Shown: positions 1 to 53,575 of the stretch, one piece after another
Position numbering within the stretch: position 1 is the first letter of the stretch
Layout of the letters: the number at the start of each line of letters is the position of its first letter
Assembly: GCA_031285205.1 (NCBI GenBank)
Contig: JAITWO010000046.1
Coordinates: 1-53,575, forward strand
Origin: Methanomassiliicoccaceae archaeon
GTDB lineage: Archaea > Thermoplasmatota > Thermoplasmata > Methanomassiliicoccales > Methanomethylophilaceae
DNA: 53,575 nt
Reading direction: 5' to 3'
Program-made: the position numbers and the translations under genes
The notes under the pieces: generated by a model
Told to the model about the DNA's origin: nothing
Seen by the model: the letters and a program-made list of their open reading frames with translations, nothing else
Databases searched by the model: none

Positions 1-416
1 ATACCTAACGACCTCTCAATGCCCTCGTCAACAACCGCTATCGCCGATTCCATCGTGTCCGGGTCGAAAAACTCGTAGAACATATCCACCGCCTGCCTTT
101 TCAGCAGCGGCATGTCGCACGGCGCCGTCATAACGAACTTACCGTTCATCGAATAAAGGGATGTGTGCAGATCGTTCATGAAATCCTTACCGGAAGTATG
201 GATCGTCTCGATCCCTTCCCTTTTAAGATATCTTTCCGTCTCCTTTGTGTTGTCGCTCACCGAGACCAATACCCTACTGATCTTTGATGATGATCGCAGT
301 GCGTCGACCACCCTCCTCACAACCGGTACGTCTCCTATCACCTGCATAGGCTTTTCAACACCGGAACTACCCATGCGCGTCCCTTTTCCGCCCGCATGGA
401 CAAGTGCCTCCATCAT
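1..416 (-). CDS. cobY: Adenosylcobinamide-phosphate guanylyltransferase CobY (partial, C-terminus outside window)
   Basis: Archaeal CobY transfers GMP from GTP to adenosylcobinamide phosphate, giving the AdoCbi-GDP used by CobS next door. Only the first 138 or so residues are present; the window edge removes the C-terminus. The N-terminus MEALVHAGGKGTRMG has the nucleotidyltransferase signature GGxGTRMG, and the later TAPCDMPLL is the acidic metal-binding region seen in MobA-like transferases. The start ATG at 416 overlaps the cobS stop in an ATGA arrangement, so the two are translationally coupled; the next ATG (413) would also work. It is the last visible gene of the cobD-cbiB-cbiS-cobS-cobY operon. 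The identification rests on these motifs and on the neighbours. Confidence 0.88.
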   Translation of the reverse strand, partial: MMEALVHAGGKGTRMGSSGVEKPMQVIGDVPVVRRVVDALRSSSKISRVLVSVSDNTKETERYLKREGIETIHTSGKDFMNDLHTSLYSMNGKFVMTAPCDMPLLKRQAVDMFYEFFDPDTMESAIAVVDEGIERSLG

Positions 417-1222
417 AGCATCACCGACATGATGATCAGGAACGTGAGAAGAACTGTTGCCCTTGTTATTTCGTTCGTTGCACCGAGGACGTCCCCGTTC
501 ACCATCCCGAAGTTCCTTTTTGCCGTTCGGCTCATGATGATCCCTGTGAGTATCGAGACGACCACGGATGCCGTCAGCAGGATGATGCAGTGGTCGGATC
601 CGGGCAGCGCGACCATGTCCGTGTACGTCCCCATGAGATGGATGAACACACCGAATGCCGCTATCAGCAGTATCGCCAACACCGTGGCGATGATCAATGA
701 TCCAACGGATGTGTTGCGCACACTGTTCCCCGCCATCCCGGTGCCCGGTTCCCCGAACGCCGCCGCGGATACCATCCCGACCTTTGCCAGAACTTCTGCG
801 GTGAACAGCAGCACCGCCATCCACGCCAGGAAAGGTATGGATGATGCCATGGTTATCGTCATAAGTATCACCATCAGCGCGAACGCCATCCCTCCGGCGC
901 CTATCCTTGAGTCTTTCAATGCCCTCAGATGGTCCTCTTTGGTTCCTGCGACCACCAAACCGTCCCCGACATCTATCGTCCCGTCGATGTGCAGGAAACG
1001 GTTGAACGCAAAGATGACGAAGAACGTTATCACGGCGGCGACCAACGGATCGACGAAATCGAACCGTGTGAGGAAGGTCATCATGACCGCGGCGATCAGG
1101 CCGTACAGCGCCCCCACGACCGGCACCATCCAGAACCTCCTGTCCATGGCATCCATGTCCTCCTGCCTGATATCCAGCCGGATCATCGTGAAGAACGAGA
1201 ACATTGCTTTCAGGGCGCCCAT
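413..1222 (-). CDS. cobS: Adenosylcobinamide-GDP ribazoletransferase (cobalamin synthase) CobS
   Basis: CobS is the membrane enzyme that joins AdoCbi-GDP to alpha-ribazole or its phosphate, the last assembly step of cobamides. The 269-residue protein has several hydrophobic segments and the family motif HIDGTIDVGDGL at residues 78-89, corresponding to the acidic LHLDGxxDxxDGL motif of the family. Length is normal. Its ATG at 1222 shares a base with the cbiS stop (TGATG), and its stop overlaps cobY. It therefore sits between the phosphatase that makes alpha-ribazole and the enzyme that makes its other substrate. Confidence 0.93.
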   Translation of the reverse strand: MGALKAMFSFFTMIRLDIRQEDMDAMDRRFWMVPVVGALYGLIAAVMMTFLTRFDFVDPLVAAVITFFVIFAFNRFLHIDGTIDVGDGLVVAGTKEDHLRALKDSRIGAGGMAFALMVILMTITMASSIPFLAWMAVLLFTAEVLAKVGMVSAAAFGEPGTGMAGNSVRNTSVGSLIIATVLAILLIAAFGVFIHLMGTYTDMVALPGSDHCIILLTASVVVSILTGIIMSRTAKRNFGMVNGDVLGATNEITRATVLLTFLIIMSVML

Positions 1223-2385
1223 CAGACCTCACCGTCGAACATCTTTGTATAAACTGATGACATGATACCGCCGACAAGGCCGCATATTATGTCATCCATG
1301 AACGGGCCGAGTTGTTTTATTACTCCCGGTTTATGGCGGTCGAAGCGGTGGAACTCGAATATCCCTCTCGTTCCGGATATGTACTGCGCAAGCTGCATCC
1401 CCATTATCTCATCCGCTATGAGATGTATCGGGTCCGTTTCGAACATGCCCTTGGGCATCGCGCATATCATATCCTTACTTCCCAGGCGGTCCAGTTGTAT
1501 CGCGCCCTGTATCAGCGACGAGACGTTGATGTCCTTCGAGTATGTTGTCATAAGGGAGCTGAACATCTTCCTGAGATCGTCCGCCCTCCATTCGGGGTTC
1601 GGATGATATATCTCCATCGCGGATTCCCATAATCTTTCTTCTGTTATTCCCATCTTTGAGAGCTGATCCATGAACGTCCCCATCTCCGGACGGTCGTCGC
1701 GTCTCAACAGCGAATCGTATACTGCATCCCTCACCGACCTTGCCAGTGATATCCCCAGTGATGTCCCGGTGCCGCAGTAGCTTTCCCGTTTGCCGCTTAT
1801 TGGTGATACTATGGCGACGGCATCGGATGTCGTTCCCGTCTCCTCATGTCCGAGCATCCTCATCGCGGCTGTTTTTGCCTCTGTCAGAACGATGAATGAG
1901 TTCACTTTAGCTGCGTCCGTGAGCGGCACAGGAGATATCGCGATGATGTTTATCGTCCCGATGGACGGCATCTTTCCCGCCCTTATCCTTTTCTCCTTCT
2001 CCAATGAGCGCTCGAGGCGTGCGTCCATATCATGGATCACATCACCGGCCGTCACCCTGTTCCCCAATCCGGCGGTGGCCACCGCTGTTGTCGTCACACC
2101 ATCGAATTCTGTATTCTTGATGGTTGTGACATATTCTATCTCGGCGGCGGTCATGAACCCCACTGTGCTCTTCGGTAGGTCCAGGTCCGTCCTCACCTTT
2201 TCAAGATCTCCCATGAAGTCCATCGAATCGTATAATTTGGGGACCTCCATTATCATTATCGTATCAGATACTGCGACACCTCTGTTCATCACAGCGGAGC
2301 TCATGATCTCCATCCTCTCCTTAAGTCTGATCACCGCCACCGGAGTGCCGCCGGAATGAAGTATCTTAACTTCCGCCAGATTCAA
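1222..2385 (-). CDS. cbiS: CbiS-type bifunctional adenosylcobinamide amidohydrolase / alpha-ribazole-phosphate phosphatase
   Basis: The 387-residue protein fuses two salvage enzymes. Residues about 1-235 look like CbiZ, which cleaves the side chain of scavenged adenosylcobinamide or pseudocobalamin to adenosylcobyric acid; visible family features are ATAGLGNRVTAGD (103-115), EAKTAAM (169-175) and GTTSDAVAIV (184-193). Residues about 245-387 look like CobZ, the archaeal alpha-ribazole-5'-phosphate phosphatase, with LIADEIMGM and GPFMDDIICGL. The same fusion is known as CbiS in Methanopyrus kandleri. The start appears to be TTG at 2385, overlapping the cbiB stop (TTGA). It implies that this organism remodels imported corrinoids. 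Confidence 0.85.
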   Translation of the reverse strand: MNLAEVKILHSGGTPVAVIRLKERMEIMSSAVMNRGVAVSDTIMIMEVPKLYDSMDFMGDLEKVRTDLDLPKSTVGFMTAAEIEYVTTIKNTEFDGVTTTAVATAGLGNRVTAGDVIHDMDARLERSLEKEKRIRAGKMPSIGTINIIAISPVPLTDAAKVNSFIVLTEAKTAAMRMLGHEETGTTSDAVAIVSPISGKRESYCGTGTSLGISLARSVRDAVYDSLLRRDDRPEMGTFMDQLSKMGITEERLWESAMEIYHPNPEWRADDLRKMFSSLMTTYSKDINVSSLIQGAIQLDRLGSKDMICAMPKGMFETDPIHLIADEIMGMQLAQYISGTRGIFEFHRFDRHKPGVIKQLGPFMDDIICGLVGGIMSSVYTKMFDGEV

Positions 2386-3374
2386 AATATCACCCTGAAC
2401 AGACTCATTAATGCATCCTCCATGTAAATCTGTATGTGTATCCCTATGAACATGTAAAGCGGGACCGTGACGATCGCCAAGAACATGAATGCCGCGATCT
2501 CCACCATCTTATAACATCTGGAGATGTCCCTTACAGAGGGCATTTCGCCAGTGCCCATCACGTACACGTCCTTCTTCTCCATCCTGAACCCCAGGGCCCC
2601 GGCGGCGGCCGTCATCGGCCATCCGCTGTTGGGGCTCGGTGTCTTATTATGTTCGTAAAATGCGGCAGATATCGCTTTGCGGGGGCTCCCGCCGACGAAC
2701 AGCGACGCCAGCGCTATGAACAGTATGGACATCCTTGACGTAACGTAACCGAGAACATCATCGAATTTGGCAGGGAAGTACCCCAGGTCGCCGTATTTCT
2801 CGTTCAGGTAGCCCCACATCGCATCCATGAGGTTACAGCATCTGAACATCCATGCGCCGAATATCCCGAATATGCCGAAATAGAATGTCGGGGAGCATAC
2901 GCTGTCCGCATAGTTCTCCGATACCGTCTCAGCGCAGGATGACGCTATGTGCTCCGCATCCATTCCCTTCGTGTTGCGGCTGACGATCATCTGGACCTTC
3001 GAGGCCGCATCTTCCGTATTCCCGGCCTCCAGGTCATTCTGTATCGGTCCGCAGTGCTTCCTGAAGGAGAACACCGCGAAGGTCTGCTTGAATATCAGCG
3101 CACATATTATTATCCATAACATTTCGCCGACCCCCATTCCGGTATCGCCTATGTTTCCCATGTGGCCCAGCTGCGTGCGCAGAAGTGTGAGCACCGTCAA
3201 CGTCACGAACGCAAATATGAAAAGTACCAGCAGATATGAAAGGAGACCTTTCATTATCGTTGACCGTCGGCCCTTCCTCTTTATCCTCTTGTCCAGCCCT
3301 CCCAACATGTTGCCCATCCATCTCAGCGGATGGACGGCATTCGGGAATTCACCTATCACTGCATCGATCAGCAA
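2382..3374 (-). CDS. cbiB: Adenosylcobinamide-phosphate synthase CbiB/CobD family
   Basis: CbiB is the membrane protein that attaches aminopropanol phosphate (or a related side chain) to adenosylcobyric acid. The N-terminal LIDAVIGEFPNAVHPLRWMG matches the family pattern of a hydrophobic stretch followed by G(D/E)xPNxxHPxxWMG, and several more membrane segments follow. The only ordinary start codon in the open frame is TTG at 3374. About 15 further codons, mostly hydrophobic, lie upstream before an in-frame stop at 3423, so the true start may use CTG or ATT and the N-terminus is uncertain. It lies directly downstream of the CobD decarboxylase that supplies its substrate. Confidence 0.88.
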   Translation of the reverse strand: MLIDAVIGEFPNAVHPLRWMGNMLGGLDKRIKRKGRRSTIMKGLLSYLLVLFIFAFVTLTVLTLLRTQLGHMGNIGDTGMGVGEMLWIIICALIFKQTFAVFSFRKHCGPIQNDLEAGNTEDAASKVQMIVSRNTKGMDAEHIASSCAETVSENYADSVCSPTFYFGIFGIFGAWMFRCCNLMDAMWGYLNEKYGDLGYFPAKFDDVLGYVTSRMSILFIALASLFVGGSPRKAISAAFYEHNKTPSPNSGWPMTAAAGALGFRMEKKDVYVMGTGEMPSVRDISRCYKMVEIAAFMFLAIVTVPLYMFIGIHIQIYMEDALMSLFRVIF

Positions 3375-3417
3375 AGCCAGCAGGACAATGAGCGCCGCAT
3401 CGATCCAGAGTTCCGTA

Positions 3418-4530
3418 TCACTTCACCCCGTTGATTACCTTTTTGACCGCTTCCATGAACATCTCATTCCGTTCGCGGTCCTTGACGCAGAATCTTACGT
3501 AACTCTTGAATTCGCTGCCGAACGAACCGCAGTCCCTTATCATGATCTTCTCGAGGAGCATCTTGCTCTTGAATTCGGGGACGGACATGCCTATGTCATT
3601 CAGTGAATTGAAGAAGAAGAACGAATCCGTCATCCCTATCTTGAATCCTATATCATTCAGCTCCCTGTGCATCTGCTTCGCTTCGCTGCTCATCATCTCC
3701 GCAGCCTTCGTCACATGTCCCATGTGGTCCTTTATCAATGACGATGCGACCTGCTGCTCGATGTGCCCCACATTCCATGTCATCCTTACTTTGTCCATAG
3801 CGTTGATGATCCCCTCTGACGCAAATCCGAACCCTATCCTTATCCCGGGTATGGCGAACGATTTCGTCAGCGACCCGATCACCAGAAGGTTGTCGTACCT
3901 GTTCACTTCGGCGGCGCAGCTGACCTTCCTGTGCGACGGCACGAGTTCAAGAAGCGTCTCGTCCAGGAACACCAATATATTGCGGTCGGCGCATTGTTCC
4001 ACGATGTCGAGTATCTTCTCCTTCGGCTCTATCCTTCCGGTGGGGTTATTGGGGTTGCATATGTAGACCGCCTTCACGTCGTTCAGGTTTGCCAGCAGCT
4101 CATCAGTATCGATGCGGAGGTCGTGGGACTCGTAGAGCAGCATCTCCCGTACGGACGAACCGGCTATCCTGCACTGATGGGCGTATTCAGCGAACGAGGG
4201 ACGCATCACTATCGCCTTATCCCCCTTACCAAGGAATGTATTGGGGAACATCCTGATGAGATCGGACGAACCGGCACCGACGATAGTGTTCTCCGGCCTG
4301 ACGTTGAAATGGTCCGCCAGCACGCCCTTTAGTTCTGTTGAGTTGTCATCCGGATAATGATCGACCCCCGAGACTGCATTCTGTATTATCTCCGGGATGC
4401 ACTTCGGCGGCCCTAAAGGGTTCAGGTTATGACTGAAGTCCTCCACGCCGGCGAGTTTCCATGCCTGCCCGCCGTGTACTGTATCCGAGATCCTGAGGAG
4501 GTCCTTCCTTATCACGTCGCTGATGTTCAT
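3418..4530 (-). CDS. cobD: CobD-type PLP-dependent L-threonine-O-3-phosphate decarboxylase (HisC-like fold)
   Basis: A 370-residue fold-type I aminotransferase-like protein. It shows NPNNPTG (159-165), an LDET segment and the PLP lysine in GSLTKSFAIPG (Lys223). The opening HGG...FSHNLNPLGPP is typical of CobD rather than HisC. CobD makes (R)-1-amino-2-propanol phosphate, which CbiB attaches to the corrin ring; the gene order supports that role. It is the first gene of the corrinoid assembly operon and is preceded by a composite promoter/operator at 4564-4594 that also occurs before btuF. A histidinol-phosphate aminotransferase is less likely given the neighbours. Confidence 0.85.
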   Translation of the reverse strand: MNISDVIRKDLLRISDTVHGGQAWKLAGVEDFSHNLNPLGPPKCIPEIIQNAVSGVDHYPDDNSTELKGVLADHFNVRPENTIVGAGSSDLIRMFPNTFLGKGDKAIVMRPSFAEYAHQCRIAGSSVREMLLYESHDLRIDTDELLANLNDVKAVYICNPNNPTGRIEPKEKILDIVEQCADRNILVFLDETLLELVPSHRKVSCAAEVNRYDNLLVIGSLTKSFAIPGIRIGFGFASEGIINAMDKVRMTWNVGHIEQQVASSLIKDHMGHVTKAAEMMSSEAKQMHRELNDIGFKIGMTDSFFFFNSLNDIGMSVPEFKSKMLLEKIMIRDCGSFGSEFKSYVRFCVKDRERNEMFMEAVKKVINGVK

Positions 4531-4563
4531 CCTTTGCGCGGTATGGTGTCAATGGACTTAAAC

Positions 4564-4594
4564 TTGGCTATTACATCCATCCATATATCCAACG
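4564..4594 (-). promoter_or_regulatory. Composite TATA/operator element upstream of cobD
   Basis: On the plus strand this 31-base stretch reads as a degenerate inverted repeat TTGGCTATTACATCCA (4564-4579) followed by TCCATATATCCAACG (4580-4594 with its preceding T). It matches 24 of 31 positions of 7899-7929 upstream of btuF, in the same orientation relative to the gene. The ATATAT core would place a TATA box about 55 bases before the cobD ATG at 4530, with the repeat lying between TATA and the start region, where a repressor would block initiation. The binding factor is unknown. Confidence 0.55.
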
Positions 4595-4644
4595 TCTTAT
4601 CAATGATTGGTCGGACTTCCTTGCCGCTGCCTTTCAACATCCTA

Positions 4645-5442
4645 TCAGTGCTTGGACCTGAATCTCTTCGGTATTATGTACAACTCGCCGTCCTGGTCGA
4701 AACCAACGGATGCGTTCACGCCGTATACCTCCTCGATGAGCTCCGATGTGATCACTTCCTTCGGTGGGCCGATCTTCACTATCTCGCCCTTCTTCATTAT
4801 GATGCAGAGGTCGCAGTACCTTGCCATTAACGAAATATCGTGTTCGGCGACGAATATGGTCATGTCCTTTTTCACCATGTACTGCAGATATTCCATCACC
4901 TCCAGCTTGTACTTCATGTCAAGGTGCGACGTCGGCTCATCCACCAGCATCAGCCTCGGTTCCTGGACGTATGCTTTGGCGATAAGCACCCGTTGTCTCT
5001 CACCGCTGCTCAGTGTGTGCAGAAGCCTCCCCGCTAGATGGTCGACCCCGAACTTCTTCATTGCGTCATCCACTATCGCCTCGTCCTCTTGGGACTCCCA
5101 CCACAATGTGCTGATATGGGGATAACGGCCCATCATCACCGTGTCCAGAACGGTCAGGCCGAAGCTTGTCTTGAGTTCCGCGGGAACATTCGATATCTTC
5201 TTTGCCATCTCTGCGTGTGTGGATCTTGTGATGTTCTCGCCGTCTATGAGCACATCCCCTGATGTTATCGAGTGCATCCTGTTGATGCATTTCATCATTG
5301 TCGTCTTCCCGCAGCCGTTCGGACCTATCAGGCCGACCAGCAATCCGGAGCCTATCCTGTACGATACGTCCTTCACTGCCCGGAACCCGTTCTCGTATGT
5401 TTTGTTAAGTCCTATCAGTTCAAGCAGAGGGACCTCAGCCAT
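4645..5442 (-). CDS. btuD: ABC transporter ATP-binding protein, BtuD/FecE family (corrinoid import)
   Basis: A 265-residue ATPase with Walker A GPNGCGKTT (40-48), signature LSSGERQ (144-150), Walker B LMLVDEP (164-170) and the switch histidine in VAEHDIS. It resembles the ATPases of iron-siderophore and vitamin B12 importers. The start overlaps btuC by 8 bases. Placement between the btuC permease and the corrinoid assembly operon points to corrinoids as cargo, although the sequence alone cannot exclude a chelated metal. Confidence 0.85.
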   Translation of the reverse strand: MAEVPLLELIGLNKTYENGFRAVKDVSYRIGSGLLVGLIGPNGCGKTTMMKCINRMHSITSGDVLIDGENITRSTHAEMAKKISNVPAELKTSFGLTVLDTVMMGRYPHISTLWWESQEDEAIVDDAMKKFGVDHLAGRLLHTLSSGERQRVLIAKAYVQEPRLMLVDEPTSHLDMKYKLEVMEYLQYMVKKDMTIFVAEHDISLMARYCDLCIIMKKGEIVKIGPPKEVITSELIEEVYGVNASVGFDQDGELYIIPKRFRSKH

Positions 5443-6565
5443 CGTACATCCTCCCTTTCTTCATCAGAAGGAATGCGAACAGCGGGACGCCTATTAGCGC
5501 TGTGATAGCACCCACGGGCAGTTCCGACTGCTGTATGGCCATGCGCGCTATGAGGTCTGCAATGAGCATCATGAAACCTCCCATCGCTATGGATGCGGGG
5601 AGCACCAGTCTGTGGTCACCGCCGAGTATCATGCGGCATATGTGCGGTACCACCAGTCCGACGAATCCTATTATCCCGACGAATGCTACGCATATCGCTG
5701 TTATTATCGACGCGCATATCATCATGCCCCTGTTGAATCTCTTCACGTTGAGACCTGCCTGTTTGGCCTGGTCCTCGCCCAGCAGCACAAGGTTCAGTTC
5801 CTTTGCCCATAACAAAGCAAGGAATGACATCACGAACACAGGGATCACTACAAGCCACGCTTCGCTCCAGTTCACGTTCTGGAACGTCCCGTAGAGCCAG
5901 AAGACCGCGTTCCGTAACCGGTCGCCCGAGAATGCAAGTGTCAGAGTCTGCATCGCTGAGAACAGGAACCCTACGACCACTCCTGCCAGCACATAATTGG
6001 TCGACGAGCCGCCGGCCTTCTCTCCGATGAACATGGTTATCGTCAATGCCACCATGCCGCCGATGACCGCAGCTATGGGTACGACGAACGACGATCCTAT
6101 GGCAAAACCGAAAACGGTGCCTGTGGATATCGCCAGGACCGCCGCAAAACCGGCGCCGGACGATACTCCCGTTATGTACGAGTCCACCAGAGGGTTCCTT
6201 ATGATCGCCTGATATATGCAACCGGCTATCGCCAACCCTATCCCGACCGCAATGGCAACGATCGCCCTCGGCATGCGGTAGTAGTAGACAGTCCTCTCGT
6301 CCACTGTCCTGACGCCGTTCTGCAATGACGATATCATCGCGGATAACGCATCGGAGACGGACATCGTACCGGCAGAACCGAGCGCGAGTGCCACTAAGAA
6401 CATGACAAATGTCACCGCAATGCCCGAGATTACTATTGCCAGCAGCCTTCGTTTCCTTTTTGCGGTCAAAGAGATGTCCCTGCCGTCGCTCCTTCTCACG
6501 TATAGTGCGGATAGCAGAACGACGGCAATGACCGCCGCCACAAGCAGTAGCAACACGATGTCCAA
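5435..6565 (-). CDS. btuC: FecCD/BtuC-type ABC transporter permease
   Basis: A 376-residue polytopic membrane protein of the FecCD family. It contains YYYRMPRAIVAIAVGIGLAIAG, split here as RMPRAIVAIAVG and LAIAGCIYQAI, and then NPLVDSYITGVSSGAGFA, all characteristic of BtuC/FhuB/FecD permeases. It would form the translocation channel for the cargo delivered by btuF. The first codon is TTG at 6565, preceded by a purine-rich GAGGAAAG that could serve as ribosome binding site; the gap to btuF is 9 bases. An extra charged segment (residues about 25-40) precedes the core. Confidence 0.86.
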   Translation of the reverse strand: MDIVLLLLVAAVIAVVLLSALYVRRSDGRDISLTAKRKRRLLAIVISGIAVTFVMFLVALALGSAGTMSVSDALSAMISSLQNGVRTVDERTVYYYRMPRAIVAIAVGIGLAIAGCIYQAIIRNPLVDSYITGVSSGAGFAAVLAISTGTVFGFAIGSSFVVPIAAVIGGMVALTITMFIGEKAGGSSTNYVLAGVVVGFLFSAMQTLTLAFSGDRLRNAVFWLYGTFQNVNWSEAWLVVIPVFVMSFLALLWAKELNLVLLGEDQAKQAGLNVKRFNRGMMICASIITAICVAFVGIIGFVGLVVPHICRMILGGDHRLVLPASIAMGGFMMLIADLIARMAIQQSELPVGAITALIGVPLFAFLLMKKGRMYDG

Positions 6566-6574
6566 GTTCTTTCC

Positions 6575-7837
6575 TCACTTCGATGCTTCTTCCAAGAGTG
6601 CCGCAAGCGCCTCGACTATCCTCGGACCTGCCCGCAGGAACTTGTCGCCGTCCTCGCCGTACAGGGTTATCAGTTCTACGCCCTTCCATGTGTCCCCTGT
6701 GGCGTTGGGCCAGCCCGGCAGGTGAGAGCCTGTCTGGCCAAGGATGGTTTTTATATCTGCCCCGCCAAGGTCCTCATCGGCTATGAATATTACTATCTCC
6801 GGCGTCATGGTCGTCATGTACTCTTTGTCCATGATCCATCCGGAATCGGGGAACATGTTGACCACACCCAGCCTCGATATGATGTCGTTGATGAACGTGT
6901 CCTGACCGATCCCTGCCACGTACCATTCTCCGCCGAACAATATGACCGTCTTCTTTCCGTCCAGACCGGCGATGGCGGCACTGTGATCCCTCAGGAGTTC
7001 TTCGAGATCGCCCTTCATCCCATTTATCGTCTCATTGGCCTTTGCATCGTTCCCTGTGGCCGCGCCGGTCATCCAAATGTTCCTGTACACGTCCTCAAGC
7101 GTGAACGCCTTGTATAGTGATATACATCTGATGCCTGAACTTCTGAGCGAATTCAAAAGGGCATCGTGGTTGTCCTTCTCACCGACGACCAGGTCCGGAT
7201 CGTATGAGGATACTATCTCCGCCGTCGGAGGGGTCTGATAGAATCCCCATTCTTTGCTTATCCCTCTTGTCACGACCTCCGCCGGATAGTTGCTGTATGC
7301 ATCCGCCGCCACTAACGAATCTAATTTTCCGGTCTTGCACAATATCTCCGTGCCCACTGCTGATAAGGATACGATCTTTTCGCTGGTGCCGTTGAATACG
7401 TCCTTGCCCATGGCATCAACGCATGGCAGCAACGGCTCATTCCCTGCCGCCGTCAGTGCCACGGCCGGATATGTGCCTTTGGAAAGGGTCATTGATGATT
7501 CGGAATATGGTATCTTCTTCCATCCGGATCCGACGGAGAATGTCCATAGGCCCCACGATTCTCCGGTACGTGCCGATATTCCGTCAACGGATGTTATGAA
7601 ATCATCGGAATATGTTATTTTTATATCTTTCTTCTCAAATGCGGCCGACACCGCATCATCTAATTCTACTCCCTCCGTTTCGACCGGCATCCAATATCCC
7701 GTGTAATCTCCGAAGTCCAGAAGGACCCCCTCCTCGGACTGCGGCTCCCCTTTCTGCAATACGAAATATGCGGTAACGGACACCGCCACCACCATTACGG
7801 CTATCGCGATCGCAGCCATCATAGTTTTCGTGACCAT
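6575..7837 (-). CDS. btuF: Membrane-anchored corrinoid-binding protein: transcobalamin-like domain fused to BtuF-type domain
   Basis: A 420-residue exported protein. Residues 7-27 are a single hydrophobic anchor. Residues about 37-130 (with SWGLWTFSVGSGWKKIP and LSKGTYPAVALT) resemble the DUF4430/transcobalamin C-terminal beta domain. Residues about 150-420 look like a periplasmic-binding-protein type 2 domain of the BtuF/FepB kind, opening with EKIVSLSAVGTEILCKTGK. The protein should capture corrinoid outside the cell and pass it to btuC/btuD. The extra domain is unusual for BtuF and could act as a lid or a second ligand contact; that role is inferred. A TATA/operator element and a second palindrome lie upstream (7852-7929). 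Confidence 0.8.
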   Translation of the reverse strand: MVTKTMMAAIAIAVMVVAVSVTAYFVLQKGEPQSEEGVLLDFGDYTGYWMPVETEGVELDDAVSAAFEKKDIKITYSDDFITSVDGISARTGESWGLWTFSVGSGWKKIPYSESSMTLSKGTYPAVALTAAGNEPLLPCVDAMGKDVFNGTSEKIVSLSAVGTEILCKTGKLDSLVAADAYSNYPAEVVTRGISKEWGFYQTPPTAEIVSSYDPDLVVGEKDNHDALLNSLRSSGIRCISLYKAFTLEDVYRNIWMTGAATGNDAKANETINGMKGDLEELLRDHSAAIAGLDGKKTVILFGGEWYVAGIGQDTFINDIISRLGVVNMFPDSGWIMDKEYMTTMTPEIVIFIADEDLGGADIKTILGQTGSHLPGWPNATGDTWKGVELITLYGEDGDKFLRAGPRIVEALAALLEEASK

Positions 7838-7851
7838 TTAATTCACCCTAT

Positions 7852-7866
7852 TGGATGATACATCCA
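7852..7866. promoter_or_regulatory. Perfect palindrome TGGATG-ATA-CATCCA in the btuF leader
   Basis: A perfect 6-base inverted repeat with a 3-base spacer lies 15 bases upstream of the btuF ATG. A second copy of the core, GGATG-AAT-CATCC, is at 7901-7913, and a degenerate copy is upstream of cobD at 4564-4579. The symmetry and repetition suggest an operator for a dimeric regulator. Confidence 0.5.
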
Positions 7867-7898
7867 GCTCCCTGTAGGCACGCATTGCTTATAATCTT

Positions 7899-7929
7899 TC
7901 GGATGAATCATCCAACCATATATCCAACG
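7899..7929 (-). promoter_or_regulatory. Composite TATA/operator element upstream of btuF
   Basis: It contains GGATGAATCATCC (7901-7913) followed by ACCATATATCCAACG (7915-7929). The last 14 bases are identical to those upstream of cobD. Read toward btuF, the TATA-like core ATATAT comes first and the inverted repeat next, about 70-90 bases before the ATG. The divergent exporter starts at 7972, so a bound factor could affect both directions. Confidence 0.55.
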
Positions 7930-7940
7930 CCATCAGTATT

Positions 7941-7950
7941 GCTTTTTATC
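7941..7950 (+). promoter_or_regulatory. TATA-like box of the divergent ABC exporter
   Basis: GCTTTTTATC lies about 25 bases before the ATG at 7972, as expected for a leaderless transcript. This spacing is the main reason for choosing 7972 rather than an upstream codon as the start of the ATPase gene. Confidence 0.5.
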
Positions 7951-7971
7951 CTGTTCGTGCATCACGTCGCA

Positions 7972-8973
7972 ATGAGCGGGGAGCACGAATATCCTGTTGT
8001 AGCCGAAGGTCTCAGGAAGACATTCAGACACACGAGAAGGTCCGGCCTGCCTGATAAGCTGGCTGTCGACGGCGTCTCGTTCAACGTTCGGAAAGGGGAG
8101 ATATTCGGCCTTCTCGGACCCAACGGCGCAGGGAAGACGACAACGATCAAGATGCTCTCCACTCTTTTGATACCTGATGAGGGAAGCGTCCGTATATTGG
8201 GGATGGACGGCATCAAAGATGTGAAGAACGTGCGGCAGAGGATCAATCTCGTCTCCGGGGGGGAAAGGGGGTTGTACTACAGGCTAACGGGACGCCAGAA
8301 TCTGCGGTTCTTTGCAAACCTTTACGACATCGCCAAAGTAGGGCAGGAAGCGCTCATCGACAAACTGCTTGATATCGTCGGATTGACGGAAGCGGCGGAC
8401 ATAAAGGTAGAGGATTACTCACGCGGGATGAAGCAGAGGATGCATATCGCCAGGGCACTGGTCAACGATCCGGAGATATTGTACCTTGATGAGCCCACCA
8501 TCGGCCTTGACCCTGAGATAGCGAGGGACGTAAGGTCATTGATAAGGAAACTTGCAGGGTCCGGCAAGACGATACTGCTCACTACGCATTACATGTTCGA
8601 AGCTGAAGAATTATGCGACCGCATAATGATAATCTCCAAAGGACGTTCCGTGGGATACGGAACGGTGGCAGAATTGAAGAAAATGGTACCGGATACGAAC
8701 ATCATAGAGGTGGTGACGAACGATGACCCCCATGATACTGTCGCGAAGCTCTCGTCCGAGCATTTCATACAGCACGTGAACACGGAACGCATCGCCGGGA
8801 GACACTGCACCCGTATACAGCTGAAGGACAGGACAGACCTGCTTTCCTATCTTGACACTGTGTTCTCAAAATACGGGATAAGGAAGATAGGGTACGACGA
8901 GCCGACACTTGAGGACATCTACATATCGTTGGTGGGCGGCGAAGGTCAAGAGGACGGCGGGCACCACCGATGA
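7972..8973 (+). CDS. ABC-2 type exporter ATP-binding protein (DrrA-like)
   Basis: A 333-residue ATPase with Walker A GPNGAGKTT (49-57), a signature YSRGMKQR, Walker B ILYLDEPTIGLDP and a C-terminal extension typical of DrrA/CcmA-like exporters. The open frame extends upstream to 7855, but the segment before MSGEHEYPVV has no coding character and contains the TATA box, so 7972 is preferred. The stop overlaps the next gene (ATGA). With the two permeases it forms an efflux system; the substrate is unknown. It is divergent from btuF across the corrinoid operator region. Confidence 0.9.
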   Translation: MSGEHEYPVVAEGLRKTFRHTRRSGLPDKLAVDGVSFNVRKGEIFGLLGPNGAGKTTTIKMLSTLLIPDEGSVRILGMDGIKDVKNVRQRINLVSGGERGLYYRLTGRQNLRFFANLYDIAKVGQEALIDKLLDIVGLTEAADIKVEDYSRGMKQRMHIARALVNDPEILYLDEPTIGLDPEIARDVRSLIRKLAGSGKTILLTTHYMFEAEELCDRIMIISKGRSVGYGTVAELKKMVPDTNIIEVVTNDDPHDTVAKLSSEHFIQHVNTERIAGRHCTRIQLKDRTDLLSYLDTVFSKYGIRKIGYDEPTLEDIYISLVGGEGQEDGGHHR

Positions 8974-9767
8974 ACGTTAAAGCGATAACGGCAGCATTCA
9001 GACAGCAGGGAACACAGTTCCTGGCGGACCCGCAGTGGATAATCCCAAGCATCATCGCTCCGTTCATGTTCACGGTCGTCGCATTATACATGTACAGCGG
9101 CGCCGGTGAATTGGACTCACCGATAGTATTGACGGCGGTGCTCGGAGGCGGTGTCCTGGGGATGTGGGGGAACATGCTGTTCTCGTCTGGCTTCACGATC
9201 ACCTATGACCGATACAACGGGACCATGGAACCGATAATGCTCACGCCGACGCACCTGATCGATGTGATAGCCGGCCGCTCGGTATGGAACGTGTTCATAG
9301 GGATGATAAATGCGGTGCTGGTGTTCATTTCAGCTCAGCTTATCTTCGGAGTGGGGGTCAGCGTTGCCGACCCGTTGTTGTTCTTCCCGATGCTCCTCAT
9401 GACATTGTTCTCGCTGGCATCCATCGGTCTGATGCTGGCGGCGCTGTTCGTCCTGACGAGGGCCTCCTACGTGATAACGACGATACTCGAATTCCCCATA
9501 TACGTTTTCTCCGGCGCATTGTTCCCGATAACCGCCCTCCCGGAGGCCCTTCGCCCGATATCATACATCTTCGCACCGACATGGGGCGTAGATGCATTGA
9601 AAACGGCTGCGATAAGCGGTTACAACACTCCGATGGCATCATTCGGCATCTGGTTCGATGTGCTGATGATGTTCTTGTTGATCGCCGTATACATCATTGC
9701 CTCGTACTTCCTGTTCATGAGGATAGAGAGGAACATACGCGAATCCGGAACGCTGGCGAGGTACTGA
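8970..9767 (+). CDS. ABC-2 family transporter permease (first of two)
   Basis: A 265-residue membrane protein with about six hydrophobic segments. The last third contains FPIYVFSGALFPITALPEALRPISYIFAP, seen here as FSGALFPITALPEALRPI, the usual ABC-2 permease motif region before the final helices. It overlaps the ATPase by 4 bases and is followed after one base by the second permease, so the three are one operon and probably one complex. Cargo cannot be predicted. Confidence 0.87.
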   Translation: MNVKAITAAFRQQGTQFLADPQWIIPSIIAPFMFTVVALYMYSGAGELDSPIVLTAVLGGGVLGMWGNMLFSSGFTITYDRYNGTMEPIMLTPTHLIDVIAGRSVWNVFIGMINAVLVFISAQLIFGVGVSVADPLLFFPMLLMTLFSLASIGLMLAALFVLTRASYVITTILEFPIYVFSGALFPITALPEALRPISYIFAPTWGVDALKTAAISGYNTPMASFGIWFDVLMMFLLIAVYIIASYFLFMRIERNIRESGTLARY

Positions 9768-9768
9768 T

Positions 9769-10572
9769 ATGACGTTCGTTTCTGACCGGATGAGAGTGAT
9801 AAAGGCGTCATGTGTGCTTTCCGTCCATGATACGTTCACCGTAATAAGGCCTGCCGTGTGGGTATTTCTGATGGTGGTGCCGTCCCTCTTTTCGATGTTC
9901 TTCTTCTATATGATAGCCGGATATGCGACAGGCGACCCCGACTATCAGGACTTCGTGGTCATCGGCAATGCTGTACAGGCGATAGGGATGACGACGATAT
10001 ATTCCGTTGCAAGCATACCGGGCGATCAGAAGCACATAGGGACGATGGGCTCAATATACATGTCCCCGTCCGGTCTTTTCTCGATATTCCTGGGGATGTC
10101 CCTGTTCAGCATCCTTGCGGGATTCATCTCCGTTGCCGTCTCGCTGGTCTTCGCGGCATTCGTCTTCGGGGTTAGCATGGCATCGATGAATGTTATCTCC
10201 GTTGCCGTGGTGATATTGCTCACCGCCATCTCCGTAGGGGGGATAAGCATGATAATCGGCAGCGTCGGGCTCTATCTGAGAACATCGGCGATACTGGCTA
10301 ACGTGTTCACATATCTGGGGCTGATCCTCTGCGGCGTGAATTTCCCGGTGACCGATCTTCCGGGGTGGGCGCAGAAGATCGCGCACTGCCATCCGTTGAC
10401 CCACGCTGTGGAGGCGACACGCGGTGCCGTCGGCGGAAGCACCGTCACGGACTTGGCGGACCCGATACTCATGATGATCCTACTTGGCATCATATTTGCC
10501 GTCGGGTCGGTGCTCACGTTCAGGTTCTTTGAAAAGCTCTCGCGGAAAAAAGGGCGTCTGGATGTGTTCTGA
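9769..10572 (+). CDS. ABC-2 family transporter permease (second of two)
   Basis: A 267-residue polytopic protein. It contains NFPVTDLPGWAQKIAHCHPL, matching the ABC-2 permease segment in which a small hydrophobic stretch is followed by (F/L)PxxxLPxWxxxxxxxxPL. It starts one base after the preceding stop and is the end of the operon. A heterodimer with the first permease is likely because their sequences differ. Confidence 0.86.
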   Translation: MTFVSDRMRVIKASCVLSVHDTFTVIRPAVWVFLMVVPSLFSMFFFYMIAGYATGDPDYQDFVVIGNAVQAIGMTTIYSVASIPGDQKHIGTMGSIYMSPSGLFSIFLGMSLFSILAGFISVAVSLVFAAFVFGVSMASMNVISVAVVILLTAISVGGISMIIGSVGLYLRTSAILANVFTYLGLILCGVNFPVTDLPGWAQKIAHCHPLTHAVEATRGAVGGSTVTDLADPILMMILLGIIFAVGSVLTFRFFEKLSRKKGRLDVF

Positions 10573-10599
10573 TCATGGTATGATATTTTACTAAGACGG

Positions 10600-10866
10600 T
10601 CAGCGGTATGCACTGCGCCTGTTCCGGACATCCAGCACCATTATGACCAACCGTTCGTCCTCGATCTTCGCGAAGATGCGGAAATCGCCGATCCGGTATC
10701 TCCAAACTCCTTTGAACTCTCCTGTAAATGCCTTACCGTTCCTTCGAGGATCATCCGTTCCCACAAGGTTCTTCTCGATCCACGATACGATCGTTCCGGA
10801 TGTCGCTGCATCCATCTTCTTCAGTGACTTGCGGGCATCTTCCGAATAAACGATATCATATGTCAA
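10600..10866 (-). CDS. RelE/ParE-family toxin
   Basis: An 88-residue protein with the RelE/ParE fold pattern: YSEDARKSLKKMD at the N-terminus, then GVWRYRIGDFRIFAKIEDERLVIMVLDVRNRR. In the family this arrangement belongs to mRNA interferases or gyrase inhibitors. It overlaps the upstream antitoxin-like gene by 4 bases, the usual order of antitoxin first. The lack of a histidine near the C-terminus makes the exact activity uncertain. The module adjoins a degraded dinD gene, suggesting a site of gene turnover. Confidence 0.85.
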   Translation of the reverse strand: MTYDIVYSEDARKSLKKMDAATSGTIVSWIEKNLVGTDDPRRNGKAFTGEFKGVWRYRIGDFRIFAKIEDERLVIMVLDVRNRRSAYR

Positions 10867-11084
10867 AGAAGGCCCAGCTCTCTCTTTATATCATCATGGG
10901 AATATGTCTTTGGATCCTTTTCATAGTTCTTCAGGGCCTTGCGGCATATCTCTATGTCCAACTCATCTTCGATCATCTCCATCGTCGCCTTCCGGATGAC
11001 ATCGGATATTGTGGTGCCGCGGACGGATGCATACTGCTCTATGAGCATCTGCTCCTCCGGTGAGAATCTGATCGAATATACCAT
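10863..11084 (-). CDS. RelB/ribbon-helix-helix-type antitoxin
   Basis: A 73-residue protein with an N-terminal ribbon-helix-helix-like stretch (MVYSIRFSPEEQMLIEQYA, then GTTISDVIRKATMEMI) and an acidic C-terminus with DPKTYSHDDIKRELGL. It should bind DNA as a dimer and neutralise the RelE-like toxin encoded 4 bases into its 3' end. A longer open frame reaches 11237, but that part overlaps the dinD remnant. The ATG at 11084 follows an AT-rich TATA-like region (11102-11118). Autoregulation is expected from the family but no operator was located. Confidence 0.8.
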   Translation of the reverse strand: MVYSIRFSPEEQMLIEQYASVRGTTISDVIRKATMEMIEDELDIEICRKALKNYEKDPKTYSHDDIKRELGLL

Positions 11085-11102
11085 GAAGGTCTGTATGACA
11101 AT

Positions 11103-11375
11103 GATATACAAATATATTACGTCCGTGAGGAGTTTGCCGCCGACCTGTTCCGCATTACCAAGATCGAGCCAGAACTGAAGCGCGACACCGTTGACAACGT
11201 ACCTGATGCGAACGGCGTTAATTATACAGTTGGACACAAGGTGTGCGAAACAGTAGAGGGCGTCGGCGGTACCATGCCGGAGGATCTGCCGACACCTGAG
11301 AAAAGCATCTCTCAGGCAGAGAAGGAAAAGTTAGTGGAATTGAGAAAGAGAGCGAAGAAAGGAATGATGAAATAG
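11103..11375 (+). pseudogene. 3' remnant of a DinD (DNA-damage-inducible protein D)-like gene
   Basis: From 11121 the plus strand reads EEFAADLFRITKIEPELKR, then GVNYTVGHKVCETVEGVGG and TMPEDLPTPEKSISQAEKEK, ending in TAG at 11375. This is the C-terminal pattern of DinD-like proteins (FRxTxTExKLR, VGxxVRxTI, GGTMPExLPTPEKSI). No start codon or N-terminal domain is present upstream; the frame runs into the antitoxin promoter. The RelBE-like pair probably replaced or followed loss of the 5' part. Function is lost. Confidence 0.72.
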
Positions 11376-11428
11376 GGCGAGTATAACTTCTACCTCAGAT
11401 TTAAAACGGAGAACACCATGCCATAGGC

Positions 11429-11920
11429 ATGTGCATCTTGTCGGACAAGGACATACTCGAACGCATGAGGAGAGGCGACCTCGGGATAAGTGATTATCAC
11501 GAACGGGGACAGACACCGAACGGATACGACCTCCGGATAGCTGAGATAGCCATACGAGGGAGGGACGGGCTGATAAGGGAGGGCACCGCATCGATACCGC
11601 CGAGGACGATGTTCTACGTGTCCACCGTCGAAAGGGTGAGGATGCCGCCGGACGTCTGCGCGCAGCTTTGGCTGAGGACCACGTGGATCAGAAAAGGCGT
11701 GATCGGCGCGTTCGGGAAGATCGATGCGGGATTCGAGGGGACGTTAACGCTGGGAGCGTACAACGCATCCGATGATATCGTGGAAATACCGATAAAGGAG
11801 AGGTTCTGCCAGATGGTCTTCGAAACGTTACATTCGGCCGCAGAAAAAAGCTACGGGGAAAGGAGTGGCAACTACCAGGGACAGACAGGAGTGACGCTGG
11901 CACCTAAGAAGACCGGCTGA
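11429..11920 (+). CDS. dcd: dCTP deaminase family protein
   Basis: A 163-residue Dcd/dUTPase-fold protein. It starts MCILSDKDILERMRRGDLGI and contains NGYDLRI, RTTWIRKGVIG, the catalytic-region GKIDAGFEGTLTLG, and the C-terminal GNYQGQTGVTLA. In archaea such enzymes convert dCTP to dUTP, or act as bifunctional deaminase-diphosphatases giving dUMP. The arginine-rich RTTWIRKG and the glutamate in AGFEGTLT fit the deaminase. ATTTAAAAC at 11399-11407 is a TATA-like box about 25 bases before the ATG. Bifunctionality cannot be decided by eye. Confidence 0.88.
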   Translation: MCILSDKDILERMRRGDLGISDYHERGQTPNGYDLRIAEIAIRGRDGLIREGTASIPPRTMFYVSTVERVRMPPDVCAQLWLRTTWIRKGVIGAFGKIDAGFEGTLTLGAYNASDDIVEIPIKERFCQMVFETLHSAAEKSYGERSGNYQGQTGVTLAPKKTG

Positions 11921-11957
11921 GCGCGATCTGTTCGGAGGATCCCCGGAGAAAGAGTGA

Positions 11958-12959
11958 TCATGATCTCACGATGTCGATGACGTACACGCTCATCGTCGGA
12001 GAATATGTCTTCAGTTCGGCTATCCGATCCGCACGTATCCTGTGGCCTTTGCCGTTCATGTCCTCGATAAGCTTTGATATCATTTCGGAAGAGGTCGAAC
12101 GTTCCATTATCTTATGCAGATGTATCGTCCCTCCGCTCCTGATGTTCGTTAACGCAGCGTGAAGGAAAAGGTCTGCGGCCTGCGGAAGATTCATTATTAT
12201 GCGGTCCGCCGGAGGAAGGTCGCTTATCAGTATGCCAGCATCCCCGCATATCGGGATTATGCCGGTGAGCTTGTTCAATCTGATATTACGTTCCATCATC
12301 CCTACGGCGTCCTTGTTCACATCTATCGCGTATATTGCCGACGGCTCAGAGTGTTTCGCTATGACCAGCGGGAACGGCGCCACACCGGCGAACATGTCTA
12401 TTATTATCTCACCGCCCCTGACCAACGAGGCGATCCTCATCCTCTCCGTTGAAAGACGCGGATTGAAGTACGCTTTCGCCGGATCGACGATCATCGTCAC
12501 CCCGAACTCCTTGTGCCTCGTCTCCGATGTTCCGGTGCCTGCGATCATTGTTACTTCCCTTAATCTCATATCTCCTTTCACGCCGCCGTCGGTCATCGCT
12601 GCTCTGAGCGAGGAGGATGCCTTCAGCAGGGCGTTCCCTACGGCGGATGCGTACGGCAGCAGATCATCGGATAATTTTATCACGGCGATGTCGCCGATGA
12701 CATCGTACGATGTCGGGAGCATCTCCCTCAGTACATCCGGGATGTCAGCTAGATTCCTGTAATCCGTCTCCCTCCGTTCGGCGAGTTCAAGGTCCGCATC
12801 TATCGTATCGTAGCCGCCAAAGCCGCTTGAGATCACCGGTATCAATATGCTGTCCCCGTCCGACCTTATCTTGAATCCTCTGTCTAAAAGCCCGGATGAG
12901 ATCAGGGTGTCTCTGACCTCCTCTCCTTTTTCCTTCGGGACCCTTATGCAAAGCGCCAT
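11958..12959 (-). CDS. trm5: tRNA (guanine37-N1)-methyltransferase, archaeal Trm5
   Basis: A 333-residue SAM-dependent methyltransferase that makes m1G37 (or the first step of wyosine derivatives) in tRNA. It has an N-terminal accessory region, DVIGDIAVI, then the Trm5 motifs FNPRLSTER, DMFAGVAPFP (SAM binding) and NLPQAA (catalytic motif region). Length is normal. The gene is divergent from dphB and both starts lie about 26 bases from one palindromic TATA box, so both transcripts should be leaderless. Confidence 0.9.
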   Translation of the reverse strand: MALCIRVPKEKGEEVRDTLISSGLLDRGFKIRSDGDSILIPVISSGFGGYDTIDADLELAERRETDYRNLADIPDVLREMLPTSYDVIGDIAVIKLSDDLLPYASAVGNALLKASSSLRAAMTDGGVKGDMRLREVTMIAGTGTSETRHKEFGVTMIVDPAKAYFNPRLSTERMRIASLVRGGEIIIDMFAGVAPFPLVIAKHSEPSAIYAIDVNKDAVGMMERNIRLNKLTGIIPICGDAGILISDLPPADRIIMNLPQAADLFLHAALTNIRSGGTIHLHKIMERSTSSEMISKLIEDMNGKGHRIRADRIAELKTYSPTMSVYVIDIVRS

Positions 12960-12981
12960 CGCCGCGTCTATCGTGCAAATG

Positions 12982-12989
12982 ATTTAAAT
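12982..12989. promoter_or_regulatory. Single palindromic TATA box shared by trm5 and dphB
   Basis: ATTTAAAT is a perfect palindrome. Its centre is 26.5 bases from the trm5 ATG (12959, minus) and 25.5 bases from the dphB ATG (13011, plus), matching the spacing of a leaderless archaeal promoter in both directions. The intergenic region is only 51 bases long. Confidence 0.6.
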
Positions 12990-13010
12990 GAGTTATCATA
13001 TGAACGATGG

Positions 13011-13811
13011 ATGACCTCAGAACTTATATTCGCGGGCCTGGGACTCAGCGGAACCGACGGCATGACCGTAAAGGCGCTGAATGCATTGCGCGGATGCGAT
13101 ATCATCTTCGCGGAATTTTACACGTCGATCCTGATAGGAACGAGCGTAGGCGACCTTGAGGGCGCTCTCGGAAAAAAGGTCAAGGTGCTCCACAGGGCGC
13201 AGGTGGAGGAAGATGACATCATCATACGGTCGGCGAGGACATCACGCGTCGGTTTCATTACCGCAGGGGACACCATGTCGGCCACCACGCACATTGATCT
13301 TTTGATACAGGCCGCCGAAGAGGGGATCCCTACGAATGTTTACCATGGCGTCTCAATATTTTCTGCGTGCCCCTCATCTCTGGGCCTCCAGCCGTACAAG
13401 TTCGGGAGGACCGTCACATTACCGTTCATTGATGATGGTTATCATCCCCGTTCCCCCTATGACCATCTCGTGAACAATAAAAAGGAAGGGCTACATTCGA
13501 TGGTGCTCCTTGACATCCGTGCGGACGAGATGAGGTACATGACCGCTCACCAGGCGATAGAGTGGTTGCTTGAGGCGGAGAGGAAATGGGGGTGCGGCCT
13601 GATCGCTCACGATACGCTCATATGTGCCGCATCCCGTATTGGTTCGGATGACGAGAAGGTGTTCGCCGGATACCCACATGATCTTCTCAGAGCGGACCTC
13701 GGCGGGCCGCTGCACACCATCGTGATACCCGGACATCTGCACTTCATGGAATCGTATGCGCTGGTTCACCTGGCCGGCGCACCCAGATCTCTTATCGAGA
13801 ACGATGATTGA
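13011..13811 (+). CDS. dphB: Diphthine synthase (diphthamide methyltransferase)
   Basis: A 266-residue member of the tetrapyrrole-methylase-like SAM-dependent family that methylates the modified histidine of elongation factor 2. Motifs include FAGLGLSG at the start, AEFYTS, GFITAGDTMSATTH, YHGVSIFSA and LGLQPYKFGR, all characteristic of Dph5/DphB. Length is normal. It shares a TATA box with trm5, pairing two translation-accuracy modification genes. Confidence 0.95.
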   Translation: MTSELIFAGLGLSGTDGMTVKALNALRGCDIIFAEFYTSILIGTSVGDLEGALGKKVKVLHRAQVEEDDIIIRSARTSRVGFITAGDTMSATTHIDLLIQAAEEGIPTNVYHGVSIFSACPSSLGLQPYKFGRTVTLPFIDDGYHPRSPYDHLVNNKKEGLHSMVLLDIRADEMRYMTAHQAIEWLLEAERKWGCGLIAHDTLICAASRIGSDDEKVFAGYPHDLLRADLGGPLHTIVIPGHLHFMESYALVHLAGAPRSLIENDD

Positions 13812-13826
13812 GACCCGAATGGATGA

Positions 13827-14834
13827 TCAAAGCCCGAATATCGCATTGAGGTCCACGTTATCGCGGACAACGTTCCTCACATGAGCGATCTTGTCTTTAT
13901 CGGTGGGGTCTATGCGCGCTATGAGGTGCTCGATTATCTCTGTGACGTGAAGCGTGTCCTCTGTTGTCATAAGGACCGGAACTCCTATCTCATCCGCCCT
14001 CGACAGCACGGTGTGCGACGGCTTTATCCCGCCTGTGACGATGATGCAAGATGTGTCCGTTGATAACGCCGCCAGCAACATCTCCGTCCTGTCGCCGCCG
14101 GTGATCATTGCCTTGCGCTTCGTCCTGCGCATGTAGCCTAAAGCGGCCTGTATGCTCATAGCGCCGACCAGCATCGTCTCCACGATGTTCTCCATCCCTT
14201 TTCCGCCGGCGATGACCTTCGCGTCCATCTTATCCGATATCTCTGATACACGGAACGTTTTCAGTTCGCTCATCTCGGGGATCTCGCCGAGCACCTTTAT
14301 CCCGTGACCCTCCAGGAAACTGCGCTCCGGGAGGCCGGACGATCTGTTGATGACGGTGCCCAGTATCTTTATCTTGTTCTGCCTGCACAGCTCCTTGAAC
14401 AGGAACATCATGTCTATCGACTGGCGCGTGGGGGTTGCAACGAGCACTATCGGCGCGTTGAGCGCCTTTGCGATGTCTATATGCGACAGTTTGTGCGCGG
14501 ACCCGGTGGCCGGGTCCCTTGATCCTTCGATTATCATGAATTCTTTGTCTTCGCATAATTCGTGATACCCTGCGGTCAGCCTGCTCATGGGTATCGGTTC
14601 GTTGAAATCATATACGAACGGCGACAGTTTCCGGCCTTCGCTTATTTTCAGTACCTCGGACATGAGCACAGCGTCCTGGTCCATCAGTTCATCCCCCACT
14701 TGAACGAGACTCTCGCGGAACGGTTTGTAAAATCCTGCTTTCCCGGGATAATTGGTCGCGAGTCCCAATGACAACACCGATTTGCCGGATTTCGAGGCCA
14801 CCGATGCCAGATATACATTCTTCATTTCCATCAT
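13827..14834 (-). CDS. BioD-like P-loop and DRTGG domain protein (phosphotransacetylase N-terminal-like)
   Basis: A 335-residue protein with a dethiobiotin-synthetase-like P-loop domain (ASVASKSGKSVLSLGLA near residue 10, then IIEGSRDP) and a C-terminal DRTGG domain (ITGGDRTEMLLAAL, VTGGIKPS). The same pair forms the non-catalytic N-terminus of some phosphotransacetylases, but no Pta catalytic domain follows. The ATG at 14834 overlaps the stop of the ADP-forming acyl-CoA synthetase in an ATGA coupling, suggesting a regulatory or sensory partner in acetyl-CoA/acetate metabolism. Its biochemical activity is unknown. Confidence 0.82.
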   Translation of the reverse strand: MMEMKNVYLASVASKSGKSVLSLGLATNYPGKAGFYKPFRESLVQVGDELMDQDAVLMSEVLKISEGRKLSPFVYDFNEPIPMSRLTAGYHELCEDKEFMIIEGSRDPATGSAHKLSHIDIAKALNAPIVLVATPTRQSIDMMFLFKELCRQNKIKILGTVINRSSGLPERSFLEGHGIKVLGEIPEMSELKTFRVSEISDKMDAKVIAGGKGMENIVETMLVGAMSIQAALGYMRRTKRKAMITGGDRTEMLLAALSTDTSCIIVTGGIKPSHTVLSRADEIGVPVLMTTEDTLHVTEIIEHLIARIDPTDKDKIAHVRNVVRDNVDLNAIFGL

Positions 14835-16936
14835 CTTACCGTTGTAAGGGCGTCCACCGCCCAAATACCTTCATTCTTCTTCCCTACCATTACCGGATTG
14901 ATTTCAAGTTCATATATCTCTGGGTTCTCCAGAGCTATCTTCATCATCCTCTTCATCGTGTCCTTCAACGCATCTATATCCGCCGGCGGCCTTCCGCGGG
15001 CGCCGGACAGCATGCGGTATGCCTTTGTGGACATTATCATGCGGTCCAGCTCGTCATCGGACATCGGTATCAGCGATCTTGATATCTCGCCTATTATTTC
15101 CACGTATATCCCTCCGAGCCCGAATGCCAGCACCGGCCCGAACTGATCGTCGCGGACCATCGACAGTATCACTTCCTGGCCAGACGCCATCTTCTGCACC
15201 GAAACACCGTCTATCCTTCCGTCGGGAACGGCCGTCCTTCCCCTGAATATGAGTTTCTCGAAGGCTTCACGCACCCCTTCCTCATTCCTCACGTTAAGTA
15301 TCACGCCGCCGATATCTGTCTTGTGCGCTATATCCGGGGACATTATCTTCATGACCACGGGATACCCTATCTTCCCGGCGGCTGCCACAGCATCACGCTG
15401 GCATGTCGTCAGTTCCTCGGACGGCACCGGTATCCCGTATGCCGACAGTATGGACTTTCCCTCCTCCTCCGAAAGCGCGGAACGGAATTCTCCCTTTGCT
15501 ATGTCCAGCAGTTCCAGTACCTTTTGCCTTCCGGAAGTGTCCGGAAGCACCGAAGTGCCGCCGGTGGGGCGTGTTCTCTGCGCCATCCTGAGATATGATA
15601 ACGCACGGACCGCCCTGTCTGGCGACGGGTATGAAGGTACGCCGTTCTCTCTCAGGATCGACAGTGCCTTCTCGCATTCCCTGCCGCCGGCGAATGATAC
15701 CGTGACCGGTATCTTCAATTGTCCTCTCATCCGTGATATAGCGACCGCTACTGCGCTGAGGTCCGTCGCATCGATCGGCGATGACAACACCGCTGACCCT
15801 CCCACACTTTCGTCATCGGCCGCTATTTCCAATGCGCTTATCATCATCTCGTTGGTGGCGTCGCCTCTTACATCGACCGGGTTGTGTGTGCTTGCGACCG
15901 ACGGTATCGTTTCCCTTATCCTTTCCTCGGTCGCGGGGGACAGCGTTGCCAGCGATACACCGAAATTATCTGAGCATGCGTCCGCCGACATTACTCCCAG
16001 TCCTCCTGCGTTCGTTATTATCACAACGCCTTCTTTCATCATCGGCTTTGATGACGATATCACGGAAAGCGCATCGAACATGCTGTCCAGGTCCTTCACC
16101 CGTATTATATTCAGGCGCTCGAACACCGCATCGTAGACAGTATCGGATCCCGACAGTGCGCCGGTGTGCGATGACGCCGCCTTTGAACCAGCGGATGACC
16201 TTCCCGACTTGAGCATCACGATCGGCTTGTTCACCTTGGACGCCGCGTCCAGAAATCTCCTGCCGTCGGTTATCCCTTCCGAATATATGCCTATCACCGT
16301 CGTGTCTTCATCAGTGCCGAAATATTCTATCGCGTCCGCTTCGTCTATGTCCATCTTGTTCCCCAGCGAAAGGAACTTCGATACGCCGGCATTCGTGTGC
16401 ATCGACCAGTCTAGCATCGTCGCTCCGACCGCCCCCGATTGTGAGCAGAGCGATATCCCTCCCTTGGGAGGGAACAATGAGGAGAACGTTGAGTTCAGGC
16501 CGCAGTGCGTGTTGATCAGTCCGAAACAGTTCGGACCGACCGCCCTCATCCCGTATTTCTTTGAGATCTCGCTCAGCCTCTTCTCCAGTTCGCGGCCTTC
16601 CTGACTCTCTTCCTTGAATCCTGCGGTTATGACGACCACCGCCTTCACGCCCTTCTTCCCGAGATCTTCCATCACCTCCGGGACGGAGACGGCGGGTATC
16701 GCCAGTATCGCAAGTTCGGGAACTTCTTCCAATGAACCCACGGACGGCTCGGCCTTCAGCCCGAGGATCATCCCGCCTTTCGTGTTTATCGGATATATCT
16801 TTCCGGCGTAGCCTGAACGGATGATGTTGCCAAGGATCATCCCGCCCACTTTCTTCGGGTCCGAGGATGCACCTATGACCGCCACCGAACTCGGGGAGAA
16901 GAACATCCTCATGCTTCGTGGAATGGCATCTGTCAT
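14831..16936 (-). CDS. Acetate--CoA ligase (ADP-forming), fused alpha and beta subunits
   Basis: A 701-residue ADP-forming acyl-CoA synthetase, converting an acyl-CoA, ADP and phosphate to the acid, ATP and CoA (or the reverse). Residues 1 to about 440 are the CoA-binding/ligase part (FFSPSSVAVIGASSDPKKVG, GPNCFGLIN, and SSHTGALSG with the phosphorylated histidine). After a linker the ATP-grasp part follows (LSAYGIPVPSEELT, GYPVVMKIMSPDIAHKTDIG, ELEINPVMV). The ATG at 16936 is chosen over the upstream GTG at 16975 because a BRE/TATA-like element lies about 25 bases before it. It is cotranscribed with the DRTGG protein. Confidence 0.9.
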   Translation of the reverse strand: MTDAIPRSMRMFFSPSSVAVIGASSDPKKVGGMILGNIIRSGYAGKIYPINTKGGMILGLKAEPSVGSLEEVPELAILAIPAVSVPEVMEDLGKKGVKAVVVITAGFKEESQEGRELEKRLSEISKKYGMRAVGPNCFGLINTHCGLNSTFSSLFPPKGGISLCSQSGAVGATMLDWSMHTNAGVSKFLSLGNKMDIDEADAIEYFGTDEDTTVIGIYSEGITDGRRFLDAASKVNKPIVMLKSGRSSAGSKAASSHTGALSGSDTVYDAVFERLNIIRVKDLDSMFDALSVISSSKPMMKEGVVIITNAGGLGVMSADACSDNFGVSLATLSPATEERIRETIPSVASTHNPVDVRGDATNEMMISALEIAADDESVGGSAVLSSPIDATDLSAVAVAISRMRGQLKIPVTVSFAGGRECEKALSILRENGVPSYPSPDRAVRALSYLRMAQRTRPTGGTSVLPDTSGRQKVLELLDIAKGEFRSALSEEEGKSILSAYGIPVPSEELTTCQRDAVAAAGKIGYPVVMKIMSPDIAHKTDIGGVILNVRNEEGVREAFEKLIFRGRTAVPDGRIDGVSVQKMASGQEVILSMVRDDQFGPVLAFGLGGIYVEIIGEISRSLIPMSDDELDRMIMSTKAYRMLSGARGRPPADIDALKDTMKRMMKIALENPEIYELEINPVMVGKKNEGIWAVDALTTVR

Positions 16937-16956
16937 ATAATTTCCTTTGTTCCCGG

Positions 16957-16970
16957 AATATCCACTTTCG
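16957..16970 (-). promoter_or_regulatory. BRE/TATA-like promoter of the acyl-CoA synthetase operon
   Basis: On the minus strand CGAAAGT (BRE-like) is followed directly by GGATATT, ending about 20 bases before the ATG at 16936. The plus-strand string ACTTTCGG occurs three times nearby (16964-16971, 16974-16981, 17032-17039). The same CGAAAGT precedes the lysS TATA box. Confidence 0.4.
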
Positions 16971-17129
16971 GTCACTTTCGGCCATCATGATAATTATCTG
17001 GCTTATTGTTCCGGGGGATGTATAGAGCGGTACTTTCGGCCACCTCCTCCGCTCCGGATTATATATTCAGCTGACGATGATGATCATGAAGACGCGAAGA
17101 TGCAACCATCCCTTGCATGACTTCTCTTC

Positions 17130-17181
17130 AGAGGAGAGGGGACATCCCATTCATCCCTGACATTTTTCCCTCCTCTCCTCT
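17130..17181. repeat. 10-bp inverted repeat in the intergenic region 16937-17212
   Basis: AGAGGAGAGG at 17130-17139 is matched by CCTCTCCTCT at 17172-17181 with a 32-base loop. It lies downstream of the QueG-like gene and upstream of the acyl-CoA synthetase gene. It may act as a transcript-end hairpin: read on plus it is followed by pyrimidine-rich sequence. No coding potential was seen in the rest of this 276-base gap, which also holds a short TGCAA-n7-TTGCA repeat at 17101-17117. Confidence 0.4.
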
Positions 17182-17212
17182 AATCTTTTCTTTTCGGAAA
17201 TGTCATTAGCGT

Positions 17213-17971
17213 TTATTTTGTGAACCTTCGTATGTTCGCTATTGCATCATCCGTCGGCAGCGGATCGTTGGTGTCCTTACCGATGGTGCACACGAATATG
17301 CACCGCCCACAGGGCGACCTGCCCTGGCTTCTCAGCACTGCCGAGTATTCCACGCATTTCTGCTTATCCGTTATCTTTTTCGGGTACATGGAGGATGCCA
17401 CCGCTCCCTGTGGGCATTCGTCCACGCATCTCATGCATATGGTGCACAACTGCTTTTCCATCGGTTTCCCGGAAGGTAATTCGGCAGTTGTTATCACTGA
17501 CGTGAATCTTATCCGGGGGCCGTTCTTTTCCGTCAGCAGCATATTGTTCAGACCGAATGTCCCGAACCCTGCGAGATATGCCGCATGGCGGTGAGAGAAG
17601 AACGACGACGGGTCCTTCCTGAGGCCGCTTATCCCCTGATATCCGTCCCTTGAGACGTATATGGCCGCGTGACCCGTCCCGTGGATCTCCATCGCCATCC
17701 TCTGCGCAGCGAGGTCCAGCATCAGGTTCACCTGCCTGTAGTGCTCCGCATAGAACGGGGACGGGGCGGTCGCCAATATGGTCTTTTGGACCGGGATCCC
17801 GATGACCATGACGGAACGTGCACCTTGCATAAGTGATGACGGCCTTTCGCATTCCAGTATGATCTTACTGACCATCGCATCGGTGTTCCACGCATCCGCA
17901 TCCGCAACGCCGATATCAACGATGCCTATCGACCTTGCCGTCGCTCTTATGCGCTCCATCATATCGTTCAT
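17213..17971 (-). CDS. QueG-like 4Fe-4S protein, paralogue 1
   Basis: A 252-residue protein resembling the core of epoxyqueuosine reductase-like proteins. It has an N-terminal flavodoxin-like/corrinoid-region pattern (MQGARSVMVIGIPVQ, SFFSHRHAAYLAGFGTFGLNN) and ferredoxin cysteines CTICMRCVDECP followed by CGRCIFVC. It is shorter than QueG (about 350 residues) and lacks its C-terminal repeat region. QueG binds cobalamin, so a corrinoid-dependent reduction is possible but unproven. Its ATG overlaps the stop of its paralogue upstream. Archaea generally make archaeosine, so queuosine synthesis is an unlikely role. Confidence 0.75.
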   Translation of the reverse strand: MNDMMERIRATARSIGIVDIGVADADAWNTDAMVSKIILECERPSSLMQGARSVMVIGIPVQKTILATAPSPFYAEHYRQVNLMLDLAAQRMAMEIHGTGHAAIYVSRDGYQGISGLRKDPSSFFSHRHAAYLAGFGTFGLNNMLLTEKNGPRIRFTSVITTAELPSGKPMEKQLCTICMRCVDECPQGAVASSMYPKKITDKQKCVEYSAVLRSQGRSPCGRCIFVCTIGKDTNDPLPTDDAIANIRRFTK

Positions 17972-18738
17972 GGCAGCGACCCGTACCTTCGTATGTTCGC
18001 AACCGCCTCATCCGTCGGCAACGGGTCTGCGGCATCCGCCCCTACGGGGCACACGAACGTGCAGCGAGCGCACGGCGATATTGCATTGTCCCTGAGAATT
18101 GTGGCACGGTCCAGGCATCTTCTCTTCTTCGTTATCCCGTTCGGATAAAGCTCGGATGCCGTTGCGCCCTCAGGACATTCGTTCACACATCTCATGCATT
18201 TGGTGCACAACTGCTTTTCCATCGGCTTCCCGAAGGGCAATTCCGCTGTTGTGATAACTGACGTCAGCCTTACCCGGGGGCCGTTCTTTTCCGTCAGTAA
18301 CATATTGTTCATGCCGAACGTTCCCATTCCTGCAAGATATGCGGCATGACGGTGAGAGAAGAACGATGCCATCTGCCTTCTCAACTCTTCATTCCACTGA
18401 TACCCGTCCCTTGAAACGGAAATGGCCGCATATCCCTCGATGTGCAGTTCCATCACCACCCTCTGTGCAACGATGTCCTCCGTTATGCCCACCGTCTTGT
18501 TATGCTCTGAGTAGAATGTCGACGGCGATGTTGCCAGTATCGTTCTCTGTACCGGCATCCCTATCACTATCACGGAACGCGCACCTTGCATGATCGATGA
18601 CGGCCTCTCGATCTTCGGTGTGATCTCCCTTACAAAATCATCGGCCTCCCACGCGCCGGCGTCGGCAACGGCCATATCGGTTATTCCCATTGACCGTGCA
18701 ACGGCCCTCACCCTCTCCCAAAGCGCATCGCCAGCCAT
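17968..18738 (-). CDS. QueG-like 4Fe-4S protein, paralogue 2
   Basis: A 256-residue tandem paralogue of the preceding protein, alike along its whole length (MQGARSVIVIGMPVQRTILA, SFFSHRHAAYLAGMGTFGMNN, CTKCMRCVNECPEGA, CARCTFVCPVGAD). All predicted cluster cysteines are kept in both copies, suggesting both are functional. The ATG at 18738 is chosen because TTTTAAATC lies about 27 bases upstream; an in-frame codon at 18759 would leave no room for a promoter. An HxlR regulator is encoded just upstream in the same direction. Confidence 0.75.
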   Translation of the reverse strand: MAGDALWERVRAVARSMGITDMAVADAGAWEADDFVREITPKIERPSSIMQGARSVIVIGMPVQRTILATSPSTFYSEHNKTVGITEDIVAQRVVMELHIEGYAAISVSRDGYQWNEELRRQMASFFSHRHAAYLAGMGTFGMNNMLLTEKNGPRVRLTSVITTAELPFGKPMEKQLCTKCMRCVNECPEGATASELYPNGITKKRRCLDRATILRDNAISPCARCTFVCPVGADAADPLPTDEAVANIRRYGSLP

Positions 18739-18811
18739 GATGTCACCTGATGATAACATGAAGATGATTTAAAAGGGAAATGGTTTGAGACGGCCGTTCC
18801 TTCAGATCGGA

Positions 18812-19171
18812 TCAGTATGGGCATGCGCTGCAGTCATGCGCGCCGCATTCCTCATTCTCGATCTGCCACTTCAGCGCCCACTCCTTGACGGTCTTTATCG
18901 CCATGATAAGTTCTATGCCTCCGTCCGTGAGCTTGTACTCGCTCTTGAGCGGTATGGTGGATGCATCGACTATCCTTTGGATGAGCCCTTCCTGCTCCAG
19001 TTCCTTCAGGCGCTGCGACAGTATCTTGGGGGTCACCTCCATCAGGGTGTTCTTCAGTTCCGAGAACCTCCTCATCTGTCCGCTGCCCTTGTAGAGTTCG
19101 AGAAGTATAAGGAAAGTCCACCTCTTTGCCAGGTAATCCATTGTTCTGTAGACGGTGCAATCGTGATTCAT
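18812..19171 (-). CDS. HxlR-family transcriptional regulator
   Basis: A 119-residue winged-helix protein with the HxlR pattern: an N-terminal cysteine (NHDCTVYRTMDYLAKRW), then RFSELKNTLMEVTPKILSQRLKELEQEGLI as the recognition region and SEYKLTDGG. The C-terminus adds CGAHDCSACPY, so redox or metal sensing through cysteines is plausible. The start codon lies in a perfect 16-base palindrome (19169-19184), and a TATA-like region is at about 19195-19205, indicating a leaderless autoregulated gene. The adjacent QueG-like Fe-S proteins are likely targets. Confidence 0.88.
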   Translation of the reverse strand: MNHDCTVYRTMDYLAKRWTFLILLELYKGSGQMRRFSELKNTLMEVTPKILSQRLKELEQEGLIQRIVDASTIPLKSEYKLTDGGIELIMAIKTVKEWALKWQIENEECGAHDCSACPY

Positions 19172-19184
19172 ACTTTCCAGTATG
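19169..19184. promoter_or_regulatory. Palindrome CATACT-TTCC-AGTATG covering the HxlR start codon
   Basis: A perfect 6-base inverted repeat with a 4-base spacer. The minus-strand ATG of the HxlR gene is its last three bases, and the expected transcription start lies at the same place. This is a position where a dimeric regulator would block its own synthesis. Confidence 0.5.
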
Positions 19185-19313
19185 ATATTCGATAGATATA
19201 TAATATGTGGTAGTAAAAGGAATTTATATAATTAAAAACGATATATTTTCATTGATTTTGACTATTTTTGATAATAACGGCGACTAATATGGATGCGGCG
19301 CCAAACCAATTTG

Positions 19314-19368
19314 TATATATAGATTTTGCTGGGCCGTGTTAACACGAATCATTGTTAAGTTATAACAA
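19314..19368 (+). promoter_or_regulatory. Orphan promoter region with two palindromes
   Basis: TATATATA at 19314-19321 is followed by the perfect 12-base palindrome CGTGTTAACACG (19335-19346), where initiation would be expected, and then by TTGTTA-AGTTA-TAACAA (19352-19368). The layout looks like an operator-controlled plus-strand promoter. No convincing gene follows: a 101-codon open frame from GTG 19381 to 19686 lies antisense to the small gene at 19453-19656 and has no recognisable content beyond a CEYCG motif. Confidence 0.4.
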
Positions 19369-19424
19369 AAACATTGATGAGTGAGTATATTTCTCTGTGA
19401 ATACTGCGGTGCAGAAAGAGGGTA

Positions 19425-19443
19425 CGGCGCCTTGTCGGCGCCG
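19425..19443 (-). terminator. Hairpin downstream of the small UGA-interrupted gene
   Basis: On the minus strand CGGCGCC-GACAA-GGCGCCG forms a perfect 7-bp stem about 10 bases after the TGA at 19453, followed by a pyrimidine-rich TACCCTCTTTCT. It is a plausible transcript end. Confidence 0.45.
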
Positions 19444-19452
19444 GAGTGTGTT

Positions 19453-19656
19453 TCATTCGGCCGCGGCCCCGGAGTACCTTTTGCCAACGTGGTGAATTTT
19501 TCGGCAGCCTCGGTGCTCCGGGCCGTTCAGGTGTTCCGCGTGATAGTTGAATGCATCCCGGATGTCCTCAACGACGCTCTTCGGATCAGCTTTGGCCGCT
19601 ACCGTCACGGAGCAGGAGGATGTTTGCCCCGAACATTGGCATCAGGGACGCATCAT
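19453..19656 (-). CDS. Small cysteine-containing protein with in-frame UGA at codon 5 (pseudogene or recoded)
   Basis: From ATG 19656 the frame reads MMRP, then TGA, then CQCSGQTSSC and VAAKADPKSVVEDIRDAFNY, ending in a TGA at 19453: 67 codons in one frame. A TATA-like TTATTTATATT (about 19674-19684) sits 25 bases upstream of the ATG, and a hairpin follows the stop, so the unit looks like a complete gene apart from the UGA. The UGA could be a nonsense mutation, for instance from CGA or TGG, or a recoding site. Initiation at GTG 19608 would give 51 residues without the cysteine motif. The family is not recognised, and the region could instead be a non-coding RNA. Confidence 0.35.
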
Positions 19657-19827
19657 GTGGATGGATGTGTAATCCAATATAAATAACTTGTTCATGAACA
19701 AATGTAGTGCCATGAAGTATCTCGTTGTTGACGGAGATGTTCATCATACCTGTGACGCGATCGAAAAATGCAAACATTAATGAAAAACTATGTTGTTTCG
19801 GGTTGCGTGACAACTTTTAATGGGTTA

Positions 19828-19904
19828 TGGTGCAGACGCCGGGATTTGAACCCGGGCAAGTAGCTTGGAAGGCTACAATCCTAGCCAGGCTAGATCACAT
19901 CTGC
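19828..19904 (-). tRNA. tRNA-Gly (anticodon UCC)
   Basis: The minus strand folds as a full cloverleaf. The acceptor is GCAGATG/CGTCTGC, the anticodon arm is GTAGC-CTTCCAA-GCTAC with anticodon TCC, and the T arm is CCGGG-TTCAAAT-CCCGG, followed by discriminator A and an encoded CCA (19828-19830). No intron. A TATA-like GTTATATACG is at 19928-19937, about 28 bases upstream of the 5' end. Confidence 0.95.
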
Positions 19905-20109
19905 GTAAGGCTTTGTAACTTTCAACTCGTATATAACAATACTGTTCGTTATGTGACGCATATTATTACTAAGGCTTCAGGAACGCCAAGTGTTGTAGTA
20001 GTTGATACAAAATTGTCGGTTTCGTACGAAAAATTGAAAACCCCTGAAATCTGTGGCACAAGAGGTCCTTTGGACTGCCGGATTACGAAGTGCAAACGTC
20101 GTCCGGATT
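19905..20109. other. Intergenic region between tRNA-Gly and the adhesin-like gene
   Basis: It contains the tRNA promoter and a 12-base palindrome TTTCGTACGAAA at 20020-20031. An open frame on the plus strand runs through here from the tRNA but has no recognisable family. No integrase or attachment-site duplication of the tRNA 3' end was found in the adjacent sequence. Confidence 0.3.
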
Positions 20110-22335
20110 TCACATTCTATCGGCATCGTCTTTATCATTATGTTCACTTTTCCGCGACAATGCATATCCTAACATAATGTCGATTGTGTTCTTCAGGTTG
20201 TACACGGTTACGATGACAATAATGATCATTGTGATTATTATCACCATCATACCTGCTGTCCCAAGTTTTTCAGGGATCTCTAAAATAACATCTTTGATCT
20301 TATCCGAAGGTGCTTCCGGCTCTTCGGGATCAGGAACCTCCGGCTCTTCGGGATCAGGAACCTCCGGGGCAGAGAATTCGAGCCCGTCTATGTACAGTGT
20401 CAAATCGGATGACAGGCCAAGAGCCATATCAAAAAGACTTGCCGCCGGTATCATGTATTTATTGTTCTCCTCTTTGTCGAGAACGACAACCTCATCTTCA
20501 ATTATCATATAGATAATGATGTCGGAGCCTTGATAACCGTCTGCCAACATCAGCAAGAAGCCATCCCTACCTGCGAAGCTGAACGCCGTCCCTTCATCAT
20601 CGAACGTGTAATTCCGGTCCAGTGAATATCTCGCAGTACCGTCAAACGTTCCGGATGTGTCTATTACCGTCATATCATAACGCAACGATATCGCCGGACG
20701 ACCGTCTGATATCTTCCATATCTTATCAAAGTCCCAGCCTTCAAAGGTGCTCATGAGAGCCATCTCCTGAGATGTTATGCTTGTCTTTCCCTCTGCGTCA
20801 TACCCCTCTCCGGGTAAGGTCCCCATGAGAAAATATGAGCCTTTAATAATGGGCGGCTCATTGCTGGAACATGCGACTGGATCTATTGATATCATCAAAC
20901 GGTCTTGTGCGGACTCGCCTTTGTCCATAATTTGTGTCCTTCCTGTCAACTCGCCTGCGTTGTAAAAATTTGTGACCTGCTGTCCGTCGCCGGCGCAACC
21001 GCCGACAAGAGTGATACTGCTGAAATTGTCTTTTATCAACAAAGAATAATCCTGGAAAGTTACGTTGGTAACTGAACACACGTCCCCTGTATTGTATGTA
21101 TCAGTGATATTTGCGAGACCGTTTCCTATGATGCCTCCTGCGTTTGAGTTGATATTTATTTCTGGGCGTATATTCGTGCTGTCTGTAAATGTGTTCTCGA
21201 TCAAACAATAAACATCTCCTACGTTCCCTGACTTGGATATATAAATGTCTGATGCCGCGCCAACTGATCCTCCTGTTATTGCAAACCCGGTTGAACTGTA
21301 GAAGTTCCCGTGTGTTAATGATATTGCTGATGTAGTTCCGGAAGTGAGACATCCTCTTATAACTATTATATCGTCATATTCTCCCAATAAGTCCTTTTCT
21401 AAACCAATTAGCCCACCGGAAACGCTAAATGAAATCGTATTTAATGAATATGCATCCAGAGGTGCATTGACGGCCATCGATGATACGATGCAATCGACCA
21501 AACAGTCAATAATTGAAACCGCCCTGACCGAAGCGGCTAAACCTCCCGCGATTGAAACCCTTGAGGAGTAATAAGTTTCAAGATCTTTTATCGATGCTGC
21601 AATAATGTATGAACTGTGTTCTTCATCAGAAATGATGCTTATGTTGTAAAAAATTGAGGAAATAACATTTCCGAATAAGCCCGCAGTGGAGACCTCGGCC
21701 TCCATTGACGTTGCCTTTATACCTTTTATTAAATAACCATTGCCATCGTAGATTCCGATGAACGGATCATCGTCGGTGCCAATTGGTGTGAAGTTTCCTT
21801 TAAATGGTGCGCAAACGGATGCGTTGACATTTTTGTCGCTGAAGCTCAATGCTATTGCGAATGATTCTTCGCCTATTGTTCCAGCGGCAATCACCGAGTT
21901 TTTCTCTTTGAGACAATTTATTGGAAAGTATATGTCAGAGAACCCTGGGCTCCCTTCTATCTGTATTATAATGTCATTAAATGAAATGTAGCCATGCCGC
22001 TTGGAAGATATTCCGTCCAAATCCGTTGTGATGCTGATCATTATATGATCATCGATAACGGAGGCACTTAATGTCACCCGGTTATCGGGGATGCCCGCAT
22101 CACTAAAAATAATGTCCTGTGTCTGTTTGTAATACGCTCCGTCATGCATATGATAAAAATCTGACATCATCCTGAGATCGTTCACAGAGGAAACCAAAAA
22201 AGGATCAGATTTTGTCCCACTCCCGTTGAGATATGAGGAACCCAGGATGGTTGATCCGTCTGACTGTATCGTCGATGGCAACATGAATATCGACAACACC
22301 ACCAATGATACTATTGCGGCTGAAAGCACCTTCAA
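20110..22335 (-). CDS. Adhesin-like surface protein with GLUG-like repeats and C-terminal membrane anchor
   Basis: A 741-residue secreted, anchored protein. Residues 1-25 are a signal sequence (MKVLSAAIVSLVVLSIFMLP). The middle holds repeats resembling GLUG/beta-helix adhesin units (GYLIKGIKA, TAGLFGNV, AGGIIGNGLANITDTYNTGD, NFYNAGELTG). A Pro/Glu linker with duplicated VPDPEEPE precedes a transmembrane segment (residues about 692-714) and a charged 27-residue cytoplasmic tail. Such proteins are common in gut methanogens and presumably contact other cells or surfaces. It is noticeably more AT-rich than nearby housekeeping genes, hinting at separate ancestry. It is divergent from the other large surface protein. 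Confidence 0.78.
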   Translation of the reverse strand: MKVLSAAIVSLVVLSIFMLPSTIQSDGSTILGSSYLNGSGTKSDPFLVSSVNDLRMMSDFYHMHDGAYYKQTQDIIFSDAGIPDNRVTLSASVIDDHIMISITTDLDGISSKRHGYISFNDIIIQIEGSPGFSDIYFPINCLKEKNSVIAAGTIGEESFAIALSFSDKNVNASVCAPFKGNFTPIGTDDDPFIGIYDGNGYLIKGIKATSMEAEVSTAGLFGNVISSIFYNISIISDEEHSSYIIAASIKDLETYYSSRVSIAGGLAASVRAVSIIDCLVDCIVSSMAVNAPLDAYSLNTISFSVSGGLIGLEKDLLGEYDDIIVIRGCLTSGTTSAISLTHGNFYSSTGFAITGGSVGAASDIYISKSGNVGDVYCLIENTFTDSTNIRPEININSNAGGIIGNGLANITDTYNTGDVCSVTNVTFQDYSLLIKDNFSSITLVGGCAGDGQQVTNFYNAGELTGRTQIMDKGESAQDRLMISIDPVACSSNEPPIIKGSYFLMGTLPGEGYDAEGKTSITSQEMALMSTFEGWDFDKIWKISDGRPAISLRYDMTVIDTSGTFDGTARYSLDRNYTFDDEGTAFSFAGRDGFLLMLADGYQGSDIIIYMIIEDEVVVLDKEENNKYMIPAASLFDMALGLSSDLTLYIDGLEFSAPEVPDPEEPEVPDPEEPEAPSDKIKDVILEIPEKLGTAGMMVIIITMIIIVIVTVYNLKNTIDIMLGYALSRKSEHNDKDDADRM
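20316..20363 (-). repeat. Two identical 24-base tandem units in the adhesin linker
   Basis: Positions 20316-20339 and 20340-20363 are identical 24-base units encoding VPDPEEPE on the minus strand. Perfect identity at the DNA level suggests recent slippage and possible length variation of the stalk. Confidence 0.8.
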
Positions 22336-22567
22336 TCAGATCCCTCGAAACTTGAATATAAAGATTATATTAGTTATGTAATATGTTAGTGTTATAATTA
22401 GCTTATGTTCAATCTCAAAATATAATATGTGAGTCGGCTTTCAGACATTATCGGTTGATGATGATGCACTTAGGAAGGGATCTGTTGTTAAGAGCGAATT
22501 TGGCCTCACAATAATTATATAATGATATAATTTATATATTCAATATCAATTATGTAATACTGGTTAA
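22336..22567. promoter_or_regulatory. AT-rich divergent promoter region of the two surface proteins
   Basis: The 232-base gap carries several TATA-like stretches, including TTTATATATT at 22531-22540 before the plus-strand gene and an AT-rich run at 22360-22390 before the minus-strand gene. The string TTATGTAATA occurs at both ends (22374-22383 and 22550-22559), close to each start, and could be a shared control site. No open frame of interest was seen. Confidence 0.4.
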
Positions 22568-25500
22568 ATGAGAAACGGCCTCAAAATATCTGTTATTTCT
22601 TGTATAGCCTTATTTATATTGACAGCGGCACTGTTATCCGTCCCTAATGATGACGAAACGATAGGCGCCGGAACCAAATATGTGGACAGCCAGTCTGATT
22701 TCGAAACAGCCATAGGGCGACTACAGGACGGAGATGTCATCGTCTTACGCTGTAGCGTCAGCTTAAATCGCATGATCTACGTGGACCATAAGCATGTGAC
22801 GATAAAAGGAGAGGGAGACAACATATCAATAACCCGGGCACCGGGTTTCGCTGCCTCTAAGGACACGAACCGCGATTGGTTCAATCCGAGCATGTTCGAA
22901 GTTGCCAGTGACGTGAACGGCGCCACCACGGCATCACTCACTCTTTTGAACATAACTCTGGATGATGCCGATAACCCTGACAAGGCAACCATGACGAACT
23001 CGATACCCAACGACGGCGGCACATTGAAGACCGGCTGGGAGTCACGAGTGTATGATTCGGTCATATCCGCATACTCCTCATATTCAACTGTTACTTTGGG
23101 CGACGGCGCCAAGATAATCAATGTCGGAGGGGCGACCGCGATAAGGATGTCCCCCGGGACGCTGAACATGGATCCGGGAAGCTACGTTGAGGGTTCCAAC
23201 AACAATACCGGATTCTACGGAGCCATATGGCTGCAGGGCGGGACCCTTAACTTCGACACAACAATGGATGGCGCAACGATAGACGCGCGTTACATCTACA
23301 CGGACAGCAGTGCAACGGTGAATTTCAGCGGAAAGATAATCAACTGTCTGTTCAGCAAGCCGTTGTTCGAGGGAACGAGAGAGAAATACACATTGACACT
23401 GACATCTGAAAGTGAGGTCAGCAATAACAGGTTGGTCAACACCAATATGTTCATACTCGGAGGTACTGGCAATACGGTCGAGTTCAGCGGCAAGGTCAAT
23501 AATAACCGCGATACTGGAAGCAATGATGAGTCGTGCAATCTCATACAGGTCTCCGGTACCAACCTTTCTGTGAACCTCAAAGGAGAGATCAAAGAGAACG
23601 TGCTCGGATCATCCGTGCTTCTAGCCCGTTATAACGGCAACAATCAGATCACTTTGCATGAGAGTAGCATCACCACCAAGAACAGTGTAAAATTCGGCAC
23701 ATTCAGGCAGTATGAGAGCAATGCGCATTTCCATGTATACGGAGAGGTGAGCAACAATGTATCCAAGACTGACAACGGAGGAGGATTCTATCTCTCAAAG
23801 GGCTATGCTACAATGTATCCTGGCGCTAAGGTCATCGGTAACGAGGCGTATGGAAGCGGCGGAGGCTTCTATCTGAACCAAGGCGCAACACTGACAATGC
23901 TTGGCGGAGAGATATCGGCGAACACCGCCAATAATCAGTATCTGAATCATTTGCTGATCGGACTCTCCGGAGGAGGAGGTGTTTGCCTCACAGCATCCGT
24001 CGGTTCGCAGGGGTCCTCATTCATAATGTACGATGGAGAGATCACGGGCAACAACTCCTCCACTACTGGAGGAGGGATCTTCCTGACAGGCAGACAGAGC
24101 GGGCACACCTTCATTATGGAAGGCGGAACCATAATCAACAACACCGCTGGAGCGAACACTGGTAAAGATATTGCGGTAGGGGCAGGATGGGCTCCGGGTG
24201 CATCGTCCGGCTCCAAAGCGATAACATCAACAACCCTTAACGGATACTATGTCTCTGTAGGGCCTGACACAGTGATCGGAAGCGGCTCCTTGGGTGTTGC
24301 GCTTTACAGCTCACTCTCTTACAGTAGCAAGACCGGCGTATACATACTGGACAGGACTGACAAGGTACGCCTCGGAAACATCTCAACCAACCTCGAGTCG
24401 GCTGTCGTAGCATGGGCGAAAGGCGAGCCCGGATATTCTGCATATACCTTAAGAAGTAGCATCTGGTACTCGACCGACAGCGCATCCGATACATCGGGCC
24501 TCGTGATGACATATCCTATGAGCAGTCCCAATAACTACGAATGGATCGTTGCCATTCAGCCATTGGATGCCGCCGGGTCGGCGATCGGCACTGCGTCCAT
24601 ACACGTACCCTCAAGGACCGTTCAAGGCCTCTTCGTTACCGTTCCCGTCGACGGGTCCGCTGACGGATATGCCGTGGTGGTAATGTCCGTCGCTAAGAAC
24701 ACGAGCATGCAGCTTGACCTTGCCCATGAGGGAGATGGAGACTTTTTCATCGGAAATCCGTCAGACCCCAAATACACAGTAACGGTCTCCACCGGAGGGA
24801 ATATCTCAGATTTCAAGATCATTCCGGCGAGCGGCTGGATAATAACATCTGCGATCCTTGTTGCCGGCGACGGCATGGTCGTTGATAAAACGGCTGATGC
24901 GCTGAGCAGTAAGCTCCGCGTATCGTACAGCGAACTTGCGAGCGGAACGAATACCATCACCGTGACGTTCGTTGACACGAGATTGTATCTGGACCTTGTT
25001 TCTCAGGGGGACGGTGACTTTTATATCGACGTATCAGGAACCCATCTGATCACGGCGACGATGGCCCTCGGCGACCCTGCGATCACAGACTTCGTGATAA
25101 CGCCGGCGAGCGGTTGGATAATAGGATCGGTGATCCTTCTTGCCGGCGACGGCACAGTAGTTGATAAAGCGGCGGATGCGCTGAGCGATACGCTTAGTGT
25201 GGCTTACGAAGAGCTTGCAGAAGGTATCAACACAATTACAGTGACGTTCGTTGACACGAGATTGTATCTGGACCTTGTTTCCCAAGGGGAAGGTGACTTT
25301 TACATTGACGTTTCTGGTACCCACGTTATTACAGTAATGATGGTCCCAGGATGTCCGGATATCACCGACTTCGTGATCGCTCCTGCGGACAGGTGGGTCA
25401 TGGGGTCGGTGATACTTGTTACTGGTGACGGCACCGTCATCGATAAGACGGACGATGCGCTGAACGGACCCCTTTCCGTATCGTACAGTGAACTTGCGAG

Positions 25501-26263
25501 CGGAACGAACATCATCGCTGTGACATTCACTGAAGTGCCTCTCCTGCTGGAGCTTGTCTCTTACGGTGAAGGAGAGTTCTGCCTTGACGGGCCGCTTGGT
25601 CGTGAATACACGGTCACAATGCTCTCCGGCAGCCCGGATATCAACGGCTTCGTGATCATACCTGCAGAAGGGTGGACGATAGGATCGGTCATCCTCACTA
25701 TCGGAGACGGAACCGTTCATGATAAGACGGACGATGCGCTCAATTATACGTTATGTGTCTCATACAGCGAGTTGACGACAGGGACGAACGTCATCACGGT
25801 GACGTTCACGCTTATCACAGTGGAACCGCCTCCGGGGCCGGACCCCGAGGAACCGCCCCAGAAGAAGGGGTCGCCCTGGGCATACCTCATGCTCATCATA
25901 TCGGTGCTGCTCATCTCGCTCATCCTGCTGGCATTCCTCTGGAACAGGCACATCATGATCGTCGGCACCGTGAAATGCGACGGTGAGGTCGTCAAAGATG
26001 CGATGATACAGTACGAGATCGTTGACCGGGATGGTAAGCGTGTGGTAAGAGATGTACCTGTGACCACGGATACAGAAGGAAGATATGTCATATTCGTGCG
26101 CAGGGACTGGGATGTCACGATCATCGGGACCGTGAAAGAAGGCCGCAGCACAACGGGAGCCGTCTGGGTCTGGAAGGACAGAGATATAGAAATGACGTTG
26201 CCGTTCAAGGTCAGGATAAAGGAGAGGGTCACCAGAGTGAACTTCACCGTGAAGAAACTATAA
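22568..26263 (+). CDS. Large adhesin-like protein: beta-helix, four 93-residue repeats, membrane anchor and cytoplasmic tail domain
   Basis: A 1231-residue protein. Residues 1-33 are a signal sequence. Residues about 35-690 form a right-handed beta-helix-like region rich in Asn/Gly with polymorphic-membrane-protein-like strings (GGGFYLSKG, GGGFYLNQG, TGGGIFLTG). Four repeats of about 93 residues follow (24707-25820), each opening like LDLVSQGDGDFYID and containing SVILxxGDGTVxDK. A Pro-rich linker and a transmembrane segment (about 1103-1125) precede a 106-residue C-terminal domain resembling a carboxypeptidase-regulatory-like beta sandwich. The NRH after the helix puts this domain inside the cell, which is unusual for that fold. 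Confidence 0.8.
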   Translation: MRNGLKISVISCIALFILTAALLSVPNDDETIGAGTKYVDSQSDFETAIGRLQDGDVIVLRCSVSLNRMIYVDHKHVTIKGEGDNISITRAPGFAASKDTNRDWFNPSMFEVASDVNGATTASLTLLNITLDDADNPDKATMTNSIPNDGGTLKTGWESRVYDSVISAYSSYSTVTLGDGAKIINVGGATAIRMSPGTLNMDPGSYVEGSNNNTGFYGAIWLQGGTLNFDTTMDGATIDARYIYTDSSATVNFSGKIINCLFSKPLFEGTREKYTLTLTSESEVSNNRLVNTNMFILGGTGNTVEFSGKVNNNRDTGSNDESCNLIQVSGTNLSVNLKGEIKENVLGSSVLLARYNGNNQITLHESSITTKNSVKFGTFRQYESNAHFHVYGEVSNNVSKTDNGGGFYLSKGYATMYPGAKVIGNEAYGSGGGFYLNQGATLTMLGGEISANTANNQYLNHLLIGLSGGGGVCLTASVGSQGSSFIMYDGEITGNNSSTTGGGIFLTGRQSGHTFIMEGGTIINNTAGANTGKDIAVGAGWAPGASSGSKAITSTTLNGYYVSVGPDTVIGSGSLGVALYSSLSYSSKTGVYILDRTDKVRLGNISTNLESAVVAWAKGEPGYSAYTLRSSIWYSTDSASDTSGLVMTYPMSSPNNYEWIVAIQPLDAAGSAIGTASIHVPSRTVQGLFVTVPVDGSADGYAVVVMSVAKNTSMQLDLAHEGDGDFFIGNPSDPKYTVTVSTGGNISDFKIIPASGWIITSAILVAGDGMVVDKTADALSSKLRVSYSELASGTNTITVTFVDTRLYLDLVSQGDGDFYIDVSGTHLITATMALGDPAITDFVITPASGWIIGSVILLAGDGTVVDKAADALSDTLSVAYEELAEGINTITVTFVDTRLYLDLVSQGEGDFYIDVSGTHVITVMMVPGCPDITDFVIAPADRWVMGSVILVTGDGTVIDKTDDALNGPLSVSYSELASGTNIIAVTFTEVPLLLELVSYGEGEFCLDGPLGREYTVTMLSGSPDINGFVIIPAEGWTIGSVILTIGDGTVHDKTDDALNYTLCVSYSELTTGTNVITVTFTLITVEPPPGPDPEEPPQKKGSPWAYLMLIISVLLISLILLAFLWNRHIMIVGTVKCDGEVVKDAMIQYEIVDRDGKRVVRDVPVTTDTEGRYVIFVRRDWDVTIIGTVKEGRSTTGAVWVWKDRDIEMTLPFKVRIKERVTRVNFTVKKL
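24707..25820 (+). repeat. Four tandem repeats of about 279 bases within the large surface protein
   Basis: Unit starts are near 24707, 24983, 25262 and 25541, with spacings of 276, 279 and 279 bases; the last unit ends near 25820. Units 2 and 3 share long near-identical DNA (for example the first 30 bases at 24983 and 25262), so part of the array duplicated recently. Confidence 0.85.
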
Positions 26264-26305
26264 GACCGGGACGTTAACGTCCCCCGTATCTGCGCAGGGC
26301 GCCGA

Positions 26306-26602
26306 TCAACCAAAGCGCTCTGCGCAGTACGGGCAGAATCTCGGCGGCTTCGGCAGATCCAGCTCCTTGCCGCAGTACGGGCATACCCTGAACATCATCG
26401 TACCGTTGATGTCCCTCGGGATCTCCGGCCGTTTCCCGCATTCCCTGCAGAACTTGTACGGGTGTTCGTTCACCGTGCCGCAGTGCGGGCATATTGCCAT
26501 TATGACCTTCTCGCCGTCGCCGTCCTTCCTGTTCTGCCGTGTCAGTTGCTGATACATCTGCGGGAAGAGCAGCAGACCTACACCCATGGCCGCATCGTCC
26601 AT
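26306..26602 (-). CDS. Small protein with two double zinc ribbons
   Basis: A 98-residue protein whose C-terminal part carries four CxxC pairs: CPHCG and CRECG, then CPYCG and CPYCA, the layout of two zinc ribbons. The N-terminal 35 residues (MDDAAMGVGLLLFPQMYQQL) may form a helix. The ATG at 26602 is preceded by AAAATATGC about 25 bases upstream; a longer frame to 26665 overlaps that promoter. It is divergent from the TPR protein with about 95 bases between them. Function unknown; DNA, RNA or protein binding would fit. Confidence 0.68.
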   Translation of the reverse strand: MDDAAMGVGLLLFPQMYQQLTRQNRKDGDGEKVIMAICPHCGTVNEHPYKFCRECGKRPEIPRDINGTMMFRVCPYCGKELDLPKPPRFCPYCAERFG

Positions 26603-26697
26603 ACATACGTATGCGGGTCCGCATATTTTCCTTTTTAGTTCCGTCCGCGGCCGAGAGACTAACAAGTTATTAATTCAGCCATGCCGTTGGACGAAGC

Positions 26698-29600
26698 ATG
26701 CAGCGTTCCGAACCGGTCCTCACGGACCCCGACGACATCAGGATATGGAACAAGATAGACTATGTCGGCCAGGAAGAGAAGAGAAAGAGGAGGCAGCAGG
26801 ACAAGCTGTCGATACTTGCGGTGATCGATGATGCGCTCAGCACCGGAAAACAGATGCATTCCGCCGTTCTTGTACAGATCCTGAGAAGGGCGGCACGTGA
26901 ACAGATCAGTGACCTGGAGTCGGTGGCCATCAAGGTGCTCGACATGTGCAGGCCCGGTGACATGGACCCGGTGATGGAAGCTGTGGACATAGTGGTCAGG
27001 GAGAGTAGCACCGATGTCACCAGGAGCCTCATGGACCGCTTGGCGAATGTTCCCGACACGGCGTTCATGGAATATCTGGAAGGCATGTTCGCATCCCGCT
27101 TCGGAGACGATAAGGGTGCGGCGAAGCACCTGATACGGAGCAACGCGATAGACCAGTCGTTCATCAGGACGTACGATGTGCTGATAGCGATGGAACCCGG
27201 GAAGGGATGGGACGTCCTCAGGAACATCCCGCTGATAATGGCCGGCGAGAAACCGATGGAGGTCCGCACCGCAGACAGGGACCTGCTGGAACTGCAGGAC
27301 ATATACGACGGATGGTACAACGGTGAAAGGGGAGCGGCAAGGAAAAGGCTTGAGTCCTCCGGCGGGTTCTCGTCGGGGCATATGGACTTCCTGCTCGCAG
27401 CGGCGAGGATGACGGGCGATGTCGGCGAATACGAGAGGTCCCTGGAGCTGTACGACCGCCTGTTGGCGGAGTACCGGAACATAGACAGCATCATCGTCGA
27501 GAAGGCGAACATACTTGCCGCGATGGGGAAAAGGAGCGACTGCCTGGCACTGCTTGAGAAACTGGGGAGGAACAGCGCGAACAACCGTAATGTGATGGAA
27601 TGTATGCTGAGGGTGCTTGCATCGAAGAACACCGAAAAAGAATTCCTGAACTATTCCGACAGGTTCCTGCGTTCGGAGCACGGCGATAAGAACGGACATC
27701 TGCTGGTCGCCGATCTTATGTCGAAGATAGGCATGAACGCCCAGGCCGACAAGATACTGCGCATGCTGGTCCCGATGTTCCCCGATGACCTGAACATCCA
27801 TAAGGCAACGGCAAGGAATGAGATAAGGCTGGGAAAGGATGCAGCCGCTCTGAAAGCGGCCGACAGGGTCATCAAACTGTCGCCGAAGACCGCCGACGGA
27901 TACTGCATAAGGGCGGAGATACATCTCAGCCGCGGGAGGATAAAGAATGCATCGAAGGATGCGGAGAGCGCATTGCGGTTCAACCCCGGTAGCCTTGGCT
28001 CGCTGGCGGTGATGAAAGGGGTGCACATATATTCAAAGGAATATGAGAAGGCACTGGAGGTATGCAGGCGCATACTGATACTCGACCCCGACAACACGGA
28101 TGCGATGAAGGACATGGCATACGCGCTGGACATGCTCGGCAGGAGGGACGAGGCTGCCGAGGAATACAAGAACGCGCTGCGCTGCAGGAAGGACCCGAAT
28201 ATGCTCATAAGCATCATCTCCGCCCTTATCAGCGGGAACAGGTCGGAGGAGGCGGCGGACATTGCCCGGGAGTTCATGGACGGCAGCGAGAAGATCGCCG
28301 ACCTGTGGTGCCTGAGAGGGAATGCTGAATACCATTCGTCGGACTTCTCCGGTGCCGCAACATCGTATTCTAAATCATTGGACATCAGACCGCATGACCC
28401 GAGGACGTGGCATTCGAGGGGCATGGCGGAGGAGATGGCCGGAATGTACAGGGAAGCGGAGTCATCGTACGACAGGGCGGTGATCATGGACCTCGACAAT
28501 CCGGAGTTCTGGCTCTCCAAGGCGATCGTGCAGGAGAAGAAAGGCGACCTTAAGGGTGCCGTCCTCTCGCTGAACCGCGTCATATCCGATTCGCCTGAGA
28601 ACGTGTTCGCGCTGGTCCGCAAATCGAAGATACTGATGTATGCGGGAAGGCCGAAGGAGGCGCTGTTCTTCCTTGACCAGGCGCTGAAGATAGATTGGAA
28701 GAACATCAGGATAATGCAGATGAAGAAGAACATCCACAAGCGTGCCGAGTCCTATGATAAAGTGATCGATGTGTGCAAGGACATACTCAGGGCGGACAAG
28801 AACAATATAGATGCACTGACCGATATGGCCGAGACGTACCAGAAGATGGGCAAGCATGACGAGGCCCTGAAGGTGCTCAGCAACGTATCGTCGGACCTCG
28901 GGGAGGTGGGCGTCCTGATAATGAAGAAGAACTCCGCCAGGCTGAACGATAACATCGAGGTGGAGATAGATGCCTGCATATCCATACTGAAAATAGAACC
29001 CGACAACCGTTCCGTTAAACTGGACCTGGCGGATGCGCTGATACGCAACGGCGACCATGATGATGCCATGAAGGTATACGATGACATACAGGAGAGCGAC
29101 CCCAAGGATGCGGAGGTGATCATCCTGCGCGGTAAGCTGCGGTCGATGATGGGCGACGAGTCGAGCGCCGTCGCGCTGTACCATGAGGCGGTTCTTGAGG
29201 ACCCGGACAACAGCGACACGCTGAACGAGCTTGCCAGCGCCCTTTGTGATTCTAAGGAATATAAAGAAGCGCTGAGCATGATATCGAGGGCCATCGAGAT
29301 ATCTCCGGAGGCTCCTAAGTGCCATCTCACCAGATGCAGGATATTCCTGGCCATGAATGACACCAAGGGCGCACTTGAATCTCTGACCGGCGCCTTGGAG
29401 GATGTCGCGGAGAAAGGCGTGATCTACATGCGCATCGGCGGGATATATGAGAGCAGGGGAGACCTTGACGATGCCCTGACAGCATATGATTCTGCGATAC
29501 GCGACGGCATCGACGGCGGCGATGCGCATTACAGAAGAGGGAAGATCCTTGAGCTTCTCGGCAACCGCGAGGCGGCCAAGAAGAGCTATTCCGCGGCAGC

Positions 29601-30474
29601 AATGAACGACGGGCACCTCGTGAGGGCGCTGGAAAGACTGGGGACGATGCAGCTGGATGACAATGAACTGGCGAGTGCGAAGAAAAGCCTGGACTCGGCA
29701 CTCGCTGCCGATCCGTTCGATTCTCCGTCGTTGCTCAGCCGCGCGAGGCTGTATGTGAAGGAAGGGAACAGTGACAAGGCGATACCCATATACAGGACGC
29801 TCTCAAGCCGCGACGACAGCACGGCCGAGATGGAGAATGAGCTGAAGGGGCTTTTGAAGGATACGGAACCGCCGGCCGAGACTGTCATAAAAGAAGAGTC
29901 CGTTATACGCAAAGATGCACCGGAAGAGAAGAACGCCGCAGACATCGGGAGCACATACGACCTTGCCCTTCTGGCGCTTGAGCATGCATATGCCACCGGG
30001 AGCGCCATCAGCGATGACCGTATGCTCTCATCGCTCGGAATAAAGGGTGCAAAGAGGGATGCCGTCCTGAAATATCTCTCGGACTTCGAGGAGTACGGCG
30101 ATATAGACGTACGGTCGAAGGAGTTCGAAAGGATGGAGAGGCTCTCCAAGAATGTTATACTCGCCGAGAACATAGATGACATAGACTCCAACCCGCTGAT
30201 AGGGATACCGGCGGCGTTCATCGTCTCAAAAGCGGAGACGATAGACGATGCGAAGAAACTGATAGCATATGTCTACAAAGCGATCACGGACGAGTCTGAC
30301 GCAATACCCTTCTCGGATGATGTCAGGGATGCGGTCGCGGAAGCATCGGAAATGTCCGGCGACATAACCACATACGGCCTGATGAGGATGTTCAACGTCG
30401 GTGTTTACACTGCACGCACGATCGGGCGCCTCGCCAAAATGGACAGGAAGAAGGGAATCGATATGCACATCTAA
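26698..30474 (+). CDS. Giant tetratricopeptide-repeat protein with C-terminal helical domain
   Basis: A 1258-residue soluble protein. Most of residues about 230-1060 is made of TPR units, recognisable by strings such as LGRRDEAAEEYKNALRC, KMGKHDEALKVLSNV and GNREAAKKSYSAAAMND. The N-terminal 230 residues are helical and may be HEAT-like. The last 180 residues contain a possible winged helix (SSLGIKGAKRDAVLKYLSDF) and a helical end. No signal or membrane segment is visible, so it is probably a cytoplasmic scaffold. TATA-like GTTATTAATT at about 26667 gives leaderless spacing. Its stop overlaps the convergent truD stop. The partner is unknown. Confidence 0.85.
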   Translation: MQRSEPVLTDPDDIRIWNKIDYVGQEEKRKRRQQDKLSILAVIDDALSTGKQMHSAVLVQILRRAAREQISDLESVAIKVLDMCRPGDMDPVMEAVDIVVRESSTDVTRSLMDRLANVPDTAFMEYLEGMFASRFGDDKGAAKHLIRSNAIDQSFIRTYDVLIAMEPGKGWDVLRNIPLIMAGEKPMEVRTADRDLLELQDIYDGWYNGERGAARKRLESSGGFSSGHMDFLLAAARMTGDVGEYERSLELYDRLLAEYRNIDSIIVEKANILAAMGKRSDCLALLEKLGRNSANNRNVMECMLRVLASKNTEKEFLNYSDRFLRSEHGDKNGHLLVADLMSKIGMNAQADKILRMLVPMFPDDLNIHKATARNEIRLGKDAAALKAADRVIKLSPKTADGYCIRAEIHLSRGRIKNASKDAESALRFNPGSLGSLAVMKGVHIYSKEYEKALEVCRRILILDPDNTDAMKDMAYALDMLGRRDEAAEEYKNALRCRKDPNMLISIISALISGNRSEEAADIAREFMDGSEKIADLWCLRGNAEYHSSDFSGAATSYSKSLDIRPHDPRTWHSRGMAEEMAGMYREAESSYDRAVIMDLDNPEFWLSKAIVQEKKGDLKGAVLSLNRVISDSPENVFALVRKSKILMYAGRPKEALFFLDQALKIDWKNIRIMQMKKNIHKRAESYDKVIDVCKDILRADKNNIDALTDMAETYQKMGKHDEALKVLSNVSSDLGEVGVLIMKKNSARLNDNIEVEIDACISILKIEPDNRSVKLDLADALIRNGDHDDAMKVYDDIQESDPKDAEVIILRGKLRSMMGDESSAVALYHEAVLEDPDNSDTLNELASALCDSKEYKEALSMISRAIEISPEAPKCHLTRCRIFLAMNDTKGALESLTGALEDVAEKGVIYMRIGGIYESRGDLDDALTAYDSAIRDGIDGGDAHYRRGKILELLGNREAAKKSYSAAAMNDGHLVRALERLGTMQLDDNELASAKKSLDSALAADPFDSPSLLSRARLYVKEGNSDKAIPIYRTLSSRDDSTAEMENELKGLLKDTEPPAETVIKEESVIRKDAPEEKNAADIGSTYDLALLALEHAYATGSAISDDRMLSSLGIKGAKRDAVLKYLSDFEEYGDIDVRSKEFERMERLSKNVILAENIDDIDSNPLIGIPAAFIVSKAETIDDAKKLIAYVYKAITDESDAIPFSDDVRDAVAEASEMSGDITTYGLMRMFNVGVYTARTIGRLAKMDRKKGIDMHI

Positions 30475-31778
30475 TACGAGATCATATCAGATTTCATGTA
30501 CTCGCGGAGAAGGCATGTCGCATAATTTCCCTTGGGAAGTGAGAACCTCAGTGTGTAGCCGCCGTCCGTGACACTGCTTTCGATATCAGTGAGAGGGCAT
30601 AGTATCTCGCGGCGGCTCCCTTTGGAACTGCAGTGAGGAAGCCCCGGAACAAGGAAGCTGTCATTGGTCATCTTCTCCTCATAGATTATACTTCGTTCGA
30701 TATCTCCCATCGGGCCGTCGGCGATGGTGCTTTCGGTGCCGATCAGCGATATCGTGATAAACGCCTTCCCGGAACGTATCTGCTTCTCCACCAACCTTAT
30801 GTTCTTCTCTGTTACTGTTGCCGGCCTCTCATGCATCGGTATCCTGTCAGCATCCGCCGGTATCACCACATCACCGACTGCCGGCCTGTCCAACGGAATT
30901 CCGTGTTCCATCCTTCTGCTGAGCATCAGGTTGAAAAGATATGATTGATACGCATGGGTGAACATCATCTGAAGGTTCGTCGGTAATTTAGATATTGCAC
31001 CGATATCATCATCCGGGTGTTTCATGAGATGTTCTGCCATCGTCTTCTCGAAGGACATCGTCTTCGGCATGACCTTCAGCGCATCGGCGAATGACGAACG
31101 GTCGGCGAGTAGTTCTCTTGCATCCTTCGTGTCCTGCTGCTCATGCTCGGACGGATGTGAAAGATATGTGTCGACCGCCCCCTTGATATCGCCGCGCACT
31201 ATCTTTTCACCCACGATGTGCGTCACCGGCCTCACTGCCCCGAACCTCTGAACTCCGAAGTAATTCGGAAAACCTTTGGATGCCTTGATCGACGATGTCA
31301 CGGAACCGATCACGTATGCCGTATCGTCCTTGGACAGCAAACAGTCCTTTACCGTTATCTCGAATCTGTTCCCTATGAGATCGCCGATCTGCACCCCGCG
31401 CCTTGAGCGGTATGCGTTCCTTACGGTCACATCCTTAAGATCAACTTTTGACAATGCCTCGTCCGGCGCCTCGAACGACATCAGCTGTGTCGTCACCGCC
31501 CGTTTATCCTTTGTCCCGGCGAACCCTATCCTCTCCCGGGATATGTTCATGGACCTCGACATGATACGTATCAGACGGTTGGTCTCCCAGTTCCTGGATG
31601 TCACCTCGGCGATGATGAAACGGCCGTCGCCCTTCTCGTCTGGATGCTTTGATATCTCCTTGACAATGAAATCCTCGGGCTCCCTCTTCAGGCGCCCTCC
31701 GGTACCGTCGGTATCCGTGAGATAATAACGCATGCCGATGTCCGCTTCCGCCGTATCGCATCTGCGGTACATGGTCAT
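30471..31778 (-). CDS. truD: tRNA pseudouridine(13) synthase TruD
   Basis: A 435-residue TruD-family pseudouridine synthase. It has EDFIVKEI near the N-terminus, the catalytic segment GFAGTKDKRAVTTQ with the conserved Asp, GNRFEITVKD, GFPNYFGVQRFG and a C-terminal LPKGNYATCLLREYMK. The start ATG overlaps the rpo11 stop (ATGA). The gene ends with TAG (30473-30471), a rare stop here and notable if the organism decodes UAG as pyrrolysine. The TAG overlaps the stop of the convergent TPR gene. Confidence 0.93.
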   Translation of the reverse strand: MTMYRRCDTAEADIGMRYYLTDTDGTGGRLKREPEDFIVKEISKHPDEKGDGRFIIAEVTSRNWETNRLIRIMSRSMNISRERIGFAGTKDKRAVTTQLMSFEAPDEALSKVDLKDVTVRNAYRSRRGVQIGDLIGNRFEITVKDCLLSKDDTAYVIGSVTSSIKASKGFPNYFGVQRFGAVRPVTHIVGEKIVRGDIKGAVDTYLSHPSEHEQQDTKDARELLADRSSFADALKVMPKTMSFEKTMAEHLMKHPDDDIGAISKLPTNLQMMFTHAYQSYLFNLMLSRRMEHGIPLDRPAVGDVVIPADADRIPMHERPATVTEKNIRLVEKQIRSGKAFITISLIGTESTIADGPMGDIERSIIYEEKMTNDSFLVPGLPHCSSKGSRREILCPLTDIESSVTDGGYTLRFSLPKGNYATCLLREYMKSDMISY

Positions 31779-32035
31779 TTGGTGATGTTGATCTTCGAGA
31801 AATATTCGGAGATCGCGTTCGCGGCCTTCTTGATGGCCTCTTCCGGCGTCCCTTTCTTGGTGGAAACGTAGAGAACAGGTTCCTCAAGCTCCGGGTGTTT
31901 GTCCACGTACCTGACGATGGACACGTTCGAATCATCCGAGAGTTTGTTGAGAAGCGGTGTGATGAGGGTCATGTTCGCATCTCTGATGCGTATTGTGATG
32001 GAATCCTTTGTTTTTTCGACTAGATTGAGTTCCAT
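31775..32035 (-). CDS. rpo11: DNA-directed RNA polymerase subunit L (Rpo11)
   Basis: An 86-residue protein matching archaeal Rpo11/RpoL, partner of Rpo3 in polymerase assembly: MELNLVEKTKDSITIRIRD, then TLITPLLNKL and YVDKHPELEEPVLYVSTKKG, the usual HP motif region. Length is normal. A TATA-like ATTTAAGAC at about 32060 is 25 bases upstream of the ATG. It is cotranscribed with truD. Confidence 0.92.
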   Translation of the reverse strand: MELNLVEKTKDSITIRIRDANMTLITPLLNKLSDDSNVSIVRYVDKHPELEEPVLYVSTKKGTPEEAIKKAANAISEYFSKINITK

Positions 32036-32113
32036 GACCCCTCGAATGCCGTACCTGTCTTAAATCTTTCGTAAACCTGCCTTATCGACGGATGCCGGCG
32101 ATGTTCTGATACA

Positions 32114-33859
32114 TCACGTCTTCTGCATCCCGTAGATCTCCATTATCTCGGCGACGGATGTCGACTCTTCCGGTGACTTGTCGTCCCTCACACGACCGGT
32201 GAACCTCGGGAACCTCAGTCCCAGGCCGGCGTCCTCCTTGAACACGCCTGCGGCCGCTGTGTGTATCGGACTTAGACTCAGCTCCGCGCCTGTGACCTCC
32301 AGCACCACGGTGGGGTCGAACCACACATCGGGGACCATCTTTGAATCAACGTTATTCGGTCTCCGGTCTGTCTTACGGGCATCAAGAAGCCCGGGCATGG
32401 AGTCCAGGAAGGCGTCATCGAACCCCGTCCCGAGCTTGCATACCGTCACGTACGATTGCATCTCCGGGTCGTAGGACGCCATCAGCAACGCCCCGTACCT
32501 CCCCTTGCGCTTCCCCATCCCGTAGAACGCTCCGACGACCGCGAGGTCGAACGTGTCGATCATATCGGAATGGTAATCCTTCTTGTACTTTATCCAAAGG
32601 AATCCTCTCGATCCCGCCCTGTACACCGACACATCGGACACCGATTTTGCCATTATCCCCTCGCAACCGGCCGATACCGCCTCGGTGAAGAACGCATCCG
32701 CCTCCTGCACTGATGATACTATCCTCATGTTGGACATCTGTATGCCCTCCGTTCCGCTGAACGCCGATGCCAGCATCTCCCTTCTTTTCAGATATGGCAT
32801 CTGCGTCACGTCCTCCCCGTCCCTTTGCAGTATATCGAACAGGAATATCCGCACCGGATAGTCTTTTATGGCATCTTCCATCCCATGCTTCCTCCGCCTG
32901 TGCGTGACCTCCTGGAACGGCAGCATCTTTCCGCTCTTCGCATCGACCGATACGCATTCGCCTTCGACTATCGCCTCCGTTCCCTTCAGGGACTCCTTCA
33001 GCAATGATGCGATGTCCCTGAAATTGTCCGTAAGGTCCTCCAGCCTCCTTGAGTATAACCTGACAGAATCTTTTGTTATGTGCGCCTGCACCCGTATCCC
33101 GTCGTATTTGTATTCCATGGCGCATCTTCCTTCCATCCTTCCCATCACTTCCGCAAGAGAGGGGAGACGTTCGGCAAGCATCACCTTTATCGGGTTGCCC
33201 ACTTTCACTTTGATCCCACGGACGGCGTCCATACCGCCGGCCGCCAGGGTCTCGGCGACCAGGCCCATGTCACATGTGACATTGAACGCCCTCTCTATCT
33301 CCGGGCGACCGCTCTTATCGGCGAAGGATGATGCCAACGCATCAAGCACCGTCATTGACCCTGCGCCCACTCTCATCCGTCCGGTGACGATCCTGCACAG
33401 ATATCTTGACTCGATCGGCCCCGAATCATGCAGCAGATTGGCCAGCAGTTTCATCTTGCGTTCCTGCGAGTCCTTTCCGTCGGTCTCTTCGATGAGCAGC
33501 AGACCTTTCATCACACGTTGTACCGTCAGCGGCTCGGAGAAAAGCGCCATCTGTTTTTTTTCCTTGATGAGCATCTCCGCGACCGTGCCCGGATCCCCTT
33601 CCTTTATCCACAGCTTCTCCGTGCGGTCCTCGCTGAACCCCGACGTCAGTGATATCGCCCTCAGCACAAGCTTGTCGGACATCCCCAGCTTCTGCGGGAA
33701 GAAATCGGGATGCAGTTTCCCTTGCGACAGATATACGACATCCCTCAGCACCGCCGGCGGCAGCGTCCCGAACAGATCGGATAATATGGACGTCATCTCC
33801 AGGCGGCTGCTCGTTCCCTCTATCCTGTCGAAAACTGCGGCGATTGCGGAATAGAGCAT
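32114..33859 (-). CDS. lig: ATP-dependent DNA ligase
   Basis: A 581-residue archaeal LigD-independent replicative-type ligase. An N-terminal DNA-binding domain (residues about 1-220) is followed by the adenylation domain with the active lysine in EYKYDGIRVQ (near residue 250), motif III-like RIFLFDIL, motif IV EGIMAKS and motif V LWIKYKKDY. A C-terminal OB domain follows. Length is typical for archaeal Lig (550-600). Downstream genes lie in the same direction but with a 78-base gap to rpo11. Confidence 0.94.
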   Translation of the reverse strand: MLYSAIAAVFDRIEGTSSRLEMTSILSDLFGTLPPAVLRDVVYLSQGKLHPDFFPQKLGMSDKLVLRAISLTSGFSEDRTEKLWIKEGDPGTVAEMLIKEKKQMALFSEPLTVQRVMKGLLLIEETDGKDSQERKMKLLANLLHDSGPIESRYLCRIVTGRMRVGAGSMTVLDALASSFADKSGRPEIERAFNVTCDMGLVAETLAAGGMDAVRGIKVKVGNPIKVMLAERLPSLAEVMGRMEGRCAMEYKYDGIRVQAHITKDSVRLYSRRLEDLTDNFRDIASLLKESLKGTEAIVEGECVSVDAKSGKMLPFQEVTHRRRKHGMEDAIKDYPVRIFLFDILQRDGEDVTQMPYLKRREMLASAFSGTEGIQMSNMRIVSSVQEADAFFTEAVSAGCEGIMAKSVSDVSVYRAGSRGFLWIKYKKDYHSDMIDTFDLAVVGAFYGMGKRKGRYGALLMASYDPEMQSYVTVCKLGTGFDDAFLDSMPGLLDARKTDRRPNNVDSKMVPDVWFDPTVVLEVTGAELSLSPIHTAAAGVFKEDAGLGLRFPRFTGRVRDDKSPEESTSVAEIMEIYGMQKT

Positions 33860-33896
33860 ATTTGGGTAATGGCGCCACGGTTTAACAATATTGGCG

Positions 33897-35456
33897 TCAT
33901 CTCCGGAAATCCTCTATCCCTTTCTGTATCGATCTGGGAACTGGGTCGGCACGGATGCTTGTCTTGATCTTCCTCAGATTCTTGATCATCGTCTCCTCTT
34001 TTTTGCTGCTGACCGCCTGGAAGGCCTCGTCCCTTGTCCCTTTCGCAGTAAGCACGTAAATGACCCCGTCGTTCTTCCTTCCGGTACGGCCCCTTCTCTG
34101 TATCGTCCTTATCTCGGACGGAACGTTCTCGTAGAATATCACCAGATCTGTGCTTGTGACATCCAGTCCTTCCTCTCCTACCGACGTTGCCACTATTACA
34201 TTATATGATCCGTCGCGGAACGCCCTCAGCATGTCCGTCTGCTCTCTCTGCTTGAGCCCACCGGCCGACTGCCCTATCAGTTTTCCTACGGAAACACCGC
34301 TGACGGACGCTAATTTCTCGACCAAAAGGTCGCATGTGTTTCTGTAATGGCTGAACACTATGACCTTGGAGCCCAGCCTGTGATTTATCTCCTTGCTTAC
34401 GAGGCTCATGACCCTTGATATCTTCGGATGTTCTACCTTCGTCGTCTCCAATATTGTGCGGACCTCTTTGTACTCTTTCTTTGAGATTATCTCCTTGGCA
34501 CCTTTGCCGCCTTTCTCCTGCAGCGATTCTTCCGCCAGTTTGTCCAGATATGAACGCAATGCGGTTGTCCCCTGGGTCTCCGCAAGCCCTATGGCGTGGC
34601 CGACCTTGAGGGCCATGGACTGCACCGACATGGCTCTGAACAGCACCGCCGACCTCTCGCCTGATTTGTGCCTCACCTGTAACACCCTCCCGGCCACAAG
34701 CAGCTGCTTGGTGGTGGTGCTCTGATAAGGTGCCAGTACCCTTAAGTTTATCAGTTCGTCGATGTAACTGCTGAATATCTTATCTAAAAGGGATATGATA
34801 TCGGTGAGGTCCTGCGGCATGTCAAGCTCGATTGTGTTTATAACAACGTTGTATGTGTACGGCGACACATCCGGGTCGTCCTCGGTGCGCATGTCTATCC
34901 TGCCCAGTGAAAGGTTGATACATATCTCATCCAGCCTTTCCCTTTCGCTTCCGGGGGATGCGGTCATGCCCATAGACAGCCCGCTGATCTTTCTGTATTC
35001 GCGTGCAACGCTCACATATGCGTAATTGCCGGTGCCCCTGTGTGCCTCGTCATATATTACCAATCCGAATCTGCTCATATCGTACAGCCTGTTCTCCAGG
35101 TCATTGGCGACCGCCTGTGGGGTGGCCACGATCACGTCGCTCTCATCCATCACACGCTTCCTTTTCTCCGGGGCCATGTTACCGTTCATGACACCCACCT
35201 TCGTGTTGACGAGAAGTGACGAGAATGTGGTGTTGTGCTGATCCACCAGCGGCTTCGTCGGTGCTAATATCAAAACCTTCTTTCCTTTTTCGAGTATGTC
35301 CGCTGTTACGTACAGCGCGACTATCGTCTTCCCCAGACCTGTGGGGAGGATAAGGAGCGTTGATGCCTTTGAGCACCCTTCTGCCATACGCCGCTGATAT
35401 TCGCGTTCTTCCACACTATCGCTGAGTATGCGCGGATGTCTCACGAATGCTACCAT
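33897..35456 (-). CDS. Hef/FANCM-type DNA helicase without nuclease domain
   Basis: A 519-residue superfamily 2 helicase. It has Walker A LILPTGLGKT, ILAPTKPL, ATPQAVAND, the DEAH box YDEAHRG, motif III TASPG, an insert typical of Hef/Mph1/FANCM between the two RecA domains, and motif VI QRRGRTGRKNDG. In euryarchaeal Hef an XPF-like nuclease and HhH domain follow the helicase; here the protein ends at IQKGIEDFRR. The nuclease could be encoded elsewhere. The expected role is fork restart and branched-DNA processing. TATA-like CTTTTATAAC lies 25-35 bases before the ATG. Confidence 0.88.
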   Translation of the reverse strand: MVAFVRHPRILSDSVEEREYQRRMAEGCSKASTLLILPTGLGKTIVALYVTADILEKGKKVLILAPTKPLVDQHNTTFSSLLVNTKVGVMNGNMAPEKRKRVMDESDVIVATPQAVANDLENRLYDMSRFGLVIYDEAHRGTGNYAYVSVAREYRKISGLSMGMTASPGSERERLDEICINLSLGRIDMRTEDDPDVSPYTYNVVINTIELDMPQDLTDIISLLDKIFSSYIDELINLRVLAPYQSTTTKQLLVAGRVLQVRHKSGERSAVLFRAMSVQSMALKVGHAIGLAETQGTTALRSYLDKLAEESLQEKGGKGAKEIISKKEYKEVRTILETTKVEHPKISRVMSLVSKEINHRLGSKVIVFSHYRNTCDLLVEKLASVSGVSVGKLIGQSAGGLKQREQTDMLRAFRDGSYNVIVATSVGEEGLDVTSTDLVIFYENVPSEIRTIQRRGRTGRKNDGVIYVLTAKGTRDEAFQAVSSKKEETMIKNLRKIKTSIRADPVPRSIQKGIEDFRR

Positions 35457-35497
35457 TATGACATCCAGCGCATAACTTGTTATAAAAGATTGCCGAG

Positions 35498-35515
35498 GGG
35501 TAGCTGAAACTACCC
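35498..35515 (-). terminator. Hairpin between the A-type carrier and the helicase genes
   Basis: GGGTAG-CTGAAA-CTACCC forms a perfect 6-bp stem just downstream of the A-type carrier stop on the minus strand and upstream of the helicase TATA box, so it likely separates the two transcripts. Confidence 0.45.
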
Positions 35516-35523
35516 TTTGAGGT

Positions 35524-35847
35524 TTAGTGGCAGCTGCCGCCGCACGATGAGCATCCCTTCATGTTCGGGTTGTGTATCGTAAGGCCCGTACCGAAGTTGG
35601 GATCGTCCACGAACTCGATCACACAGTCATCGAGCTCCTTTGCCGTCTCTTTATCGTAGAACATCCGGAACCCTTCCGCCTGGAACACCTTGTCGCCTTC
35701 CTCCTCCTTTTGCTGGAAGGACATTCCGAACTGAGGTCCCGAACAGGCCATCCCTGCGAGGTATATCTTCACCCCGTATCCTTCCTTCTTGTTCTTCTTG
35801 AGAAGGTCGGAAACGAATTTCGCTGCGTCCGCTGATATCGTTACCAT
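35524..35847 (-). CDS. IscA/HesB-like A-type iron-sulfur protein with Cys-rich tail
   Basis: A 107-residue protein beginning MVTISADAAKFVSDLLKKN, with VKIYLAGMACSGPQFGMSF as in HesB/IscA-like proteins and a C-terminal GCSSCGGSCH. The canonical A-type cysteines (one central, CxC near the end) are replaced by this longer CxxCGGxC tail, a variant seen in methanogens. It probably binds iron or an Fe-S cluster. The ATG at 35847 is supported by CTTTTTATTT about 25 bases upstream; a frame open to 35979 has no coding character there. Confidence 0.8.
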   Translation of the reverse strand: MVTISADAAKFVSDLLKKNKKEGYGVKIYLAGMACSGPQFGMSFQQKEEEGDKVFQAEGFRMFYDKETAKELDDCVIEFVDDPNFGTGLTIHNPNMKGCSSCGGSCH

Positions 35848-35944
35848 GTTATCACTCAAAATACGAAATAAAAAGTAGTATATAAAGAAAACTGCCAAAC
35901 CATCAATAATGTACTGTTGTTGGCCTAAAAATGGCCTCACGGCG

Positions 35945-36349
35945 TCAAGGGTACATCTCTTTGAACTTACGGAACGCATATGACTGCGCGTGCGACATCG
36001 CCATATATGCGCCTATTTCCATCGTCTCCATTATCTCGTTCTTCGTTGCCCCGTGTTTCACCGCGAACTGCATCTGTACCATCATCGAATGCTCTGCACC
36101 GACGGCGACCGCCGCCGACAGCGCATTTAGGTACCTTACCTTCTTCTCAAGATCCCCTTTACCTTCGAACAGCGCGGCGGTCAGCTGCGCTGTCGGTATG
36201 AACAGGTCCGGACGCTCGGACAGTATCTTGCTGACCAAAGGAATGAAACCATATTCTTTTTCAATGTTCCTGAGAATTTCTTTTACAGTATCCTCTTCGT
36301 TCGCTTCTTCGCACATCGACACATATATGCCTTTACTGATAATAAGCAT
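35945..36349 (-). CDS. Carboxymuconolactone decarboxylase/AhpD-like protein lacking the CxxC
   Basis: A 134-residue all-helical protein of the CMD/AhpD superfamily: EYGFIPLVSKILSERPDLF, then ALSAAVAVGAEHSMMVQMQF and AVKHGATKNEIMETMEIGAY. In AhpD the position before the helix carries ExxxCxxCxxxH; here it reads AEHSMMVQMQF, so the redox cysteines are absent and peroxidase reductase activity is unlikely. The start may be 36349 or the second ATG at 36316 (MCEEANEED); TATA-like boxes fit either. Function unknown. Confidence 0.75.
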   Translation of the reverse strand: MLIISKGIYVSMCEEANEEDTVKEILRNIEKEYGFIPLVSKILSERPDLFIPTAQLTAALFEGKGDLEKKVRYLNALSAAVAVGAEHSMMVQMQFAVKHGATKNEIMETMEIGAYMAMSHAQSYAFRKFKEMYP

Positions 36350-36489
36350 ATTGGATTCATCGTTGTTAAAAATTAGCCGCTCCCTCTGTTTTTATTCACG
36401 CCGTTAAATAATGTAGCCTAATTGTAATCAATTGCCTTTAATGCGGATCCCTCCGTGAATGATCATCAAAAGTATGGATGTGTTAAAAG

Positions 36490-37173
36490 ATGACAGAAGG
36501 AACGGACATACTGAACAGATCGTTCGGGAATGCTGGGAGAATATGCGGATACGATTCCGTGAGCGCGGAATTCGCTGAGTTCAAAGAATTCAAGGTGAAA
36601 TGGAGAAGAAGCTGCGGATGGGCGGAGTTCGAAGTATCCGATTACGTGAAGGACGCGCCTGAGAATGTCCTGACCGGACTGGCGGAAACGATATTCTCCA
36701 AAATATCAAGGCAGGTCAGGAACAGCTACCCGCAGGAGATGCTCTCGTGGATCACATCCGATGACTTCGTAAGAAAGAAACAGCCCATATATCTTACGAG
36801 GGCCAAGAACCTCGCCCGCACACCGGTCGGAAAGCACGTGGACCTCGATGCCGCATACAGGAGGCTGATAGACATGGGGCTCATGAAAGATGACAAGGAC
36901 ATTATGATAACGTGGACGAAGCACGTCAATACGAAGAGGGTCGGCTACTGCAGTCTGCTTATGAAAGTGGTGATAATATCATCGATATTGGACACGCCCG
37001 ATATTCCCACATTCGTTTCCGATTATGTGCTTTACCATGAACTCATACACGTGGGAAGGGGATTCGATCCGTTCGGGCAGCGGCATGGTACCGACTTCCA
37101 TCTGTTGGAACGCCGGTATCCTATGCACAAGGAAGCGGAGGAATGGCTGAAGAGGCTGCAGATCTGCATCTGA
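36490..37173 (+). CDS. Zinc-metallopeptidase-like protein with HExxH (SprT/YgjP-like)
   Basis: A 227-residue protein with a zincin motif YHELIHVGRG (HELIH) and a downstream RHGTDFHLLERRYP that may give the third zinc ligand, as in WLM/SprT/YgjP-like proteins. The central part (IYLTRAKNLARTPVGKHVDL) resembles the SprT-like region before the active site. No signal sequence, so it should act in the cytoplasm. Its substrate is unknown. It is isolated, with a candidate ncRNA downstream on the other strand. Confidence 0.72.
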   Translation: MTEGTDILNRSFGNAGRICGYDSVSAEFAEFKEFKVKWRRSCGWAEFEVSDYVKDAPENVLTGLAETIFSKISRQVRNSYPQEMLSWITSDDFVRKKQPIYLTRAKNLARTPVGKHVDLDAAYRRLIDMGLMKDDKDIMITWTKHVNTKRVGYCSLLMKVVIISSILDTPDIPTFVSDYVLYHELIHVGRGFDPFGQRHGTDFHLLERRYPMHKEAEEWLKRLQICI

Positions 37174-37183
37174 GCATGCATTC

Positions 37184-37416
37184 AAAAAACCGAAAAGTGG
37201 TGTCCCCCGGCGATAACACGTTCTTTCATCGTCCGATGTGACACCGGCCTCGGAACACTGACCCCGCCGGGGGTGTGTGTCGGGTCCCGGGGTTGTCTTC
37301 CGGTCACGGCCAGGCGAAATCACATCGCGGCTACCGCAAGGACCCTAATAACGGGACCGCTGTACGCCGGCCCGTATCACGAATCGTCACTTATCAGATC
37401 CCATCATCGTTCCGGC
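37184..37416 (-). ncRNA. Candidate structured non-coding RNA with promoter and oligo-T end
   Basis: This GC-rich 274-base gap has no coding frame on either strand. On the minus strand it has a TATA-like TTTTTATATC (37437-37446), giving a start near 37416, and ends in TTTTTT (37189-37184). Near the 3' end CCCCCGGCG (37273-37265) pairs perfectly with CGCCGGGGG (37212-37204) around a 52-base loop, followed immediately by ACA, the box position of H/ACA guide RNAs. An 8-base loop segment (37234-37241) complements 37320-37327, which would be a pseudoknot. It lacks the RNase P GAGGAAAGUC and the SRP GGAAGGnAGCA. The identity is unknown. Confidence 0.4.
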
Positions 37417-37447
37417 ATGTTTCTCACTGCTGATGTGATATAAAAAC

Positions 37448-37708
37448 ATGTGCTATCGGAACAAATTTGAAAAGATACATCCGTTCCAAGATGGCAACGG
37501 ACGTGTCGGACGTCTGATCATGTTCAAAGAGTGCCTCGCCAACAATATCGTACCGTTCATTATAGACGAGAAACATCGCAGATTCTATTACAATGGGCTC
37601 GAAGAATGGGACAATGATCGTGCATTCCTTATGGGAACATGCATTTCTGCGCAGGATGTGTTCCAAGAATGGCTTGACCATTTCAACATCAAAAAGAAAC
37701 TGAGGTGA
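37448..37708 (+). pseudogene. C-terminal remnant of a Fic/DOC-family protein
   Basis: The frame encodes 86 residues starting just before the Fic active-site motif HPFQDGNGRVGR, with FEKI before it and FIIDEKHRRFYYNGLEEW after it. The helices upstream of the motif, and any inhibitory helix, are absent: the sequence before 37448 is the ncRNA promoter region. The motif itself is intact, but a Fic fold cannot form from this piece alone, so it is probably a relic. The lysS promoter begins at its 3' end (37710). Confidence 0.75.
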
Positions 37709-37709
37709 C

Positions 37710-37724
37710 CGAAAGTCTATTTAA
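37710..37724 (+). promoter_or_regulatory. BRE/TATA promoter of lysS
   Basis: CGAAAGT (37710-37716) is followed by CTATTTAA (37717-37724), ending about 29 bases before the ATG at 37754. This is a good archaeal BRE plus TATA arrangement. Confidence 0.55.
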
Positions 37725-37753
37725 TCAAGGGCATATAACTCGGCTCTGATACA

Positions 37754-39292
37754 ATGCATTGGGCAGATGTGATAGCGGACGAGATCATCGGTAAGTGCGA
37801 TAGGCCTCTTATATCAACTGGGATCAGTCCCACCGGGTTCATCCATGTGGGAAGTTTGCGGGAAGCGATCACGGCGGAGGCGGTACGCAGTGCCATAGAG
37901 AGCAAAGGTTCCGATGTTAAGATGATATACCTGATCGATTCGATCGACCCGCTCAGGAAAAGGTACGGGTTCCTTGATGAGTCATTTGAAAACCATGTCG
38001 GAAAACCGATATGCCGCATACCGTGCCCATGTGGGAAGCACGATACATATGCGGACCACTTCATCCAGCCGTTCCTGGAGGCAAAGGACGGGCTCGGTGT
38101 GAAATGCGAGATCATCTGGACCCATGAGCTCTACGAACAGGGGAAGTTCGCGGATGCAATAGATGCGGCCATCGTGAGACGGGAAAAGGTCATTGAGATA
38201 CTGACGGAAGTGTCGCAGAAGGAGAAGAACGAGAATTATGCGCCGTATAACCCACTGTGCCCGAAATGCGGCAGGTTCGTGAAACAGGCGGACTTTGATT
38301 CTTACGTACGCCCATACCTGAGATACCGCTGCGAGAAATGCGGACATGAAGGAACGGCCGATATAACAAAGGGCGACGGGAAATTAACGTGGAGGCTCGA
38401 ATGGCCGGCGAAATGGAAGATATTTTCCGTTTCGGCAGAACCGTTCGGCAAGGACCATGCGGCCGCAGGAGGCTCATACGATACCGGCGTCCGCATAGTG
38501 AGGGAGATATTCGACGGCGAGCCGCCGCGTCCCATACCGTACGAGTTCGTTCAGCTGAAAGGGAAAGGGCAGATGCATAAATCCACCGGCTCCTCGGTCA
38601 CGGGGATAGATGCGATCAGTATGACGCCTCCAGAGGTGCTGACGTACACCTTCCTGAGGGTGAACCCGGAAAGACATATAGATTATGATTCGGAAATGGG
38701 CATACTGGATATGGCGGACGAATACGACCGGATGGAGACGTTCTTCTTCGAGGGCGGCGCCGCAGAGTCGGATGAGAACGCCCTGCGCGCATATGAGCTT
38801 TCAAAACACAACAACATCCCGAAGAAGATGCCCCTTCACATCCCGTACAGGCATCTGGTGAATGTCGTTCAGATGGCCGATGACATCGGCGGAGTGCTTG
38901 AGATACTGAAGAGGAACGGCGACTTCGATAACGCGACGGACGATGATCTGGCCCGTTTGAAACAGAGGGTCGTCTGCGTCAGGTTCTGGCTCAACGGGTT
39001 CGCGCCGGAGGCGGTCAAGTTCTCTGTGTCGAAGACCATGCCGGATGTGAAGCTCTCCGATGATGAGTCCTCGTACCTCAGATCGCTGGTCCCGCTGTTA
39101 TCTGCATCTGAATGGAACGCAGAGAAGATACACAACATCGTCTCCGATGCCGGGAAGAACTCCAAGATAGGGACAAAGGGAGGATTCCAGGCGCTGTACA
39201 AGGTCCTCATCGACAGGACGTCCGGTCCGAGGCTGGGGCACTTCCTGGCGACGATGGAGAAGGACTTCGTCATCCGGAGACTTTCGTTATGA
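37754..39292 (+). CDS. lysS: Lysyl-tRNA synthetase, class I
   Basis: A 512-residue class I LysRS, the archaeal/spirochaete form. It has the HIGH-like segment SPTGFIHVGSLREA near residue 26, a zinc-binding region (CPKCGRF ... CEKCGHEG), WRLEWPAKW, and the KMSKS-like GQMHKSTGSSVTG. The C-terminal anticodon-binding part ends in RRLSL. Length is normal. Class I LysRS with possible pyrrolysine decoding is known from related methanogens, but no pyl gene is in the window. Confidence 0.95.
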   Translation: MHWADVIADEIIGKCDRPLISTGISPTGFIHVGSLREAITAEAVRSAIESKGSDVKMIYLIDSIDPLRKRYGFLDESFENHVGKPICRIPCPCGKHDTYADHFIQPFLEAKDGLGVKCEIIWTHELYEQGKFADAIDAAIVRREKVIEILTEVSQKEKNENYAPYNPLCPKCGRFVKQADFDSYVRPYLRYRCEKCGHEGTADITKGDGKLTWRLEWPAKWKIFSVSAEPFGKDHAAAGGSYDTGVRIVREIFDGEPPRPIPYEFVQLKGKGQMHKSTGSSVTGIDAISMTPPEVLTYTFLRVNPERHIDYDSEMGILDMADEYDRMETFFFEGGAAESDENALRAYELSKHNNIPKKMPLHIPYRHLVNVVQMADDIGGVLEILKRNGDFDNATDDDLARLKQRVVCVRFWLNGFAPEAVKFSVSKTMPDVKLSDDESSYLRSLVPLLSASEWNAEKIHNIVSDAGKNSKIGTKGGFQALYKVLIDRTSGPRLGHFLATMEKDFVIRRLSL

Positions 39293-39337
39293 GCGTCGCT
39301 GAAGGCGATAAAAAATGAAAACGGGCCGTGAGGCCCT

Positions 39338-40435
39338 TTAAAGTATCCCCATTTCGGTCAGTTTTTCGGGCAGGTATTGATCGGTCACGAAATCAAGACC
39401 GTATTTGGCCAGCGCCTGCTGCTCGGCCTTTTTCTTCATGCCGAGCATCGCCTCTATCTCTGATACCCAGAACTGGTCCTTGAACCTCGGGTCGGTCAGT
39501 TCGCTCTTCAGCGCGGCGATGTCCTGCTCGCTCAGCTTGTCCGTGGGTAGCTTATAGTTAAGGATGTCCGATGCCGTTATACCGATGAACTGTGACGTCG
39601 GTGTCGCAAGATAGTCTGATATATGGGCCGTTTTGATCGCACCGTAAGCTATCGACGCGAATATGCGGAACGACCACGGGTCGCCGTCGGTGAACACCGT
39701 CACCGGAAGTTTAAGTTCCTCGTTCAGCCTTTTGATGAACCGTCTTGTGCTCCTTGCCGGCTGACCTTTCAGGTGGACCAGCAGTGCGTTGTACTTCTCA
39801 TCGAACCCGTTCTCCACAAGACGGTCGAACATACCTCCTGTCTCCACGGCCACGATGAACTTCGCCGTTCCAGGTCTTATCGCAACTTTGTCCTTCTCCA
39901 CATTGAACGGTATCCCGTAGCCAGTGTCCGGAACGTCATCGCGGCAGTTGAGCGTCTGTTTCACGCCCTTTCTGTTGACGGCCGTTACAGTGATATCGCC
40001 TATAACCCTTGCGCCGTCCTCTTCCGGCCTCAGCTTGAAGTCCTCCCTCATCAATGATGAGACGATCTCGAGATCCTCGGCCAGGATGTTGCTCTCGTCC
40101 TGAGAACCGAACTTTGCCAGTTCCCCCCATGTCTCGGAAACGTAGTACATCTCCCTCAGCGTTGATGACTTCTCGGTCTTTATCATCTGGTCTATGAAAT
40201 CCACCATGTGAAGGGTGCGGAGCATCATCGTTGCCCCTTTCACCGTCTTGCAGTTACGGTTCGTCTTCATATCCCCGTACTTCCAGACATTGTGCCTTGT
40301 GTCGAACTCTATGTTCTTCTTGGACCTCAGCGGGATGGCCATCGACGGTATGTCCCCTTCGTTCAACTGGTCATATATCGACGCAACTATCTTGTTCAGA
40401 TTATCCATCGTTTTCATCTGGCGGTCATTCGTCAT
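39338..40435 (-). CDS. top6A: DNA topoisomerase VI subunit A
   Basis: A 365-residue Spo11/TopVIA protein that cuts both DNA strands. The catalytic tyrosine lies in [13 protein letters not shown], and the Toprim domain has [13 protein letters not shown] (Glu) and [13 protein letters not shown] (DxD), needed for magnesium. The ATG at 40435 is chosen over the frame open to 40477 because GGAGG lies 9-10 bases upstream within the end of top6B; the genes overlap by 11 bases. Confidence 0.94.
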
Positions 40436-42497
40436 CCTGCTTCCCTCCTTTCCGTTTGTTATCGTCGTCATCGACATCCGGGTCCTCTTCTTCCTCTTCC
40501 TCCGCCTCGTCGGCCATGTCCAGTTCGGTCTCCGTGATCTCCATCCCCTTTATGCCCCAGTCCCCGGGCAGCGCATCGGCACCCATCACGAACGCTGTGC
40601 TTATGCCTGAGAGGTACACATCCGATTCCGAGAATGTGTCGGCCATGTCGCCGATGAGGTCGAACTCTATCTTCGCGGAAGTGAACGGCGGAAGACCGAG
40701 AACCTCCCAGTTGGCCTTTCCCTCTTCGTTCATGTCCATGAAGTATCTTCCGAGCAGTGTTTCATTGACGGCCTCCTTCGGAAGCTCTGCGTGTATCCGG
40801 AACGAACGTTCCGCCTTGGTGTAGTTGTATACTGTGTATGCAACGCTTTTTATCTTCTTCTTAGCGTCGTACGTGCTCTTCGGGTCCACCCATACGACGT
40901 TCATTATCTTTGATATCGTCCTGCTCAGGTCCGGAACGGGACGATCCAGCATCTTGGCCGATTTGCCTGCTATCTGGGGCAGTATCTGCTGGACGATCTC
41001 GAACTTTGCGTACGTCTTCTCCTTGCGGCCCTTTTTGTTCAGATGGCTCTTGAGATTCCTTGCGCAGAGCCTTAACGCAAGATGTATCTCATTCTGAATC
41101 TCACCGAGGTTGGCGATAGCTTCCTTTCCCTCGGATGTGAACGGTACTTTCGTGGACGCGACGTGAACGAGTATTATCGCGGGGCCGTAGGGTTTTCCTT
41201 TGCCTCCTCTTTGCTCTAATCCGTACCTTCTCCAGTCCATGCTCTCTATCGCTTTCGTGATCACGCACGCTCCCGGCTGGTAAAGGAGAGGTACGCGGTT
41301 GGCGAACCGTAATATCGCGACCTCGCTTTCCGCCTGGATCTCGCCTCCGTATACGATCCCCGCCTCAACGATGAACGGGTTCCCGTTGATGGCCTTCGGA
41401 GGGCGTGTCACTGGCTGTGCGTAATAATCAGGCCTCAGCCCTTCGAGGACGTGCATCAATCCTTTTTTGATGAGTGTGTCGCCTATCGGCGAAAGGCAAT
41501 CTGTTTGCGGCGCCATTATCTTGACGATGTCTATAGCTTTCACCAATGCCGAGAAATCATCCCATGTGAGTGCCGCCACCTTCTTATCCGGCACTTTTGA
41601 TACATCCAATATCTCTTCCGCGATGCGGTCCGTTATCCGTGAGAAATCGTTCTTCAGGAATGCCTTGAGCGTCTTCTGCTGCGTGTTCTGCGCCATCTTC
41701 TGAAGATCGCCCACCTCCAATCCCTGCGGATGCGGTTTTATCTCCTTGGACTTTATTGGCATCGATTCCGTGGCCCTTTCGAACACATGCCTCCTGCCTT
41801 CCGGGTCATCGAACGTTATCTTCGAATGGGGGTTCACGATGGCTGTGTTCTTGATGTACTCGAATATTGATTGCCTTCCGGTGACGTATTTGCCTTTCAT
41901 GTAATACTCGATGCGCGTTCCGTGCACCTTGCCCTCCCATGAGAACGGCTCTTCGTTCGTCACCAGCGGACGGTTTGTCTTCGTATCGAGGATTATGTTC
42001 ATCTTCCACGCGACCGCGTCCGTCCCTTCGATCTTCGACATTACGAGCGCGGGCTTCCCTGTCGTTATGTATCCGAACATGACCGTTGCCGAAATTCCTA
42101 TGCCCTGCTGTCCCCTGGACTGCCTTAGCGCATGGAACCTCGCACCGAAGAGCAGACGGCCGAACACGTTCGGTATCATCTTATGGACGATCCCCGGCCC
42201 GTTGTCCTCTATTGATATCCTGTAGACATCCTCGCTGTCGCTTATGCGCTCGATCTTCTCCACTTTCACGTAGATCTCCGGACGTATGTCCGCCTCTTCG
42301 CAAGCGTCAAGAGAGTTGTCCACTGCCTCCTTCACACCCATCATTAGGGATTTGACACGTGAATCGAATCCGAGGATGTGCTTGTTCTTTTCAAAGAACT
42401 CTGCCACGGATATTTCCTTCTGTTTCTTTGCCAGCTCGTGTGCGATGGAACCTTTTCCGCCTTCTTCCATCTGTTTAATGTCTTTGTCTGAGTGCAT
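40425..42497 (-). CDS. top6B: DNA topoisomerase VI subunit B
   Basis: A 690-residue GHKL ATPase subunit. Motifs are KEAVDNSLDACEEADI (Bergerat N-box), ISIEDNGPGI, RQSRGQQGIGISATVMFGY (GxxGxG lid) and the switch-lysine region EQRGGKGKPYG. A C-terminal transducer and an Ig-like part follow, ending in an acidic tail (EEEEEDPDVDDDDNK). The tail makes it longer than many homologues. It is first in the operon, with top6A downstream. Confidence 0.94.
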   Translation of the reverse strand: MHSDKDIKQMEEGGKGSIAHELAKKQKEISVAEFFEKNKHILGFDSRVKSLMMGVKEAVDNSLDACEEADIRPEIYVKVEKIERISDSEDVYRISIEDNGPGIVHKMIPNVFGRLLFGARFHALRQSRGQQGIGISATVMFGYITTGKPALVMSKIEGTDAVAWKMNIILDTKTNRPLVTNEEPFSWEGKVHGTRIEYYMKGKYVTGRQSIFEYIKNTAIVNPHSKITFDDPEGRRHVFERATESMPIKSKEIKPHPQGLEVGDLQKMAQNTQQKTLKAFLKNDFSRITDRIAEEILDVSKVPDKKVAALTWDDFSALVKAIDIVKIMAPQTDCLSPIGDTLIKKGLMHVLEGLRPDYYAQPVTRPPKAINGNPFIVEAGIVYGGEIQAESEVAILRFANRVPLLYQPGACVITKAIESMDWRRYGLEQRGGKGKPYGPAIILVHVASTKVPFTSEGKEAIANLGEIQNEIHLALRLCARNLKSHLNKKGRKEKTYAKFEIVQQILPQIAGKSAKMLDRPVPDLSRTISKIMNVVWVDPKSTYDAKKKIKSVAYTVYNYTKAERSFRIHAELPKEAVNETLLGRYFMDMNEEGKANWEVLGLPPFTSAKIEFDLIGDMADTFSESDVYLSGISTAFVMGADALPGDWGIKGMEITETELDMADEAEEEEEEDPDVDDDDNKRKGGKQDDE

Positions 42498-42577
42498 CCG
42501 GCCATGTAGATGATATCATCTTTATTAAACATTTTTCGTAAGACCGCATAATACGGCAATGTTACACGTAAAAAATA

Positions 42578-43219
42578 TCACTGTGCGGCCTTCTTCTCGC
42601 CATCCTCATCGAACGCTTCACCACAGAACGGGCATACTCCCGCATCCTCCGGGACCTCGCGGCCGCATTCCGAACATTCGAAGAAATTCACTTTTTTCAC
42701 GCGCATCTCTTCCGGAACATCGATGTACTCGCCGCACCTTCTGCATGATATCTCGCCGGGAAGCACAACGGTCCCGCACCTCTTGCATCTGCCGTAGCCC
42801 GGCGGGTAAAGGCGGCCCTCTTTCTCCAATCTTGCCCTCGTCCTCTCAAGGTTGCGCCTCATCCACCATACAAGTATCATGATGAGGGTGAACGGAAGCA
42901 CCAGAACAACGAATATGTTCAGTATCACGCCGGCCACATTCGCGTCATCAGCGACCTCGACCCACGGGAGCATGTATATCTCTATCGTAAATATGACCAA
43001 CATCAGGGCCGCGACCGTCATGAGATGCTCCAGCTTCCTGACACGGAAGAACCTTAGGATGATGTATGCGAGTATACCGATGCACAATCCTCCAAGCATA
43101 TCAACGAATCCCATCGCCACCATCAGCGATGACGCGATCAGCGCCAGTGTGATACCTGCGGGTATCGCCGCTTTCGTCTCTCTGAACGCCATGAACCCCG
43201 CCTTCTGATTTCCGTCCAT
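42578..43219 (-). CDS. Membrane protein with C-terminal zinc ribbons
   Basis: A 213-residue protein. Residues about 15-125 contain four hydrophobic helices (ITLALIASSLMVAMGFVDML and others). The cytoplasmic C-terminus has two zinc-ribbon pairs, CKRCG/CRRCG and CSECG/CPFCG. The ATG at 43219 is preceded by TATATATTAATAG about 25 bases upstream; a longer frame to 43408 overlaps the promoter of the DRG GTPase and is not favoured. Family unknown. Confidence 0.72.
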   Translation of the reverse strand: MDGNQKAGFMAFRETKAAIPAGITLALIASSLMVAMGFVDMLGGLCIGILAYIILRFFRVRKLEHLMTVAALMLVIFTIEIYMLPWVEVADDANVAGVILNIFVVLVLPFTLIMILVWWMRRNLERTRARLEKEGRLYPPGYGRCKRCGTVVLPGEISCRRCGEYIDVPEEMRVKKVNFFECSECGREVPEDAGVCPFCGEAFDEDGEKKAAQ

Positions 43220-43327
43220 TGTTGCGATGAATGCTATTAATATATAAAAAAGGGCCGTGACGGGATAAAGTGTTAATATACACCTTATTATGCTGTGGTG
43301 ACGACCGCTGAAGGGAGGTGATGCTGC

Positions 43328-44428
43328 TTGGCCACGATCGAGGAACAGATAAAGGAGTTGGAGGATGAGATAGCCAACACTAAATACAACAAGGCCACAG
43401 AGGGTCACATCGGCAAAATGAAGGCGAAGATCGCCCGCCTGATGAACGAACAGGAAAAAAGGCGTTCTGCCAAGACCAGCGGCAAAGGGTACAGCGTCAA
43501 AAAATCTGGAAATGCCACTGTGGCGCTGGTCGGCTTTCCGAGCGTCGGAAAATCAACGCTTTTGAATCAGTTGACGGGTGCGAAGTCGGCCGTCGGTGCA
43601 TACAATTTCACAACGCTTGACGTTATCCCCGGAGTGCTGGAATATAATCACGCCAAGATACAGATCCTGGATATGCCGGGGCTGATAAAGGGGGCGTCCA
43701 AGGGGAAGGGGAAAGGGCGCGAGGTCATTGCGGCCGCAAGGTCCGCTGATGTGATATTGTTCGTCGCCGACGTTTTCTATCCGGACCTGTCGATACTCAG
43801 CAACGAGCTTTGGGATGCCGCCATAAGGATCAATCAGAAGCCGCCGGATGTTGTGATAACGTCATCCGACCACGGCGGCATATCAATAAAACCGACGGTG
43901 AAGCTGACTAAGATCACTGAGGATCTGGCGGCTGAGATGGTCTCGGCATACGGTCACGTGAACGCGACGGTGGTGATACGAGATGACATCAACGTCGAAC
44001 AGCTTCTGGATGTGCTCGCAGGCAACCGTGTGTACATTGACGCGATAATAGCGGTGAACAAAGTTGATCTGGCGGATGCGGATAAGATGGAGGATGTCTA
44101 CAAAAAGCTGCCTGATCTCAGGAAGATCCCCGTGTCGGCCGTCACCGGCTACGGCATTGAGGATCTGAAGCAGGCACTGTTCGAGACGATCGATCTCATA
44201 AGGGTGTACCTGAAACCTCAAGGCCAGGAAGCGGACATGGATATCCCACTGATCGTCAAGAGCGGCAGTTCCATAGGTGAGGTCTGCGAGAACATCCACA
44301 GGACATTCCGTCCAAATTTCAGGTACGCGATGGTCTGGGGCGACAGCGCGAAGTTCCCCGGACAGACGGTGGGAATAGACCACATCGTTAAGGACGGCGA
44401 TGTCGTCACTATAATCGTCCGCAGATGA
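43328..44428 (+). CDS. DRG-family GTP-binding protein (Obg-related, with TGS domain)
   Basis: A 366-residue developmentally-regulated-GTPase homologue linked to ribosomes. After a helical N-terminus (IEEQIKELEDEIANTKYNKA) come the G motifs: G1 GFPSVGKST, G3 DMPGLIKG, G4 NKVD and G5-like SAVTG. A C-terminal TGS domain begins near IRVYLKPQG and ends in GDVVTIIVRR. The start is TTG at 43328, preceded by a near-perfect Shine-Dalgarno GGAGGTGAT (43313-43321), unlike the many leaderless neighbours. Confidence 0.92.
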   Translation: MATIEEQIKELEDEIANTKYNKATEGHIGKMKAKIARLMNEQEKRRSAKTSGKGYSVKKSGNATVALVGFPSVGKSTLLNQLTGAKSAVGAYNFTTLDVIPGVLEYNHAKIQILDMPGLIKGASKGKGKGREVIAAARSADVILFVADVFYPDLSILSNELWDAAIRINQKPPDVVITSSDHGGISIKPTVKLTKITEDLAAEMVSAYGHVNATVVIRDDINVEQLLDVLAGNRVYIDAIIAVNKVDLADADKMEDVYKKLPDLRKIPVSAVTGYGIEDLKQALFETIDLIRVYLKPQGQEADMDIPLIVKSGSSIGEVCENIHRTFRPNFRYAMVWGDSAKFPGQTVGIDHIVKDGDVVTIIVRR

Positions 44429-44480
44429 TCCGGATGACAGCGTTCAGGGGACGGCCTGACCATTATATGCGGCATTCCGC

Positions 44481-46238
44481 TTATGCCTTCGGCTCAGCCG
44501 TTACATTCCTTCTGAATAATTCCCTGTAGTAATCGCAAGAATCCATCAGCTCATTGTGCGGCGCGATCGCCACTATCCTGCCGTTCTCGATCACGACGAC
44601 GCGGTCACAGCGCCTCATTATGCTGAGGCGGTGTGCGATGACCAATATGATCTTTTCGTTGCTCATTTCCATCAGCAGATCGTTTATCCTCTCCAGATTG
44701 TTCTTGTCCAATGCGCTGGTGGCCTCGTCGAATAACATGACCTTGGAATTTTTAAGGAATACACGGGCGATCTCGAGCCTCTGCTTCTGTCCGCCGGATA
44801 TGGTCGCGCCGCTTTCCCCTATCAGAGTATCGTAACGGTCCGGCATGGCCATTATCTCATCATGTATCAGCGCCGCCTTGCATGCCCTTATGACATCGTC
44901 CCCGGTCGCATCCGGATTCGCCAGAAGGACATTGTTCATGACCGTGTCCCGAAATATGTACGGGTCCTGCAGCGACGGCGTTATATTGCTGCGCACATCC
45001 TTCTCCGTCAGTTCCGAGATATCGGTGCCGTTGATGTATATCCTTCCGCCTGTGGGGTCATGGAACCTTGACAGCAGATTGAATATGGTAGATTTTCCGG
45101 AACCGCTCGCTCCCACGAAACCGATTATGCCGTTCCCTTCCAGTTTGAAATTTATGCTGCTCAGAACGGGCTTGTCCTTTGTGTATTCGAATGACACGTC
45201 GCTGAACTCTATTGTTCTGATCCCGCCGGATATCGGCTTATCGCCGAACCTGTCCACCTCGTCCTTCCCTGCCCTGATTATCTCATTTATGCGCTTCGCC
45301 GCCAGTTCTCCGTTCACATATGTGTCCTTGATGCGTGCAAGCCCCGCTATCAGGCCGTAGATGTTCCCCTTGTACGTGTATATGATCAGCACCGCCGCCA
45401 GTTCCACCATTCCCTGCGGTAGGAGGTAGAGGCCGGCAAATAACAATATTGAAAGATCGATGCCGCCTTTGACGACGTCTATCAGATTCTGCATGTTCTT
45501 CTGATACAGTTCGCGCTGATACTTTATCGCGGTGTAATTGGAACTCACCGAGGTATGCTTATCAATGGTCGGATCCTTTGCGTTGAGTCCTTTGATCTCT
45601 TTGATCCCCTTCAGTATCTCGACCTCGTTCGCCTTTACCTTCTCGTTCGCACGCTTGGACCTCTTCATATTCTCGAGGAGATGGGAAACGCGTATGTATT
45701 CCAAGAAAAGGAGAACGACCAGACCGGCGGCGAACACCAGCCCCAGAAGGACGTTCAGTGTGGATATGTAAACGATGAACCCCATGTTTATGACCAGACT
45801 TATCGCCGCCCTCCAGATGTTAAGATGAACTGAACATGCTTCCCGGCTGTCCTCGTTCAGCCTTTCCAGAAAGAAGCCTGAGCCTTTATCGTACACTGTT
45901 GATAACTTCATGCTCATAGTCTTGTAGGCGACCTCGCGTCTTATGTCCAGGAACAGGTCGTTCGTTGTTGCCGTGAAAAAATATTCGCCGATGGCGCCTG
46001 TCCCTGCGATCGCCGCTACGATGCCGAACATTATGATCGCGAGCGTGACCATCTCATCGTAATTGCCGCCTGTGAGGTTGATCAGCAATTGAGAGAGCAC
46101 AAGAGGCGACGCTAATGCGATCACACCGGAAAGCACCATGAACACTATGAACAATATTATCTTTGACCGGTGCTCCCCGTAGAATATCTTCAGGCTTTTC
46201 AGGTTCGGATATTTCGCCTCTTTCGTTCTTGTTTCCAC
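44481..46238 (-). CDS. ABC transporter, fused permease and ATP-binding domains (type IV exporter)
   Basis: A 585-residue MsbA-like half transporter. Six membrane helices span residues about 25-320, followed by an ATPase with Walker A GASGSGKST, signature SGGQKQRLEIARVFLK, Walker B VMLFDEATSALD and an H-loop VIAHRLS. It would form a homodimeric exporter of unknown cargo. The start is GTG at 46238, with TACTATAATC about 25 bases upstream. It has no operon partner. Confidence 0.9.
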   Translation of the reverse strand: METRTKEAKYPNLKSLKIFYGEHRSKIILFIVFMVLSGVIALASPLVLSQLLINLTGGNYDEMVTLAIIMFGIVAAIAGTGAIGEYFFTATTNDLFLDIRREVAYKTMSMKLSTVYDKGSGFFLERLNEDSREACSVHLNIWRAAISLVINMGFIVYISTLNVLLGLVFAAGLVVLLFLEYIRVSHLLENMKRSKRANEKVKANEVEILKGIKEIKGLNAKDPTIDKHTSVSSNYTAIKYQRELYQKNMQNLIDVVKGGIDLSILLFAGLYLLPQGMVELAAVLIIYTYKGNIYGLIAGLARIKDTYVNGELAAKRINEIIRAGKDEVDRFGDKPISGGIRTIEFSDVSFEYTKDKPVLSSINFKLEGNGIIGFVGASGSGKSTIFNLLSRFHDPTGGRIYINGTDISELTEKDVRSNITPSLQDPYIFRDTVMNNVLLANPDATGDDVIRACKAALIHDEIMAMPDRYDTLIGESGATISGGQKQRLEIARVFLKNSKVMLFDEATSALDKNNLERINDLLMEMSNEKIILVIAHRLSIMRRCDRVVVIENGRIVAIAPHNELMDSCDYYRELFRRNVTAEPKA

Positions 46239-46331
46239 TGCCGTATATTGACAACCAGATTATAGTATTTGCCCGTGGTCAGCATCATCGGCGGATGTGT
46301 TTTTTTATAATTGGAAATACATTGAAAAGGC

Positions 46332-46706
46332 GTGTTCGGGATACATGAGGCGATAGGGAGGATAATTGAGATCATACAATGCATCGAGCATAATCTTGCC
46401 GTGATCATCTCTGACGGCAGGGAAGATGCGGACGATCTGTTCGACCAGATGACCGCGATGCCGCTCTACGACGTGATTTCCCTCGTGGAAAGGACCGGCC
46501 TTTTTGATAAAGATGCGATCGACATATTCACCGAGATACGGAAAGAAAGGAACCGGATCGTACATTATTTTTTCAAGGATGATTTTGGCGTATGTCAGGA
46601 TGACGGTCTTGATGAGAGAAGGAGACGTTACCTCAACAAACGCCTTGATGAAATGGAGCACATCAACAGCCAATTGTGCAAAATAATTGATAAGAAACTG
46701 AGATGA
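46332..46706 (+). CDS. HEPN-domain protein (possible ribonuclease)
   Basis: A 124-residue helical protein. Near its C-terminal half RKERNRIVHYFF contains the Rx4H motif of HEPN ribonucleases, preceded by a helix pair (RIIEIIQCIEHNLAVIIS, LYDVISLVERTGLFDKD). HEPN proteins occur in toxin-antitoxin and defence systems, often beside a nucleotidyltransferase (MNT). No MNT gene is visible here. The start is GTG at 46332 with TTTTTTTATAATT (46301-46313) at leaderless spacing. The neighbouring small genes may be an accessory island. Confidence 0.7.
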   Translation: MFGIHEAIGRIIEIIQCIEHNLAVIISDGREDADDLFDQMTAMPLYDVISLVERTGLFDKDAIDIFTEIRKERNRIVHYFFKDDFGVCQDDGLDERRRRYLNKRLDEMEHINSQLCKIIDKKLR

Positions 46707-46765
46707 TCCTCCATACATGCTGTCGGATGCATTAGCGGCAGGAGACCGTCTGGAACATGTGCCTT

Positions 46766-47047
46766 TTAAGCGTTCTTTTCTCTCTCTTCCCTTTCTCTTT
46801 CTTCCTGTTCTTCCCTTTCTCTCTCCTCTCTTTGTCTCTCTTTCTCTATCCTTTCCCTTTCCAGCTGTTTGACCACTTCTTCTATCCTTTTCGCACGTTC
46901 ATCATATATCCTGTTGTATGCGTGCTCCCCTGTCTCGCCGGGTTCGATCTTCCCGCACATGAACTCGATCTGTATCTTGTACCATTCCTCGGAATGCATG
47001 GGGGGTTCTATTTTTTCTGATTTATTTTCTATACTTGGCTGGTCCAT
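46766..47047 (-). CDS. Highly charged coiled-coil protein
   Basis: A 93-residue protein with a normal-looking N-terminal half (MHSEEWYKIQIEFMCGKIEP, then EHAYNRIYDERAKRIEE) and a C-terminal half made almost only of Glu, Arg and Lys, a single long coiled coil. TATA-like AACTTATAG (47069-47079) is 25 bases before the ATG. The coil is encoded by a polypyrimidine/polypurine tract. Function unknown. Confidence 0.55.
   Translation of the reverse strand: MDQPSIENKSEKIEPPMHSEEWYKIQIEFMCGKIEPGETGEHAYNRIYDERAKRIEEVVKQLERERIEKERQREEREREEQEEREREEREKNA
46773..46865. repeat. Polypyrimidine/polypurine tract of about 90 bases
   Basis: The plus strand is almost purely T and C (CTCTCTTCCCTTTCTC and similar). 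It encodes the E/R/K-rich end of the coiled-coil protein on the minus strand. Such tracts tend to change length by slippage. Confidence 0.75.
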
Positions 47048-47111
47048 GACCCTGTATTGTCCATTTACTCTATAAGTTTAACCAATAGTGATATATCAGA
47101 AGGCGTTTGAT

Positions 47112-47234
47112 ATGACCATCCGTATAGTTCTTTTACGGCCCTCGGCGACGGAAACGGAAGTCCTGATATATTCTGAAATAACAGATCGGCTGGATGAAAA
47201 CACGAAGGTGGACAGAGTGGGGCCTGACAGGTAA
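47112..47234 (+). CDS. Possible 40-residue protein
   Basis: ATG 47112 to TAA 47234 encodes MTIRIVLLRPSATETEVLIY and 20 further residues. A TTTAAC stretch about 27 bases upstream could be its TATA box, next to the divergent promoter of the coiled-coil gene. The amphipathic start is plausible for a real peptide, but no family is recognised. Confidence 0.3.
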   Translation: MTIRIVLLRPSATETEVLIYSEITDRLDENTKVDRVGPDR

Positions 47235-47269
47235 AACCCGTTCTCCCCTCTCTGCGATGATATGAACTT

Positions 47270-47297
47270 TATTTATATCAAGCGTTTGGACCAAACG
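47270..47297 (+). promoter_or_regulatory. TATA box followed by palindromic operator
   Basis: TTTATTTATATC (47268-47279 region) is followed by the perfect palindrome CGTTTGG-A-CCAAACG (47283-47297), placed between TATA and the expected transcript start near 47300. The only frame directly behind it is an 18-codon ORF from ATG 47304 (MSRCNPAHVRLIHCLKKT). The promoter looks regulated but its gene is either tiny, non-coding or lost. Confidence 0.45.
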
Positions 47298-47388
47298 TTC
47301 TGTATGTCGAGATGTAATCCGGCACATGTGCGCCTAATACATTGTTTGAAAAAGACATGATCTATATCATTGGTGAGAACCTGATAAA

Positions 47389-47766
47389 ATGAAAAAGTGC
47401 CTCTACTGCAACCGTCCTTTTGTTGAGGGGGTTTGCAACGACGAATGTGATAATAAATATGAAGAGTTTAAAATTTTCTTCGAAAAATGGTATAAAAAAA
47501 GCATTGTGATCATCTTACTCACCTGTTCATTTTTTTCCACGGCCATACTTTATCCAAAAGAAGGATTATTGATATCCGGCATTGTTCTGTCTCTGATCGG
47601 AGTGGAATTATTCTTCCTTCCGTTCGCAACACCTCAAACGATTAAGTCCATGGGCGTAAAGGGTTCCGTAGAACTATGCATAAAATATTCAAAATATTTC
47701 ATAGTAACAGGCATTATATTGATCGTGATTGGCATTCTCATAAGGATATTGATCCCAATTAAATAG
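47389..47766 (+). CDS. Small membrane protein with N-terminal zinc-binding motif
   Basis: A 125-residue protein starting MKKCLYCNRPFVEGVCNDEC, a small zinc-ribbon/finger-like motif, followed by a charged stretch and three to four hydrophobic helices. It is AT-rich compared with its neighbours and ends with TAG. GATCTATATC at about 47359-47368 gives leaderless spacing. Its base composition suggests recent acquisition. Function unknown. Confidence 0.6.
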   Translation: MKKCLYCNRPFVEGVCNDECDNKYEEFKIFFEKWYKKSIVIILLTCSFFSTAILYPKEGLLISGIVLSLIGVELFFLPFATPQTIKSMGVKGSVELCIKYSKYFIVTGIILIVIGILIRILIPIK

Positions 47767-47860
47767 AATCATGTTGCAATACGCGCACAAGACGGAAGAA
47801 GAAAGGATTTAAATTATGTAATTAAGCAGAACGATCACAACGTGCAGTTATATCAGTAAG

Positions 47861-47934
47861 CGGGCCTGCCGAGATTCGAACTCGGGTCTGAGGCTCCGGA
47901 GGCCTCGGTGATATCCAGGCTACACCACAGGCCC
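47861..47934 (-). tRNA. tRNA-Arg (anticodon CCG)
   Basis: The minus strand folds with acceptor GGGCCTG/CAGGCCC, anticodon arm GAGGC-CTCCGGA-GCCTC (anticodon CCG), T arm CCGAG-TTCGAAT-CTCGG and discriminator G. CCA is not encoded. It lies 35 bases after the S27ae stop on the same strand, so it may be transcribed with the ribosomal-protein operon. Confidence 0.95.
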
Positions 47935-47969
47935 TTGAAAATTTAAGAGATGGTGCGTTGCGCACCTGT

Positions 47970-48191
47970 TTATTTCTTGAATTCGGTGTAGCCGCATTTG
48001 CCGCATGCTGTGCGGTCCTTATGGGCTGCCATGAACACGCCCGGTCCGCATTTCGGACATACGGGCTTCTTCCGTACGACCTTCGGACCGCTCACATCGT
48101 AAGCGTCCTTCTTGGACACCGACTTCTTCTTTACAGGCCCCTTCTTCTTTGCCGCTGCCGCCGCCGGTGCTGCCTTCTTGGGTGCTGCCAT
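47970..48191 (-). CDS. rps27ae: 30S ribosomal protein S27ae
   Basis: A 73-residue protein with an Ala/Lys-rich N-terminal extension and a zinc-finger core: [20 protein letters not shown] and CGYTEFKK, characteristic of S27ae. It begins one base after the S24e stop. Confidence 0.95.
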
Positions 48192-48192
48192 G

Positions 48193-48507
48193 TCACTGCC
48201 CCTCCTTCTTTGGCTCTTCGGCCTTCACACCTATGCCGCTCCTCTTCAGAAGGTATTCCCTCTCGAATTTGAGCGCCGCTTCCTCAGACTTGTAAACTTT
48301 GACATATCCCTTCGATATGCCGCGGCCGTACTGCGTATCGATGTTGTTTATCACAACGGTCCCTTTTTTAGCGTTTATAGCTTTCGATATGGCATCGATG
48401 ACTGCTTTTCTCGTAGGTGTCGCTTCTCCCGTATGGTCCACTGTGAAACGGACCTCTGTCCTTTCCTGCAGCAGATTTTCCTTCTTCTCTGTTATTTCTA
48501 TTTTCAT
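48193..48507 (-). CDS. rps24e: 30S ribosomal protein S24e
   Basis: A 104-residue protein with the family N-terminus [35 protein letters not shown], and the [20 protein letters not shown] segment. It overlaps the preceding dephospho-CoA kinase gene by 4 bases. Confidence 0.95.
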
Positions 48508-49022
48508 TGAAACTCCTCCGTTCTTTCCAAGAGTTCTTCCGTTCTTTGTTTTATTGTCTCATCATTGGAGATGAGCATCATCCCTTTCCCGGGCCATCCG
48601 TAGACTATGTTCGTCCCTATCGGGGACAGAAGGATGCACGGTATCACCGCTAGATCCTCTTCCCCGACGACACGTATCATTTTCTTTTCCTGCCCGGATA
48701 AAGCGTTTGCGATCGCTTTGACAAGGTCTGCGGTTATCATCCCCGCCGGGTTGGCCGCTGTTTCGGCCTTCCATCCCCTGTCGTCCGCGAACGATGCGAA
48801 CTCTGTCATCTCGCGCCTTTCGGTCATCCCGTCATAGATGGCGATGTCCGGCCGGACGCCGATCTTGTTCGCTGTCAGCGACACCATGTCGCCGACCGTA
48901 ATAAGTTTCCCGTCCCTTGCCAAGACCTTCAGGTCCTCGGCCGTTATGGGTTCTCCGACGGGTTCCTTGAAGAATCCCCTGTTCTCATCGGGGATCCTTC
49001 TGGACCTTCGGATGTCCGCCAT
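48504..49022 (-). CDS. GTP-dependent dephospho-CoA kinase (DUF359 family)
   Basis: A 172-residue DUF359 protein. The Thermococcus homologue is a GTP-dependent dephospho-CoA kinase, the archaeal last step of CoA synthesis. Visible motifs are LITVGDMVS, DIAIYDGMTERRE, NPAGMITADL, VVGEEDLAVIPCIL and YGWPGKGMMLI, all typical. It starts one base after spt4 and overlaps S24e, so CoA synthesis is built into the informational operon, as in other archaea. Confidence 0.88.
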   Translation of the reverse strand: MADIRRSRRIPDENRGFFKEPVGEPITAEDLKVLARDGKLITVGDMVSLTANKIGVRPDIAIYDGMTERREMTEFASFADDRGWKAETAANPAGMITADLVKAIANALSGQEKKMIRVVGEEDLAVIPCILLSPIGTNIVYGWPGKGMMLISNDETIKQRTEELLERTEEFQ

Positions 49023-49023
49023 C

Positions 49024-49200
49024 TCAGCGTACCCTCAGTGCATACTTCCCGTTGGAAGTTATGCCCATCTTCTTCGCTATGTCGGACTTCTCGTGGTCAA
49101 CGACCACCAGATACCCCTGCCATTCCTTCGATGTTGCGCTTCCGCATCTGGGGCACGCATCCACCTCGGATATGAAACTGCACTGCTTGCATGCTCTCAT
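49024..49200 (-). CDS. spt4: Transcription elongation factor Spt4 (RpoE'')
   Basis: A 58-residue zinc protein, MRACKQCSFISEVDACPRCG and onward to GKYALRVR. It has the CxxC-CxxC zinc site, EWQGYLVVVD and the SDIAKKMGI segment that define archaeal Spt4. It partners Spt5 on elongating RNA polymerase. Its ATG overlaps the rpo7 stop (ATGA). Confidence 0.93.
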   Translation of the reverse strand: MRACKQCSFISEVDACPRCGSATSKEWQGYLVVVDHEKSDIAKKMGITSNGKYALRVR

Positions 49201-49760
49201 TTGGACTCACTCTTCTTTTTCTGGTCCTCTTCTATCCATTCCAGCTTTCCGAGGCCCGGCTGACGCATTGTCAGCCCTATTTTGCTGTCCTCGGGGTTCT
49301 TTTCGTTGATATCGATGCTGACTATCCTTGCTCTCACCTTGTCACCGATACTGAGCGTCCTTCCCGAGTCCTTCCCTATCAATCTTTGATTGTCCGCATC
49401 TATATCGACGCGGTCATCCATCACCTGGCTTATATGAAGCAGTCCGTCGATCGGCCCGAACCTTACGAACGCACCGAACTTCACCACTTCGCATATCATC
49501 CCTTCAATGACCTCATTATCTTTAGGTCTGAAGGCAAGTTGATCGTACTTCACTGTCTGATACACCGCGCCGTCACCGTGGACTATGCGTCCCGGGCCGA
49601 CCGTCTGAACGTTGCTTATCAGAACGGTCATTAACTTATCTTCACCGAACTTGCCTTCGTACATTCCTTTCGTCAGCTCTCCGATGACCGCTTCGATGTC
49701 CTCCTTCAGGTCTGCCGGCGGGATGCGGACCACTTTCTCAGACTGCGTCAATATGTACAT
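49197..49760 (-). CDS. rpo7: DNA-directed RNA polymerase subunit E' (Rpo7)
   Basis: A 187-residue Rpo7/RPB7 homologue with an N-terminal RNP-like domain (MYILTQSEKVVRIPPADL) and a C-terminal S1 domain (GAFVRFGPIDGLLHISQV). With Rpo4 it forms the polymerase stalk. It is first in the rpo7-spt4-dpck-rps24e-rps27ae operon. TTTATATAA at 49798-49806 and GAGAGGT just before the ATG give both a TATA box and a short leader with a Shine-Dalgarno. Confidence 0.95.
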   Translation of the reverse strand: MYILTQSEKVVRIPPADLKEDIEAVIGELTKGMYEGKFGEDKLMTVLISNVQTVGPGRIVHGDGAVYQTVKYDQLAFRPKDNEVIEGMICEVVKFGAFVRFGPIDGLLHISQVMDDRVDIDADNQRLIGKDSGRTLSIGDKVRARIVSIDINEKNPEDSKIGLTMRQPGLGKLEWIEEDQKKKSESK

Positions 49761-49946
49761 GATAGACCTCTCGAATGTCTACCGATTATTGCACTCTTAT
49801 ATAAACTTGCCTTAATGGTATAAATCTTTTATAATAAACGACCTCTTGAATAACTTAGCACAATGTGATATGCGGTCGCGTACATTTGAACCGAACGATG
49901 CCTGCGGCATGACCGTAGATCTGCCAAGCAAGAAAAAAGCAAAGTT

Positions 49947-49964
49947 GCCGGGCCGGAGCCCGGC
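49947..49964 (-). terminator. Terminator hairpin downstream of hppA
   Basis: GCCGGGC-CGGA-GCCCGGC forms a perfect 7-bp stem about 20 bases after the hppA stop, followed on the minus strand by a T-rich stretch including CTTTTTTC. Confidence 0.65.
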
Positions 49965-49983
49965 TTGGAATAGTTTAAACGGT

Positions 49984-52146
49984 TTACACAATGAAGAGCA
50001 CTGCGGTCACCAAGCATATCGTTGACAGCAACTTCACGAGCACGTGTATCGACGGTCCGGCGGTGTCCTTGAACGGGTCACCGACAGTGTCACCGACAAC
50101 TGCCGCAGCGTGCGCGGGAGATTTCTTTCCGCCGTGGTTGCCTTCCTCGATGTACTTCTTCGCGTTGTCCCAGGCGCCTCCTCCGTTGTTGAGGAAGTTG
50201 GCCATCAGTATACCGACGACCGTACCGACCATGATCAGCGCACCGACCGCTGCCGGAGCGATCTCAGGGAACACGAACCTGTATATCACACCGAACGACA
50301 CCGGCACGACTATCGGCAGAAGTGCGGGAAACACCATCGCCCTCAATGCGCCCTTTGTCGCAATGTCAACACACTGGCTGTAGCTCGGTTCCGAAGTTCC
50401 GGCCATGATGCCCGGATCTTCCCTGAACTGTCTCCTGACCTCTTCGATCATCGCGCTCGCCGCGGTCCTTACCGCCCTTATGGCAAGTGCCGCGAAGAAG
50501 AAGACCAGCATACCGCCTACCAGCGCGCCGACGAATATCAGCGGGTCGCCTATGTTGACGTTGAACACCTCTGAGAGGGTCTTGCCCTGCTTGATCGCGA
50601 CTATCTCGAAATATGCTGCGAACAGCAGGAACGCCGCAAGCGCAGCGGATCCCATCGCGTATCCCTTCGTCAGCGCTTTCGTGGTGTTGCCTGCGCTGTC
50701 AAGCTTGTCCGTCCTGTCGCGTACCTCTTTCGGCTGGTTGCTCATCTCCGCGATCCCGCCTCCGTTGTCCGTTATCGGACCGAAGGTGTCCTCTGCGAGG
50801 ATGAACGCCGATGATGCGAGCATCGCGATCGTGCCGATCGCAGTACCGAACAGGCCGTACTCGAATTCCACTGCAACGGATGGCGCCGCCAACGTTCCGA
50901 GGGTATACGTACCTACTATCGCCAGAACTATGGCGATTATCGGCATTACCGTCGTCTCAAGGCCCATTGCGATACCTTCGATGACGTTCGTCGCAGGACC
51001 GGTCTCAGACGCTTTCGCTATCTGTTTGACCGGCCTCCACGAACCGGATGTGTAGTACTGCGTGATGTATATTATCGCGACCCCCAATGCGACCCCTATC
51101 AGGCCGCATCCGAAGAAGAAGTACCACTGGTCCTCGGGAAGCATCCACCATGTCACGAATCCCAGCGATATCACTATCAATGCCGCAGTGACGTAATAAC
51201 CGATGTTCAGCGTCCTGTATATGTCAGTGTCGTCATTCTTCATGCGGACGACGAATATTCCGACCAGCGAAGCGATCAGACCGAACGCGATAAGGACGAG
51301 CGGTATGAAGTACCACGATTCGTCCGCAGCGAAGCCGCTTGATATCAATATTTTGATCACGGCCAGACCGATGACCATCGAACCGATGATCTCAGCCGCC
51401 GTTGACTCGAAGATGTCCGCTCCGCGGCCTGCGCAGTCGCCGACGTTGTCACCGACAAGGTCCGCGATGACTGCCGGGTTCCTCGGGTCATCCTCGGGGA
51501 TGCCTGCCTCCACCTTACCTACAAGGTCGGCACCGACATCCGCCGCTTTTGTGTAAATGCCTCCACCGAGCTGTGCGAACAGTGCAGCAAAAGATGCACC
51601 GAACGCATATCCGATGATCGTCTCAAGTGTGAACGTCTTGTCCCCGCCGAAGAATGCATCGTAAGCCACTATGAGCGTGAATACACCCATAAGGCTGAGC
51701 GTTGCAACTGCAATACCAGAGATCGCGCCGCTGCGGAACGAGCATTTGAATGCTTCGCCCAGCGACCTGCGCGCAGCGCTTGCGGTCCTTATGTTCGCGT
51801 TGACCGATATGTACATACCGATATATCCGGACAGGATCGAAAATCCTGCACCGATGAGGAACGCTATGGCGATGGTCCACTTATCGGAGTCGCCGAACGC
51901 CTCGAGTGCGCCCGCGATACCGAGGATGGCTGCCAGAATAACGCTGATGATTCCTATCGTCTTGTATTGACGTGCCAAGTATGCCATTGCACCTTCTCTT
52001 ATGGCATTGGATATCTTCTGCATATCAGGAGTTCCAGTGTCCTTCGAGAATATGTCCTTGTAGAAGTACAGGGCAAATGCCAAAGCTACTACGGCTGCGA
52101 CGGGGATCATGAATAACAGATTGTCTACATTCAGTATGTCTATCAT
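49984..52146 (-). CDS. hppA: Membrane-bound pyrophosphatase (ion-pumping), HppA
   Basis: A 720-residue protein with about 16 membrane helices that couples pyrophosphate hydrolysis to H+ or Na+ export. Signature motifs are DVGADLVGKVEAGIPEDDPR and NPAVIADLVGDNVGDCAGRG (substrate loop), TDNGGGIAEM and VGDTVGDPFKDTAGPS. The segment GNTTKALTKGYAMGS has lysine where potassium-dependent enzymes have alanine, so this is predicted to be the potassium-independent, proton-pumping class. ATG 52146 is preferred; a GTG at 52173 is in frame. Confidence 0.95.
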   Translation of the reverse strand: MIDILNVDNLLFMIPVAAVVALAFALYFYKDIFSKDTGTPDMQKISNAIREGAMAYLARQYKTIGIISVILAAILGIAGALEAFGDSDKWTIAIAFLIGAGFSILSGYIGMYISVNANIRTASAARRSLGEAFKCSFRSGAISGIAVATLSLMGVFTLIVAYDAFFGGDKTFTLETIIGYAFGASFAALFAQLGGGIYTKAADVGADLVGKVEAGIPEDDPRNPAVIADLVGDNVGDCAGRGADIFESTAAEIIGSMVIGLAVIKILISSGFAADESWYFIPLVLIAFGLIASLVGIFVVRMKNDDTDIYRTLNIGYYVTAALIVISLGFVTWWMLPEDQWYFFFGCGLIGVALGVAIIYITQYYTSGSWRPVKQIAKASETGPATNVIEGIAMGLETTVMPIIAIVLAIVGTYTLGTLAAPSVAVEFEYGLFGTAIGTIAMLASSAFILAEDTFGPITDNGGGIAEMSNQPKEVRDRTDKLDSAGNTTKALTKGYAMGSAALAAFLLFAAYFEIVAIKQGKTLSEVFNVNIGDPLIFVGALVGGMLVFFFAALAIRAVRTAASAMIEEVRRQFREDPGIMAGTSEPSYSQCVDIATKGALRAMVFPALLPIVVPVSFGVIYRFVFPEIAPAAVGALIMVGTVVGILMANFLNNGGGAWDNAKKYIEEGNHGGKKSPAHAAAVVGDTVGDPFKDTAGPSIHVLVKLLSTICLVTAVLFIV

Positions 52147-52245
52147 TTTAACATAACCCCATGCGTAACCCACCTAACGCATGCTTGTATAAATTATTTA
52201 ATGTAAAAAATCAACGTACGGACGGCTGAGGTTACATAGGTACGC

Positions 52246-52707
52246 TCATACCAGCGGCCTGACGGCCATTCCCTTCTCCTTGGCAAGGTCCTCAAGCGGC
52301 ATCGGCGAACTTACGCCGTCGCCCGAGATCATCATCGGCACCCCGTCGCCGTCCAGGTATCCGAAACCTAGCGTGATGAAAGGAGCCAGAACATCTTTTT
52401 CAAATGCACGCGCGGCGCACACCACTCCTATATCACAGGTCAGCGATATTATCACGTCGGCATTCCCGCTTACCTCATCCGCCTTCGGCATGACCTTCTG
52501 CATGAGGCACGCGGCAGATGTTGATGACACGGATGTCACCTCAACGCCGTCGTCCTCCAGTCTGCCGGCCAGGCGGCCTGCCGCATCCTGACCTCCTATG
52601 CCGTTGCACAGTTTCGCGCATGTGTTGCACGCCCATACAGCAACCTTCCTCCCTCTGACCGCATCAAGGATGTCATCATATTCTGTGCTGCGTGCGATCA
52701 TCATCAT
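52246..52707 (-). CDS. MetV-like protein (methylene-tetrahydrofolate reductase C-terminal domain family)
   Basis: A 153-residue protein with VAVWACNTCAKLCNGIGG near the N-terminus, then ACLMQKVMPKADEV, DVIISLTCDIGVVCAARAF and TLGFGYLDGDGVPMM. The cysteine pattern resembles MetV/DUF5981, a zinc- or Fe-S-associated protein tied to methylene-H4F reductase and electron-bifurcating complexes. No MetF or Hdr partner is adjacent, so its role is uncertain. TATA-like TTATCTATATC is about 25 bases upstream of the ATG at 52707. Confidence 0.65.
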   Translation of the reverse strand: MMMIARSTEYDDILDAVRGRKVAVWACNTCAKLCNGIGGQDAAGRLAGRLEDDGVEVTSVSSTSAACLMQKVMPKADEVSGNADVIISLTCDIGVVCAARAFEKDVLAPFITLGFGYLDGDGVPMMISGDGVSSPMPLEDLAKEKGMAVRPLV

Positions 52708-52771
52708 ATGTATCGGAGAATGATCAACAGATATAGATAATTGATTCAGGGCAGCAATATTTTATTTATAT

Positions 52772-52781
52772 AAGATAGACC
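52772..52781 (+). promoter_or_regulatory. TATA box of deoxyhypusine synthase
   Basis: TTTATATAAG lies about 32 bases before the ATG at 52809. Confidence 0.55.
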
Positions 52782-52808
52782 GTGAGCGAAGATTCAGAGT
52801 GAATATCA

Positions 52809-53575
52809 TGATAGACCTCATACCTGTAAAGGACATTAAGGTGAAGAAAGGGATGACTGTCGATTCCCTTCTGAAGAGCATGGGCAGGGCGGGAGGATTC
52901 ACGGCGCAGAAACTTGCCGATGCGACGGACCTTGCGGAAAAGATGATAAAACAGAAGGGATGTGTGAAATTCTTATCATTCCCGGCGTGCATAATGGCTA
53001 CCGGGACACGCGGCGTGATCGTGGAGATGGTCAAGAACGGGTTCGTTGATCTTATCATCACCACATGCGGAACACTTGACCACGACCTTTCAAGAACCTG
53101 GAAAGCGTACTATCACGGTGATTTCATGATGGATGACGCTAAACTCAGACATGAGGGCGTAAGCCGTCTGGGCAACGTTCTCGTTCCTGACGAATGTTAC
53201 GGGGAGGTGCTCGAGGAGCGCCTTGCACCCATGTTTGAAGAGATATTCGAGAACACAAAGTCATTGGCGACGCATGAGATAATAGATGCCGTAGGTTCAA
53301 GGTTGGACGACAAGGACAGCCTCCTGTACTGGTGCCATAAGAAAAAGGTACCGGTGTTCGTTCCCGGGCCCACTGACGGCTCCTTCGGATGCCAGTTGTG
53401 GATGTACTACCAGAACCACCGCGACCTGAGGATCGACCTGTTCAAAGATGAACAGACGCTCAACGACATAACGAGCAAAGCGAAGCACACTGGCGCCATC
53501 ATCGTGGGCGGCGGGATCTCGAAGCACCATGTGATATGGTGGAACCAGTTCCGCGGAGGATTGGACCACGCCATC
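52809..53575 (+). CDS. dys: Deoxyhypusine synthase (partial, C-terminus outside window)
   Basis: At least 255 residues are present. Deoxyhypusine synthase uses spermidine and NAD to modify a lysine of initiation factor aIF5A. Visible motifs are LISFPACIMATGTRG-like FLSFPACIMATGTRG, LIITTCGTLDHDLSR, FVPGPTDGSFGCQLW and AIIVGGGISKHHVIWWNQFR. The catalytic lysine region lies past the window edge. The start ATG follows a TATA box at 52772. Confidence 0.94.

Follow-up and report, generated by a model that had tools for sequence, protein, structure and literature searches.

The corrinoid uptake and salvage locus

The window, meaning the whole stretch of DNA that was analysed, comprises 53,575 nt of a termite-gut Methanomassiliicoccales MAG; results for this genome as a whole come from searches and selected stretches. 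The btuF and cobD operons adjoin on the minus strand, and the genes relevant here are as follows.

413–1222, minus: cobS (Pfam CobS, E 1.5e-36)
1222–2385, minus: cbiZ fused with a PgpA-like domain (Pfam CbiZ, E 2e-45; PgpA, E 1e-8)
2382–3374, minus: cbiB (Pfam CobD_Cbib, E 4e-75)
3418–4530, minus: cobD, threonine-phosphate decarboxylase-like (top NCBIfam model CobD, E 7e-71, under its curated cut-off; adjoins cbiB, cbiZ and cobS)
4645–5442, minus: btuD-like ATPase (Pfam ABC_tran)
5435–6565, minus: btuC-like permease, FecCD (Pfam FecCD, E 6e-86)
6575–7837, minus: btuF-like substrate-binding protein (Pfam Peripla_BP_2; NCBIfam BtuF weakly, under its cut-off)
7972–8973, plus: DrrA-like ABC ATPase, divergent from btuF and sharing its operator region (Pfam ABC_tran, DrrA1-3_C)
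18812–19171: HxlR protein, close to the box at 19658

ABC ATPases resembling the DrrA-like protein adjoin boxes in several relatives.

The first-pass annotation had singled out the 31 bases upstream of cobD (4564–4594) and of btuF (7899–7929) as a shared element. Indeed, the two are identical at 24 of 31 positions, including all of the final 14, and are oriented alike relative to their genes. When both intergenic regions were subjected to dinucleotide shuffling, the best 31-mer match averaged 17.4 identities with a maximum of 22, and 24 or more were reached in 0 of 2000 shuffles. Within the window, TTGGATATATGGNTGGATG is found at three or fewer mismatches only at these two sites (0.04 expected); genome-wide, exact copies are again restricted to them, with five more at three mismatches. 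The shared 14 bases include, in part, an accessory half-site, TTGGAT, which lies 12 bp upstream of the dyad and recurs in relatives. Operators were scored with R1, a profile built from sites of other congeners with the source genome left out, and the promoter elements are listed below.

4557–4562, minus: probable TATA element of cobD, TTTAAG, downstream of the operator (conservation in cobD promoters)
4565–4579, minus: operator upstream of cobD, imperfect dyad TGGATG-TAA-TAGCCA in gene orientation (R1 14.9 bits, E 0.0015 in the window)
4587–4592, minus: accessory half-site TTGGAT, 12 bp upstream of the cobD operator (in the cobD promoters of L038, L039 and L180; not in L040)
7852–7866, minus: second, perfect btuF operator TGGATGTATCATCCA (R1 16 bits; TGGACGCATCATCCA at the equivalent position in G001 and G003)
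7889–7894, minus: probable TATA element of btuF, TTATAA (source genome, G001 and G003 promoters: GATTATAAGC, GATTATATGC and CATTATAAAC)
7900–7914, minus: operator TGGATGATTCATCCG upstream of the btuF TATA element (R1 15.6 bits; one mismatch to TGGATGN3CATCCA)
7922–7927, minus: accessory half-site TTGGAT, 12 bp upstream of the upstream btuF operator (sequence; recurrence at the −12 offset)
19662–19676, plus: further operator TGGATGTGTAATCCA, also cited as 19658, then TATA-like TATAAATA; without a clear corrinoid target (R1 14.8 bits)

An inverted repeat of the type GGATG-n3-CATCC had been described for both sites. The dyad of cobD is imperfect, with one of its halves degenerate. The cobD operator is kept upstream of cobD in the relatives L038, L039, L040 and L180. 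The perfect copy reported in the btuF leader, TGGATG-ATA-CATCCA, is present at 7852–7866, 48 bp from the first btuF operator, ∼28 bp past the TATA element and 14 bp ahead of the ATG.

Footprinting across five cobD promoters led us to reject ATATAT, which had been proposed as the TATA-like core: it is present only in this genome and is replaced elsewhere by GATGCATGG, GATGTATGG and GACGGAATGG. A TATA-like element downstream of the dyad reads TTTAAG in four of the five promoters and TTATAT in the fifth, which places the cobD site upstream of TATA, over the BRE region. The arrangement first suggested for both units, a site between TATA and start, applies to the 7852–7866 copy alone, while the cobD and upstream btuF boxes have their probable TATA downstream.

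A dyad operator and its predicted regulon

The operator core is a 15-bp dyad, TGGAT-N5-ATCCA, with the extended form GGWTGGAT-N5-ATCCAWCC. To assess enrichment, identical half-sites at spacing 5 were compared with those at spacings 6–30. This spacing control was adopted because a reversed-pattern control, since dropped, was unfair: the reversed word is rare throughout, and its count is also exceeded in distant Thermoplasmatota. The source genome contains 10 sites at spacing 5 against 0.8 expected per spacing (identical half-sites; Poisson p ~1e-8). Eight congeners yielded 61 sites against 7 expected (p ~5e-36), and 61 genomes of the family yielded 538 against 133 at control spacings, both sets consisting of related genomes that are not independent samples. 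Bases that played no part in the selection, namely the G/C flanks and the A/T-rich centre, are likewise dyad-symmetric. Additionally, second half-sites are found at a distance of 48–49 bp (9 against 0.35 expected per offset), and box pairs at this distance with TATA in between recur. The half-site at the −12 offset also recurs at other boxes, including L192, L193 and L196. Exact matches within unrelated ORFs (C12, C20 and C38 in the source genome; L169, L172 and L200) were set aside as background, and the three from the source genome are not among the R1 matches.

R1 returned nine sites in the source genome (E < 0.25). Eight of these, spread over five contigs, belong to corrinoid genes or to an uptake operon of the FecBCD/BtuCDF type: cobD, btuF (two sites), cobQ, two corrinoid proteins, one FecBCD-type uptake operon, and a single box between cbiC and cbiD that serves both directions. 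The sites are concentrated at corrinoid and uptake genes rather than scattered over the genome, and the cobD and btuF boxes are conserved at the orthologous genes of relatives; on neither count was the regulon refuted. Targets across the genus comprise cbiA, CbiC/CbiD, Met8-HemA, a CobQ-like synthase, BtuF-like proteins, ∼15 corrinoid-protein loci, a CobW-like GTPase and NifH-NifD. In the sister family f2 they are met8-hemA-hemB|cbiT/L, cobT, btuFCD, cobQ and a corrinoid protein. The reach of the operator is wider than the first-pass annotation supposed, extending to CobW-like GTPases, CobN-associated ChlI/ChlD and nitrogenase-like genes.

Recurrence, spacing enrichment and the R1 targets all support the dedicated archaeal corrinoid regulon that had been suggested. 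Judging from sequence, TGGAT-N5-ATCCA is very probably a transcription-factor operator that controls a corrinoid/tetrapyrrole regulon across the Methanomassiliicoccales, a confidence that covers operator and regulon and excludes the candidate protein and the ligand. In the source genome this predicted regulon would consist of btuFCD, cobD-cbiB-cbiZ-cobS, cbiC and cbiD, cobQ, two corrinoid-protein genes and another FecBCD-type uptake operon.

The DUF4443-DUF2111 candidate

Our best candidate for the factor, held with moderate confidence, is a winged-helix DUF4443-DUF2111 protein. Of 71 genomes of the order, 70 carry a homologue. The DUF2111 domain is present in each of the 27 genomes sampled from the order, in none of the 167 other Thermoplasmatota in the sample, and also in M. 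jannaschii and M. acetivorans. The DNA-binding models PH0730-like_N and CggR_N exceed their cut-offs both in P0001 and in the protein of the source genome. PH0730 of Pyrococcus horikoshii (PDB 2P8T), a DUF4443-family protein of solved structure, shares with the candidate a winged-helix N-terminus and a DUF4443-like region (phmmer E 6e-17); its chain has 200 residues, the match stops before DUF2111, and the depositors' label is hypothetical protein.

Mismatch-free 21-bp palindromes number five in 194 Thermoplasmatota genomes, and all five lie at the DUF4443-DUF2111 promoter. In most genomes outside family f1 the palindrome is located between the TATA and the ATG of this gene, with constant arms and a variable centre; 17 of 22 such promoters score at least 14, and three more carry a degraded box. 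The box is lost in the genus of the source genome (own gene L262; also L258, L260 and L277), and the gene's neighbours are an AtwA-like gene and others without a B12 tie. The candidate could therefore be a target, or a regulator of methanogenesis.

It is quite possible that another protein is the regulator, be it a 194-aa DUF4443-only paralogue, the HxlR protein or an unlinked factor. Paralogues with DUF4443 alone are common throughout the order, and in G023 one is found immediately ahead of a btuF gene, but none of the examined genes of this type has a box. Likewise, the HxlR gene is close to the 19658 box, but an HxlR gene near a box is seen in this genome alone. While the DUF2111 gene of the source genome has no box, the most perfect palindromes are those at the DUF4443-DUF2111 promoter. 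A search of the genus for a regulator gene adjoining boxes found none. In G048, an AsnC/Lrp-type gene (L222) has a box but was rejected as regulator, its NirDL-like HTH match indicating an enzyme similar to siroheme decarboxylase.

Promoter position, signal and related systems

Targets differ in where the operator lies relative to TATA. For uptake and salvage genes the dyad is directly adjacent to BRE/TATA, the TATA centre being at ∼+13 to +17 relative to that of the dyad, and at corrinoid-protein promoters the dyad lies 6–7 bp further upstream (TATA at +23); this +16/+23 code uses putative promoter elements and consensus TATA guesses. Because the dyad abuts BRE/TATA and the second btuF dyad is near the start site, binding of a dimer to uptake and salvage promoters should obstruct TFB and polymerase. 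From the further-upstream dyad, the same factor might activate the corrinoid-protein promoters. In the most likely mechanism, the factor would sense corrinoid sufficiency and switch off uptake, salvage and synthesis, and it may also support corrinoid-protein expression. Both the sign of control and the ligand are inferences, and so are the repressor and the corrinoid or cobalt sensing first suggested. More tentatively, DUF4443-DUF2111 proteins might form a new family of methanogen transcription factors that sense corrinoid/tetrapyrrole status and, through one palindrome at varied distances from TATA, repress uptake and synthesis and activate methyl-transfer corrinoid proteins, with autoregulation in most of the order and loss of this loop in the present gut genus.

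A non-corrinoid signal acting through the same operator, such as cobalt, another tetrapyrrole (siroheme, F430) or methylotrophic state, with the B12 genes as one branch, appears unlikely. The targets do include hemA-hemB-met8, nitrogenase-like NifH-NifD (related to the F430 protein CfbC), corrinoid proteins and a heavy-metal ATPase, as well as an AtwA-like gene on the other side of an intergenic region that it shares, and the presence of DUF2111 in M. jannaschii and M. acetivorans would also fit. However, most targets serve corrinoid uptake, salvage and late synthesis, and the cobalt importer cbiMNQO was not seen beside boxes, albeit without a systematic search. We consider it highly improbable that the dyads are RNA hairpins of the 5' leader, acting like a riboswitch or by occluding the start codon. 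Transcription near the btuF start would include the 7852–7866 dyad, which could form a 6-bp stem, but many boxes are situated ahead of TATA and should be outside the transcript, the cbiC/cbiD box serves both directions, and searching the window against Rfam at gathering thresholds returned two tRNAs only and no cobalamin riboswitch. Chance similarity, duplication of a promoter from one operon to the next or a general promoter element can be dismissed almost entirely: the two operons adjoin and TATA-like A/T runs are common, but the spacing control and the shuffles speak against these readings, as does the presence of boxes at unlinked corrinoid genes here and in other genomes, and ∼10 copies per genome are too few for a general promoter element.

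A corrinoid-responsive DNA operator would parallel the bacterial cobalamin riboswitch, through which btu and cob/cbi genes are controlled by corrinoid level; that element is an RNA aptamer, whereas the one described here is a DNA dyad that also occurs upstream of TATA. To our knowledge, archaea generally lack recognised cobalamin riboswitches. In 2003, Rodionov and colleagues reportedly described the CBL-box, a palindrome in the DNA ahead of cobalamin genes of some archaea, with a hypothetical regulator. Methanomassiliicoccales were not yet known at that time. The CBL-box, as described, and TGGAT-N5-ATCCA are alike in being palindromes of archaeal cobalamin genes. We know of no link between the CBL-box and DUF4443-DUF2111, and a limited literature search for the CBL-box, DUF2111 and DUF4443 found nothing. 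TrmBL1, SurR and Ptr2 are archaeal dual-mode regulators that repress or activate depending on position. They resemble the present case in having operators at differing positions relative to BRE/TATA, and differ from it in operators and ligands; their protein families are unrelated to the candidate.

Methanomassiliicoccales live from methyl transfer that requires corrinoids, and part of the methane from ruminants and termites comes from them. The operator, its target list and a named candidate make archaeal B12 sensing experimentally approachable, and DUF4443 and DUF2111 gain a testable role. Additionally, the box offers a functional lead for unannotated genes, among them nitrogenase-like fusions, secreted proteins and transporters. 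Box promoters without an obvious corrinoid tie were also observed, at a heavy-metal ATPase gene (L185) and an alcohol dehydrogenase gene (L221).

Paired 31-mers in front of cobD and btuF

The first-pass annotation had described two 31-mers before cobD and btuF that match at 24 of 31 positions, with the final 14 identical and the same orientation to the genes, and this description was borne out. None of 2000 dinucleotide shuffles gave 24 matches (shuffle maximum, 22), and the longer common word occurs in the window at the two promoters only, its exact form likewise only there genome-wide. The perfect TGGATG-ATA-CATCCA copy was also confirmed at 7852-7866. The 31-mers precede two operons, one of btuFCD-like uptake genes and one for cobinamide salvage (cobD, cbiB, cbiZ-PgpA, cobS). 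For cobD, the NCBIfam CobD model is the best, with a score under its cut-off, and the nearest named relatives are Methanomassiliicoccales MAGs, Candidatus Methanomicula labiotermitis among them. The BtuF assignment comes from fold family and genomic context, with no equivalog model behind it. At window 1222-2385, CbiZ (adenosylcobinamide amidohydrolase) is fused to a PgpA-like domain, which perhaps provides a missing phosphatase step of nucleotide-loop assembly.

Enrichment and targets of the TGGAT-N5-ATCCA box

Copies of the 15-bp box (dyad) TGGAT-N5-ATCCA, a predicted transcription-factor site, number 10 in the window's own genome, 61 across 8 genomes of the genus and 538 across 61 of the family. 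As a fair control, identical half-sites set 6 to 30 bases apart occur 0.8, 7 and 133 times per spacing, respectively. The sampled relatives are not independent of one another. A reversed-pattern control was judged too lenient because distant Thermoplasmatota also surpass it. In 44 sites chosen on the ten fixed bases alone, the free positions are dyad-symmetric too, with G 5' and C 3' of the core and an A/T-rich centre.

A corrinoid regulon had been predicted; indeed, the genus boxes are mostly intergenic and adjoin corrinoid or tetrapyrrole genes. Targets include biosynthesis genes (CbiC/CbiD, CbiJ-containing operons, CbiA, Met8, HemA), a CobQ-like synthase with a cysteine-rich N-terminal domain, BtuF-like proteins, ~15 corrinoid-protein loci, a CobW-like GTPase, NifH-NifD fusions and ABC exporters. 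ChlI/ChlD beside a CobN-sized gene carries the box in one family genome (G016). A profile built from 44 sites, all from other genomes and 0 from the own genome, was run on the own genome and returned nine sites at E up to 0.25:

btuF: two sites
cobD: one site
cbiC-cbiD intergenic region: one site
CobQ-like gene: one site, the target read from a gene truncated at the contig end
corrinoid-protein genes: two sites
FecBCD-type operon: one site; the permease and ATPase were identified, the binding protein assigned from its position
19658 (window 19662-19676, + strand): one site, without a clear target

Three exact matches inside unrelated genes of the own genome are not among them. Within the window, the cobD, btuF and 19658 sites score 14.8-16 bits and the next distinct site 7.0. 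Corrinoid and tetrapyrrole targets recur in a closed sister-family genome, and the regulon thus looks order-wide. No cobalamin riboswitch was found in the window; the system appears to work like a transcription-factor regulon. An archaeal CBL-box, with which the present box might be identical, was reportedly described by Rodionov and colleagues in 2003; our literature search found no paper naming one.

At window 19662-19790, the 19658 box precedes TATAAATA and a very short ORF with Cys and His residues, MKYLVVDGDVHHTCDAIEKCKH, whose putative product is possibly a small metal- or cofactor-related peptide. Downstream of this box on the minus strand, window 17213-19171 holds an HxlR-type regulator and two paralogous 4Fe-4S proteins that resemble, by eye only, QueG-type (B12-dependent) reductases. 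Among relatives' stretches, NifH-NifD fusions and a separate NifD-like gene lie under the box at L171:4351-7924, L183:3160-5368, L184:769-4367, L192:1047-3258 and L153:2791-4956; their NifH part is CfbC-like, under cut-off, and the L171 locus adjoins cbiA and btuFCD. A nitrogenase-like step in corrinoid or F430-type metabolism is possible. An AsnC/NirDL-type double-HTH protein, siroheme decarboxylase-like, has a promoter box in a sister-family genome (L222:3073-4041), a hint that a siroheme branch is co-regulated. In genome G004 (L185:3203-5952), boxes lie near the gene of a heavy-metal P-type ATPase that has an HMA domain, making a metal link of the regulon possible.

Promoter footprints and box position

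Start codons and TATA elements in these draft MAGs were assigned by eye or simple rules. The cobD promoters of five genomes share a conserved block around ATGGATGGATGTAAYARCCA, followed 2-4 bases on by TTTAAG or TTATAT; CGTTGGAT upstream of it is common to four of the five. ATATAT, proposed earlier as the TATA-like core, is found in the own genome only, and a TATA-like element lies 3' of the dyad in all five. The cobD promoter in stretch L040 keeps the dyad and is missing the upstream half-site; remoter promoters carry variants including GGGATGAATCATCCA and AGGATTAATAATCCA. For btuF in genomes G001 and G003, the leader dyad TGGACGCATCATCCA is retained 27-28 bp past a conserved TTATA, and the upstream dyad is lost or degraded. 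These footprints point to the 15-bp dyad as the predicted functional unit. An accessory half-site lies 12 bp upstream of it and recurs at three further boxes of the genus.

Within the genus, box-TATA distance tracks gene class (TATA assigned by consensus). Measured from box centre to TATA centre, the distance is +16 or +17 at NifH-NifD and BtuF-like promoters and mostly +23 at corrinoid-protein promoters. At CobQ-like promoters it is -16 where the start is clear, and the box therefore falls between TATA and ATG. Additionally, btuF and several other promoters have two boxes 48-49 bp apart on either side of TATA. In archaea, repression is expected where a protein covers BRE/TATA or the start site, and binding further upstream can activate. 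By this rule, uptake and corrinoid-protein genes, whose box positions differ by 6-7 bp, may respond in opposite ways.

A candidate regulator

No DNA-binding-protein gene consistently adjoins the genus boxes. A candidate comes from the sister family: a winged-helix protein of 320 residues (DUF4443 plus DUF2111) whose gene has ATGGATGGATTATATATCCATCCAT between TATA and ATG. Homologues occur in 70 of 71 genomes of the order; DUF2111 was found in 0 of 167 other Thermoplasmatota sampled and is present in M. jannaschii and M. acetivorans. At the promoter of this gene the palindrome recurs, with constant arms and a varying centre, in four families (f2, the sister family, and f3, f5 and f6). Outside the window's family, 17 of 22 such genes score at least 14 at the promoter, and the five mismatch-free 21-bp palindromes found among 194 genomes of the phylum are all at this promoter. 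Such a pattern would be typical of a factor that regulates its own gene. Counting against the candidate, the box is lost from this promoter in the window's genus, and the candidate's conserved gene neighbourhood holds an AtwA-like gene and others without a B12 tie. On balance, we give this protein about an even chance of being the regulator. Our literature search found no paper naming DUF2111 or DUF4443. Some genomes of the order (G023, G028, G041) have DUF4443-only winged-helix paralogues close to BtuFCD clusters (stretches L264, L265, L267, L268, L269); these paralogues carry no box of their own. The closest solved relative of the two-domain protein is PH0730 (PDB 2P8T).
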